Source of the DNA: Psococerastis gibbosa
Lineage: Eukaryota > Arthropoda > Insecta > Psocodea > Psocidae
Direction: 5' to 3'
Assembly: GCA_963971405.1 (NCBI GenBank)
Contig: OZ020487.1
Span: forward strand, 10,947,344-11,011,343
DNA: 64,000 bases
The notes beneath the pieces are model-generated. The model saw only the letters and a list, made by a program, of their open reading frames with translations, did not search any database and was not told the DNA's origin. Positions 1 through 64,000 of the stretch are shown in pieces (position 1 is the first letter of the stretch; each line of letters begins with the position of its first letter). Made by a program: the position numbers and the translations under genes.

Positions 1-454
1 AGCGCTTAGGCCTTCATAGTAAATAATCCCAAATTCGCGAAGGGCCCCATTTCTTCTTGGCCTATCTGAAGAAAATTCTTCAGCGAAGCGTTAGCTACCG
101 GAGAGACTAATAAAAGACGTATTCCGAACGCACCATTAGGATTATGGCTTTATAATGTGCACTAGATGAGGTATATTAAGAGCACATCCGTAAGGTGTTG
201 AAATGGTGCCTTCAGGGTCAGCCTTGGGCACAGCACTGTAAGTACGTATATCCGCCACGGGCATTATTTTAATGCGGGTACCTGGGAAATGTCCATTTTC
301 CCACCACATTGCACATTTGCACTTATTACTTCACTTTACTCCTACACAAACCGTTCTGCCATTAAACGTATGATCGTCACGTTAGATAATAAACTGTATA
401 TTGTAGTGAGAAAAAAAAACTGGAAGTTGTGGTGCTAGAGAAGAATTTTGAAAA
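1..454. other. No recognised feature
   Basis: AT-rich sequence without an exon-like open stretch, splice-flanked frame or repeat shared with the rest of the window. Confidence 0.5.
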
Positions 455-775
455 TTCCATGGAGAGACCGCATAACCAACGAATAAGTGCTCCTTAGAAT
501 AAACGAAAAGAGGCCTCCATTTCAACAAGAAGAGGCAAATGGATAGGGCATATTCTGAGATCCGAAGGGCTACTCAAGAACATCATTGAGGGTATGGTTG
601 AAGGCACCAACTGACTCAAGTGGACGACAGAGGAAGGAGTAGGCTACCTAGAGGACGTTATAAATGACCTAGGGTGCGGCACCTATACGAAGGACTAAAA
701 AGGACCTCACAAAGACAGACAAGAGCGGAGGAGAAGACTAAAACATTCGCTGGAAATCAATGAATAGATTGCAAC
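455..775 (+). pseudogene. LINE ORF2 C-terminal remnant, frameshifted
   Basis: Conceptual pieces WRDRITNE, LLRINEKRP, RRGKWIGHILRSEGLLKNII and a downstream charged tail follow the order of non-LTR retrotransposon reverse transcriptase C-termini (the IGHILR block). Stops and frame changes break it throughout. It was once a replication protein of a retrotransposon and is now inert. Confidence 0.65.
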
Positions 776-1201
776 TCAAATTGAAAATTTGTAGTGAATA
801 ATACAGAATGATTGTCACAATAACATTAAATATTTATTCTTAAACAAGGCATCCCCCGATTTGTGGCGCTCTCTCTCTTTGCTCTTGCTAAGGGTGGACA
901 CCACTAACTATGGTGCGACCGCTTCTGTCTCTAGGCTTGCTAATTTGATCGATAATTTGTTTGTTAAAGGTTTGTCAATGGCATAATATTATAATATTAT
1001 TTAAAATGGGGTTAGCTGGAATCGCATTGTCTGCTGTGTTAATAGTCATTAGAGATAGGGGCCTCACAGTCATCGAGCAATTAGGGCGGAGCCCATTGCC
1101 AGGGGAAGGGGGCGACGTTTTTGGAGTGGGTGCTACCCTAATTGTATCAAGTGAGCGCTGATATTTTTATTCGCCCCCCCCTGTATCTGGGCCTATGTCT
1201 T

Positions 1202-1599
1202 AGGCGGGGTTTCCACCGACCTCTCATTGCAGAATGCAAAGACATTGACGTGGTAGCAGACATTCAAGACTTAGGCGGTATTCCACCGACCTCTCATTGC
1301 AGAGTGCAAAAATGACATTGACGGAAATTTGAATTTTTCTTTTTATAGAAATCTATTAAAATGTTTGTTCTTAACATATCACATGACGCCCTTTTTTTAA
1401 TTTTAGTTTGTTTGTGATTTTACTCTATGATCATTGATCAATTTTAACTATGACATAGAGTAAAACAAAAATTTCCGTCAATGCCATTTTTGCACTCTGC
1501 AATGAGAGGTCGGTGGAATACCCGCCTAAGTCTTGAATGTCTGCTACCACGTCAATGTCTTTACATTCTGCAATGAGAGGTCGGTGGAAACCCGGCCTT
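1202..1599. mobile_element. Nested foldback MITE, family A copy 1, TSD TTA
   Basis: The outer tip GGCGGGGTTTCCACCGACC is repeated inverted at the right end, with TTA on both sides of the tips. Within the arms lies GACGTGGTAGCAGACATT; a second complete tip pair sits inside (about 1275 and 1530), so the element is a MITE inside a MITE. The centre carries the shared ORF-start core, here damaged. Confidence 0.85.
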
Positions 1600-2138
1600 A
1601 TGTGAGGAAGCTTGGAGAGCTGCAGCACACGACAGTGCAAGGCGATGCCCTGCGAGGCCGGTACCGGTGATTTGTCTTACACACTAAAAATCTCTTCCAT
1701 TTTTTTTTTTTGGCTCCCACACAGATGACTGATGGTGCGAGCGATAAAGTGGCATCTTCTAGGCCGATACGCTCATATCTGACCATTTATGGCTATTAAA
1801 CTGAAGTGCATTGTGATACCGTAATGGCGCTCTAGGTCGGGGCCTTGGTACCATCTCATTTGCCAGTGGCAGTACCTACATACCGTGTACACTGTACCTC
1901 ATATTGAGTGGGTGATGCTGTGCCTGACCTTTAAACCCCGTGGAATGTGCATTAGAACTAACACGAATGCTTTGTTCCATTTGATCCAGTTGTTTTTTAG
2001 CTGGCTTGTGCTAGTAGTAAGCCTTAACAAGCAGTGCAGAGTCCTCCTCGGGCCGCAGGGACCCCCCTATCTGTTTTTTCCCTATACAAATCAAATTTCA
2101 GAGGAACATTTCTTCCTTCCAATGCCTGAATCATCATG

Positions 2139-2270
2139 GCCGTGCCCAGGGGGTGGTCTATAGGGTGTCCGGACCCCCCCCCCCGAAATAAATTTTTGTG
2201 TGTATGCCTGTATGGTTTGGAGAATTTATCCATTAAATCATTAAGAAATTGCGGAAATAAAAATTGAAAT
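2139..2270. mobile_element. Family G fragment
   Basis: Matches the left two thirds of the 22.9-kb element, from GGCCGTGCCCAGGGGGTGGT through the C tract and the TTTATCCATTAAATCATTAA region; the right end is missing. Confidence 0.7.
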
Positions 2271-4129
2271 GAAATAGCCCATACTGAGGTTGGACACCTG
2301 AGAAGAAAAATCCCTCTACAATTTGATACAATACTATAACTTAACTGCATTAACTTCGTTTGGCAGCAACTATGTATGGAAGACGTCGGATTTTCAGTAT
2401 TTTCACAACACAACTTTGGCCCATGGTTTTTAAAGTCAGTGACGGTCACATTTCTTGTATCAAAATGTTGAGGAGTATGTCTTGTAATCACATCATTGAT
2501 CAAGAGTTTCTGGAAAAAAAAAATTATTATCAAAAATGAGAGTGCATGTGTGTCCTTTATTCCGAGATGTCAAAATATTTTGTAAACAAGAAATGGCCGT
2601 GGATTTTTGACGAAATTAATTAATTTCTCTTTCCACATTGGCAAAATTATGAAAGTGGCCAGATGGAAAATTTCGTCCAAAATAATTTTTTTGTCAACAA
2701 AATATTTTTTAATCCGTCCATTGAGCTTGGTTTCTCATTTTAAAAGTAAGCCCTTTTTACTATTGTATAATATGACAGAGATTAGGCTATTTTTTTTTCT
2801 GCTTTGCTTCTGCCCTTCCCCCCTCCTGTCTTGAACCAAAGAGAAGGTGGCTTGGAATGTAGAGATGAGTATGAGTGGGAGGCCATTGCAGTAGGTACGG
2901 CTGGACCTAAACTATCAGATCGGTACCGGCACTAGTCCCTTTCATTACTCGATAGTTTAGTGCTTCTAAAGTGGTTTCAAGTGAATGTAAGGGTGCTGAT
3001 CATCGCGTCGAAACCGGGGTATTTTTAATGTAAGTAGTCTAACCTTGCTCATTCATGGTAGTTCTCCAGGCGTATACTATGGCTAGGGTTACCAGACGTC
3101 AGGGAGTCACCCTGACAATCAGGGATTAAGGCTGCCGTCAGGAATGTCAAGAATTGCTGGGTGAATGTCAGTAAATTTGCGAGAAACATGCAAATGAAAA
3201 AAATGGGTTTCGTATCGTTAAAAATGTGAAATAAAGATTTTTACAGAAATGAAAAACTTTTTCGCGGTTTAAATTTAATTCAAAATTTGCCGGGAACTTA
3301 TAATATTAAATTGCTTTTTAATTTATTTTAATTCAAGCATAGCAGTTTTTAACAGTGAAGTGCACAAGTAAATTTACACTAGATATAATGTGACACTTCA
3401 GGAGGAAATTTGCACTATATAGAATGATACTTTGGTTCAGGTGTCAGGAATTGAGCTTTCTGAAATCTGGTAACCCTAACTATGGCGCTTAAATAATTAC
3501 TCATTTTGAGGTTATAAAATTAAAGTATAGGCGACAACACAATTTTGATTTGCACTTCGCATTCTAAAATTGATTTGTTTACTATCATATATAATTAGTT
3601 ATTTTTAACGCAGCATACGCCTAGCTGCTGTTAGATACAGTACTGTAGCCTACGTGTACTGTATATTACATGAATTGTATTAGGTATTGTCAGAATGTAA
3701 AACTGATTCAGCAAAGTACTTGTTTTCTCAGGTATTATACAATAATATAATTGACAGCATTACTTACTTGTACTACACTATTACCCGATCACGACTGGAA
3801 CACTTATAAAAATCGAATAAACTCGGTGTTTCGCTTATGAAAGTTTTCGAATAAACTAAGGGTTCCAAATGTCATCCTTGGTCGAGTAGTAGGCCTACAC
3901 GACAACAATTTTAATTTATGTGTTAAGGCAGGGATTTCAAAGTGTTTTGTTTACATTGACCATTTCATGAAATCAATTAATTAGGTACTCTTTCCATAGC
4001 CACAAATATATGAAAATAACCCGATGAAAAATGCACAAAAACTTAAAGTGTTCACTGAAAATATACATTTTCTCACATGAACTATTATTACGAAATACCC
4101 GATAAACTGTATTAATATACTTTATAGAA
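2271..4129. other. Non-coding, partly repeat P
   Basis: Contains two family P pieces. Between them is AT-rich unique sequence with a loosely palindromic pair (AGGGTTACCAGACGTCAGG at 3086, CTGAAATCTGGTAACCCT at 3460), probably ends of another decayed element. No gene seen. Confidence 0.45.
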
Positions 4130-4700
4130 TAGTCGGTTAAGAAACGGAAACAAACATACTTCGGCCATGTTATGAGGAACGAAAAATATCCCTTTCTGCA
4201 AGTAATACTTCAAGAGAAGATAGAAGGAATGAGGGTTCCCGCCTGAAGAAGAACATCCAGGTTAATAAATCTAATTGATAAAGAGGAGATGTGAATTCAT
4301 TGAGGCCGGTCCAAAGAGACCGTTGAACGATGGAAGGTCATCTAAAATACTATGAAATTAATGCTGAGGTCCTGAGGCGGATGAAAACAGAAGCCGAGTT
4401 GCTGCTAACGGTTAAGAAACGGGAACTAACATACTGCGGCCATTTATCGGCCCATTATCGCCTTCTGTGTCTACAAATTAATCCAAGTGAAGATAGAAGG
4501 CCAGAGGGCTCCCGACAGAAGAACATCCTGGTTGAAAAACCTGAGGCAGTGGTTTGGCAAGAGCACGACTTCCCTTTTCAGCGCAGCAGTCTCCAAGGTC
4601 CAAATTGCAATGATGATCGCCAGTCTTCGATGGAAGAGGCATTTAAAGGAAAAAAATATAATAGAAGTAAACCAATTGGGGGAATACGAGTAGACTGGTT
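4130..4700 (+). pseudogene. LINE ORF2 C-terminal remnants, two adjacent pieces
   Basis: The first piece (4130-4255) and second (4330-4700) carry the same region. The second reads INAEVLRRMKTEAELLLTVK then RELTYCGHL in one frame and KIEGQRAP, SWLKNLRQWFG, AVSKVQIAMMIASLR in another, so one frameshift separates them. These blocks are typical of the end of a LINE endonuclease/reverse-transcriptase protein. The same family recurs at 6.0, 27.1 and 63.0 kb. Confidence 0.75.
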
Positions 4701-5631
4701 TTTGAAAAAGCACCCACAAAAGCTTTTATTTACTATACCGGCACTTTCATATTGTAGTATCTGTGAGACGAGAAATCAATTTATTTCATTTTAAAATACA
4801 CAGCTATTCCATGTATATTTTTTTTCGTTCCCATAAACATAAACGTATTACTATTGTGTCTATGCTACAGTATATATATAGAGCTCCATAAAAAAATTCA
4901 ATGCCGCATCACCAGTGTCCAAAAAATATCGCGTTCTAACATTTTATGAACAGAGCTGGAGACAAAAAATAAAATTTAAATTACGGGTAAAGTAAGACAA
5001 AGTGCAGTAAACTATGAAGCTAGCAATATCCATTTTGCAAAGGAGAAAAGGTACCACAGACAAATTGTCTCTGAAAGTACCTACAACGACAATCTGGCGA
5101 CCAAACCAAACAATTACAAACAGGGGTTTTTAAAAAATATGTAATAAAACGCTTTTATTGAACATATAGCAACGATAGTAGCATTAACAAACCATCAAAG
5201 CATATAAATGTGTATGCCTATACGCCAGTACAGTGCACCTACATCAGCCTAATTACCTAACACACAGAAATTATACCATACTGTACTTCAGGTAGGGCTC
5301 ATTAGGCATACATTTTGCCGTAGGGATCGAGTAACCTTGGATAAATTTACGATACGTTTACATTTGCCCCAAAGTACCCAGTGGAGGTACTTCTGCAGCT
5401 ATTCCAAAGCCAAAGGCCGCTTAATACAAGCTAGGATAGTATAAGTATATGACGTTATGGTCTGTTTTCACCATTTATACTCTAACAGCATAAAAAAGTG
5501 AAGACATTCAGTGGTAGGCTACAGCCAAAATGCCCTAAACATGAACCTTTTCGGTTATCATCCCACAAGGCTGGAATGGTACAGGCTACACGTATATGCT
5601 ATATCCGACAGGATAAGAATCATTTCCTTAT

Positions 5632-5769
5632 GCGGGAATTCCACCAACGTCAATAGTGATATTAAATGTTTTTGACGTGGTAGCAGACAGTTTTAGACTG
5701 TCTAAAAATGTCTGCTACCACGTCAAGAAACATTTAAAATCAGTATTGACGTTGGTGGAAACCCCGCCC
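5632..5769. mobile_element. Short foldback MITE, family E copy 1
   Basis: 138-bp palindrome: GCGGGAATTCCACCAACGTC arm, TTTTTGACGTGGTAGCAGAC inside, mirrored to CCCCGCC. The left tip is mutated and the target duplication is unclear. Confidence 0.78.
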
Positions 5770-5989
5770 AAGTAGTGTAATTCAAAGTAGGCTAACTGAG
5801 CTTCTGAGTAATGGTTTATGAGTTTATGGTGTTAATTGAATTAAAATGTCTTTAGTTCTTTCTTTCTTCTTTCTTTCATTCCTCCTCGTAGTGACGATGG
5901 AAGCGCGTAGTGGCGACTGAACAGACAGAGGACCGAGTTAGAGCCAGGATAGGATAAAAACACAGGGCACTCTTATGTCTTGGAAACCA

Positions 5990-6068
5990 TTGCCATTCCC
6001 TCGTACTGCAATTGCCATGATGATCGCCAATCTTCGATTGAAGAGACATTTGAAGGAGAGCGGTGTAA
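5990..6068 (+). pseudogene. Tiny LINE C-terminal stub
   Basis: Translates to IAMMIANLRLKRHLKE, the extreme C-terminus of the LINE family at 4.5 kb. It lies directly before a family F repeat. Confidence 0.6.
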
Positions 6069-6087
6069 TTACCCAATTTAATGCCAG

Positions 6088-6535
6088 CAAAATAATGAAA
6101 GAGGACCGGTCCGAGTTTACTCGAACATGCTTTCCATTTTATCAACATTAGTAGATAGAGAAAATGAGTAATTTCATGGTAAATAATTTTCCTATGGTTA
6201 GATTTCCGATATCTCGGAGGGAGGGGGGGGGGGTTGTCCACCTGACGTCACTGGAGGTGAGGTAAATTCTAGATAGGTCAGACCAGCACATTACCACACA
6301 GCAATAATGGCAGGACACCAAATGCATTTGAGCGTGAATTTTCTATTATTTTTTCAAAAACATTTTTTTTGCACAAAACGATATAGTTGTTTGGGAAAGC
6401 AACCGGTCCGGTTTCGTTACTCAATTTAACACCTAAAAAATGCTGAAGGTAGAAATCATCGATAGAAAGGTTTAGCAGAAAAATTATTTTTTAGTAATTT
6501 TTCATTAAAATTGATTTATTTTTGTTACTTAGTGC
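6088..6535 (-). mobile_element. Family F repeat, partial
   Basis: Runs from GACCGGTCCGAGTTTACTCG to the TTTTTAGTAATTTTTCATT region. Contains the shared block TTAACACCTAAAAAATGC and TAGAAAGGTTT. Non-coding; starts directly after a LINE stub. Confidence 0.72.
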
Positions 6536-6637
6536 GTTAAATAAATAGCCTCGCCAAGTGTCTTCGTATTGTGGTCGAATAGTATATAGTGTACAGGCTC
6601 ACCCCGCTTAGACTTCTTGCCTGGAGCGTGTTCAAGC

Positions 6638-6836
6638 CAAGGACGGATACAGGGGGGGGGTAGGTGGGGGGGGGTAGGGGGGGAGGTAGCTGCCCCCCCC
6701 CCCCCGAAAATTTGCTAAATCTATTGTAAATTAAGTTATTACTATCTAATTTAGTCGATCCTACATAAGTTTTTCCTATTTTGACCCTCAGCTACCCCCC
6801 CCCCCTCCAAAAAAAAATTGGCTGGATCCGTCCCTG
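6638..6836. mobile_element. hAT-like MITE, family H copy 1
   Basis: Tips CAAGGACGGATACAG/CTGGATCCGTCCCTG, interior with long G and C tracts. Flanks GTTCAAGC and GTTCAAGT match at 7 of 8 bases, as for an aged hAT target duplication. Confidence 0.78.
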
Positions 6837-7283
6837 GTTCAAGTTAGAGCTCGCATAGATACTTCAACCTTACAAACATAATTGCCGGGCGTCTATATGA
6901 CAACTATTAACCTTCGATAAATATAGCATATAAGGAAAGAAAGTACTGTATGGTATACAGTACAATTAGATGCGTCCATGTGCATAACGAATGTCATTGC
7001 GTTGCATTAGGCCTATAATGTAATTTTATGCATTGCAGATCATGGAGAGAGGATAGCCTATACGGTATGACGATGAGCGTTACCATGAACTTGGCACAGA
7101 CTGCCATACTATTGGTAAGTCAATCTTCCGCATTCAGTAGAATATACTAGTATAGAATTACTCTGTGGACATATCTAACTAACGCAACACATCATGTCAG
7201 GTCCAATAGCCCTATCATAATTTATGTATTAGATAAATTCGATGGCATACCCAACTAAGTTATGAATAAAAGGACTCATATTT

Positions 7284-7532
7284 GAGGAGCAAACTTTCAA
7301 AACGTCACAAATCCATGAAAATTAAAAATTGATTTTATCATCGATTTTCCATCTTGAAGATGAGTTGAATCAGGATTGCTAATCAAAACAAAAACAAAAC
7401 AAATTTGACTCAGTCTTTTGAAGGGTTAAAATCTTATATTCCCATTATGATAAAGCCAAAATAATGATGTTTTTCGTGTTTCCTGAACATTTTACGAAAA
7501 TGGATTTGTGCCGTTTTGAAAGTTTGCTCCTC
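7284..7532. mobile_element. Foldback element with GAGGAGCAAACTTTC arms
   Basis: About 40-bp inverted arms (GAGGAGCAAACTTTCAAAAC, then CACAAATCCAT) around an AT-rich centre. ATTT lies beside both ends and may be a short target duplication. Non-coding. Confidence 0.75.
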
Positions 7533-7549
7533 ATTTGTACTTGGTTAAG

Positions 7550-7680
7550 TCATGATTTCGCCTGTTTCATTGCGTCAATGTTAAGCTTGTCTCATCTTGT
7601 CCATTATCGCTTGTAGCCGGTGTAGGTTGACGTCGAGGCCGTATACCAGTTTGCCAATAGCCAATAATTTATACGGAAAC
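7550..7680 (+). repeat. Family N repeat (also 46455-46580)
   Basis: CCTGTTTCATTGCGTC, TTGTCCATTATCGCTTGTAG, CCGGTGTAGGTTGAC, GTATACCAGTTTGCCAATAG occur here and at 46455-46580; weaker parts near 10.5 and 10.8 kb. Confidence 0.65.
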
Positions 7681-8063
7681 AATACAAACAGTCTAATGTC
7701 CGAAATTCATGGGTTCATTGGACAAGGGGCGAGCCTTTCAGGACATTAATTATTATGAATAAAAGTAGCCTACATTTAATGTATTATAAGTGTCAGTGGC
7801 GGTTCTGGAAATGGAGATATTGTGCTAAATTCAGTCCCTGGTGGTAAAACAAAAAATACGTCTGAGAGTAGGTCTATGAAATGCGACAGAATTTTAAAAA
7901 AAAAAATCTCTCATTGTATCGTATGTTCTTTAATAGGTACCGCTCCTGTTAACTTGGAAGCTAATAGAGTACTAGCAGTAGTGTTCGTCGGGTTAATAAC
8001 GACTTAGGCCTCATATTTGGGCCCATAGAGCGACCCCGACTTGACTGTCCTATGCCAGCCCAT

Positions 8064-8220
8064 GTGGACCTCCTGATTATAGTGGATTCCGAACTACTTG
8101 GGAAACACAGTGAAGTAACACGATTTGTTAGGAGGTGACCAGGACAAGTCCTACCATGTTTCCCTACCGGCACTGTGCACACGCTGGATTCAACTTGGTA
8201 TGGCGGCCGGCAAGCTAATA
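8064..8220 (+). repeat. Family J repeat
   Basis: GGACCTCCTGATTATAGTGG through TGACCAGGACAAGTCC, CCTACCGGCACTGTGCACAC and TTGGTATGGCGGCCGGC. Confidence 0.7.
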
Positions 8221-8344
8221 GAGGGAATTTGACTACGAGGCAGACCCCTATTTCCATAAGGGATAAATGGGCTATTGACAAGGGCGGCACATTTTTAGGT
8301 GAATTTCTCTATCTGTCGTGAATTGTAGCGAATAAACTATACAT

Positions 8345-8948
8345 TTTGGGCCCATTTTCTATCATTTGTTCAAAGTTTTTGCACAAAACTAAATTTCGTA
8401 ACTCAATTTAACACCTAAAACATGCCTGAAGGTAGAAATCATCGATAGAAAGGTTTCGCAGAAAAATTATTTTTTAGTCATTTTTCATTAAAATTCAGTT
8501 GTTTTTATTATTTTTACCCCCAGAAGCAAACTATCAAGGGGCAAGCGACCCCCGCATTTTATCAACATTTATAACGACTACAATACATGTGAATCTAAAA
8601 GAAATCGTTGGAGCCGTTTTTGAGAAATAATTTTTTTAGACGTTTTTTTTTTAGTCTTTTGAGAATAAAATCCCTTCAAATTGAGTTAGCCCAAAATAAA
8701 ATAAAATATTCCCGAGTTATGATTTTTGTGAACCGACATGCTAAATTTCATCAAAATCGATCGAGTAGTTTGCCCAGAAATCGATGAACAGACAGACTGA
8801 GTGACAGAGCGACAGGCAGACAGACATTTCGTAAAAACCACCTGGGACCTCAAAACGTGTAAATCCGTTGAAATCTCGGGATCGAAAATTTCGACCATCA
8901 CAAAGCTTTCCTTATATCCTACTACGTATAAATTGGAAGGCAATATTG
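8345..8948 (-). mobile_element. Family F repeat, long partial copy
   Basis: Covers the family from the ACACCTAAAACATGCCTGAA block to the end GTATAAATTGGAAGG. Includes the AGACAGACAGACTGAGTGAC stretch (inverse of the GTCTGTCTG run in other copies). Open frames here are artefacts. Confidence 0.74.
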
Positions 8949-9743
8949 GATATTATGCTGTCGCCAGGGTCTGTGAACAAAAGCTAGGCTACGGTAGGCC
9001 TCGCTGACTATAACGTGTCGTATCAAGAAACCCCCTATTATGCCCTTTGTTATTGAAAACTCCTACCACTGCCTCCTGTTTGTAGTTTTTTGAATGAGTT
9101 TTCGTCTGTAAAATTTATAGCTTTTTGCTGTCAAAACGCATTAAATCCTACTATTTCGCACCTGCATTTTACAAACTACATATGTAGCCTACTTCAAAAT
9201 AAAGTATTTACTTTGGGCAATAGCTGGGCAGCCCTGGCATGGAGCATAAACACTCGCTGCTACGTACGTAGTATATATTGTGCTTCCCTAAGCCTCTTAT
9301 CAAAAATTTAATGAAAGGTATACAAGATGGGATATTAGAACTTCAAAGAAGAAGACAATGACATTGGCAATTCACCCCTTGAAAGGTTGTAATTAAAGAA
9401 ACTAGAGCGCATGACGAGACCTTCAAGCAATATGGCTCCTTTTCACGGTTTACTCCTTTCTAGAAATTTTGCTATACGATACTAATTTGTGTGATGCAAG
9501 ATGGCCGCGTGTTTGCTGGCTGCAATTTGCCGTTTTTGTTGTTGAAGTGTCTGTTTACTCAGGTGTTAAGGCCAGTGTGGCAAGCGGCTCATCTTGTCCG
9601 ACCTTTGGACAAAGTGTTCCAGATGTCTCTTGTCTACAGAAAATATAGGCTACATACAGTGCATACTCGCATGCAGCGTCTTGCGTTCCTATGATGCGCG
9701 AAGAAAGTCACCAAAGCCGCAGTCAATCCATGATATTTTTATA

Positions 9744-10130
9744 AGGCGCCCATTCCACCGACCTGCTAGGGCTATTTACAAAAACAGTGACGTGGTAGCA
9801 GACATTCAAGACTTAGGCGGGGTTTCCACCGACCTCGCATTGCAGAATTGACGGAAATGTATGTTTTCCCTATGCTATAGTTAAAATTGATCAATGATCA
9901 TACAGTAAAATCACAAACAAACAAACTAAAATTAAAAAATGGCGTCATGGGATATGTTAAGTACAAACCTTTTAATAGATTTCTATGAAAAGAAAAATTC
10001 TAATTTCCGTCAATGTCATTTGCATTCTGCAATGCGAGTTTGGTGGAAACGCCACCTAAGTCTTGAATGTCTGCTACCACGTCACCGTTTTCGTAAATAG
10101 CCCTATAGTCGGTCGGTGGAATGGGCGCCT
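9744..10130. mobile_element. Nested foldback MITE, family A copy 2
   Basis: Tips are GGCGCCCATTCCACCGACC; arms carry GACGTGGTAGCAGACATTC; an inner tip pair and the core are present. The core on the plus strand from about 9938 still reads MASWDMLSTNLLIDFYEKK. Confidence 0.83.
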
Positions 10131-11035
10131 TAGTTTCGCTAATTGTTTTTGGTCTACTGGAACTGAAAGCGAGAAATATCATAGCTCCTTTTTCCTTTGT
10201 CTACATGGAGTAAGATTATTTTTCTATAAAATATTAAAAACATCCCATTCTTACCAGAACCGGCATATCTTGGTTGAGAATGGGACCATGGAACAGAAAG
10301 TCGAGGTTTGAAACTCGATATAAATATAAATGATATTAAACCCAATCCTAATGGGTAGGGCTATATAAGGTACTGTATATACCTTCTCCGGTATGGGAAA
10401 ATATGGTTGCGGGGTATATTGCTGACCACAACATATCATATGGAGCAGTGTTCAAGAAGTATATGTCGAGCCTTTCACAACGTATCAATGATAAGCAGCT
10501 TGTCTCAGCTTGTCAGTTCTCACTTGTAGCTGCGGTGTAGCTGGCGTTTAAGGTTGTCATTAATTAAATAAACAATAGTAATAAAAAATAAAAAGTAATA
10601 ATAATAATAAACTGTACTGTATGTCGAATGTCCCCTATTACAATGTTAACCTTTTATTTTTAGATTATATCACGTTATTTATTTTGTATTTTTGTAAAAG
10701 GGGGGCCCAGCACGGGATATCCTTTGGGCCCCCCTTCCAATTGCAACAAAATTGTACTTATTTAACATTCTTTTTTTAAAATATATTTATTCTATTCTAT
10801 TCTATTCATCGAGAGCGTGTACCAATTTGCCAGAGGGCAAAACCAATCATGCCCGGAAAATCTATGAAAAAGCCTGCCAAAAATAATAATACCAGTCCTC
10901 TACTCTAAATCCCGCAGGGTATTTTACAACATCTCCCACTCGCCTTATATGGGTGCAGGCAACGATCGTAGGTTTAAATCCCGCTCTCACACCATTTTTT
11001 CTTCAAATTTTTTCTATTACGGCATTAGTTATCTT

Positions 11036-11428
11036 AGGCGGGGTTTCCACCGACCTCTCATTACAGAAAGCACATACGTTGACGTGGTAGCAGACATTCT
11101 AGACTTAGGTGGGGTTTCCACCGACCTCTCATTGCAGAATGCAAATGACATTGACGGAAATTTGAATTTTTCTTTTTATAGAAATCTATTAAAATGTTTG
11201 TACTTAACATATCCCATGACGCCATTTTTTAATTTTAGTTTGTTTGTGATTTTACTCTATGATCATTGATCAATTTTAACTATGGCATAGAGTAAAACAA
11301 AAATTTCCGTCAGTGTCATTTGCATTCTGCAATGAGAGGTCGGTGGAAACCCCGCCTTTATTAATGATATCTGCTACCACGCCAACGTATGTGCATTCTG
11401 CAATGAGAGGTCGGTGGAAACCCCGCCT
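11036..11428. mobile_element. Nested foldback MITE, family A copy 3 (mixed arms)
   Basis: Outer and inner GGCGGGG tips as in copy 1, but the two outer arms differ near the centre: the left reads CATTCTAGACTTA, the right TTTATTAATGATATC. The core on the minus strand reads MASWDMLSTNILIDFYKK. Confidence 0.83.
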
Positions 11429-12140
11429 ATTCTACCATGGTGTATGCCTGTTTGGTACAATATACTAGGCCTACGGGTGGTTGGGTGTCCGTCACTATGC
11501 TGCCGGGTGGTAATATATATGCACTAGACTGTATTATACCTTATTCCGACGAGTCATCATCGATCATAGATATCTGAGTGATAAATAAGATTATTCCGGT
11601 TCTTTCCGAAATGTCTCTAAAAGGTGAAGGCTAGTCAGGACTATTTTTTAAACCGTCAACTTTCAAAAGTCTTCGTTTAGTCAGACAACTTCTTTCGTGA
11701 AGATTTAGTTGAGGGCACCATTCATAATATTCGTTTAAAAAAATACAATATGCTGTGTAACTTGTACTATATATAGGGGCGTTGCCAGGTCATGGCAATT
11801 AGGGGGGGGGGGGGGCTGGAAGAGTCATAATCGTTGTTCATATCTAGATAATATTGGCGTTTTAGGCATACACACCTCTATTCATAGGGTAAATGTAATG
11901 TATAGTACCAGTAGCTTGTATGACTTAAGGTTACTAGATAATTACGGAACACACCCGTTATACCGTGAAACTTAATAATATAGAATTGAACCTATGACAA
12001 CCCATTGAGGAGCTACTGGGGAAAGGCCTGAGGACGGGTTGAGGTTTCTCTCAGCACATGATTTATACTCAACTTTGGGTGTTGGTGTGGTCAGCAACAT
12101 GACCGGTAGCTTATCAATTAAGTTAAAGTTGACTTGACTA

Positions 12141-12604
12141 AGGCGGGGTTTCCACAAACGTCAATCGTCAATGAGAAATATGAAATTGAAGGACATTTCA
12201 ATTTTTCATTGATGGCGGTGTTTCCACATGTTTTTTCAACTATTGACACTTTTCTTATTTTGAAACGTATGCGCCAAATTTTTGAAATTTGTTTGCATTT
12301 GTTTTTTGAAATTTTATTTGTATTTCTTTTCTTCGTACACTTATTATTTTTAATACAACCCAATAATAGTAGGAGATTCGAAGTAAGGTCGACCTTCACC
12401 GATCTGTTTAATGAATGAAAACTATTTTATAAACAATCTATTAAAATTTTTGTACTTAACATATTCCATGACGCCATTTTAGTTTGTTATTGTTTGCAGC
12501 GCGTGATTTTACTCTATGATCATTGATCAATTTTAACAATGGCATAGAGTAAAATTGAAATGTCCTTCAATTTCATATTTCTCATTGACTATTGACGTAT
12601 GTGG
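12141..12604. mobile_element. Foldback MITE, family C copy 1, right tip lost
   Basis: Left tip GGCGGGGTTTCCACAAACGT. The arms carry TGAAATTGAAGGACATTTCA. The right arm is intact up to ATTGACGTATGTGGA, but the GGCGGG tip is replaced by other sequence. The core reads MASWNMLSTKILID then stops. Confidence 0.78.
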
Positions 12605-12714
12605 ACATTTCGAGCTTATTCACTGCGGCTGTGAATTTCCTGACTCACCTCCCACTTACTGTTTACAATGCATCCGAGATACCGGCATTGTTTTACATTG
12701 TACCACAGGTACAC

Positions 12715-12960
12715 CATCCACAACAATCTTCTTCTTCTTCTTCTTCTTCTGGCTCTACAGCCCTTGATGAGCTTTGGTCTGCTTGACAACACTCCTCCAG
12801 TCATCTCTGTTTTGTCCAACGCTCCACCATCTGCGGACTCCCAACTCGCGTTGGTCAGTTTCACACTCAACCTCCCAGCGTTTTCGAGGACGTCCGGCCA
12901 GTCGTCTTCCAGTCACCATTCAGAACAATATTCAGATTTATCTCCGTCCTCTTACTGACA
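12715..12960 (+). repeat. Family I interspersed repeat with a (TTC)n tract
   Basis: A (CTT)n microsatellite is followed by CTTGACAACACTCCTCCAG, GCGGACTCCCAACTCGCG, CGTTTTCGAGGACGTCCGGC. A relative on the other strand lies at 31.2 kb. Open frames here disagree with each other and are not called as genes. Confidence 0.6.
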
Positions 12961-13439
12961 GCCATATATTTTATTGTCAAGTAGTTCTCTATACCAACTG
13001 AACTATTCCGGGCTATTTTTCGGATACGGCCAAGCAGTAGGAGACATGGTTGAAGTCGCCTTAAGGCTGCAGGTACGCTAATGGAACATGGAACACGATA
13101 GCTCTAGATGTCATCTATATAGCTTTGTCCACTGTATCGTTTTCCATTATGATTATAACCGTGAAAGGGAGTCATTTAAGTCACGTGATCTGACTCTGTC
13201 GTGATCTGCCGACACGATCACAACCAAGGCTGCTGCCACGATAGCCATCTCGACTTGCGGTACCTAGTGTACCCAGCTTTACGGGAGACCGGGGCACACT
13301 GGTACGGTACCAACCCACTCCCGTAGTGTGTGTAAAAATCGTTAGGAAATCAGGTGCGTCTACTCTGGACTCTGGTGTTCGGTGGCTACCACACAAAGAA
13401 ATAGCTAATAATCGGCAAAGTCGAAATGTTTAGTTGCAT

Positions 13440-13632
13440 CCGAAATTAGAGGATATGGAAAAAACTGGGCTTGGCAGCATTCGAACCCACGATCTACGCG
13501 TAACTGGGGCGTCGTCTTAACCGTTGGCGTAGATCGTGGGTTCGAATCCCGCCATGCCCAGTTTTTTCCATATCCTCTAATTTCGGTTATAACCAGGAGG
13601 TTACCTCTTCAACCAAAGTTAATTTAATGTCA
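13440..13632. mobile_element. Snapback element with two opposed tRNA-like 3' halves
   Basis: Outer arms CCGAAATTAGAGGATATGGA and inverse. Inside, one tRNA-like 3' half faces left and another faces right, each with the B-box GGTTCGAAT. The right flank (GGAGGTTACCTCTTCAACC on) is the inverse of the left flank of the 63.7-kb copy, so the two share a longer unit. Confidence 0.75.
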
Positions 13633-14994
13633 GTGTTATATATACCATATAATACTACAATGTATTGTTTAGTTGCATGGCTAGGGTGCTGCAAATTTTA
13701 TATAAAATATATAAATAATATATAGGCCTAAGTTATATAAAAGTCACATAAAAAAAACATTAATCCACTGCTGTCAAAGCAGTATAGTACATGCTAATCA
13801 ATCTTTGACGCGGGTTATCATAAAGAAAAAAACTATTCATTTTATAAACCATTAATTCCTGGCTCCTAAACGGCCATTGCAGCGCCACGACCCAATTGTC
13901 ATGGCGCCACAGTGTCCCATCTCCAGAATAACCTGTCTCCCAACTACTCCCACGTAAAGAATTAAAATTGACCCAAACCATGCTATGTTGTCAAAAAGAA
14001 GATGACAGCAGCTAAATTTATTTGAATTTAAGCGAAAAGAAACAAAGCATTTTAATTGTTTCTGTAGTGCAAACTCACAAACCTCCCTGAACCTAAATAA
14101 TTATATTGATTGCATTGCTATAGTTTCTGTCGGCCCAGTCAAGAAGGTGTTCTCATCAGGGGTATTTTGTATGACGCCCTTTGCTTTACCATGTGTGATT
14201 TTTTTCGCGCCCAACAGCCATAGCTCAATCATAACCCTACGTGTACTGCCCCAGCCTACGGTACCTACTCTCCTTTCATCATATTCTGGACTCATCTTTG
14301 AGGTAAACTCTGTTATCATCTCCGGCATGAATCATCGTTTTTCAGCATTTGTGAAATGCCCTAACCACAATTGATGCTCCACACGCGTCGCAACCAGAGC
14401 AATTTCTGAAATAATTCCACCTTTTACAGAATAACACATTCTTCTTCAGCTGTCAGCCCCATTGTCTAGGATTGCGAAATAGTCTAAATATGAACAAATT
14501 AAATGTGATAACCTGTCGCTTTTTCCTTGAATTTAATATTTTAATAGCCTAAGCACTGGAATTTCCCTTTCTACGGCCCAAATGTGGTGCTAAGTGTGAC
14601 CTACACAATGACACATGTTAAACATTACAAGTCATGTAGATACATTACAGGCATCTCTTTAAACTGGGGTCTCGATATAGGCCTACATAGCATGTAGATG
14701 ATACAGTACAATGTAGCTTATATTGTCAAGGGCTTCATAGGGGCACCCCTGGCACTACAACTCCTTATACCGTACACATGCACATTCTTAGAATATACTA
14801 CCATGTGTCTATAGCCTACGACACTTATGGATACTGAGTCGGGCAATGATTATTTTCTCAAATATATTCAAGTATAGGTACCAGCAGCGTAATAAAATGT
14901 TCGCCCGTCAGGCTCATTTCGAGAAAAACACAGTAAATGAAATGAAATCGTTTATTTATTCAAGTGAAGTTTTGATAGCTGTCAGTGCTCTCTT

Positions 14995-15131
14995 TGACGG
15001 CTATTCCACTTGTCAGCATTCCGTCATTTGTGCAGATAAGTTAAGTATCTACACAATAGTCTCCATAAAACAAACATCTCATCAATTTTTAATGCACAAA
15101 TGATGGAATACTGACAAGTGGAATAGCCACC
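14995..15131. mobile_element. Foldback MITE with GGCTATTCCACTTGTCAG arms
   Basis: Arms GGCTATTCCACTTGTCAG and CATTTGTGCA are repeated inverted at both ends around a unique centre of about 60 bp. The right tip GCCACCTTA resembles family D tips, so it may belong to the same superfamily. Confidence 0.7.
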
Positions 15132-15599
15132 TTAACAAAATCAAACAAATCTACCAGAGCAATATGCATTGTATGCAGCAGTCATCGTACATTGAATAAT
15201 ATTGCAGCATCATCATATTGATTAATTTTATTGACAAAGACGAATCGGTTGACCCCTATATATACATGCCTTAAAACATCACTCAACTCACGAGCCGTAT
15301 TCGAAACAAAAGACCCCCAATTTACAGTACAACTTCATCTATACTCGTACATGCCACAGTTGCCGTCATGCCATATCTTCCTTAAAGGCGGATATAATAT
15401 GCTCTCATAACGTTATAGTTTACATTATGCAAGTATCAACCAATATTTTTCACTAGTTGCTAAATGTCCGATTCAACAAACTGAGAGCTGTAAATTGCCA
15501 GACTCCGATAACTTATTTCGAGTTATTTCAGTTTTATATATATAACTGTATGTTTATTCAGTTTTTCAATATTTTGACTGAATCGTTTCATGCTTCTTA

Positions 15600-16640
15600 C
15601 TCAAACGATGATTCGAAGATGTCGATAGGAGAGGACCTACCAAGCTATAAAGAATAAGAAGATACAACTGACAAAGATGGAACAGAACATTACGAACAGG
15701 ATTAGTATAACGTCGAAGAAGGAGGTGCAGCTGATATAATATGAAGATTCGAAGATATGCAAGTGGCTGGTCTTGAAGTGTGGTTTGTATTTGATTTTGA
15801 CAAGGCGATGATTCTAAAATATGCGGAAATGACCGGCCTTGATATGTGGGATTTGTATTTTATCGATTTTGACAAGATGACGATCTAGCTATTCAGTGGA
15901 GAAGACAAAGTAGAAGAAGAAGATGCCACTGTCAAAGATGGAACAGAACATTACGGTCATGATAAGGAATAACTATAAGAAGTCGAAGGGGGAGTTGCGG
16001 ATATAATGGTCTGATTCGAAGATTTTGACAAATTACAAGGCGAAGAAAGCAAAGTAGGCTAGCTGAAGGAGAAGACGAAGAAGAAGAATATGTAACTTTC
16101 AAATTTTATACTGAACATTACAAACAAGATGAGGAAGACGTCAAATGGGGAGGTGCGGATATAATGTACTGATTTGAAGATGTGCAAGTGGCCGACCTTC
16201 ACGCATTTTTTTAAATCGATTTCGGCAAATTACAATTAAGGCGAATAAAGTAAAGTAGCTGAAGAAGAAGACGAAGAAGAAGAACATGCAACTCTCAAGG
16301 TTGGTACTGAACACTACGAACAAGATGAGGAAAACGTCGAATGGAGTGGTGCGGATATAATGTGATGATTCAAAGTTGTGCGAGTGGACGAACTTCACAC
16401 CTTTTTAAAAAATCGATTTTGACAAATTACAAGGCGAAGAAAGTAAAGTAGCTGAAGGAGAAGACGAAGAAGAAGAATATGCTACTCTCAAAGTTGGTAC
16501 TGAGCATTACAAACAAGATAAGGAAGACGTCGAAAGGGGAGGTGCGGATATAATGTGATGATTCAAAGATGCGCATGCAGTTGACCTTGACTTGCGGTTT
16601 GTTTTTGATCGCGTATGACAGGAAGATGATGCATAATCCT
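15600..16640 (+). repeat. Decayed tandem array, about 195-bp unit with relict coding
   Basis: Four to five diverged units. The GACAAATTACAAGGCGAAGA block recurs near 16025, 16219 (diverged) and 16415; GAAGACGAAGAAGAAGAA recurs at about 16070, 16268 and 16459. In one frame each unit encodes DFDKLQGEESK, EGEDEEEEYATLKVG, TEHYKQDKEDVERGGADIM, then stops. Shared codon phase suggests descent from an acidic repeat protein, now broken in every unit. No protein family recognised. Confidence 0.7.
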
Positions 16641-18900
16641 CCATAATTAAATAAGTGGTTTATTCTCGCACGGTCATATGCACAATTATTTTAAACAATT
16701 GTGCATGGCCACAGTCTGTTACGTATTTGGAATGAAAATGCGCTATGTTAAGGTCGTGTCAATAAACAGGTAGAGTGGTATACGCTGGACTTTATAATTG
16801 GTATCATGTCCCTAATTTTTGTTCCGGACCAAAATATGAAATACAGCAGCTGGTTGTTTTGCATTGAAAATGGTAGGTCGTGGCGCGAAAACGTCAAAAT
16901 GAACCAATTATCACCCAAGCGGTCTGGATCGGCATCCGGAGCTCAGTCACTCAACGATTTCGCGGTAGTTTTCGCGATTAAGCGGGTGGTACCAGGGCCG
17001 TAGCCGGAAATGACGTCAGGTGAGGTAACCTCAATATTTTATTTTTAAAACTCCTTTCTATTTTGCGTACGTATTTGGGGGAGGGGGGTTGGTTGAGCCT
17101 TGGGTGGGAATCGCCATAATCCTTCTTCTTCTTCTGAGATTACAATCATCTCAACGGTTGCGGCAGTAACTCTCTGCATATAATTATCATCCTCTACAGC
17201 TCTCTCGTTCTGACCCTTCTGTTCTTCAGCTCTTGGAACATTCGAGCTATTGCGTCGTCTTTCTGTTGATTCATGAATTCTTTCTTCGGCCTCTTCTATT
17301 GGTTCTCTCCGCAGGGCTCTCAATGATGGTGTGTACCAGATTTTTGTCTCTTATCAAAATGAACCTACCCTCGCTCTCCTACTTTTTATATGAAGTAGCA
17401 GCTATCTCTCTTCTTCAATTGCCTCTAGCACTCTTTCGTTCGTCACGTGGTCCCTCTAGCTAGTCCAAAGTAGGTATCCCTCTGGATCACCACATTTCGA
17501 ACGCTTTTATCCTATTCACTTCCATACCTGCAATAATCCAGGTTTCCCATCCGGATAATAAAACACTCCATCCGCATAACAGGTCATAAGCTTAATACAG
17601 TCAAAAGGCAGTTATTTAGTTTGCGAGGTGAATGCGCAGAAGCATAGACGTACTGCGCCCGTTAAATCGTTTATTTGTTTTTCATTAATTTAATTTGCCA
17701 CTATTTCTTTTTTTATGCTTGAACCCAAACGCTTCCTTTGCTGTTGAACTCATCGCGAGGATGCCAGATTTTCCCCTATATTTCACCGCTTTCAGTAATA
17801 CTTAGCTTATGACTTGGCACCATCTATTCTATTGCATTAACGTTTTATTTACCTGATATTTGTAAGTTAATGTTAAAACCAGCCTCTATGCTAGTTACGG
17901 TACTTGTTAAAATGTCAACATGGATGGCTGAAATATACCGGGACGCCCAAGAAATAAAAATCTTCAGTAAGTAAGCGAATTAAGACTTAGGAATCACGAC
18001 CTATGTGTGGAGTTGCATAAGGCATGTCAAAAACGCGGAGGCTGGAGACATTGCGCCTACATGCTGCTGCCAATCATTACGCGGCTGTAACTTAAGAAGA
18101 AGACAATTTTCTAGCATTGACCTAGTGTTGGATATCCCACCAGTATAGTCTCGCTTGGGAACCGTCACACGGTTAGCTGTCATAAGGAAAGAAAAGAAGA
18201 TAAGACAATATAGTAATGGTGACAAGGCCGGCATAACGCGACACCAATCCGACCCTGGCTTTCTTGTTCTTGTCCTGCAGAGCGCCCGACTTCAATGGTG
18301 CCCAAGGGCTCAAGCAACCCCAGCCTTCAAGAGAAGGGGGCCCAGCCCCCCCTCCTCCTCCTTACTATCTTACAGGCTAAATTTAATAAAATGCATACTA
18401 GCTACAACCGCCTAGTTGCTTCAATCCCCCCCCCCCCCCACACTGCTCCGAACGAAAATAACTAACGCGTACAATATGTAATTTGATGACTTTTTACATA
18501 CAGTATGTGTGTTCGAAATTCGTAGGCTTGGGACTATTAATCAGACAGATGGGCTATTTTATAGGCTACGAGGACTCCTCGTGTGCAACCTGCTGCAATC
18601 AGCAGTCGGTAATCCACGTATCCAGTCTGGTACCTCCCAAGACAGGGAGGAGTGGAGAAGAAGGTGGAAAGATTTGCTGCAAACCAATCGCTAGATTGCA
18701 ACTACAGAAGAAAGAAGAAAGACCTCCCAAGAAAAACATTAAATAGTACCCCTGACGTCAAATACCAACCAAATTGTGATAACCGATGAGCGATGAAAGT
18801 GCACCCTGATGTCATTATAGCTATTTTTGTCACTCGTTGGTTGAATTGGTTGAAACCGCATTTTGGTACGCTGACAGTTATCTTTCTGTACTCGTATTTC
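16640..18900. other. Non-coding stretch without recognised genes
   Basis: Several 60-90 codon frames occur, but none has a domain, signal peptide or splice context. One at 17045-17323 (minus) is Glu/Arg-rich, derived partly from a (CTT)n run. The stretch near 18600-18700 vaguely resembles a LINE tail (EEWRRRWKDLLQ). Confidence 0.4.
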
Positions 18901-19009
18901 CTACCCTAGGTTACATTTGTTTCTCACATTTTCCCTCCAAAAATTAAAAATTATAATAAAATCGATTATAATTGCTTTGATAAAGATATCTTCTAATATT
19001 ATATAGGGC

Positions 19010-19245
19010 CGGGCCGGCCACCATACCATGTTGAATCCAGCGGACCAGAGCAGGTTCAAAGATGCAGATAACTTGGTCGTGTGCACAGTGCCGGTAGGGA
19101 AACATGGTAGGACTTGGTCCTGGTCCCCTCCGAACTAATGACTTCACTGTGTTTCGCAAGTGGTTCGGAATCCACTATAATCAGGAGGTCCACTGTCCTA
19201 TGGGCCCACACCGTGGCCTGGGACTGTGTCCAACCATTCTACTAC
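19010..19245 (-). repeat. Family J repeat
   Basis: Inverse of the 8.1-kb copy: GGCCGGCCACCATACCATG, GTGCACAGTGCCGGTAGGGA, CACTATAATCAGGAGGTCCA. Confidence 0.7.
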
Positions 19246-19280
19246 TACTATAAAGGGCCGACTGCTCAAAAACTTTGAGA

Positions 19281-19443
19281 AGGCGCCCATTCCACATACG
19301 TCAATCGTCAATGAAAAATTGAAAAATGATGTTTTAGCAGACATTAAAGACATACTAAAAATTCTGCAACCACGTCAATTTACGCCATTTTGACGTCATT
19401 TTCCAATTTTTCATTGACGATTGACGTATGTGGAATGGGCGCC
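19281..19443. mobile_element. Short foldback MITE, family B copy 1, TSD GAA
   Basis: 163-bp near-perfect palindrome with tips GGCGCCCATTCCACATACGT and arms CAATCGTCAATGAAAAATTG. The internal segment has the AGACATTAAAGACATACT motif. GAA flanks both tips. Confidence 0.85.
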
Positions 19444-20161
19444 GAAGCAGAACGTAGTTCAAAAACTTGGCCTACATGAAAATGATAAAAAGTGTTGCCT
19501 GGGCAAGTATACCTTAGCCTGTTTTACCAAACCTTGACTTGTCATAGAAGAAGAAACGAAGCCGGGACAATAATAATAATTATGATGACGAAGATGGGAT
19601 AGAGCGGGACCAATTTCTCCCCGCCCTGCCCTACTTATTTCAATCTCTGGAAATTTTACAAAAAAACAACGGTACCGTAACTTACCTCATCCATTCATGT
19701 CGCCATGACAACCATGTACCTTATGACGGAAGAAATAACTGCCAAATAAAGTAGGCTACGATAATGATAATTATGTGATTAAATAATAGCTTTTTACTTT
19801 ATTGTGCAATAAAGAGAAATGATGAGAAATTTGATGGTTCATAGCGACTCTGACCATCTTACCTGACAGTTTTATTCCCTGCTAACGTTTTAACCTATAC
19901 CAAAGCACTTAAAATTTTAACACTACAAAAAATGCGAAGAACCTACATATATATATAGTGACCATTATCCTTCCACTATTGGAAATTATCACATCGCATC
20001 TGTACAATATAGTCTATAGAACTAGGTACCCCTAAATTTGTTAGGTATAGACGTATTTTTCCTTCCCTTATTCTTACCACTCATACAGTAGGTACCTACC
20101 GAATTTATTATAGTTGACCGTACCTTGCCAAATATAGGCTGTTGTCTTTCCGACATTTAAT

Positions 20162-20325
20162 CAAGGACGGATACAGGGGGGCAGGAGGGTAGCTACCTCC
20201 CCCCCCCTAATTTAGTAAGTCTGTCGTAGGTTAATTTATTGCGTTGTAATTTAATCGATACTGCACAAATTTATTCTATTTTGACCCATACCCCCCCCCT
20301 CCCAAATGGGATGGATCCGTCCCTG
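20162..20325. mobile_element. hAT-like MITE, family H copy 2
   Basis: Same tips and interior as the 6.6-kb copy but shorter. Flanks CATTTAAT and CATTCAGT agree at 6 of 8 bases. Confidence 0.74.
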
Positions 20326-21429
20326 CATTCAGTCATTGTCCGGCAAAATGCCAGAGCCATCCGCCCAATTAATCTCAATGCTGCGTATTATTTATTGTAG
20401 GTTACAATTACCAACACCCTTGAACAGCTAGAGCGCGCCTATTTCTGCAAACCACAATAACATACAATAGGAGCGCCCCGAGGTGCCATGACTATGCACA
20501 ATACCTGTCCATCTTTGCGATTACTCTGGCCTTGCTCTTGTACGTCGACCGGCCATTGACGGATGTGCTGACACCTGGCCTTAAAATTCGTAACTAATAG
20601 GCCTACGCACCTATTTAATTGTATATGGCTGTCGGTTTCCAATTGGCTTCGGCCATGGTGTTTGTATAGTGGGAGTACCTGCCGCTTTTTGTACCTGTCA
20701 ACGTAGACTGATTTATTGGCGAGGACGTCTGAAGAGCAAATTTTCCGGATGAGACAGGAGGAGTGGTCTAGAATGCATATTAACAGGATTCAAAAATAGC
20801 TGTAACGAGCCGAAAGAAAGGAAGCCGTTTCTGTGTAGGTGTAGATTGAGTAGTTTGTGAACCAAAATTCTCTGCCTCCGTTCAGCGTTTGCAATTAGTT
20901 ATTCTTACAAGTGGAGTTGACTGTGTATAGGAAAATTGATTGGTTTGGAGTTGCTAGTGTTATTGTTAAACGGGTTGTGATTCCCATTATTAATATTTCT
21001 TCAAACTTGCCCATTTACCATTGTCACATTAGGACCTATTTGTATCAAATTTTCAATGCGGCTTGTCTCTTCCTCTATGTATAATAATTTTAAACTGAAT
21101 AATATATTACGACTCGAACGGGTGACTGTTGGTGAATTGTGACATTCATCCAGTTGTCCATTGTTGGCCCATTGCACTGGAAATGAACAGTGTTCAGATT
21201 TTTGGAGTATACATGAACGTGATGAAGAGGTAGAATCCAGGATGATAGGTCGTGATCATTCTGAAATCGTACTTCCTAACGTTTTGCCAACATCTGCGGT
21301 CGACTTCTTCAGGGGAACTGTGTAGTCTTCCGAGAACGACCACGGCCCACCATTCCGGATTATACTGCTTCATCATAAACATAATAGTCTCCTTAGTAAA
21401 GTTGTAAAACTTGCTGTCACTCATTGTTA

Positions 21430-21690
21430 AAAATAACTTGGTACAGTTTTACGTTATAAAATTAAAAAATACACAACCGGTTTCGGCTCACGCCATCGTC
21501 AAGTGCGATTGAAAAACAGATAAAACATGCTTCATCACGTAGCTCCAACCGGGAAAACCTTTGTAATTATATGGGTTAATTGTAAGAGTGGGCCGAAAGG
21601 CCCAAAATTCGCCCATTTGGAAAATAAAGATAATTTTCTTTCTTTCTTTCTTTCTTTCTGTCTTATGCACGGTTTTAACTTTAAACAATT
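21430..21690 (+). repeat. Retroelement-like 3' end with a (TTTC)n tail
   Basis: CAACCGGTTTCGGCTCACG, CATCGTCAAGTGCGATT, GGGCCGAAAGGCCCAAAATT, CGCCCATTTGGAAAATAAAG, then (TTTC)n. A similar end on the minus strand lies at 52780-53000. A LINE-type 3' terminus is likely. Confidence 0.5.
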
Positions 21691-22454
21691 CAGTTCATTA
21701 GTCATGAACGACACAGGATCAGGACAGCGCTAAACCTGCAATGTGCATTTGTACTGGCTCAAACTCGCTAATAAATTTTCCAAAGTTTCACAGCAGGGGA
21801 AGCCAATACGGTGGTTTTGAATCTTGATGGTTAAACAAAATGCAACACACACATATACAGTACATCGTATAACAAGCAGAGTACAATAAGAAATAAAATG
21901 ATAGCGTTCAAGTGATTTGGGCATTAAATATAGTATAAGTAGCGTTGAATCAGTAATACCGCATATCGTGTGTTTCTGCAAATTTTCAATTATGCAATCC
22001 TACGAACGACCTTGCAATGTACATGGTACGTTAATTTTATTTTTATCTATACATACTGGATCACGGCTTTTGTGCAGTAGGTACAATATACCTGTCAGCA
22101 AGGCTTGATTTACGAGCGGCAGTAACAGCGCGTTATGCCCCATTTACGATACCTTAGGTACTGTACCTATCGCACTGCGGGGTCATGCATATACCCGTCT
22201 TTCTCCATCTGGAGGCTGAAGAGCCATTATAATGAGTACCTATAGTCTGAATGATTTTATAGGTTGCACCGAGCCTAATCAGTAGGTATAATCAGTCTAT
22301 TCTTCAGCGCTAGATCGTGTTAACGTGATGACGTACATATGGTACCTATGACTTCCTGGTCTACTAAGTACACAGGGGAAGTATTGAGGAAAGGGGGGAA
22401 ATCTCTAAACAGCCAAAGTTATTTTGGTGATAAACGTGTGCGCAATAGTCCAGT

Positions 22455-22610
22455 AGGCCTACTACCGTATGCCGTTTAGTATATTAATTTCACCTGGGAT
22501 TGATAATGTAAACAAGATTATTTTAGAGTGACAAATCTTATTTAAAATTATTTTGTTTACATTTTTAATCCCCAGAATCAGTTATTCTTAACAGGCATAG
22601 CAGGCCTGTA
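22455..22610. repeat. Family K-like foldback
   Basis: CCTGGGATTGATAATGTAAA at the left and TTTACATTTTTAATCCCCAG at the right, flanked by GGCCTACTACCG and CATAGCAGGCCTG-like sequence. Confidence 0.6.
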
Positions 22611-22703
22611 GTTAAAAATTCATTTAGTAAGCAACCAGATTCGGAAGTAAGTTAGTTACTGGTCTAGCTAAATAAAATGAAATTTTGTTCGTTACTATCC
22701 TAT

Positions 22704-23133
22704 GTACGATATGCGTAGTATAAGGAAGGCTTTGCGATAATCGAAATTTCCGATTTCGAGAGTTCAGTGGATTTACACGTTTTGAGGTCCCAGGAACCCA
22801 AAAAATTGTTCTTACAAAATGTCTGTCTGTCTGCTTGTCGGGCAAATTACCCGCTGAATTTTAATGAAATTTGGCATGTAAGTTTACAAAAATCAAATCT
22901 CGTGACCATGGCCGTGCCCAGGGGGTGGTCCAATGGGGCAAGACCCCCCCCCCCGAAATAATTTTTTTTTAAAATGTAAACCTGTATTGTTTGAAGAATT
23001 CATCCATTAATTCATTAATAAATTACGTTAAAAAAAATTGTTGGACTCCCCCCCCCTAGCTGACATCAAAAACTGGGCACAGTCTTGCTCGTAACCATAT
23101 TAATTTTTGACTATCTCAATTTGGGGGGGGGGG
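22704..23133 (+). mobile_element. Family F repeat, split by family G
   Basis: GTAGTATAAGGAAGGCTTTG, TTTACACGTTTTGAGGTCCC and the GTCTGTCTG run are present. The copy is interrupted at about 22910-23087 and resumes to a G tract. Confidence 0.7.
22910..23087. mobile_element. Family G element inserted in a family F copy
   Basis: GGCCGTGCCCAGGGGGTGGT at the left, CTGGGCACAGTCTTG at the right, C tracts inside. CTCGTGACCAT before and CTCGTAACCAT after (10 of 11 bases) look like a target duplication. The family F repeat resumes on the far side. Confidence 0.7.
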
Positions 23134-23356
23134 TTGACTTAGGTAGGCGCGTCCAGCCCGGGGGACTTTGGCCGCTGCCACCACGCAATCTCGGACGATT
23201 TTCCGCCGCTAGCTTCCAGACTCGGGGGGCGGCGGCGGGCAGATCTCCTACCACTTGGTCTCTCCATCTGAGCCTTGGCCTTCCGGGCCGCCTAGGGTGG
23301 TTGAAGGTGTCTTCGAAGACCAGCTTCGGCGTCCTCTCCGCTTGCATACGGTGCAC
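23111..23356 (-). pseudogene. LINE reverse-transcriptase C-terminal remnant, second type
   Basis: Open for 81 codons: HRMQAERTPKLVFED, RRPGRPRLRWRDQVVGDL, WKLAAENRPRLRG. RM-x-(D/E)-R, GRPRLRW-x-D and W-x2-A-x2-R are hallmarks of a different non-LTR family from the 4.5-kb pieces. GC-rich compared with its surroundings. No catalytic part remains. Confidence 0.7.
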
Positions 23357-24157
23357 ATGACCCAGTCATTGGATTCGACCCCCTTTTAGTTTTAATATAG
23401 CTATAGCTTCATTTATTTATATACAATAGATACTAGTATATTTATTTTCCTATCGACATAATATTAGGCTTGGTATGGACCGGTGGTTTCCTGCATAGTT
23501 CCACCGGTATAAGGCGACAATAAGTTAGTAGTGTTCGAAGAATGAGGAAACGCTGAGTACTCGTGACACTCACTTAATATATTCCAGACACTGTCGTGAT
23601 GCTGATCTGTAACTCTAACAAAAGCTATTACAATGATTTGTGGCCCCAAGATAAGCTAGCCAAGTTCCTTGTTAGGATAGAATAGTGTATTATGGAACCT
23701 TCGTTAGTGATGCAATTTTGGCAGTGGAATAAGTAATAAGGTATGACGGTTCTACAAATATGCAAGCAGCTAATATAATATATTATAATGGGGGGCTGCC
23801 ACGCGCGCAAGCTTTCTAAGGCTGATGTGGCGCAACCAGAAAATACTGTATATATAATACAATGAGAAGGCCCCGGGCAAATGTCTTTATGCTTAATTAA
23901 TTAGGTATCGGCGAAACATTACTTTTGAACCGACAACTCATGGAAAATCTGGGCCTGAGGAATCTTCCAACCATTGCCTCTTTGAGATGTTACGGTCAGG
24001 GACATGCCTGGTAGCCGCGGGTTTTACCTACTGGTGAGTGTAAGGTGCCCGTTAGGGTTCGGAGGACCGAGATTTGGTGGAATATTTTACCTTTATTTCG
24101 AGTCTTGATTCTTGAACCCTAACCATTCGTTTCAGTTTCAATTCTTTGCCCACCGGA

Positions 24158-24497
24158 CAGTGGCGTAGCCAGATTTTTTTTTTTTTTTTTTGGTCCAGTT
24201 TTTATTAAGTTTGCCCGCTTACGATAGTACGATAGGTTTTCGAATGGGGGTGGTGTTTCATTTGGCACCCCCCCCCCCGGGATTGATTTTTAAAAGATAG
24301 GCCCAAAATAGTTTGTCGGCAAAAAAATTTGCTTTAGCAGACGATAAATTTATTAACATAACTGGAAAAAGGGGGACCGGGGCCTCCCCGACGATTTTTT
24401 TTATAGATAAATATCGAGAAAAAAAATGTTATTTTGCTAATATTAGGGGGGGTCCGGAGCCCACTGACCCCCCCCCCCCCCATTGGCTACACCACTG
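24158..24497. mobile_element. hAT-like MITE, perfect 8-bp TSD CCACCGGA
   Basis: 340 bp, tips CAGTGGCGTAGCCA/TGGCTACACCACTG, identical CCACCGGA at 24150-24157 and 24498-24505. Non-coding; contains long T and C tracts. Confidence 0.87.
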
Positions 24498-24539
24498 CCA
24501 CCGGACTAATCCGGATTCCGAACAAATCTCAAGCCAAGT

Positions 24540-24670
24540 GTGATCGACTGGATCCAATGCTTTAAGGATTCGCTTTCTTAGAGAAAGCTCTCCACCGCAC
24601 TGTCACTGGATGCATTTGCACAATGACGACGAGAGAACTACCTGATTTTGACGATATTTGACGATTTTAC
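24540..24670 (+). pseudogene. LINE 3' fragment
   Basis: Matches the end of the 62.6-kb fragment (LEKA, then TTRELPDFDD in one frame). Short and partly deleted. Confidence 0.5.
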
Positions 24671-25906
24671 TTTACTTGATTGTATAATGTAACAGCTAAA
24701 AAAAATGAAATATATATACAGTTTAAATATAGATTCTGGTTTTCTGGCAGTTTTGGTCACTAATGTACAAATAACCATAATGTAAACAAATCTATATATA
24801 GAAGGGGTGCGGCCGTGAGGTGCCCCATGGATCGAAGGGGTTGTTCCATTACCGGTGACGGCCATATAAATATAATATAGGCTATGCTTATCAAAATGTA
24901 GGGAAACATTTTTTCTATTTTACCAGCATATTTATTATTATTTTTTAATGTAGGCTATTTCCTGCGAAATAAGACATTGTGTAAGAAACGAATATTCTAC
25001 AGGTGTCCAGTTATTTCTACCCATTTTTTTTTTTTTTTTTTATATTATTATACTAGCATATACAGTATATCTGTAGCTTATACGTGGTATATATTTTGGC
25101 AGTAGACAGCAGACTTGTATAAATTTTTAATAATGCTTTATGCTATAAGATATATAATTTTATGTGTCCCTACAAGGATAGGGTAGATCACGTAGACTAC
25201 GTAGAAAATCTCATATATTTTGGGACACCCTGAACAGCCGAATCTCGAGACAATTATTTTTTTTTAGAAAGGGCATTTTATTATGTCAATAGAATTGAAG
25301 TTAATTTTAACATTGCGGTTGGCATTATGTGACAAGCAGATTGCAGGCTAGATGACGGTGCGTATGATGTCGACATGTGGCCTTTGACCGCGCATAGGGC
25401 ACATGCCTGCTGACAAGTCAAGGGTTTCCCAAGTCGACCGTGGCCGTAGGCTTAGCCCGACCAAAGGGTTAATCCCCGAAATAATTTTAAGTGGGTACCA
25501 GTGGTACAGCGATTATTTTAGAGAGACCAACCTATTAAGACGGCGACCAATGTTCAACTTCCGGAAAATTTCTTCATAACTTTCCATTTCGTGACCCCCT
25601 GAGCCTAAAACCACCCTTCGTTCAAAATGTTATATTTAATTATCTATAGGCCTATATGTGTGTACATAGATTTTAGGAAACACTTACTTCCGTAAATATT
25701 ATCCGATCTTGATGAAACATGGCACAAAAATTAATCATACAAAATGTCTTGATCAAGCTTGTTAACCAGTTAGATCCGCTTGTTTTTTTCAAGATGGCGG
25801 TCAATTAAAACCATATAAAATTCATATCTCAGTTAATATTGATCGCAGAGGAATGAAATAAAATCTGAATGAAAGGCTGCATTATTATCTAAGATAATGG
25901 TAAAGA

Positions 25907-26905
25907 ACCGGTCCGAGTTTTCTCGAACATGCTTTCCAATTTATCAATTAGTAGATAGAGAATATGAGTAATTTCATGGTAAATAATTTTCCAGTGGTTA
26001 AATTTCCGATATCTTGGGGGGGGGGGGGGGTTGTCTACCTGACTTCACTGGAAGTAAGATAAATTCTAGATAGGTCAGACCAACACATTAATTACCACAC
26101 AGCAATAATGGCAGGGCACGCAATGCATTTGAGCGCGAATCATTTTTTCAAAAAATAATTTGTTGTGCAAAACTAAAAATTTTTTCAAAAAATAATTTGT
26201 TGTGCAAAACTAAAAATTTTTTTGGGAAAGGAACCTGTCCGGTTTCGTTACTCAATTTAACACCTAAAACATGCCTGAAGGTAGAAATAATCAATAGAAA
26301 GGTTTCGCAGAAAAAATATTTTTTGATCCTTTTTCTGTTGTCTGTCTGTCTGTGCGTCGATTTCCGGGCAAACTACTCGGTCGATTTTGATCAAATTTAG
26401 CATGTAGGTTTACAAAAATCATACCTCAGGAATACTTTATTTTATTTTGGGCTAACTCAACTTGAGGGGATTTTATTCTCAAAAAACTCCTAAAAAATGT
26501 CTAATAAAATTATTTCTCAAAAATGACTAAAAAATCATTTTTCTGCGAAACCTTTCTATCGATGATTTCTACCTTCAGGCATGTTTTAGGTGTTAAATTG
26601 AGTGACGAAACCGGACAGGTTGCTTTCCCAGACAAGTATTTGGTTTTGTAAAAAAAATGTTTTTTTTTTTTTTAAATGATAGAAAATTCACGGTTAAATG
26701 CATTGCGTGCCCTGCCAGTATTGCTGTGTGGTAATGTGTTGGTCTGACCTATCTAGAATTTACCTCACATCCAGTGACGTCAGGCCGAGATATTGGAAAT
26801 TTAACCATTGGAAAATTATTTTCCATGAAATTACTCATTTTCTCTATCTAATAATTTTGATAAATTGGAAAGCATGTTCGAGTAAACTCGGACCGGTTCT
26901 TTTTA
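25907..26905. mobile_element. 1-kb head-to-head foldback of family F
   Basis: A minus-strand family F copy (from ACCGGTCCGAGTTTTCTCG) runs inward and meets a plus-strand copy that ends AACTCGGACCGGTTC. The inner junction lies near 26320-26345. The right copy keeps more of the interior, including the GTCTGTCTG run. Confidence 0.75.
26143..26222. repeat. Tandem duplication, about 36-bp unit, in a family F copy
   Basis: TTTTTTCAAAAAATAATTTG-TTGTGCAAAACTAAAAA is repeated twice in direct succession inside the 1-kb foldback. Confidence 0.8.
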
Positions 26906-27059
26906 TTTTTTATTACATAGCGTACGTTGGTAGCGCAGAGGAAAAGCAGGGTGTCCGAAATTTCCCTACACCTGATCGGCCAGAGCCGAAAGGGATTACA
27001 AAATGTAAACAAGATAATTTTACAATGGAAAGTGATATTCAAACGTTTCATTTCTCATC

Positions 27060-27185
27060 ACATGGTCGAAATTGTATGTTAACCGTCAGCAGCACCTCGG
27101 TTTCTGTGTCCATTCGCCTCAGGACCTCAGCATTAGGGACAATAACTTCTCAGTAAATAATAAGACCAACCGTATCCATGTTTGA
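27060..27185 (-). pseudogene. LINE C-terminal fragment
   Basis: On the minus strand reads NAEVLRRMDTETEVLLTV, the block seen at 4.36 kb. Nothing else of the element remains. Confidence 0.6.
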
Positions 27186-28356
27186 CGAAATCTTTCTGCT
27201 GGTTCTGACACAAAGTTAGTATTTTTTACTGAGTTAACAGTTATATAAGAACTTACCTGATTTTTTGGTAGGTAATGTTATCTTATATCATGAAATACCC
27301 CCCCCCCCCTCTTCAGTGGGCAGCAAAGGCAAATTGGGAAATATTACTCTAGTTTCAAGCCTGGTTGTCAAACTCGGCCCATATTGCGCCACCATTAAGA
27401 AAGAATTCGGAAATATAAACATCTATAAAGTGGCATATATTTTAATTAATAGTCGTGTGGGCGGCTAATGGTTATGCAATAGCTAGAAATTGACCTTTTC
27501 AACACAATAACGGCCCACTCTGTTAAAATATTCCCAATCAACGCCGGCCGCAGCTCGAAGAGTCTCAGATGGCTGATGTAATCCTACAATACAACATTGT
27601 TATTGTGCACCAAGTGTGGCACTTCTTCATCTATACGATTGCATCTGGATGCTTCAATTCACATTTTCATCTTCTTGTCCAATGCATAGTAAAGATCTTT
27701 GCTCTATGTAGGATAGGAATTTTCTATTAGGTTTCGGCAGCCCATTGTGTCAGACTGTAAATAAACTAGCTATGGTGCGTTAGTATCTATGTATATGATA
27801 TTGTACCATTGTAACATAGACGAATGTAAGACGACTAGGTCAGAGGAAGCCCTTAAGTAGTACATGTAAACAATTTTCAATGCGAATGACGATTCCTACA
27901 TTGTGATGACAATTTGACATAGTGTGGTGTGTTGACTGACTCTTGGCATATTTTAATTCATTTAACATTCATTACTCCAAACCCGTTATTATAACAGATA
28001 AATATTAATAATAGGCCTACAGAGTCCATCCAGCAGCTTACGAGTACTAACATATTGTAGTTTATATATGGTTTGTATAGTCGCGTATTAGTGTTTTTTT
28101 TTATAGGGAATTCAATAGAACGAACCCTACTGCATGGAGGTACCATGATGGTATTCAAGGCGGAGCCCGATCCTGTAGGCTACCCACCCTCCAAAAAATG
28201 GGCAGTAAAATATGTTGAAAGTCATGCAATCCTTTGGCCTTTGGGTGAAAACTCGTACAACGCACGTTTTGTCGTTTGTAATGCTGTTGGCACACATATT
28301 CCCAATTATTCAAAATTAAGATGAAATGATATTTATATTGTATTATTCTTTTGCAG

Positions 28357-28443
28357 ATAATAGCTACTGGGCTTAACGGAACCTCAGTTTCACCCGAATT
28401 GGATTTCAATAATGTTGAGAACATTGACAACGTGGAAAATTTG
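28357..28443 (+). CDS. Candidate upstream exon of the cuticular protein gene
   Basis: A good acceptor (TATTCTTTTGCAG) is followed by an open 29-codon stretch IIATGLNGTSVSP... ending NVENIDNVENL at a plausible donor TTG/GTAACT. The length is a multiple of three, so it joins the RR exon at 31494 in frame, giving NVENL-VQYEYQY. Without splicing the frame closes at TAA 28459-28461. Only phase, splice signals and composition support it; the 3.05-kb intron and the missing signal-peptide exon keep confidence low. Confidence 0.38.
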
Positions 28444-28499
28444 GTAACTATTGAAGTTTAAATTAATGACAGGGTTGTAAAGGTCAAAGGATACACATT

Positions 28500-28635
28500 T
28501 TATATGAGACATGCGGGGCTTGGGACCGCTTCGCGGCCCCGCCCCCCTTGTGCCTGCGGCCGGTGACAGCTCGGCCCTTCGGGGCCTCGCATTGGGCATT
28601 ACGCAGCTCACCCCTTCGGGGCTCGCATGACCCAA
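28500..28635. other. GC-rich island with CCTTCGGGGC repeats
   Basis: Against about 35-40 percent GC around it, this stretch is strongly GC-rich, with two CCTTCGGGGC/CCCTTCGGGG blocks and CGCTTCGCGGCCCCGCC. Translated frames show nothing recognisable. It begins about 40 bp after the candidate exon's TAA. Confidence 0.5.
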
Positions 28636-28924
28636 CTTCAATTTCCTGAATTTTTTAATTTTTTTTTTCTTTCATAAGAACCTTCTCCTGACAATAACAA
28701 TAAAAAAAGTGGTATCGGTCCAGCGGTTCACGCGTGATGCCGTGACATAGGGATATAGGGATTCATTTTTATATATCTTACATCTTAGATCAAAAAAGAG
28801 TAAAATATCAATCAATATCAATATACGTGAGGGTATATTTTATCAGGACCGCCCAGAGGGCTGCGAGTGCTTTAGTGTTCCCAATTTCGATCCTTTCTTG
28901 TAAGAAAGTATACTTGCTAAAGAA

Positions 28925-29145
28925 AACAAATAAATATTGATTTTTTGCATGTTCTATTACTAAGCCAACCTAGCGGAGTTAGGGCTATAAAGCCCTCTCT
29001 TACACTCAACTAGGAAGACCCGGCACCACCTGCTTTACATTCCCTCCGAAGCATGGCCAGAAAATGTAGCCTAGTGAGATGTGGGACTCGAACCAAGAAC
29101 CTTTCGGGTGAAAGTCGGAGTCTGTGCCACTAATCTACGTGTCCT
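28925..29145 (-). mobile_element. tRNA-derived SINE
   Basis: Read on the minus strand: A-box-like TAGATTAGTGG, B box GGTTCGAGTCC about 35 bp later, then a non-tRNA body (CTGGCCATGCTTCGGAGGG, TTTATAGCCCTAACTCC) and an AT-rich end. Spacing and order fit a SINE. Related pieces lie at 44.7 and 47.4 kb. Confidence 0.72.
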
Positions 29146-29147
29146 AC

Positions 29148-29225
29148 ATTCTTACTATGGCGATTAGTTTTAATCTTAACTTGGGATTAAAAATGTAAAC
29201 AAGATAATTTTACAACGGAAAGTGC
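29148..29225 (+). repeat. Half of a family K element
   Basis: Only the left arm remains (TATGGCGATTAG, GGGATTAAAAATGTAAACAA, then ATAATTTTAC). It abuts the SINE-like sequence on its left. Confidence 0.6.
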
Positions 29226-31194
29226 CGGTGCTCTTAAATGATTTAAAATAGGTACAATAGCTAGAATGATTGGATTTGATTTAAAAAAAAAAAAAATTGG
29301 CCCCACAATAAAGTTCAGAAAAATTAAGTTATGCAATTGTGTTAACGTCCATAAATTAATGAAAGAATTTTATCTACTTTTAAAATATATATGTAGTAAC
29401 CTAAAGCTTATCTATAGGCATATAATATAGCCTATTTCAGCTTCGAAACAATCTAATTTTACAGTAGAGTTGAGAATGATTTTAAAACGCACAATGTAAC
29501 CTATGCACAATGTAACCTATGCATGGAGGTATTAATACACAGCCTACACGTGTAAAACCGTAGTAGACTGTATGTTAATTTTATATCGTGTATTCGTTAG
29601 TTCAAAACCATTATGGAAAAATTCATTTCTTATGTAAATATATTGGCCTAAAACGAGATGAATGGGCTCAAGAGCATAATATGGAGATTTTAATTATCAT
29701 GATAGTGATATTTGATTATTAATAGAGTTCTTAAATTTATGTTGTATTCAGTGGCGAAGCAATTAAACTTAAACCATCACGTGCAGGTTACTTCGTCACA
29801 ATAAGATACGTAACCGACTGTTCTTACTTGAACCTAGAACGTAATTTATTTATTAATGCCCCTTGTTTTGCCTTGAAGACTGAAGTGCCAAAGTTCTTTT
29901 ATATCAGCCATTAGTTCGGGTATACAAATGGGCAATTCGGTACTCACGAGTAACGGACGATTTTTTTTCATTGTAGCAATGGGTAGTCGGAAAACCAGAG
30001 TCAACTTCAGACTATTTGTTAGTCTGGCGTGAAGTCAACCACACCCCCATCAGAACACGGGTTTGTAGTTTGAATGAATGAATGAGTAACGACTTTATTG
30101 CAACAATACATTGGCGAACAATAAGAATATAAAGTCTTTTTTTCATGTTAGTTTGTAATGGAATAAAGTTTTCAATTAAAAAAGTAAAATTTCGAAATGG
30201 GCGCAATTACTAAAACTGCGACAAAATTTAATCAATTATTATATTATATATTATATATATTATAGGCTATATTATAATTAATTATGGCCGACCAAACAAT
30301 CAAAAATTAAAATGGCGCCCTACGATAAACGATTAGTAAACAAAAAATATGTTTCCTAATGAAATTATTTTATTGTATTTATAGCATTATATTTCAATAA
30401 AAGCATTCATGAAATGTGTCAGAAATATTTTTAACTGCGTTTTGGTGTGTCAGAAGCGCTGGTATGCTCGGTAGATGAGGAGGTATCAAACCTAGGTTAC
30501 CGCGTGTAATTAGTTTTGAGATTTGAGCATGGGAGGAGCATTTTGCATTGAGCTCGGCGAAGTTGCCGGCAGATTACTATTATCTGAGTGACCACTAATT
30601 GGAAAACTGTGTTTCATTTCTATTGTAGGTAACGGTACGGTAATATATTTTCTGGAAGTGTTTCGGTTTTTCATTCCGAGTCACACGGTACTGATATCAC
30701 ATAGGCTAGTTCGTTTAAAACCTGTCACATCTCGTGTAAGAGCGCGTTTAAGTCGTTAGCACCACACAAATTCGATCTAGATAATCCGCCATTGTTGCGA
30801 GCACTGATCTCTAGATTGGCTTATTAATGCGGGTCGTGATGGCTTCCTAAAGTTCTCACCTCTGATTAACTAGGAAGTGGACCTAATTCCTCACGACCGC
30901 GAGAGCCCCCTCGTGTGAACTAGTCAAAGTGACCTAACTGTTCTTTCTGATTCTTGTCATTAAGGCTGATGAGGTGGATGGACAGACATTGGTCGACCCC
31001 CAAACATGATTGAGGAGTCCGGTGAGACATCCTATAGGCCTATGAATATGAGGAAATATTCCGATTTTGTTTCAATGGTGTCTCATTATTTATACCCACT
31101 GGAGAAAGAGCTAGTTTCAATATTTCAATATTAGGAGACCGCGTACCGAACAGAATGAACAAATCGAGCATGGCGGGAAGACGTATGTAAACAT

Positions 31195-31310
31195 AGAGAC
31201 GTCCACGAAACTGCTGGAAGGACGAATTAGAATCCGACTTCCGCGAGTTGGGAGTCCATATTGATGGTGGAAGTGGACCGAGATCTGGAGGAGTGTTGTC
31301 GAGCATGGGC
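31195..31310 (-). repeat. Family I repeat upstream of the RR exon
   Basis: On the minus strand shares CGACAACACTCCTCCAG, GGACTCCCAACTCGCG and TTTCGTGGACGTC with the 12.8-kb copy. Confidence 0.55.
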
Positions 31311-31493
31311 TGTATAGTCGGAAGAAAAAGAAAAAGACTAGTGATATATTCTCGGATGTGTCACAGTGAAGGGGGAGAGAGATGCAGCTTCCCGCATCTG
31401 AAGCCGCTCATCCTGGATCAATGGCCCTTCAGAAAACAAAGCAACCGTCATCACTTGACTTTATTGTATAGTGGGCAATTTTATATGTTTCAG

Positions 31494-31689
31494 GTTCAGT
31501 ATGAGTACCAATACTCAGTAGATGAGGGCCTCCGGAAAGGTCCAGTTATGGATCGCTGGGAACGTCGGCTAGGGGAGTACGTCAAGGGCGGCTACTCGGT
31601 TGTCGACCCAGACGGAGCGGTCCGAACGGTCGACTACGAGGTCGACGGTCACAAGGGCTACCACGCAGTGATACGGTTCAACCCACCCA
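31494..31689 (+). CDS. Cuticular protein exon with the RR-2-like domain
   Basis: Acceptor ATATGTTTCAG, donor CCCA/GTAAGT. Enters in phase 0 and leaves with one base (A), which with GC of the next exon makes Ser. The open frame continues left of the acceptor to 31248, but that part overlaps a repeat on the other strand and has no signal peptide, so it is not used as a start. Confidence 0.9.
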
Positions 31690-34106
31690 GTAAGTCCCAG
31701 AGTTGTGACACTAACAATATACCTAACTTTAATCTGGGGATTAAAAATGTTCACAAACCAATTTTGAACAGCACTTTCCGTTTCCGTTCTAAAATTATCT
31801 TGTTTCCATTTTTAATCCCAGGTTAAGATTAAAAATAATCGCCATAGTAGGTAGGCGAATGAAACAGAGAAGAAAATCCACTGCCTGCGGGCCTACTAGC
31901 CTATGCCGTTTAGTGTTAACTTATTCCTGGGGTTAAAAATGTAAACAAAACAATTTTGAATCGCATTTACCATTATAAAATTAATTAATTAATGTAATAA
32001 AGATTAATTTAATCCCAGGCTATGATTAAAAATTATCGCCGAAAGTAACTAGGCCTAGGTATAGTTCATTAAATGTAATTTCAAAGGCTTCCACAGCCGA
32101 AGTTACATGATGAAGCAGTAGGACGATAGCAGTAGCTGCTGAGCCTCCAAGATACAATCTTAGAAGTATACGCAGTTCCACTGAAGATGTCGACCGCAGA
32201 TGTTGACGAAACGTTTGGAAGTACGCTTTCAGAACGCCCACGACCTATCGTCCTGGATACTACTGCTTCATCAAATTTAATTTGTTTCAGCTAATTTTAT
32301 TTTATTCCTATAATTCTCGAGTCCCTGTCGCAAATTCGTCGAAATGTGTTCGCGCCATCTTTCAAAGCCTTGCCATAATATAAATTGCTTTTGTACTTCC
32401 TCCAAGGTAAATTGCAGTGTGTTGCAGGATAAGTCGTGATTGGTCCCTCCTTGCCGTGATTGTTTGGTTTATATTGTGATTGGTCCCTCATTTACCAATA
32501 ATAATTGATCTGCTTTCTTGCTTAACAGTTTCTAATGTCTGGGCTGTTTTTCTTGTCAATCACTCTGATATTATAGCAAATTGCTCTTTCATTGTTACTA
32601 TATTGGGATTGAAGGTGTGCTTGTGCCCTTAAAAGCAAGTGTTGAAGCTCAAGGGCAATTGGACAATTTATAGAGGTTGACATGCATTTTAAAGATACCA
32701 TATGCCATGTACGAGTATTTGACGAGCAATTGGGATTTGGGAGTTAAGCCCCAGTGCTCAAAATGCTTTGTAAACCAAAAATTATTGTAATTTTTGGACG
32801 AAATTAATTAATTGCTCGTTCTACAGCCACAAAGATATAAAAGGGAACAGATGAAAAAATCTTAAAAAATACGAACTTTCTGTGCAAGTTGTCTATTTCC
32901 CCTACAGATTTAAAACTGTGCTACAAAATGGGTTTAAGGCTCTTTATCCCATTTTTTTAAGGTAATAATATTTCAGTTCAGGAAATGTAAACTTCCTGCG
33001 ATAACTTGTATTTTTTATGTGTTCACTTTGTTATCTTTGTCTCTGTGGAACAGGCAATAAATTAATTTCTCAAAAAATTTCTTGTGTACAAAACATTTTG
33101 AACTTTTGACTTACCATTTAAGCTGTAAATGGGCTCTTGATTTTGCTCCACAGGCCGTGCCCTGCTGAGTTCCGTACAGCTAGCTCATTCCAACGACCTG
33201 TTTCCACTGGGTTCGACAGCCAATCAGGTCGCAGCAGTCAGCGAGCTACCCTTACCAACCCCCACAAGCTCGGACCTGCCGCACAACTATCATGCCAAGC
33301 CGCCATACATTAACAAATTCGGTAAGAGTGAGGCTAGGTATACCCCCTGAACAGTCTTGTACAGCCAAGTACCGTATTGGTATTAACGGTTTTAATTATA
33401 TTATGAAACTAGTGCCGTATGCACACAATGCACACGCAAAAACACAACAAAACTGAACATGAGCATACGGCACAAACTAAAAGTATTCGGGCGATTATTA
33501 TTGGACTCAAATAAGATGGGTAAAGAACTGCAGGGAACCATAATTGTTTTGTAGATATTCTATGTACTATGTAGGCCTACTATTGAACTTTGCATTCCAT
33601 TCCGTCCTTTATCGATACAATCCATCATCAGACTTCTTAATTTAATTGCAACTAGCTTCAAATGATGGTACGAGTAAATGGCGATCCTATGCAATTTAGG
33701 GCTTACTGTTGACGCGTGTGCATTTAAAGTACCCACACTGCTGACTTTTACACTTTCCGCAGGGTATAAAGACTACAAAACAGCCGCTAGCACCAATATT
33801 GCCATGTCTTCCCAACTGCCGCCCAGCCCCGTCAACTACAATGCGTTGAGCCACAAGCGGAACCCCATTTTCTACAAGAGCCCTGCAGGCAGGATTCTGC
33901 CCCCCGCGGGTCCCACTCCACCTGTCTACAATTTGGATGCGCTCCTGCCGCGTCAGGGGGAGCCGTTGAGCACAGGGGGCTATACATTGCACACGCAGGC
34001 CATACCACGGCCCCCACCACCCACGCTCAAGAGGAACTCAAAGTTGGTGAAGAGGTTCGATTCGTTTCAACGGTCGGTGTATATTGAGCCGTCGAATGGG
34101 TATTAG
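31494..34106 (+). CDS. Cuticular protein, RR-2-like chitin-binding (chitin_bind_4), 5' incomplete
   Basis: Structural protein of the chitin-containing cuticle, expected to be secreted and to bind chitin through its Rebers-Riddiford domain. Three coding exons (31494-31689, 33154-33321, 33763-34106) splice in phase into 235 codons plus TAG. The domain fills the first exon: YEYQYSVDEG, then GEYVKGGYSVVDPDG, then RTVDYEVDGHKGYHAV, matching the RR-2 pattern GxYSxxxPDGxxRxVxYxxDxxxGFxAV. The rest is Pro/Ser/Asn-rich with many tyrosines and ends YIEPSNGY. The N-terminus with signal peptide is missing; it must lie upstream, possibly through the candidate exon at 28357-28443. The first intron holds two foldback repeats. 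RR-2 rather than RR-1 is likely but not certain. Confidence 0.88.
31725..32045. repeat. Two family K-like foldbacks in the cuticular gene intron
   Basis: Copies at about 31725-31850 and 31895-32045 each show GGGATTAAAAATGT or GGGGTTAAAAATGTAAACAA and the inverse ending TTTTAATCCCAG or TTTAATCCCAGG. They begin about 40 bp after the RR-exon donor. Confidence 0.68.
32755..32900 (+). repeat. Family P repeat (also 2570-2790, 3930-4085)
   Basis: AATGCTTTGTAAACCAAAAA, GACGAAATTAATTAATT, TCTACAGCCACAAAGATATA occur in similar order in all three places and in part at 49.3 and 53.0 kb. Confidence 0.55.
33154..33321 (+). CDS. Cuticular protein exon, Ser/Pro/Leu-rich linker
   Basis: Acceptor TGCTCCACAG, donor TTCG/GTAAGA. 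Fully open in the phase set by the previous exon. It encodes RALLSSVQLAHSNDL, a PLPTPTSSDLP stretch and HAKPPYINKFG, with no recognised domain. Confidence 0.82.
33763..34106 (+). CDS. Cuticular protein terminal exon, Pro/Tyr-rich tail
   Basis: Acceptor ACTTTCCGCAG; split codon G+GG gives Gly, then YKDYKT. It runs 113 residues to TAG at 34104-34106. It is rich in Pro, Ser and Tyr (PPSPVNYN, PPAGPTPPVYN, PRPPPPTLKR), typical of cuticle protein flanks. GC content here is well above the AT-rich surroundings. Confidence 0.85.
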
Positions 34107-35775
34107 GAGTGAGTGGGATGAGATCGTGCGTATTTGTAAACTGAATATGGCTTTTATGAGTTATATGTCCTCGTGCCACAGACGCGAAAGATATGAAAAC
34201 GGTCATGGAAAATTCAGTTTCGTTGAAAATTTGCATTTTCACACCCGAAAAATATTATTCCTCTAGGATAAAGTGCATTAAGTAGATTTTATAGATTAGT
34301 CATAAATCACCCGGGTAAACAGTCTGCTTTTTTAGAAAGCTTGCATTTTTTGTACGAATTTTTCACCTGACCATCCTCTCTTCTATCTACATCTACATAT
34401 CTTTGTGACTGTGAAACGAGGAATTAATTTTATCAAAAAGACTTCCTTCGTTACTAAATATTTGGAAATCTCTTAGTGTTTCAAATAGGCAAAGTCAAAC
34501 TTATAATTGAATTCCATACCATCAGTCATTGGTACACCACGCCTACAATTGATTACGAGTTTCTATTTAATCAATCTTATATGAGGGTTTTTTGTTTGTC
34601 TACACAATACGCTTTACTGATGAGGAGAGCTGCTGTATTGTTAATGGTGTTCTTTAGAATGAACCTAAACTTGAAGTTACCTTTCAGTGCAGAAGCACAG
34701 GTCTAGATTATTTTTAATACATTTTTATAAATAACATGTTGCTAATTCCTTAAGATCGGTAGGCTATCGGTAGGCTAAGCTAAGAACTATATGCGTAAGT
34801 GAAGACTAGGGAAAGACGAGTGGAAGAACCAATCACTTTCTAGAAATCCTCACATATTTTTAAGCTTTGAGACACTGCATTCTTAAAAACTAAACTAAAT
34901 TTCAATTGACAATGTCTCCCCACTGAGACAATCGGACACCCCCAGTCAGATTTTTTTAAATTAAAATCCAATTTCACAGGGAATAATGATCATGTAGCCG
35001 TCGATGAGATGTCATATAGTAGAAACTCCTCTACATTTTGATACAGACTATATGTAAGATAAAAAGAATGAGGGCTCCCTGCAGAAATCTCCAATCCCTC
35101 CTGTTGGATCTTATCCTAAGGTTTTTTAGATTTGTAGCAGGCAGTTACTCCTTACTTTGTCATCAGGAATTGTGACTTTCAAGATTTCTTCTGCTCACCT
35201 AAACTTGTTGCATGCAGCTCTATTGATATGTTATGGATCGGGCAATAAAAGAATACACCACTTGATTTAAAAAAATTAAATATCTATACTTAAAAACCAT
35301 TTGATTAGAACGTTTTCTACACTATAAGTTGTAGACCACAAGAATAATAGTAAGCTTAGTCATCACAACCCCCATTATTAAATAAATAACTCCAAATATA
35401 CAATAATTTTTTACAATAGTACGGTAATACGTAACAAATTAAACCTATTCTAACTTTAGCTCTTTTTGAAGGCTATCGAATTTTTTTTTAAATCACTAAT
35501 TAGGTTACGAAATTTAAATGAAAGCGGCGCAACGGGGTTCACCTATGACCAAAAACCGTCCAAAATAATTTAAATTAAAATCCGAATAAACGGGTAAACT
35601 GGGATAAAACTTCGTTGTTAGATTTGAAGGCAGACTACAGTAAAGTTGTCAACTAGGTTTCTTTTTTTTTAATTTTACTCCTATGAAATTTTCCAATTCA
35701 AATAGTATATCAAATCTAGCAACGAAGTTTTGTTCAGATTCACGCGTGCTTGGAACATTTCCCCGTTTTTTACGG

Positions 35776-35809
<34 letters not shown>

Positions 35810-36429
35810 GATAGATTGCATACAAACCATTTAATGAATGTATCCGATTGACCTTTTCAGTCGCCTCTGTAGGTTATTACCCGTGATGAGTACGACACGT
35901 CTCCGATTGCATGGCGTGTAAAGACTCGCACAAGTGCAAGCACGTTACCACCTGGTCATCGAAGTCGATTTCAATTGGAAACATTTACTATGGAACGGGG
36001 CTCACTAATTAGTTTTTCCTCAGACATGTCGTCAAAAGGCCACGTTACAAAGACAAAATTAGCTAACCTTAGACACTCCTCCAGTGTTATCTATAATTTT
36101 TTTAGGCTGGCATATGCGGCCCATACGTCGCTTATGGGTAAAGCGGCCAGGTAAAATGATCGATTCGATTTCCAGGTTCCGTATTAAATTTGATTGGTTC
36201 CAAAAACAGGCCGCTAAATTAAAAGTGAACAAACGTGCGGTAGCCTTCAAAGTAAGCAAAGATATTCAAACTAGAAAACTGGTAACTCATGGACATAAAG
36301 ACTATATTTTTATCTTAGTATTCTTTTTATCATGCCTGACTTGGCACAGTGTCATAAAAGCTATTTGAACTGGACTCTAAGACAGAACGCACTCTCTCGA
36401 AGGTTAGAGAATTTCGGATTACCGATCTT
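34107..36429. other. 3' flank of the cuticular gene, no further gene
   Basis: Presumably starts with the 3' untranslated region. No canonical AATAAA lies close to the stop; one occurs near 35234. Then AT-rich spacer and the family O repeat. Confidence 0.4.
35835..35980 (+). repeat. Family O repeat (also 48450-48610, 54605-54665)
   Basis: TGTATCCGATTGACC, ACGACACGTCTCCGATTGC, TCGCACAAGTGCAAGCACGT and TACCACCTGGTCATCGAAG are shared by two plus-strand copies; a short inverse copy lies at 54.6 kb. Confidence 0.65.
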
Positions 36430-36593
36430 AGGCGGGTATTCCACATACGTCAATCGTCAATGAAAAATTGAAAACTGACGTAACAATGACGTAAATTGAC
36501 GTGGTAGAAGAATTTTTAGTATGTCTTTAATGTCTGCTAAAACGTCATTTTTCAATTTTTCATTGACGATTGACGTATGTGGAATACCCGCCT
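36430..36593. mobile_element. Short foldback MITE, family B copy 2, TSD TTA
   Basis: Same arms as the 19.3-kb copy with GGCGGGTATTCCACATACGT tips; TTA on both sides. The central segment lies in the opposite orientation. Confidence 0.85.
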
Positions 36594-36939
36594 TATAAAG
36601 AGGATATGGAGCGTAAAATTCGGCCATGTCGGAATCAACCCATAACCAGCCAGATTTTAACTTTTACTTGATTTACAACGCAGATATTAAAAATTTAGTC
36701 TATTCATGTTGTAGAGGACTATTTCATGCATAACATCATAGGGGTGTTTTTTTTTAATGTTGGTGTTTTTTCAATAAATTTTACATTACGCGAAATTTAA
36801 GTTTTCAGTAATGTTCATGAAATAATGAAAGCACCAATAAATTAAAAATACATATGACTTGTTGCATACAGTTGTCTTCTACAACTTGACTTTAATAAAT
36901 TGCTTAGTAAATTAAATATTTTTTGTTTTGTTATCCAAC

Positions 36940-37230
36940 GCCTGCTTACAGCATTTTTGCATTTAAGCAACCCTGTCAGCCTAGCGGGGGGAGTGAGTCT
37001 GTTTATTAACTTGAGGCCAGACTCTTTCACCTCAGGGAGAAGGGGAGTTGGCTGACACGGTGGACCTCCTGATTATAGTGGATTCCGAACCACTTGGAGA
37101 ACATAGCAAAGTCGCACGATTAATTCGGAGGTGACCAGGACTCGACACGCACTTTGACTGACTGGCAGTCTCTGGGCGTTATCATGTCCCACCAAGTTCC
37201 TATTGGTATGGCCATTGGCTAACATGAAAT
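36940..37230 (+). repeat. Family J interspersed repeat
   Basis: From AAGCAACCCTGTCAGCC through GGACCTCCTGATTATAGTGG to TTCGGAGGTGACCAGGAC and TTGGTATGGCCATTGGC. Matches copies at 8.1, 19.1 and 41.0 kb. No coding; likely a SINE or LINE tail. Confidence 0.7.
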
Positions 37231-38160
37231 AAAAATAAAAATAGCCAGATTTTGATGGTGTCGATTTTCTACGAGTTATATCCTCCCAATTTTGAGGTTT
37301 TTCACTTACAGCTACTACACTGCGAGAGAGCCCGGAAACAGATGTTATATTGCTTTAAGATATCCGATCAACAGCACTTTGGCAAGTGGAAATTTATGTA
37401 CAAATTTTGCTTTTGGCATTCGAATTATGATATAGGTACAGTACGTAAATGCACAAAACTTACAGTTTATGGGTAGCTTACGGTTTATCGCTCAGAAATA
37501 TTCGTATATTCTATGAATATCGCTGCATCAACAGCAGACATGATGGAATTCTATAGGAAATATGTCCATTGACTATAAGAACAACAGACTACGCAAGGAA
37601 AAAGCAAATGTCGTCGAGTCAATTAAGAAACGGAAAGTTGAAAAAGTTAAATTGGGAAAGGGCAGGTGTTTAATATGTGTGTAAAAATACTAAATATTAA
37701 GGGCACTCAGTACAAAAGGTCTTTTCTAGTAAAATGATTAAAAGTAGGCAGTAGGGTAGCTATTTTAACAGGTATCGTGGCAGACAGGAATGACCGCCAT
37801 TGTAATATTCAATTCGATGGGCGTCACATCACAACAAAGCACCGCCCCCGTATAACTTCATTTTTCATCACCTTCTGATCTTCTGATCATTTTTCTGACC
37901 CGATAAAAGGAAAACTGGTGAGGCGAAGTTACTTCTTTTGCCTCCACAGGACCCTCTGACAATTACAATCTGGGGAACAAGTTTACAGTTATCCAATGCT
38001 TTAGCATCGCGCCCATGAAGGTCGAGACCACCTTTGAAGTGACCAACAGTAGCCCAAAGTGTTCAATCCCAGTTGTTCACTGCAAATGTGGAGCTGAATT
38101 AATGGTGCAAAACAATCAATAAGCGTCCTTTTACACTACACTAACCGTCACCGTCGTATA

Positions 38161-38334
38161 TCATCTGCAAATCTGATGGAATCCCACTTTGAACTCCTTG
38201 GGCGCGTCGAGGACGTCCTGAACGGATACGGGCAAAGGTTTGTTTTTAGTTTCCGGTAGAAGGAACATCAGACTGCCCGCTCCAAACGCCAGCAGTCCGA
38301 ACACTGTGCTTGGTAGAGTTCTCGAGTAGTTGCC
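38161..38334 (-). CDS. Transporter exon 9, terminal (residues 512-568)
   Basis: Acceptor GCGTTTTAG, phase 0, stop TGA at 38161-38163. It encodes TM12 (FGLLAFGAGSLMFLLPET) and a short cytosolic tail ending HQICR. LPET after the last helix is the expected SLC22 end. Confidence 0.9.
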   Translation of the reverse strand, partial: GNYSRTLPSTVFGLLAFGAGSLMFLLPETKNKPLPVSVQDVLDAPKEFKVGFHQICR

Positions 38335-41300
38335 CTAAAACGCAAAACAGTCAATTTTATTTTGCTGCATATGTATGTGCATAGGGAACCTATACTATTG
38401 TAGTTGCTCGTAACGTGAAATCAATTTTCAATCCTTAGAGAATTCGCCCCCATTCTCACCACAACCGGAATCTGGCCGCCATTTTTTGTTAGTGCACATA
38501 GGATGTTCGCCTGCCCACGAAACCTCAAAATAAAGCATTCCAGAAAACGTGAACAAAGCGGTGTTGCCAGGGCAATGACAATTGGCATGGAGTCTCAACA
38601 ATGCTCCATTTTGCCCATACTATAGCGGTGAATTATGCTATTAATCATGCGCATGTCAGTCTATGATAATATGGTGCAGTGGGGTCACATTTCGATTAAT
38701 TTCGCATGCGATCAGTCAGACCTCAAGGCTTAGCAATATAGAAAGCTTAATTTTGCTGACACTTCAGGGATGCCACCGCTAGCTGTATCCCAACTTACAG
38801 GCAGGTAACCTTCATTAGTCAAACTCATTCAAATTACGTTGCCTATAAGTAATGACGGGCAATCATGGCGCCGACAGCTCAATGAATATGTTAATATTCC
38901 AGCCTAGCTCAATGAATCAGTTAATATTTCAGCCTAGCTCAAAGAATCAGTTAATATTCCAGCCTAGCTAAAATATATTCCAGCCTTGAAACCTGGGGCT
39001 GCGTATCTCAGATAAATAGCATAAATTTGCCTTGGATTGCAGCCAGATTCAAAATAAGTACAAGTAGTTGGGGGAAATTACGTGCCTGGTGACTCGTCTC
39101 TACTGTAGAGCTTTTCAACTTACCACAAGGTCCACAAAGAGCGGCGCCATCATGGAGCCGACGTGTGACGCGGTAGAACCAATACCGATGGCTGTATTCC
39201 TCAATAGTGTCGGGTACAGCTCGGTCGCCTGCAGTATCACAACAGCAAACACTCCAGACACGCAAAGGCGGCCGATCGAGGCTATCAGTAGCAAGGGAAT
39301 GTTGTATTCTGTGAAAAATAATAAATTATGTATAACAGAAATACAATTTTGCGTTCTTATCCTGGCACAAGTATCAGAGAATGGAGTCCCTGGAATATCG
39401 GAGGCGGTGATGGAAGTATTTTGGTACTCCTCACACCTTTTAACATGAGGAATTTCAATATCCCATAAGTCACGCACGACGGTATAGGAGACAGCTTTCC
39501 AATTTTGGATTCAAGGATGACGGTAAAGTGGCAGACATTCACTCACGTAGGCTCAAGCTTACTTGACGACACTTCCCCCTCCCTTTTCTTTCCTAGCTAC
39601 AAGGGAACTGGCACAGGAAAGTAGCCTAGGCATACGCAGTATCTATAAAAATGTTACTAGAAGTGACCTGTTCTAGAATTCAGTCTATTCTCCAAAATGA
39701 TAGATTTAATTAATTAATCACTAAGACCTCTGCAGAGCCCATGGACGAGCAATTCGCACTTGCAGACGTGAGCCTAGCCTAGAGGGACCAGTGGTAGATA
39801 CAGACCTGTTGTATGCTGGAAGGGAAAACATGTCAACATTTTCGTGAAAAAGATTACTATATTACCTCCTGTCTCTGGCATGATAAGAATGGACAGCAGC
39901 GACGCTGTGGCTACGTAGAGCAGCAGGGAGGCAGCGTGCCGACGGCCCATCCAGCGTAACAGCGGCAGCGGTAGGACGTAGCTGGGGGCCTCCACTAGAC
40001 CGGTCAGGAAGCCGTACACGTAGCGGTTTATCCTGAAGTTGTCCACGTTCAACGCTGAACAAAAATAAACAGAATAGATTTAGGATGCATCACATTGAAT
40101 TTGTCTTTAGTGTTCTATAGAGAGTTACCTATCTAATTCCCATCCAGGTAGTACGCTCTGGATGAACCTAACTAATTGCCAAGGAATTTATTTAAATGCA
40201 TCTTGAGGTTCTAGGAACACGGCTTTGAGGCGGTATAGACGTATGCGGTCAGGTGGTCATTCCAATAATTAGTGAACCAGGTGGACGGGCCACTGCTGGC
40301 TAGTTCCACGGCAGTGCTACCAAACAGGGGTTGTCTATCCATATCGTGGCCAACTGAGGTATTTAATAAGTTAAATTTGACCTTTTGTCTTGGACCTGTT
40401 TAACCTGAGTATTCGTTTCTGGTGTTTTGGTGTTCGAGTGCAACTAGGGAATCAAATAAGAGAAAAAAATAATTATTCCATCCGTGGTAATGAAAGTAAG
40501 ATGAAAGTAAGAATGAGAAAAATTTGTGTTTTATTTTCTATCGGGAGAATTGACCCTATTGCTGGGGCTGCAGATTCTCATCTGTTTGTAAAACTATATA
40601 TTCACACAGAGTCTGCTATAATGGCAATCTAATACTTACCTAAGCCATAATACGAGAAATTCAGCACGGCCCATATGTATAGATTGATGAAAATACGCTT
40701 GCGCAGCTCCGCGTATTTGAACAGCAGGTATAGCTGTTCCAGCGACAACTTCAGCTTACCAAGCACAGCCTTAATCCGGCTCTGAAATCCGACCAAATTA
40801 TAAAAATTTATGAAAAAATCATATCAAAAGGTTCCACAGCGTTAAAACGGACAATGAACTGTGATGCAAGAGCCTTGTCCACTCCTTGCTCTCCCTCCAC
40901 CTTTGACCCTCCACTTATGGCCGTTGGCCATACCAAGTTCAGACCACCAGCACAAAGTCTGTTCAAAACGGCAGCAAACTTGGCAGTGTGCTCAGCGTTG
41001 GCAAGGGAACATGGTAGGACAGGATAAAATGCTGCGACTATACTAGTCAGTCTGAGTGCGTGCGGAGTCCTGGTCACCTCCGAATTAATCGTGTGACTTT
41101 ACTAAGTTCCCCAAGTGGTACTCTATATACTCTATATATATATCTCACTATAATCAGGAGGTCCACCTTGTCAGTCAACTCCCCTTCTTCCCGAAGTAAA
41201 GGAGTCTACCCATAGGGCGCCTCAAGTTAATAAACAGACCCCCCCCTCCGCCAGGCTGACAGAGTTGCTTAAAAAGCAGAAATGCTGAAAGCGGCGTTGG

Positions 41301-44300
41301 AAAACAAGCAAACAAATAAACTTCTGGCCCTCCTCCGTCTGGTTTCCGTCCCTTCCCCACTGTCCTTCCTACCCTCTATCTCATCAAGTCATTTCTTCGC
41401 ACATCAGCAATTATTCATTCTCCTCATGTGTCCGAACCATCGATTATAAGGCAAGCATTGGATACTTATTTTTTTGGGCTACATCTCAGAACCTTATATA
41501 GTACTATTTCTTCGAGCATACCTGGGGAGGGGCTGAGGCTGTACTTGCTGCTTGGCCAGGAGGCGGTTCGGCCCTAGTGGCACTGTCCACCTTCAGTGGA
41601 AGCCCCTCAGTTCGCCCTAGCTTCCTGAACTCCTCGTGAATGTACTGCGCAGCTTCGGGTCTGCGCTGCTTACTCAGCAGCCACATAGGAGACTCGGGCA
41701 TCACCCTGGACCAAAGAACAAATCAAAATTGTACAATTTAAAAATAAAAAAAATGTTACCATTCGCCATACCCACATGATATCTATGATATATCCAGGCC
41801 ATAGGGCAAAACTGTTTTTTATATTTTATATTGTTTAATTGTAAAGATGGAATTAAACTATTCATTCAAACATTCATTCATCGTATATTGTATCTAAAAG
41901 ATATTATAGGGCAGCATCCGCTAAGTAATAGGGTCCCCAGGGTAGCTGATTTGGCTGAGAACTGGATTATGCACGGGACTGTTGAGGTTCTAGACTTGAA
42001 ATAAAAGGAACAATTTTCCACCGGGCATGGTTCCACCGAAACTTAATGGGTACCTTATTACCAAAGTAGGCTGCCTGTCATGACCACATCGCCTAAAATA
42101 GAACCATGTGCAAGAAAGAGAAATCTTTTACCCTACCTCAGCCCCTAATGCTTGATTAGTTCTCGTGCCAACGCGTTTTTTATAAGCAAAAATTGCATTA
42201 TGAATTATTGGGTTAATATTATAAAACTTGCCAGTAAAAACATATACACAAAATGGCAGGTACTGAGATGATGGCCTGTAAAATTCGCCAATCACGGACG
42301 TAGTAGGCGATTATGGGAACAATCATCTCGCCAATCGGATAGCTCATATTGTACAGAATACCCAGGCTTGCTCGTCTCTTCTTATGCGCAAGTTCAGACA
42401 CTGAAATAAATAAAAATAATATAGTTTTCTAATAAGGGTGTATCTTTATCATACCTAACGCATAAACATTTGCCAGAACGTGATTTTGCATTGTTTTGTA
42501 AGTAAGTAAATAATATATTATTATTATTATTATTAGTGGATGCTTTTATATGTTTCGGTAACCAACGCTAAACCGTACACGGGCCGGTGCCTTGCAGTAC
42601 GCCAATTAATTGTCATAAATTGTAATTGTTTTGTTGTTGGTATCAATATAATTGAATTGAATTGAATTGCATTTAACATATTTTACATTTCAAATGACAA
42701 CCCCAGCACTAAGTACTCTAATAGAAACCAATATCGCTGGTAGAAAGTTGATTTCACTGAATTTGGTACAGTCAAAATAATTTAAAAAACACAAAGATTA
42801 TAAAAAATTGAAAACGATAGAAAATTTAAAATTTGTATCCGTCGCCACCTTTTGATGAACTGAAAGTTCATCCTTGACGTCATGCGCTCATCTCTTTCTG
42901 GCTGGCTAGCCCATATGAGTTGGAGGCTGCAACCAGCGCAGCGCAGTGGACCAGAGACTATGTACAGAAGGGTGCCACAGAGGAAACTGGTACTGGTATT
43001 TTTCAGACAACCTTGTTTAAGGGGATACTCACAAATGACGAAGGCGGAGTGGTAAATGCCAGAGCCAGCGGCTCCCAGGCCAATTCGTCCCGCGATGACC
43101 AGCCCATACGAGTTGGCGGCTGCAACCAGTGGCCCAGAGATTATGTACAGAAGGGCACTGCACAGAAAACTAATACGTCGGCCAAATTTGTCAGAGACAA
43201 CGCCGAACAGAAGAGCGCCAACGAACTTGCCGAGGGAGAGGGCTACTTGAACAGTCGACTTGAGCGCAATCCTGCCGCACACTAGGTCAAACTGCGAAGT
43301 AATGGTCGAATTAGAACAGAATTCCAAGTAATAAAAAATTAGGTTATTCAGAACTTCGTGGTATTTTATTTAAGGCAACCTCAAATGAGCTAATGGTACT
43401 GAGGAGACATTTGTAAAACAAAGGGCCCTTGCCTAGGGTAAAGAGCTAGTGAGTAGCTGCAATAAAGGTTTTACTCGCTTAGGTAGTATCCCTATTACAA
43501 TTACAAGAAATTTTAACAAACAAAAAAAAAGCATGGAGTTTACATCAACTAGCTTTTAAAGCTTTTTTATAAGCCTCCACAAACTTGCCAGGGGTCACGG
43601 ACTTTTCATATTTTACACAATCGCTGCCAAGGAAACAGTTGCTAAACTTCCGAACCATATAAGATTGTTAATAAGATAAATATCTGTGGTAAAATGGACA
43701 AAGTAAGGTAAAATAGAAATTAGCCATAAAAGTAAATATACGAGATTGTCATTGTAATATTAATTTTGTTTATTTTAATTACTATATATCTATTTACCTG
43801 AGTTTTACCACTTTACCACAGGTAAGTGAGCAGCATTGATACTTACGTCCAGAACCATGGAGGACACTCCTTCCGCAAAATCATGTCTACTGCAGGCGAC
43901 AGTGCGATTGTGCTGGTTCTGTGCTGCAGCGAGAGCTTCGTCGAAACTGAGACCAGCCAGACTGTTGTAGTCGAGGTCGTACATCTCGCACGAAGACCCA
44001 TTGCTGCCAACCGAAAACAACGAGCCAGTAAGTCACAGCTCAAAAAAGGTCAAACTTGTCGCAATCAAAACGAGATTGCTGAAATTTCGTGACGTAGCGT
44101 GGTCACGTTTCGATTCATTGCCCCGAGCACGCTTACCAACTATAGGCGCGGTTTCCAACGACCTCTAAGTGCAAAATACACATACGATGACGTGGTAGCA
44201 GATGTCATTAATAAAGGCGGGGTTTCCACCGACCTCTCATTGCAGAATGCAAATGACATTGACGGAAATTTTTGTTTTACTCTATGTCATAGTTAAAAAT

Positions 44301-45750
44301 GATCAATGATCATAGAGTAAAATCACAAACAAACAAACTAAAATTAAAAAATGGCGTCATGGGATATGATAAGTTAAAACATTTTAATAGATATCTATAA
44401 AAAGAAAATTTCAAATTTCCGTCAATGTCATTTGCATTCTGCAATGAGAGGTCGGTGGAAACGCCGCCTAAGTCTTGAATGCCTGCTACCACGTCACCGT
44501 TTGTGTATTTTGCACTTAGAGGTCGGTGGAAACGTCGCCTTATGTCATTGGCACTTCAAGGATGGTTACATAACAGGAATACTGGACGTCGCAGCCATGT
44601 TCCAATGCATGGTGGTGCATTGAAAGGGGTGCATTTTCCCATTTTATGCATCTGGTATGTCATTTTCAAGCGACATGTGACTGACGTCCTATACCGTAGA
44701 CACTGGTAAAAATCAAAAGCGCAGCGTGGGTAAGGAACCCGAAAGGTTGTTGGTTCGAGTCCCACACTTGCTATATTTCCTGGTCATGCTTCCTACAGCA
44801 TGAACGTTAAATGATTGACTGGCTGGGGATGGCATAAATACTAGACACTGGAGCAGGAATTCTTTCCAATGGCCGTATATGAGCTCTTAGAATTCGATGC
44901 AAGATGTAAGATTAGAAAAACTAATAACTCACGCTCACTTCCATTGTATTCTTTAAGCGTTTCAAGTTATGAGTGAGTAAAGAGCTGTAAAGATAGTGAC
45001 AAGCCATTTACGATGTGCCAATTCTAAGTAAGCTCCAGATTACATCGCTTTCAGGTGATGTATCTTGACAGTGTGGACAAGTTTTTCAATGTCCAAGTAA
45101 TTATATATAAACCAATATATCCAAACAATCATGGGGTCTTTGGTTTGGCGTTGGGCAAGGTTCAATCAGTACGTTCAAACCAAGTAGAGTATCGATACAC
45201 TGACGTCCATCGTTCATGTGTGGATAAGAGTTAGGCGGCTATTCCACCGACGTCGTTCTTCATTGTGCATGTGCATGATGTGGTAGCAAACATCATTAAT
45301 AAGTCTCTGCCATATTTTAAGGAGACTATTATGTAGATACTTAACTTATCTATTATAAATTAAGTTATAATATGGTAGAGACTTACTATTGATGTCTGCT
45401 ACCACGTCATGCACATGCACAATGAAAAACAACGTCGGTGGAATAGCCGCCTTAAGTTCCTAATCTTAAAGCTACCTTGCATGCTTGGGAAACAATGCAT
45501 ACCTTCCAGCAGGGCTAGAAAGTATCCTCTTCTGTTGAGATGTCCAAGAGGAGGAGTCCAACTCAGATACGTGGCACCAGTGTTCCGGGATATCCGTTAG
45601 GAAGACATAGCTGGTGACATTGAGTCCGTTAAGTATGGAGGGAAGCATGCAGATGAAGAAGATTTTGATGAGGAACGGACGGCTGTTGCCCACAGCCTCC
45701 AACTCCCGCAGAAGTTCATCTCCCTCCTCTTTACGACCATCCTCACTCAT
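38161..45750 (-). CDS. SLC22-type organic cation/anion transporter, 9 exons, complete
   Basis: Multi-exon gene of the major facilitator superfamily, SLC22 (organic ion transporter) family, predicted to move organic ions across the plasma membrane; the substrate cannot be told from sequence. Exons in transcript order: 45503-45750, 43847-44003, 43033-43291, 42232-42400, 41522-41705, 40640-40781, 39866-40054, 39124-39308, 38161-38334. They total 1707 nt (568 aa plus TGA), a normal family length, and every junction keeps frame. Visible landmarks: TM1 about 26-50, then the family signature TDIPEHWC (52-59); an extracellular loop with sequon NGS at 84; MFS motif A GKFVGALLFGVVSDKFGRR (156-174); PESPMWL (281-287); ELYPTLLRN (479-487); LPET (537-540). 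The start ATG at 45750 is the first in this frame and leaves a short cytosolic N-terminus before TM1. The large intron 1 carries MITEs and a SINE piece. Family assignment is confident; the orthologue is not. Confidence 0.93.
38877..38985. repeat. Minisatellite, about 30-bp unit, in transporter intron 8
   Basis: Three full copies of GCTCAATGAATCAGTTAATA-TTCCAGCCTA and a shortened fourth, with few differences. Intronic, about 140 bp from exon 8. Confidence 0.85.
39124..39308 (-). CDS. Transporter exon 8 (residues 450-511)
   Basis: Acceptor TTTTTCACAG, donor CTTGTG/GTAAGT, ends in phase 0. It encodes TM10-TM11 with ELYPTLLRN and the following Gly/Ser-rich helix, a hallmark of the C-terminal half of SLC22 proteins. 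Confidence 0.92.
39866..40054 (-). CDS. Transporter exon 7 (residues 387-450)
   Basis: Acceptor TTTGTTCAG, donor GGAG/GTAATA, ends in phase 1. It encodes TM8-TM9: LNVDNFRINRYVYGFLTGL, then a Pro-rich segment, RWMGRR and an Ala/Leu-rich helix ending IMPETG. Confidence 0.9.
40640..40781 (-). CDS. Transporter exon 6 (residues 340-387)
   Basis: Acceptor CGGATTTCAG, donor TTAG/GTAAGT, ends in phase 1. It encodes the end of the central loop (basic, starting SRIKAVLGKLK) and TM7, ending NFSYYGL. Open throughout and in frame with both neighbours. Confidence 0.88.
40880..41300 (-). repeat. Family J repeat in transporter intron 5
   Basis: Same blocks as the 37.0-kb copy in reverse: TAATCAGGAGGTCCACC, GTCCTGGTCACCTCCGAATT, GGCCATACCAAGTTCAGACC. 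Contains a short (TA)n insertion. Confidence 0.7.
41522..41705 (-). CDS. Transporter exon 5 (residues 279-339), PESPMWL motif
   Basis: Acceptor TTGGTCCAG, donor CCCAG/GTATGC, ends in phase 0. It carries PESPMWLLSKQRR after TM6, followed by a hydrophilic, Pro/Ala-rich central cytosolic loop, as expected for the family. Confidence 0.9.
42232..42400 (-). CDS. Transporter exon 4 (residues 222-278), ends at a GC donor
   Basis: Acceptor TATTTCAG. Split codon T+TG gives Leu, then SELAHKKRR. The only donor that keeps frame and restores the family spacing FYW-x-x-PESP is TACTG/GCAAGT, a GC-AG intron donor. No GT donor nearby does so. Confidence 0.87.
42895..43000 (-). pseudogene. Broken partial duplicate of transporter exon 3
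   Basis: About 100 bp in intron 3 closely repeat the segment of exon 3 at about 43090-43185. The shared translation runs SFLC-x2-LLYI(V/I)SGPL. The copy has a 10-bp insertion and frame changes, lacks exon 3's splice sites and stops short of motif A. It reads as a decayed tandem duplication, not an alternative exon. Confidence 0.8.
43033..43291 (-). CDS. Transporter exon 3 (residues 136-222), MFS motif A
   Basis: Acceptor ACTTCGCAG, donor ATTT/GTGAGT, ends in phase 1. It begins FDLVC and encodes TM2-TM4 with the cytosolic-loop motif A, G-K-x2-G-x8-D-x2-G-R-R. Part of this exon is duplicated in the following intron (about 42900-43000). Confidence 0.93.
43847..44003 (-). CDS. Transporter exon 2 (residues 83-135)
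   Basis: Acceptor TTGGCAG, donor GAC/GTAAGT, ends in phase 0. It encodes the rest of the extracellular loop between TM1 and TM2, with sequon NGS and the CEMYDLDY stretch. Joining to exon 3 at FDLVC restores the spacing usual in the family before the (E/D)xDLVC motif. Confidence 0.9.
44144..44540. mobile_element. Nested foldback MITE, family A copy 4, in transporter intron 1
   Basis: Starts about 140 bp upstream (transcript sense) of the exon 2 acceptor. Its left arm has the CATTAATAAA type and its right arm the CAAGACTTA type, the reverse of copy 3. The core frame is broken by an early TAA. Confidence 0.83.
44700..44795 (+). mobile_element. SINE fragment in transporter intron 1
   Basis: CCCGAAAGGTTGTTGGTTCG, AGTCCCACAC, then ATTTCCTGGTCATGCTTCC match the 28.9-kb SINE across the B box and the start of its body. 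Confidence 0.65.
45233..45452. mobile_element. Foldback MITE, family D, TSD TTA, beside transporter exon 1
   Basis: Long palindrome with tips GGCGGCTATTCCACCGACGT and arms containing GATGTGGTAGCAAACAT; TTA on both sides. It lies in intron 1, about 50 bp from the exon 1 donor. Confidence 0.85.
45503..45750 (-). CDS. Transporter exon 1 (residues 1-82 and part of 83)
   Basis: Begins at ATG 45750 and ends at donor AAG/GTATGC, phase 2. It encodes a charged N-terminus, TM1 and the start of the large extracellular loop with the SLC22 signature TDIPEHWC. The split codon AG+C gives Ser83 with exon 2. Confidence 0.9.
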
Positions 45751-45798
45751 GACTGGCACTGTTACTCACTTACTGTCACTGTCACTTAGAAAAGGTTC

Positions 45799-45846
45799 TT
45801 AGTCACTATATATCACTCCAAAACCACTGATTCTATGTTGGGCCAT
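45799..45846 (-). promoter_or_regulatory. Short upstream ORF in the transporter 5' leader
   Basis: An ATG at 45846 opens a 15-codon frame closed by TAA at 45799-45801, 48 nt before the main ATG at 45750. A good acceptor (TTTTCCAG, next base 45858) lies just upstream, so the ATG probably lies in a leader exon continuous with exon 1. If transcribed it could lower initiation at the main start. That the leader begins at this acceptor is inference. Confidence 0.4.
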
Positions 45847-46167
45847 GGAGCGGAGTACCTGGAAAATAATAAATACGGATAGGTAATGGACCTGAAAGGT
45901 AAGGGCCCTTTTACACCAAGAAGTTTACATAATATGAAAAGCTTGCAGTTTGTTTATTTACATAAAAAGTAGTCTGCTTATAAGAAGGAAACACTTTGCC
46001 CAATGTAAACACGGAATGACAAGCTTATCCTATGTTAATTTTTTGCTTGAGCCGCGCGGATAGTCGCTTGCTACATTACAAAAGGGCTCTTAGGTGGCTC
46101 TGGCATGTGAAGAGGATAAATTTACATGAGTGCCCAATGAAGTCCTCAACAAAAGTCCTGCAGGCTT

Positions 46168-46420
46168 AGGCGCCCATTCCATTGACCGGCTAGGGCTATT
46201 TCCAAAAACAGTGACGTGGTAGCAGACATTCAAGACTTAGGTTGCGTTTCCACCGATCTCGCATTGCAGAATGCAAATGACATTGACGGAAATTAGAATT
46301 TTTCTTTTTATAGAAATCTATTAAAATGTTTGTACTAAACATATCCCTTGACGCCATTTTTTAATTTTAGTTTGTTTATTTGCGATTTTACTGTATGATC
46401 ATTGATCAATTTTAACTATG
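46168..46420. mobile_element. Truncated family A MITE, copy 5
   Basis: The left outer tip (GGCGCCCATTCCATTGACC), arm, inner tip and core are present. The right half ends abruptly inside the core at about 46420, where a different repeat (family N) begins soon after. Confidence 0.75.
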
Positions 46421-47349
46421 TAAGACTATTGTAAGACTCGTATCTGTACTCGGTTATGTCATAATTTCACCTGTTTCATTGCTTGTCCATTATCGCTTGT
46501 AGCCGGTGTAGGTTGACATCGAGAACGTATACCAGTTTGCCAATAGCCAAAAACTCATACGGAAACAATATAAAAAAAGTTTGTATTGATATTCTGGCCC
46601 AAGCATGAAAGACGAAATGCTGTGCGAAAATATCGTCTTATGTTTCAACAGTCGATTAATCTGTTTATAGTTCTCGCCTCGTTTCAATCGGGTAAGTTGG
46701 CAATCCGCAGCTCAGGCAATGAAGTAGCAAAAAGTTGTTTCCTAGTGAAACCGGGTGGTGAGCCCAATACAGACAAATCAAGCTAATAAAAACCCGAGAC
46801 ACAGGTCAAGTGCGCTGAGCTTCCGCACCATGCTGTTGTCTGCCCTGCCTATTGACCACGTGGTTTACATTTTCCTATATTTACTTTTTTATACATCTGA
46901 AACCATACAACTTGGCAGGGCCAGATTTAGAGGTGTGGGGGCCTATACGCCCAAATCTGGTGGGGGCCCCTTATAGAAAGATAACTCCTACCAGACAAGG
47001 TGCATTCTCTTACACCAACTAGAAAAATTAAAGAAGTAGAGCTGTGACGTCATCTCTAAATGGGTACATGTACAGCAGACATTTTGGATTTCAATACGAA
47101 AGATTGAAACCGGAAACTAAAGTCAATGTGACGGAGCCAAAATGAACATTTACATAATTATAGTGATAGTTGACCGAATAAACGAGTTGTTTAGTTGAAC
47201 TGTCTAACCCTGCCATAAATTATTACAGTAACAAGCATAGAGACGACGTTCATTTAACGACCAGATGTGTTTGTGTCCACATACGAGTACATGCAAAGGC
47301 CTACAGTATGTTATATTCCCTGGCAATCTCGTCTGCACATACAGCGCAG

Positions 47350-47435
47350 TAAGGATATCACCCGAAATAGCGCCAGTTCGAGGCCCCCCCTCGCTATATT
47401 TTCTCGCCATGCTTCGGAGGGCTTGTAAACAGGCA
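47350..47435 (+). mobile_element. SINE fragment
   Basis: CACCCGAAATAGCGCCAGTTCGAGG, read as two blocks (CACCCGAAA and AGTTCGAGG), then TTTTCTCGCCATGCTTCGG and AGGGCTTGTAAACAGG, as in the 28.9-kb SINE. The B box is mutated. Confidence 0.58.
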
Positions 47436-47489
47436 GTTCCGTTCAAGCCTAGTTGAGTGCAGTACAAAGCTTTTTAATCCGACTTCGGC

Positions 47490-48385
47490 TATATGTTATT
47501 GCTTTCCAATTTATACGTAGTATAAGGAAAGCTTAGTGATGGTCAAAATTTTCGATTCCAAGATTTTAACGGATTTACACGTTTTGAGGTCCCAGGAACC
47601 AAAAATAGTGGTTTTTACGAAATGTGTGTCTGACGCTCTGTCTGTCTGTATGTCTGTCTGTTCATCGATTTCCGGGCGAACTACTCGGCCGATTTTAATG
47701 AAATTTTGCATACAGGTTCAAAAAAATCATGCATCGAGACTATTTTATTTTATTTTGGACTAACTCAATTTGTGTGTGTGTGCGGGGGGGGGGGGGGGGT
47801 TATTCTCAAAAAACTCCAAAACTAACGTCTAAAAACATTATTATTTCTCAAAAACGGCTCCAACTATTTCTTTTAAATTCACATATATTGTAGTCGTTAC
47901 GAATGTTAACAAAATGCGGGGGGTCACTTGCCCCTTCATAGTTTGCTTCTGGGAGTAAAAAATAAAAATAAGTCAATTTTCATCAAAAATGACCAATAAG
48001 AATTTTTCGGCGGAACCTTTCTATCAATGATTTCTAGAGTAACAAAACCAAACAGGTTGCTTTCCCAAAAAAAAAAATTTGATTCTGTGCAACAAATTAT
48101 TTTTTGAAGAAATTATGGAAAATTCACGCTCCAATATATTACGTGCCATGTGCCATTGTTACTACTGTTACAATGTATTGGTCTGTTCATTCCTGAATAT
48201 GCAATTAAGTTTTAAGGGGTTTTTAATATATTGAGGTGGACCCTTCCCCCCCCCCTCCCCCTTCGAGGTATCTGAAATTTAACCATAGGGAAATTATTTA
48301 CTATGAAATTACACATGTTTATATCTACTAATTTATAAATTGGAAAGCATGTTCGAGTAAACTCGGACCGGTTCTTTTAATTTAT
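47490..48385 (+). mobile_element. Family F repeat, most complete copy
   Basis: Starts TTATTGCTTTCCAATTTATA and ends TATAAATTGGAAAGCATG then ACTCGGACCGGTTC, so the terminal region carries a short inverted repeat. About 0.9 kb, no credible protein. This is the reference for the fragments elsewhere. Confidence 0.76.
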
Positions 48386-49439
48386 TTCTCGGGACGTCTA
48401 AGTTTCGACTTTTTTTTCTTTTAAAAGGTTAATCGCGTACAAATAAATTAATGATGTATCCGATTAACTCCTTCAATCGCCTCACTAAGTCACCTAATAG
48501 GTACTTGTGTCGAGTTACGACGCGTCTCCGATCGCCAGGTGTGTAAAGACTTGCACAAGTGCAAGCACGCTACCACCTTGTCACCGAAGTTGACTTGCTT
48601 TTACGCTCACTGTGAGTTAGTGAAGTGGGTGTGTCTGTACGTTAATGGAGGCAAACTGCTATCAGGAGCGCACTAGATAACACGTCAAAGGCCTGTGAGT
48701 GTAACAAAGTGCTGACAGAAGGGCACTAGACAACGATGTTGCCTAGGGACGGTATAAAAGAGTTTGCCTTACTCGTTGTTTCATAATTTCAGGGTGCGGA
48801 TGTTTCACTGTAGTGTGGCACAGGGGTATCAGGAGCGTACTGGACAACGACGTTGCCCAGGGGCCGTCTAAACAGTTTCCCTTTGCCTAAGTTGCACAAT
48901 AACAATACAATATTTATTACAGTAATAAGCATGACTACGCGTATTCGACCAGCTGTGTTGACGGAGTTCGAGGTACATAGCATAATCGCATGCCTGAATC
49001 TTACAATAATTATTCATTAGACTAGCCTACTGAAGTAATTTTAACTGAATACATTAGAAAAAATAATTGAAATAATCAACTTCAAGGACGTTAATTATGA
49101 AATGGCAGCTTTGTGAAGGTCACATCCCAACATACAGCCAGAAGTTTCAAGTAAGCAGGTAGTTTACCAACCCAATATGGAAAGATCTGTATTATGTCAG
49201 AGGGTTGCATAAACAATGTTTTGCAGGAAAATGGGATTTTTAGCCTTTTTTAAGCCTTCCCAATTGTTTTGATCAGAAAAGTAATTTTGCCGAAATTAAT
49301 TCTTTTCTCATTCTACATTATTATTATTATTATTGAATTGCTTTTTATGGATGTATGTAGGTCTACTTGTATAGGCACATTGACCATAGCCCTGCCAACG
49401 ATCCCATCGGTTTTCGGACATAAATAATATCTTTGCTTT

Positions 49440-50445
49440 CTAATTTAGCCTATACGTCGCTTTAGTACACGGAAAGCTTTGGCATGGCTGGAATTTTCGA
49501 TTTCGAGATTTCAACGGAATCAAGAAACGTCTTGAGCTCCCGGGAACCAAAAAAGGAGGTTTTTACAAAATACATGTCTGTCTGTTCGTCGATTTTTGGA
49601 CAATTTACTCGGTGGATTTTGAAGAAATTAGACATATAGGTTCACAAAAATCATATCTTGGGACTATTTTTATTTTTATTGTGGGCTAACTCAATTTTTG
49701 GGGTTTTATTCTGTAAAAACTACAAAAAAAGGCTCCAGATTTTTTTTTATAGGTTTTTAAGTCGTTATTAATGTAAACAAAACAGAATAGGATGCTTGCC
49801 CGTTGATAGTACAATATACAGTACATAGTTCTGGGGCGAAAAAAATAAAAAATAAATACTCAATTTTCATTTAAAAAAAAAACAAAAAAAAAAAAACTTT
49901 CTAACTTCAGCGGCGCTATCATGGCGATTGGTATTAGCTTACTCCTGGGGTTAAAACTGTAAACAAACAAATTTTGAGTAGCACTTTCCATTGTAAAAAA
50001 ATATCTTGTTTACATTTATAATACCAGGGTATTATATTAACCCCAGTATTTTAAGTCGCCATGATCGGGCAGCTGGTATGTATTCGGTGTTAGCCTAAAT
50101 AGAGTAACCAAACCGAGCAGGTTGCTTTCTCAAGCATTAAAACAACTTATTGTTCGCCTTTTGGTATTTCAATTCGTTTCAATTCAGTTCAATGTTTTGA
50201 TTTAAAATAAAATATTATTTTATGAAGAAATTATGGATAATTTATGCCCCAATACCTTACCATTATTAATGTGTTTTATTTTATTCATCAGCCTGTTCTT
50301 ATACATTTTTTATCAATAAATTCAGTGCTTTGGGATAGGGAAAGTTGAGGGAAATTTAACCATAGGACAATTATTTACTCATAGTATCTATCTCGGTACC
50401 TATACTAACTGATAAATAGGAAATCATATATACAGGTTCACTAAT
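49440..50445 (+). mobile_element. Family F repeat, interrupted by a family K element
   Basis: Left part 49440-49900, then a K-type foldback at about 49905-50080, then the right part from AGAGTAACCAAACCGAGCAG. Considerably diverged. Confidence 0.65.
49905..50080. mobile_element. Family K-like foldback
   Basis: ATCATGGCGATTGGTATTAG at the left, GTCGCCATGATC at the right, with the CTGTAAACAAAC/CTTGTTTACA inner pair. Inserted in a family F copy. Confidence 0.68.
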
Positions 50446-50478
50446 ACCGGTTCTATCGGAATGAATTTCTAGCCGTTG

Positions 50479-50587
50479 GGCGGGGATTCCACCAATGTCA
50501 ATAGTGATATTAAATGTTTTTTGACGTGGTCGCAGACATTTTTAGACCCCATTTAATATCACTATTGACGTTGGTGGAATCCCCGCC
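50479..50587. mobile_element. Short foldback MITE, family E copy 2, TSD TTG
   Basis: 109-bp palindrome GGCGGGGATTCCACCAATGT...GGTGGAATCCCCGCC, flanked on both sides by TTG; one internal GACGTGGTCGCAGACAT motif. Confidence 0.83.
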
Positions 50588-51041
50588 TTGGCAAACTTGT
50601 TCACTCCTAAATGTCTATCCATTGCGACTACAAGTGCAAGCTCAGACATGCTTACCTTTGACATTGTAACCACTGCCGGGTTTGGCCTTGTGGGGGTCGC
50701 TGGGCCGGAATTGTGTGGGGCCGGGTGGCCAGATTTTCAAAGCCAAAATAGAGTATATTCATCCATATGTTAGAGCCAAGCGGAGGGGGGGGGGGGGGGT
50801 GGTGGTAGGTGGTGTGTCAGTGTCACACTGTCGGCTCTCCTCTATCTATAACTCACTGATTGATGGGGTATAGTACAACTATTTCTTCACAAAAAATCGT
50901 AGGATAACATGATTATTATTATTATTATTATTATTATTTTTTTTTTTTTTAATGTTTTTGTCAGGATGTCGGAAGTCTTGCAAGACCAATTGGTCTGTCT
51001 GCAATTATTCGCATATTTATTCGCATAACCCGCCCCATTAC

Positions 51042-51186
51042 ATTTTTAGTAATTTTTTACAATTGTACAAACGTTGCGTGAAGCAATAGCTACTTGAATA
51101 ATAAAACTATTATTATTTTTTTTAGTAATTTTTTACAATTGTACAAACGTTGCCTGAAGCAATAGCTACTTGAATAATAAAACTAT
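51042..51186. repeat. 72-bp tandem duplication
   Basis: TTTTTAGTAATTTTTTACAA ... AATAATAAAACTATT occurs twice with essentially one change (GCGTGAAG/GCCTGAAG). Inside the 50.7-kb hAT-like element. Confidence 0.85.
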
Positions 51187-51378
51187 TTTTTTTTTTTCCG
51201 ACCTAAGTTACTTGTATTTAGCTAAAGGGTGCCCTTTCTCTAACATAGCTCTTGCAAAATTCTGTAAAAGAGTAGGATTTGATTTAAAAAGAGTATATTG
51301 GCATCGAAAGCACAAAAAGAAAGAGTACGTCGAATTTGGAACACAAAAGAGTATATATACTCTTGAGAAGAGTACATC

Positions 51379-51637
51379 AGCAGCCTGCAGGCTGATCATG
51401 GCGATTATAATACCGGTATTTATTTAATCCCTTGGTATTAAAAATGTAAACAAGGTAATTTTATAATGGAAAGTGCTATTCAAAATTTGTTTGTTTACAT
51501 TGTTAATACCAGGGGATTAAAAATGTAAACAAGATAATTTTATAATGGAAAGTGACATTCAAAATTTGTTTGTTTACATGTTTAATACCAGGGGATTAAA
51601 TAAATACCGGTATTATAATCGCCATGATCTGGCTGCT
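51379..51637. mobile_element. Family K foldback, internally doubled
   Basis: Ends AGCAGCC, then ATCATGGCGATTATAATACC, inverted at the right. The interior AATGTAAACAAG/TTGTTTACAT unit occurs twice. Nested in the 50.7-kb hAT-like element. Confidence 0.75.
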
Positions 51638-52007
51638 GGCCACCCTAGGGGGAGCCTCTTACACGAATATTCCACTATCATTTATAAAATAGAGACACAG
51701 CATGCAAAATAGAATAGAAAACAATAGAGCAAGGCGATTAATCATTAATGTATTTCGATAAGTTTATTTATTTGCTTTAATTAGTTGTTTTTGTTTTTTT
51801 AATCTATTGCAATTTCGTATTTTGCGGTTTGTTGTGGGGGGCCCCTTTTTTGTTAGCCAAACCCGGCACTGATTGTAACAAGAGTTACCTCGGCTTTACG
51901 AAGCTCGGAAACAACTAATTATTGCGTTCTACATGTTAGAATATAATATTTGTGCCCCCTCACTAGATTCGCAACTCTCAGACATAACATCAACAAGATT
52001 AACGCCC

Positions 52008-52169
52008 TGCAGCCTGATTGAGGCGATTATAATACTGGGGTTAAATAAATACCCTAGGATTATAACTGTAAACAAAGAAATTTTGAATAGCACTTTCCAT
52101 TATAAAATTATCTTGTTTACCAGTGGATTAAATAAATACCGGTATTATAATCGCCTCGATCAGGCTGCT
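52008..52169. mobile_element. Family K foldback
   Basis: GCAGCCTGATTGAGGCGATT at the left and its inverse at the right, with the TGTAAACAAAG/CTTGTTTAC inner pair and GCACTTTCCATTATAAAATT between. Confidence 0.75.
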
Positions 52170-52499
52170 GATCATAAATTTGATAATCTAAAAAGTAGAA
52201 AAGTAAGCCTAAACAAATACCCACAAAACAGTGTTTGGGTGTTGTCACTACAATCTGCTGAGCAAACTCATTATCAACACAGTGAAAGTACGAATATATC
52301 CGCCTCGACCGGCATTCTAACCAACACTGAATACTCACGCCGCGGCACTTGCCTCACGTGGAGCTACGATAAACAATTTAGATTACTACTTCACGTTCAC
52401 CGTAAATACTACATCCGTAATCAAAACAACGGCCTATTACATAAACCAATCAAGTCGCTTAGGGCCTTTTCACGCTAAGCCGAGCACCGGTAAGAATAT

Positions 52500-54727
52500 G
52501 AAAAACACTTTTCATTTCCCATGGAACTGCATTACTAATAATTATCTATTACGGTACATACTACAAAATATAGGAAAGCATGTACGGATTCACTCACACA
52601 GGTTCTTTTTATTTTGAAACCCTATAACTAATGTCATAGTTCTTTTGACCACCTTTGAAAATTTCCCCCTACGTTTCCCCACTATCGGCCATGCTTAGCT
52701 TATGGTTAGGCACCATGTATTCATTTGCATTATCGTTGCACCTAAGTCACGAGTTTATGCCTTGACACACACAGGTTTCCAGTTTCCTCATGTTCATGTT
52801 TGGTTGGATGGGTATACGATAATTTATGTCACGTGCGATCACGGAGTAGTTAATACCTGGTGCTGAAGCACCGAGTTCAGTCTGATGAAGGTCGTATCTC
52901 GTAGAAACCGAATTAACGTTTGAAAGAAAGAAAAAAAAATTGTCTTTATTTTCCATATGGGCGAATTTTGGGCCTTTCTCTTACTCTTACAATTAACCCA
53001 TTAACGGTTGATGCAGAGATTTCCAAATATTTTATGAACAAAGGAGACCTGGAAAGCCAAATGGCGCGTCCTGTTCCATTTGGCGTTAGCGTCATTTAGA
53101 GGGGTCATCACGACTACGCTGAACCAGTCGCTCCAAATCTTTCAAATTGTACAGTGTGACGATATGGAAGAGGTACTTTTACACTGTACAATTTGAAAGA
53201 TTTGGAGCGACTGGTTCAGCGTAGTCGTGATGACTCCTCTAAACGGCGCTAACGCCAAATGGAACCGGACACACCATTTGGCTTGGCGCTAGTCCGTTTG
53301 GAGCCCTCGTGAATGGCCAGCTTTACAAAGGCTTCCACGGCCACAGTAAAATGATGAAGCAGTTGAAATTGAAATCGAATCGACCGGATTCTACAGTTTC
53401 ATCAAAACCATTATATTATATAATTTATAGCATTTTTGCGCTTGAATTATTATTATTCTAAAAAAAAAACACGATAAAGGTCATAAAACTGACTTTATAA
53501 AATAGTCGGGTAGTCAATTTTGTTTTGCAGAAAACATGACGTATTCATGTATCTATTGGGCTGTGGAAAGAGGATTTTATTTTTTTAATACTTCATTTGG
53601 AAATATCTGTCTTAATTAATATTTCGTACTTTAGTGCATACATAGTATTTATAAGCTAAGCATTGGGTACTTTTTTTTTAATACGCGATTTATTTCTCTA
53701 TACTGTACTGCTTTGGTTGCAGCACAGCATTTCAAACTGTAATAAGGTCAGAGACCTTTGTCCCGTCTGCTCCAGGGAAGCCACACATGAAAGTAAACAA
53801 AATAGGCTGAGATAAGACCAGGCAATTGCTGTTATCGTGCAACTAGTTGAAAGCCGACTGCAATAGGCCTAAAACGTAAGAGACACCAGGTTCTTCAATT
53901 ATATTTCGTATCATGCTTACGTTCTACGAAATATACCCATAAGATTATTTTGTTATAAATCATTCTCTAGAATTTTGATTTATGTCAACGTTTGGGCTAA
54001 ACATGAAGTACGTATCTACCATATAATATTTGCGCGAAATATGAAGAGGTTCTTATACAAAAGTGGTGTCTTATACTTATCGTATAGTTTGGGTCATATT
54101 GACTGGTGGTCCGCAATAACGACAAAAGCCTAGATCACTAGACCCGAATTCATATTATAACAGGAATGTTTATACATCTGAAAGCGACTAGGCCCTATAT
54201 GTGTATAAAAAAATTACTTGGAATACTCTTTATATACTTTAAATACTTCAAATACTCCCTAGCTAATACCTGAAGCAATACTATGCTACCTAGTTGTCAA
54301 GAGATAAACAGTACTGTACACGACCGCATGTTTAAATATAACTCCCATTTATAACTTTTATAACCGGAGTCTACTTTACTTCCAATGAAATCTACCTGTA
54401 ATGCCAGAAGGTAACCAGTAACCCTCCTGCGCTAGAGTCTGAAGCGTTACAAAGTTGTCTCAGCCAAGTCACCAATTTACAATTATGTACCAACTAGCGC
54501 AGTCTTTATAACCGGAGCCGAATGCCCGTGGCCCTCCCCCACGCTAAGCGTCACAAAGCCGCTCTTGCCAAGCGATCCACAGTACCTACTGAACCACACT
54601 ACTAGTATTTCAGCGACTTCGGTGGCAAGGTGGTAGTGTGCTTGTGCTTGTGCGAGTCTCTACACACTTAAATACAAATATAATACAAGTTTCAATTTAA
54701 CCCTCAATTATCCGTAGAGTCGTTATA
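52500..54727. other. Spacer with repeats, no gene
   Basis: Contains the (TTTC)n-type tail (52780-53000, minus), the 53.05-kb palindrome and a short family O piece. The remainder is AT-rich with no supported frame. Confidence 0.4.
53054..53284. repeat. Large near-perfect palindrome
   Basis: Arms of about 100 bp (AAGCCAAATGG, then GCGTTAGCG, GACTACGCTGAACCAG, CAAATTGTACAGTG) pair around a spacer of about 20 bp. Outer ends AAGCCAAATGG/CCATTTGGCTT. It looks like an inverted-arm transposon. The target site is not clear. Confidence 0.78.
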
Positions 54728-55164
54728 AGGCGGGTATTCCATATAAGTACAACGTCAATGAAAATTATGAAATTGAAGGACATTTCAATTTCTCATGGCG
54801 GCCATTCCATATGTTTTTTCAAAAATTGACAATTTTCAATTGAAGCGTATGCGCCAATTTTTTGAAATTTGTTTGCATTTGTTTCTTGAAATTGTATTTG
54901 TTTTCTTCATCGCCTTATTATTTAAACCTTATTATAATTTTTATACAGAAATGCTTTCTTTTTAGAGAAATCAATTAAAATAGTTGCACTTGTCATATCC
55001 CATGTCGCCATTTTTTAATTTTAGATTGTTAGTTTCATTGTTTGTGATTTTACTCTATGATCAATTGATCATTGATCAATTTTAACAATGGCATAGAGTA
55101 AAATTGATATGTCCTTCAATTTCATAATTTTCATTGACGATGTACGTATGTGGAATACCCACCT
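54728..55164. mobile_element. Foldback MITE, family C copy 2, TSD TAA
   Basis: Tips GGCGGGTATTCC/GGAATACCCACC with TAA on both sides. The core reads MATWDMTSATILIDFSKKKAFLYKNY then terminates. It matches the 60.4-kb copy on both sides of a missing internal block, so it is an internal-deletion derivative. Confidence 0.84.
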
Positions 55165-55206
55165 AACCGAAGTTTTAGGTAGTAGGAGATTGCCCATAGC
55201 TCATCT

Positions 55207-55378
55207 GCAGCCTGATCGGGGCGATTATAATACCGGGGTTAAATAAATACCATAGGATTATAACTGTAAACAAACAAATTTTGAATATCACTTTCCATTA
55301 TAAAATTATATTGTTTACATTTTTATTACCAGGGGATTAAATAAATACCGGTATTATAATCGCCTCGATCAGGCTACT
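55207..55378. mobile_element. Family K foldback
   Basis: GCAGCCTGATCGGGGCGATT at the left, inverse at the right, with the same interior as the 52.0-kb copy. Confidence 0.75.
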
Positions 55379-56777
55379 GAAGCGTTACAAATTCACTGCA
55401 GCCAATAGAAACATACGCCTTTACACTTACTAACTTTTATTTAACCCCTATGTATACCCCCAATCGTCCCAGTCGTTATAACCGGAGTTTCTAAAGGAAT
55501 AAACCTGTGATAACAAAGGGTCATGACATACAGGCCTCCCCCGCTAGCATCTGAAGCGTTACAAAGTCGCCTCTGCCAAGCGATATATACGACCACAAAT
55601 TTAAATTTAACTCGGCATTCATTATTTAATTTTAGCTCCAAGGTCTCCTTTGGAACTTTGACCTCCGCCAACAATGCCAGAATGGAGGCTACAATAAATC
55701 AGGGGCATATCCAGGCAGAGTTCCTCATGGAGATGACACTGCGATTTCAAAGTAAAAAAAGTCATGACGTCAGGTCCTAAAACTCCTACACAATCTATAA
55801 TTTTACATTCTTTGGTGGGTGTTTATAGCGTGGCGCGGCCCCTTGTACCCCCTAATACAAAGAATTAATACTACAGCAGCAGCTCTATTATGGCGATTTG
55901 GGATTAACGTAACTTCGAGGTTTATATAATGGGGTTTATTTTTTAATACCGCATACCGTAAGGTGTCACGTGACGGTGTTAAAATAAACCCTAAAATGCT
56001 AGTTATTGATTCAATTGTTTTAAACAAAAAAAGTGCAAAATTCGGGGGGAAGTCAAATTAAAAAATTATTGGAATGCAAGAGAATGGTTGCATTGTCTCA
56101 TAATTGAAGGAAATACAAATAAACATTGAAATGTACAGGTAGAATTTTGGAATATAATAGGAATTTTAATTAATGTGTCTACCTCTACGTCTAAGTGAGA
56201 AAAAAGGGAGACTGTACAAACTGCCGGGTAGAAGAGTAGTGTTAAGCAGTTGGTCCATAACCCATGTGCAAGTAATTAGCAAACTCACACATGCAGAATC
56301 TCTTCATCTTGCAGCAAACCGTATCGCAGTAATGAGGTTCTGTAGGGACAGTTTTGGTCACTAGGTTGGCTGACGACAATAAGATATCCATATTATTCAA
56401 AATGGCCGCTGTTTGCATGTGAAAACTAAGTTTTTAGCATCCAATTAATTCTTTTAATATTTTTTATAATATTTTTACTATGTCTGGACCTTATTGCGCT
56501 GCATATAATTTAATATAGGGCCTATATATTCTCCATGATTTATAGAAAAATATCACTTTAAAATAATAGATGCATAAAATAATTTTAAAATATTATTGAG
56601 GCTTATGGAAAAATCATCGCTTTGATATCTTAGCAAATGGCGCTGCCATGTACAAAATGACGTCACAAATGAACCTCATATGATAAAATCCTTAAATCCA
56701 AAATGGCGGCCTTCAACTACGGCACTGTCACACTAGTGCCATGAATGCTTCAACTCGCACTCGCACAAGACTTGATT

Positions 56778-57164
56778 AGGCGCCCATTCCACCGACCGGC
56801 TAGGGCTATTTACAAAAACGGTGACGTGGTAGCAGACATTCAAGACTTAGATGGATATTCCACCGATCTCGCATTGCAGAATGCAAATGAAATGTTTGTT
56901 TTCCTCTATGCCATAGTTAAAATTGATCAATGATCATAGACTAAAATCACAAACAAACAAACTAAAATTAAAAAATGGCTTCATGGGATATGTTAATTAC
57001 AAACATTTTAATAGATTTCTATAAAAAGAAAAACGAACATTTCCGTCAATGTCATTTGCATTCTGCAATGCGAGATCGATGGAAACCCAGCCTAAGTCTT
57101 GAATGTCTGCTACCACGTCACCGTTTTTGTAAATAGCCCTAGCCGGTCGGTGGAATGGGCACCT
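56778..57164. mobile_element. Nested foldback MITE, family A copy 6, TSD TTA
   Basis: GGCGCCCATTCCACCGACC tips with TTA on both sides, GACGTGGTAGCAGACATTC arms, an inner tip pair and the core, which reads MASWDMLITNILIDFYKKK from about 56973 on the plus strand. Confidence 0.84.
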
Positions 57165-57895
57165 TAGCAAAAGTGATAACAATAATGCCAAATATTAAAT
57201 GGGGTCGATGGCATAGGGCCAGGGCCCGTCAACATTAATTAATAATGATGATAATAATTAATCTCCTAGTTTTCAATTTACAGCTTTTTCTACCAAACTA
57301 ATGAAATACCCTCTTTGCCCATTGGCCTTAGCTCTTGGAAACACATTTGCGTCTTGTTGAAACTTTTGATAGGCAGCACATGTCAAGAGACCAATCTAAA
57401 CAATGTGTACCCTGTTGCTATGCTCAGCGGTTTCAATAGCCGTGTAAATCAAAATTGAGTCTGCCAAACTACTTGGCAGAACTTGCTGGTCTGATATGAA
57501 TTGGAAAACATGCGTAGGGCAGTTATTCAATACCTACGCGTCGGAAAGGATGGATTTCCAGAGTAATATTTTCATGGGCAGCAATTTTCTTATGAAATAA
57601 AAACTGCTCGTGGTGGAAGGCGCAAATAATAAATAAATAGAACGAAAAAACTGACCTTTTGGAAAGTTCTTAAGATATGATGAGGGATATTGACGTGTAG
57701 GAAGCCAGAATATGACTGGCCACTTCTTAAAGTGGCAAACTACGGACCACTTAAACGTAATACATCATCATTCCTCTCTATCAACCATCCATTGTATAAT
57801 AATGGTGACATAAACTGGTATTAATCTTTTCCGCTTAGAATTCATTCACAAATGACCACAGATCCGTAACAGGACCGAGAGAGGGAGGGGGGAGT

Positions 57896-58036
57896 TAGGG
57901 GAGTAGTAAAGCACTTACACCTGCACTGTGTTTAAAATTTTACGTAACATTGATCGTAGAGCTGGGAGGGGGGAGTAGTAAAGCGCTTACACCTGCACTA
58001 TGTTTAAAACTTTACGTAACATTGATCGTAGAGCTA
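57896..58036. repeat. Tandem duplication, about 75-bp unit
   Basis: GGGGAGTAGTAAAGC(A/G)CTTA ... ACATTGATCGTAGAGCT appears twice with about four differences. Confidence 0.82.
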
Positions 58037-58339
58037 TCATTGAGGTCAAATTCGCAAACTGTGATAGAAGCAGTATTTCTCTACAGTTTGATTAATCATA
58101 GTAAGTAGGCGTCACTAATGAAAAAGCTCTTATTTTTAGTCAATTTCTCGCAACCTTCCATAACTGTGGTAAATTGCTGTAATGAAATGAAATGAAATGA
58201 AATGAAATGAAAAACGTCTTTATATTAAGTGAGCTTTAGCCCTCAAGGGCTACTCTACCAGCTAACCTAAAAGCTGGAAGCGACAACCACATCAACATAC
58301 AGCCGGCTCAATTGTGAAATTCTCAGATTACTCAATGAA

Positions 58340-58870
58340 ATGTGCCTTTGATTTGGTCAATTTTACTTCGAATTCGATTTTTTCATTGATGGAAACTCAT
58401 CAATGTTGCATTATTTATTTTTACACCCCATTCCACTTGTTTTCAACAATTGATCATTTTTGTTTTCATTTTTTTCCAAATTTGTAATATCTTTCGTCCG
58501 TCCATCCGTCGTTCTTTTTAATTTTATAAGGCCGACATTAAAGACATACTAAAAATGTCTGCTACCACGTCAAAACCATATTTACCATTGACCATTGACG
58601 TATGTGGAAACCCCGCCTAATCTACAAGAGATTTTATGATTTAAACTACGAAATAATTTGTTCGTTTTCAACAAATTAATTAAAATTATTTATCATCTCT
58701 AGACGACGCCATTATTTAATTTTAGTCTGTTATTGTTTGCAACGCGTGCTTTTACTCTATGAGCATTGATAAATTTTAACACGAGGAAATTAAAATGGAG
58801 AAGGTCATAGAGTAAAACAAAATTCTCAAGTCAAATTTGAAGTAAAATTGACCAGTGGAATACCCGCCTT
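58340..58870. mobile_element. Composite, decayed foldback element of family C type
   Basis: Outer arms GGTCAATTTTACTTC at about 58358 and their inverse at about 58840 ending GGAATACCCGCC. A second tip (GGAAACCCCGCC, about 58606) with the AGACATTAAAGACATACT motif lies inside, and a degenerate core follows. Boundaries are approximate. Confidence 0.6.
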
Positions 58871-59147
58871 AACAAACAAGGCGAAACTGAAAACACATAT
58901 ATCAATAGTAAAAACATCAGAAGGGCTGTTTGCCCATTGTTTACATACGAGTAGTGTTTTCACATTTTGGTTCGAACGTTTTCACAAAAATCAAAGTTAT
59001 AGTGCACGTCATGCTTCATTGCCGTTGGATGGCTGAGGATTACTTCGTTCCTGTGTACGAAATTCGACACCACATGCCCCCGCATACCTTTCTTTTATCT
59101 TAAACAAGCTGTCTAACAGCAAGAAACTTACATAAGATGAGTAGGAA

Positions 59148-59354
59148 TCAGAAGCGCGCGTGGTGCACCTCCCAGAGATGCATCTTGAAGAAGTCACGCT
59201 CGATGAAGTTCATGGGACACAGGTAACAGAAAAGCTTGTTCTCAAGGTCGCTGTGCATGAGTCGGACATGGTACTTAAGTGCAGAGAGGTTGTTGTAGAG
59301 CTGCGAACAGTGTGGGCAGGGTAGATGAGTCAGATGGAGCTTTCCGTCCTCTGC
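59148..59354 (-). CDS. Zinc-finger gene, terminal exon with two C2H2 fingers
   Basis: Acceptor GTTATTGCAG, then AEDGKLHLTHLPCPHC. It contains two canonical C2H2 fingers and ends EVHHARF, TGA at 59148-59150. All eight zinc ligands are present. Confidence 0.85.
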   Translation of the reverse strand, partial: AEDGKLHLTHLPCPHCSQLYNNLSALKYHVRLMHSDLENKLFCYLCPMNFIERDFFKMHLWEVHHARF

Positions 59355-62211
59355 CTGCAATAACACAATAAAACCGGCATGAGACAGCTGATATAGATAC
59401 GATAGCAGATGAATTGGATGTGGTAATTCAGTGCAGAGGTTGTACTAGAGCTGCTTGCAGTTCGGGCAAGGCAGGTGAGTCAGATGCAGCTTTCCATCCT
59501 CAGCCTGAAATATCACAATAAACCTTGTACACTGATACAGATAGCAGATGTTCTGGACATCGTCGATTTGCACAAGTCAGATATGGTCTACTTACAGTAA
59601 GTGCAGTGCAAGTTCCAACAAGTAAAATGTTAATATTACAAATAATGACAGATTATATTATTGTTACGAAGTTTAGGACGAAGCTGCTTGCGTTTGGCTA
59701 AGAATCTTAATCACTCATTATTTTCCTGTTTCTGAGGATTGCGTTGGCACTATTAGGTGTTCGATAAAGCTAAAGTGCTAGAACATCACAATAATCACAG
59801 GTTATTGCTTTTCAATTTTTACGCAGTATAAGGAAAGCTTTGTGATGGTCGAAATTTTCGATTCCGAGATTTCAACGGATTTACACGTTTTGAGGTCCCA
59901 GGAACCCAAAAAAGTGTTTGTCTGTCGCTCTGTTTGTCTGTCTGTCTGTGAGTCGATTTCCGGGCAAACTTCTCGGTATATTTTGATGAAATTTTGCATG
60001 TAGGTTCGCAAAAATCATACCTCAGGACAATTTTTTATTATTTCGGGCTAACTCAATTGAGGGGGGGGGGGTTATTTTCGAAAAACTAAAAAAAAACGCC
60101 TAAAAAAATTATTTCTCAAAAACGGCTCCAACGATTTCTTTCAAATTCACATAAATTGTAGTCGTTATTAATGTTAACAAAATGCGGGGGGTCGCTTGCC
60201 CCTTGATAGCTTGCTTGTGGGGGTAAAAAAATAAAAATAACTCAATTTTCAATTTAAAAAAAAAAAACTTTCTGCGGAACCTTTCTATCGATGATTTTTA
60301 CCTTCAGATATGTTTTAGGTGTTCAATAGGATACAAAAACGGGCAGGTTGCATTCCCAAAAAAATATTTGCTTCAGTGCAAAAAATTATTTTTTGAGAAA
60401 TTATGGAAAATTCACGCTCCAATGGCGGGTATTCCACATACGTACATCGTCAATGAAAATTATGAAATTGAAGGACATTTCAATTTTTCATTGATGGCGG
60501 CCATTCCACATGTTTTTTTTTAAAAATTGACAATTTTCTATTGAAACGTATGCGCCAAATTTTTGAAATTTGTTTGCATTTTTTTCTTGAAATTGTATTT
60601 GTTTTCTTCGTCGCCTTATTATTTAAACCTTATTATAAAACCTGATAATAGTTTAGATCCGAAGTAAGATCGACCTTCACCGATCTGTTTAATGGATGAA
60701 AACTGGTTTATAAACAATTTAGTAGGCTAAGGACCACAAAATTCAATTCAATTCCCGGAAGTAAGAGAGTGCGTATGATAGTAGTTCATGCAATAGACAA
60801 TGATAACGATAGATTGGCGATAAGGCGGCTATTCCACCGACTTCGTTTTGCATTTTGCCATTCAATCGTTATTATTGCCTATTGCATGAACTACTATCAT
60901 ACGCGCTCTATTTTTTCCAGTAATTGAACCATGACCAGCTAGAAAACTGTGTCTTTGTCTACGGCACGAGACACATTCTCAGATCTCTTTGTTGTACGTT
61001 CACAATCGCATTGATATTTCATTTATTAAGTTCGGCAACCCTCATTCTGGCCAGGAGTTATGAAGGCAACCCTACATCATCGTATTTGCAACAAAGCCGC
61101 TTATTTCTATGTTTAATTTATCAATTAAACAAGTAGGTGAAGATAACTATATTTTTAGTAGCCTACCTGTGTAAACCTTGCCAACCCTATATATGTCCAA
61201 AAACATATAGACAACCTTACGTTTTCATACTCTACAGGCTTAGTACTCGTACTGGCTAGTGTAAAAAATACATCCAAAGACAGGAATTCCTCCAATTCTT
61301 TTAGCTTTTGCTTTTTCTTTCGACTATCTTTATAGCTTCCAAGATAATTTTTATACAGAAATGCGTTCTTTTTAAAGAATTCAATTAAAATGGTTGTACT
61401 TGTCATATCCCATGACGCCATTTTTTCATTTTAGTTTGTTTGTGAGTTTACTCTATGATCAATTGATCATTGATCAATTTTAACAATGGCATAGAGTAAA
61501 ATTGAAATGTCCTTCAATTTCATAATTTTCATTGACGATGTACGTATGTGGAATACCCGCCAATACATTACGCGACATGTGCCATTGTTACTACTGTTAC
61601 AATGTATTGGTCTGTTCGTTCCAGAATATGCAATTTAGTTTTAAGGGGGTTTTAATATATATTGATGTGACCCCCCCCCCCCTAGAGGGATCTGAAATTT
61701 AACCATAGGGAAATTATTTCCTATGTTATTACGCATGTCTATATCTACTAATTTATAAATTGGAAAGCATGTTCGAGTTAACTCGGACCGGTTCTATTAC
61801 TACTGTCTTGCAAGGCTTTGGACGGAGTTGTATGCGTGCGATGAGGTTAATCCTATTCAATTTAGCGGGTTCTCTATATTTTTCCTATTCTTCAGGATTG
61901 TGTTGACAATAGTAGGTGTTTGATAAAGTGTTAGAATATTTCAATGCAGCTTACCTTACTGGTACATGGTTCTGGACGAAGCTGCTTGCGTTTGGCTTTG
62001 AAAACGTTAATCTTACTCAATTTGGCAAGCAGGTTCTCCGTGTTGTTGCTATTCCTGAGGAATACGTCTACGTTCGGCGCCAGTGTTAGGTGTTCGATGC
62101 GTTCGACTTCACCCTCCTTACTGGCCGTGACCAGTCGCTGCGTAAAGATACTCACGTCCGGGTTGGGGACGCGTAAGATTCGGCTGTCTTCCGATTTAGT
62201 CTCTGCAACTG
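59148..62211 (-). CDS. C2H2 zinc-finger protein, last two exons (5' end outside window)
   Basis: C-terminal part of a probable sequence-specific DNA-binding protein of the nucleus. Exons 61955-62211 and 59148-59354 join in phase 0 and encode 153 residues before TGA. The first exon gives a linker without a known domain (VAETKSEDSRILRVPNPDV, then KINVFKAKRKQLRPEP). The second has two C2H2 fingers, each C-x2-C-x12-H-x4-H: CPHC...HVRLMH and CYLC...HLWEVH. Two C-terminal fingers on a late exon resemble insect BTB zinc-finger genes (broad, tramtrack, lola), but no BTB domain is visible, so the subfamily is open. The 2.6-kb intron is filled with nested transposons and a broken copy of the finger exon. 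Confidence 0.82.
59400..59504 (-). pseudogene. Broken duplicate of the terminal zinc-finger exon
   Basis: An acceptor-like ATATTTCAG leads into AEDGKLHLTHLPCPNCKQL, nearly identical to the functional exon about 150 bp downstream. It then meets an in-frame TAG (59445-59447) and loses frame before the first histidine pair. Flanking intron sequence is duplicated too. Splicing to it would give a truncated protein without a finger. Confidence 0.78.
60768..60905. repeat. Inverted repeat enclosing a lone GGCGGCTATTCC tip
   Basis: Arms GCGTATGATAGTAGTTCATG and its inverse enclose ATAAGGCGGCTATTCCACCG. It lies inside the 60.4-kb foldback element. This may be a family D tip trapped in, or generating, a palindrome. 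Confidence 0.65.
61155..61421 (-). CDS. MADF/Myb-SANT-like ORF remnant of the foldback transposon
   Basis: 88-codon frame starting MASWDM. The first half runs ILIEFFKKNAFLYKNY then YKDSRKKKQKLKELEEFL, resembling the start of a MADF (Myb/SANT-related) DNA-binding domain: LI-x-(F/Y) helix, LYxxxxxxYKD, then a charged helix. PIF/Harbinger transposons encode such a Myb/SANT-like partner besides the DDE transposase. The same start recurs, shortened and broken, in copies at about 9938, 11230, 12470, 46350, 54999 and 56973. After about residue 52 the frame has no recognisable domain, so it may be truncated or have lost a splice. Probably not functional. Confidence 0.5.
   Translation of the reverse strand: MASWDMTSTTILIEFFKKNAFLYKNYLGSYKDSRKKKQKLKELEEFLSLDVFFTLASTSTKPVEYENVRLSICFWTYIGLARFTQVGY
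61955..62211 (-). CDS. Zinc-finger gene, penultimate exon
   Basis: Acceptor CTTTCTTTACAG, donor AGTAAG/GTAAGC. Its first two bases (CA) complete a codon from an exon outside the window. It encodes 85 residues, mostly polar, with the basic stretch KAKRKQLR, a possible nuclear localisation signal. Codons are balanced and GC-richer than the flanks. Confidence 0.8.
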
Positions 62212-62559
62212 CTGTAAAGAAAGCAAACCGGTTTGAACAGGTGATATGATATATGGAACAAACAGTACAGTAAGCGGAAAAGAACTGCCCAGAACCAGAA
62301 TAAATTAAAAATCAAATGGGAAAACTGATTGATAGATTGTAACAAAAAAGAAGATATGGTGATGAGTAAATGAAAATGTTTTACGATATTTATTGTGTTT
62401 GAATGTATTATTTTTTTATTTTTCTACAATCCCTATTGTTGTACTGGGGAATAATTACAAGAATATGCCAAAAGTCCAGAATTCACTCGCTCCTTCGCCA
62501 TGCTTTCTTTAGTAATTAAGAGGGCAATTGAAAAATATTTCGTCTGAGAAGATCAGACA

Positions 62560-62850
62560 ACCATGGCAAAGACCTTGTAAGGCAAGCACCACACACAGCC
62601 AAGTGTGAGCGACTGGATCCTACACTACAAGGTTTCGCCTACCTTAGAAAACTCCCGATTGAACTGCGAGCGGCGAGAAATGCTACTAACTTCTCTAAAT
62701 TGCTTAGAGACCATTTATTAGAGAAAGCTTTCTACGCTGTCACTGAGGCACTAGCGTCTAGCACAATGACAATGACAGAACTACCTGATTTTGACGAAAT
62801 TTTATTATTTTATACTTTCCTGTCGATTACTTGCTGATTAATTGATTTTG
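62560..62850 (+). pseudogene. LINE reverse-transcriptase end, third type
   Basis: One frame reads FAYLRKLPIELRAARNATNF, SKLLRDHLLEKAFYAVTE, then TMTELPDFDEILLFY. The LP-x-(I/L)-R...F-x3-L-x3-L pattern occurs at the end of several LINE reverse transcriptases. A shortened relative lies at 24.5 kb. Confidence 0.5.
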
Positions 62851-62974
62851 TAATTTAGCTGAAATATATTATAATAAATATATATTTAACCACACTCGTA
62901 GTCAGTCAAAAAATGGGCCTATCAATTGGTCAGTGACAGTATGAGTCACCGCAATAATATGCCAAACACAAACA

Positions 62975-63520
62975 AGTGCAGAAAGGTCAACTGACCTAAT
63001 TGATAAAGGAAAAGAGTGGGAGATATGGGTTCATTGATGGGCACAAAGTTCATCGCCAGTCCAAAGAGACCGTTGAGTGATAAGAGGTCACCTAAAATAC
63101 AATGAAATTAATACCCCCTAACACAGGGTGGATGGCCTATCATGCAGTCTTACTATACATACTGTATTGTTTTAAATGTTGTATCAATGAATCCATATTG
63201 TAAACTGTTATTTTTGGAGGAATATATTCTACTTTACTTTACTTTACTAATGCTTAGTCCTGAGGCGAATGAATCCGAGTTGCTACTGACGGTTCAGAAA
63301 CGGAAACTGGCATACTTCGGCCAAGTGATAAGGAACGAAAATTATCGCCTTCAGCATGTAATAATCCACGGGGAGATAGAAGGACAGAGGGCTCCCGGCA
63401 GAAGTAAAACATACTGGTTGAAAAACCTGAGGTAGTGGTTTGGCAAGAACACGACTTCCCTTTTCAGAGCAGCAATCTCAAAGGTTCAAGTTTCCATGGT
63501 GATAGCCACTCATCGATAGA
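62975..63520 (+). pseudogene. LINE ORF2 C-terminal remnant with an internal insertion
   Basis: Same family as 4.33 kb: SELLLTVQKRKLAYFGQVIR, EIEGQRAPGRSK, WLKNLR then a stop, WFGKNTTSLFRAAISKVQ. Between AAATTAAT (about 63110) and TAATGCTTAG (about 63247) about 140 bp interrupt the match, possibly a small insertion with a TAAT duplication. Confidence 0.7.
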
Positions 63521-63659
63521 ATAGGCATTAAAATAACAGGAAGATATTATTTTTAGGCATTTACGGAAGAAGATGGACCGCTCATAATCTTTCGCTGGTG
63601 AGCAAAAAACAGATTATGGATCTTTTCATACATTGTAGTATTATATGGCATATATAACA

Positions 63660-63837
63660 CTGACATTAAATTAACTTTGGTTGAAGAGGTAAACTCCTCG
63701 TTATAACCGAAATTAGAGGATATGGAAAGGGGATGGGCTTGTGGTCCAGCGGTTAAGACGACGCCCCAGTTAGGCGTAGATCGTGGGTTCGAATCCCGCC
63801 AAGCCCAGTTTCTTCCATATCCTCTAATTTCGGTTAT
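63660..63837 (+). mobile_element. Snapback element enclosing a tRNA-like cloverleaf
   Basis: CCGAAATTAGAGGATATGGA at the left and TCCATATCCTCTAATTTCGG at the right enclose a 72-nt tRNA-like sequence. The left flank (AACTTTGGTTGAAGAGG) is shared, inverted, with the 13.5-kb copy. Confidence 0.78.
63735..63806 (+). tRNA. tRNA-like sequence, probably a tRNA-derived pseudogene
   Basis: Folds as a cloverleaf: acceptor GGGCTTG/CAAGCCC, D arm 63744-63759, anticodon stem ACGCC/GGCGT, T arm GTGGG-TTCGAAT-CCCGC. The A box TGGTCCAGCGG (63742-63752) and B box GGTTCGAATCC (63786-63796) fit the Pol III consensus. The loop CCAGTTA would give anticodon AGT (Thr), but position 33 is C instead of the invariant U and position 37 is not a purine. 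Its setting in a repeated snapback element also argues for a mobile derivative. No CCA is encoded, as expected in eukaryotes. Confidence 0.5.
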
Positions 63838-64000
63838 CTTATCATACCCTTATTAATCACTTCCGCACCTTAATTAACGATTCATGTGTCTCACCTTTCC
63901 TTTATGTGCATTAGTTCCATATGGATGGAATGTTTGAAAAATACAATTTCACACCGCCATTTTCAAAAGTCTCCGTTCAACCCATAACCAACCCTTAAGT

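Follow-up and report, generated by a model that had tools for sequence, protein, structure and literature searches.

MITE-like foldback elements of Psococerastis gibbosa with a MADF gene start: probable internal-deletion derivatives of a two-gene PIF/Harbinger transposon

The window element and its copies

The window, a stretch of 64,000 nucleotides of Psococerastis gibbosa DNA, contains a foldback element of family A (the window element), whose parts are listed in Table 1 together with its copies in the window and the genes of a larger relative, L021. Its minus-strand ORF of 88 codons (61421-61155) has a translation beginning MASWDMTSTTILIEFFKKNAFLYKNYLGSY, and the ATG lies at nt 141 counted from one tip. 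The leader preceding the ATG (61422-61497) is common to families A and C, and largely also to L021 and to another genomic locus, L063; it is a possible binding site. The tip sequence GGCGGGTATTCCAC occurs 40 times with up to three mismatches, as compared to 2.6 expected occurrences. In several arms the tip is repeated 70-72 bp further in (60424/60496, 1203/1273, 11037/11108 and 12142/12214), and these inner tips are sometimes flanked by TTA or TAA, as if the arm had grown by self-insertion. Smaller foldbacks, 109-218 bp long and bearing tips of this kind, lie at 36431-36592, 19282-19443, 50479-50587 and 45234-45451, each with an exact 3-bp duplication. Elsewhere in the window, the ORF at 31248-31826 encodes a cuticle protein (Chitin_bind_4, E 4.5e-14).

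Table 1. Features of the window element, its copies in the window and the genes of L021 (window coordinates unless L021 is named)
Feature	Position	Strand	Remarks
Whole non-autonomous element, family A, 1138 bp	60424..61561		tips GGCGGGTATTCCAC at both ends, AAT flanks
Target-site duplication AAT, left copy	60421..60423
Target-site duplication AAT, right copy	61562..61564
Terminal inverted repeat (TIR), transposase-side end	60424..60487	+	100% over 64 bp vs other end
Terminal inverted repeat, MADF-side end	61498..61561	-	100% over 64 bp vs other end
Remainder of leader, TIR to ATG	61422..61497	-	TGATCA repeats and CTCTATG/CATAGAG arms
MADF exon 1 remnant, codons 1 to about 49	61273..61421	-	L021 alignment; Pfam MADF positions 1-37
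Read-through of 88-codon ORF and stop; non-MADF, antisense of transposase-side DNA	61155..61272	-	L021 alignment
Transposase-side end of parent, upstream of transposase start	60424..61270	+	L063 alignment; L021 transposase exon 1 from 2784
Inner foldback around second tip GGCGGCTATTCCAC	60747..60928		inverted self match 74.7%
Family A copy	54729..55163		TAA duplication; MADF start 55011 minus
Copy, A-like arms, right tip lost	12142..12605		MADF start 12477 minus, closer to L024 than L021
Family C copy	1203..1597		TTA duplication; MADF start 1392 minus, ATG changed to AGG
Family C copy	9745..10129		MADF start 9939 plus; flanks TAA/TTA, no exact duplication
Family C copy	11037..11427		MADF start 11225 minus; flanks TTA/TAT, no exact 3-bp duplication
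Family C copy	44145..44539		MADF start 44351 plus; flanks ATA/TTA, no exact duplication
Family C copy, truncated	46164..46420		MADF start 46357 minus
Family C copy	56779..57163		TTA duplication; MADF start 56975 plus
Transposase exons of L021	L021 2784-3257, 4157-4966	+
MADF-gene exons of L021	L021 6380-6150, 5430-5242, 4160-3894	-

An earlier note on this DNA had described families A and C as differing in their arms while sharing a core that starts an ORF, with the ATG context kept in at least six copies, and both statements were borne out. The 18-mer at the ORF start, ATGGCGTCATGGGATATG, was found with up to three mismatches at nine window sites, as compared to 0.03 expected, and none of 100 shuffles reached nine. 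The ATG is kept at eight of the nine, the exception being 1392. With E denoting the window element read on its MADF strand, four family C copies match it at 79-85%, two of them over E 39-196, one over E 61-196 and one over E 1-196, that is, over the shared leader and first codons. Measurement of three family C copies put the outer tip at 197-206 nt from the ATG and the inner tip at 126-135 nt.

The start of the ORF is also repeated across the 409-Mb host genome. A DNA search with the ORF gave 43 matches, some inside larger loci, and a query of 77 residues from exon 1 was scored against 150 of 11,804 loose genome candidates. All 150 matched, 137 of them from codon 1 (10 over the full 77 residues and 127 over shorter lengths). 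The elements are therefore MITE-like in being short, lacking a complete coding sequence and occurring in many copies, with nine window sites and 127 of the 150 scored matches partial from codon 1.

Tips were paired by eye, which gave 13 pairs from window elements and 9 from loci elsewhere in the genome, 22 in all. An exact 3-bp duplication flanks 14 of these pairs and is absent from the other 8, and a duplication of 4 bp or more was found in none, confirming the 3-bp duplications described earlier. In 10,000 trials with randomly re-paired flanks, the mean was 5.5 and the count did not exceed 13. The exact duplications are TTA (6) and TAA (3), with AAT, GAA, TTG, AAA and TAT occurring once each; AAT, the duplication of the window element itself, is thus among the five exceptions to TTA/TAA. 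The count leaves out the window pairs 12142-12605 and 46164-46420 (tip lost) and 58577-58868 and 60824-60937 (no proper pair), the inner-tip reading 1203-1526, and the genome loci L001 (the window copy), L005, L008, L011 and L016 (tip lost) and L063 (flanks CTA/TTA), and it covers neither L013, L014 nor L017-L020. PIF/Harbinger elements prefer TWA target sites. Their duplications, as given in the accessible part of PMC2213677, are 3 bp long, as are those found here, nine of the 14 being TTA or TAA.

Deletion junction and parent transposon

The window ORF matches positions 1-37 of the 84 in the Pfam MADF profile (PF10545) and scored 15.3 bits (E 0.026) with a cut-off of 22, a shortfall expected for a truncated domain. 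Genes whose first exon starts MASW(D/N)(I/M) are present in L021, L022, L023/L061 and L024, where L061 is the stretch adjoining L023 that holds the later exons of its gene, the two being one locus. MADF was detected above the cut-off in exon 1 of L024 (E 2.1e-9), exon 2 of L024 (E 2.2e-8) and exon 1 of L021 (E 6.5e-8), so that a second gene of the Myb/SANT/MADF kind is found in both. The larger relatives in the host genome combine a gene with two MADF exons and a DDE_Tnp_4 transposase on the opposite strand. In L021, transposase exon 2 matches DDE_Tnp_4 (PF13359) at E 1.1e-27, and the transposase, of 428 codons in two exons, is stop-free, with D187, D278/279 and E315 placed by eye. A protein search of the host genome listed 92 transposase matches. 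The descent from a PIF/Harbinger element proposed in the earlier note is thus upheld both by profile and by genome search, the larger relatives carrying the ORF together with the transposase.

None of the fetched loci combines both tips with two intact genes. The ends are common to L063, which has both but only gene remnants, and L021, which has the MADF end only and lacks the second MADF exon and the left tip. In L022-L024, tips like those of the window element were not seen joined to the genes. Beside the L021 element, L021:284-1435 is a second DDE_Tnp_4 ORF (384 codons, E 1e-36), probably of another Harbinger lineage. In the PDB, the transposase exon had no match at E 0.01, and two weak matches to MADF exon 1 (E 0.44 and 0.96) were taken as chance. 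In IMG/VR, seven stretches fitted a pattern and none encodes a relative.

CACTA and Chapaev3 elements also make 3-bp duplications, and foldbacks from such a superfamily could resemble a MADF gene by chance. The window ORF, which by itself falls under the Pfam cut-off, and the five of 14 exact duplications that are not TTA/TAA (AAT, GAA, TTG, AAA and TAT) would suit such an origin. However, the homologous exons of the relatives exceed the cut-off in the same loci as DDE_Tnp_4, and nine of the 14 duplications are TTA or TAA, so that we consider this origin extremely improbable.

The alignment with L021 locates the deletion. E 8-295 matches L021 6517-6226 at 88.7%, E 292-1013 matches L021 2310-1577 at 95%, and the roughly 3.9 kb of L021 between the two aligned parts is absent from the window element. 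The earlier claim that the 5' end of the DNA-binding-protein gene had been kept after an internal deletion is supported by these alignments on either side of the gap. At the junction, near 61270-61273, E departs from the MADF side of L021 after CTTTGGA and enters the transposase side at TATTTTTTACACTAGC; 2-3 nt there match neither side. The window element consists of the MADF end (TIR, leader and about 49 codons) fused to the transposase end. The 88-codon MADF-like ORF of the earlier note does exist, but as a chimera by its alignment: about 49 codons are MADF, and the remainder reads transposase-side DNA in reverse. L063 matches E 292-1138 at 93% (L063 4363-3504) and E 8-224 at 89%, and is, by sequence, a second deletion product with both ends and other, shorter gene remnants. 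The inner foldback probably predates the deletion, since its counterpart is present in L021 and L063. In shorter derivatives (e.g. L007 and L009), E 281 is joined to E 695.

We therefore conclude that the window element and its relatives are very probably MITE-like internal-deletion derivatives of a PIF/Harbinger transposon with two genes, one for a MADF DNA-binding protein and one, on the opposite strand, for a DDE transposase, and that they keep the gene start as a passenger and are presumably moved in trans. This conclusion draws on the homology to both parent ends, the junction, the tips, the duplications and both parental genes, all of which were observed. Internal deletions, for example through interrupted gap repair, would have retained the two ends with adjoining sequence. 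The short elements would then presumably be moved in trans by both proteins of complete elements, which may recognise the tips or the leader, with insertion mostly at TTA/TAA-like sites and the making of 3-bp duplications.

The two families appear to differ in their source. In a 149-nt comparison of exon 1, the window element shares 130 positions with L021, 123 with L022 and 120 each with L023 and L024, and six other A-type genome copies share 122-124 of 141 with L021 and 111-117 with the other loci. The family C window copies are closest to L024 in six of six cases (51-54 of 58-60) and more distant from L021 (45-48 of 60), with L023 as near as L024 for the copy at 46357. The A-armed copy at 12477 shares 42 of 45 positions with L024 as compared to 36 with L021, and the copy at 55011 is tied (61 of 75 each). 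By these identities, the window element is nearest to the L021 lineage and the family C copies to the L024 lineage. Most likely, A and C go back to two lineages of a single transposon, with arms and cores partly mixed, and 12142-12605, with its A-like arms and L024-like gene start, gives a hint of exchange between both lineages. When the family C arms were compared with 11 large loci, no arm was recognised as joined to a transposase, and the whole-length matches were family C insertions.

Retention of the MADF start

The first MADF codons would have been kept as a passenger because the start codon lies so close inside one tip, and A and C would have kept the same part of the gene because that part is close to the transposon end. 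Position can thus explain the retention most simply. An active short peptide, such as a truncated MADF protein interfering with transposition, would be another reason to keep the start; small P-element products interfere with transposition, and about 42-52 MADF codons are open in several A-type copies. However, the pooled pN/pS of the MITE ORF was 0.84 (pS 0.034, pN 0.029), near neutral in a small sample of nine copies (L001, L002, L004, part of L006, L007-L009, L011 and L014; L003, L005, L010, L012, L013, L015 and L016 were outside it, having indels or not being extracted). Of the 84 profile positions, the retained piece includes only 1-37, many scored genome copies have in-frame stops, and L012, L013 and L015 carry indels. 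As position alone can account for the retention, we regard selection for a peptide as very unlikely.

A requirement for the leader is a somewhat better candidate, though a doubtful one, and is compatible with the positional explanation. The TGATCA-rich leader may be a binding site needed for transposition, in which case deletions removing it would not have been amplified. The leader is common to families A and C and to L021/L063, and the accessible part of PMC9710019 reports that the Myb-like protein of zebrafish Harbinger3_DR binds a 9-bp subterminal motif. On the other hand, the 18-mer search found no MADF start in the four small tip families of the window (109-218 bp), which still have exact 3-bp duplications.

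Anonymous foldback repeats are now tied to a parent. The junction shows how one gene start can come to be shared by MITE families from apparently separate lineages, namely through its position, and an ORF start common to many MITEs need not imply selection for a peptide.

Predicted interlocking of the parental genes and comparison with known systems

The two genes of the parent appear to meet in an unusual arrangement. In L021 and L024, the loci read for this, donors and acceptors are GT-AG and the introns were read as phase 0; the exon-3 donor is mutated in L021, where L024 has GTGAGT, and an additional exon of L024 encodes a second MADF domain. The meeting point in L021 reads ...CTTGCAG/GTTCCTAAAACAAAG on the plus strand and CTTTGTTTTAG/GAACCTGCAAG on the minus strand, the slash marking the splice boundary. 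The exons overlap there by 4 bp, and the pyrimidine tract of the transposase encodes lysines on the other strand. The putative last MADF-gene exon, starting at this point, is termed EX4 below.

After removal of eight duplicate loci, 29 loci with the start of transposase exon 2 were counted, and 10 of them have an antisense ORF of 85-89 codons from the meeting point. L060 and L038 retain an EX4-like sequence whose frame is no longer open, the antisense frame spans 17-18 codons in L035 and L039, and 15 distant transposases (L042-L056, several near-identical) lack this antisense ORF. In 12 tblastn matches the EX4 frame contains no stops as compared to 21-90 in the other five frames, a count biased toward EX4 because the matches had been found with that frame. 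When random substitutions were simulated, a copy remained free of stops with a chance of 0.31 at 10% divergence and 0.08 at 25%. Between the deepest EX4 groups (L058/L034 against the others), pS was 0.74-0.89, near saturation, and pN 0.34-0.39, with a ratio of 0.38-0.50. The ratio was 0.62 for L021 against L057 and 0.75-1.08 for L021 or L057 against the L024 group, often exceeded 1 inside the L024 group, the youngest, and was 0.55 when pooled. Median dN/dS values were 0.47 for MADF1, 1.27 for MADF2, 0.61 for EX3, 0.89 for EX4, 0.51 for TNP1 and 0.67 for TNP2, all of them weak estimates from pairs with a defined dS that include many decaying copies and, for MADF2, count the single locus L023/L061 twice. 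We take EX4 as a real exon, much decayed, and its order, phase and splice sites appear to assign it to the MADF gene. A BESS-type tail was considered for EX4 and rejected, as five copies (L024, L059, L032, L021 and L022) gave no Pfam BESS match.

These features make it moderately likely that the parental genes form an interlocked antisense pair. The last MADF exon would lie in the transposase intron and transposase exon 2 in the last intron of the MADF gene, with mirrored 3' splice sites, a 4-bp exon overlap and each polypyrimidine tract serving as coding DNA of the other gene. Splicing would then be needed for either full protein, and the pre-mRNAs, complementary over about 1.1 kb, could couple or limit both proteins, each of which a Harbinger requires.

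Insect PIF/Harbinger transposons with two genes (PMC9710019, in the part accessible) likewise unite a DDE transposase and a MADF/Myb-like gene in one element, whereas the MADF gene of the parent described here has two MADF exons and is apparently interlocked with the transposase gene. The same part of that paper presents the domesticated gene pairs of Anopheles as adjacent and not in every case co-oriented, and holds no mention of interlocked exons. Teleost Harbinger elements also encode a transposase and a less conserved Myb-like protein, and in the accessible main text (PMC9179366) the words orientation, opposite and overlap are absent and no interlocked exons were found. Interlocked Harbinger genes did not appear in the literature searched, a weak negative given that most subscription papers lay outside the search. 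Among the Medicago MtPH elements, the two ORFs occur in either order, and internal deletions and related MITEs are described (PMC2213677, accessible part). Their MITEs and those of rice mPing/Ping (in part after PMC9921582) resemble ours in being short and in having the ends of a larger two-ORF element whose interior was deleted; by contrast, the elements described here still contain the first part of the DNA-binding-protein gene, and in their foldback arms a tip is repeated 70-72 bp inward. Two-gene Harbingers and their MITEs were thus already known, and the unexpected part is the predicted interlocking of the parental genes, which, if transcribed as predicted, would be an unusual linkage of two proteins that have to act together.
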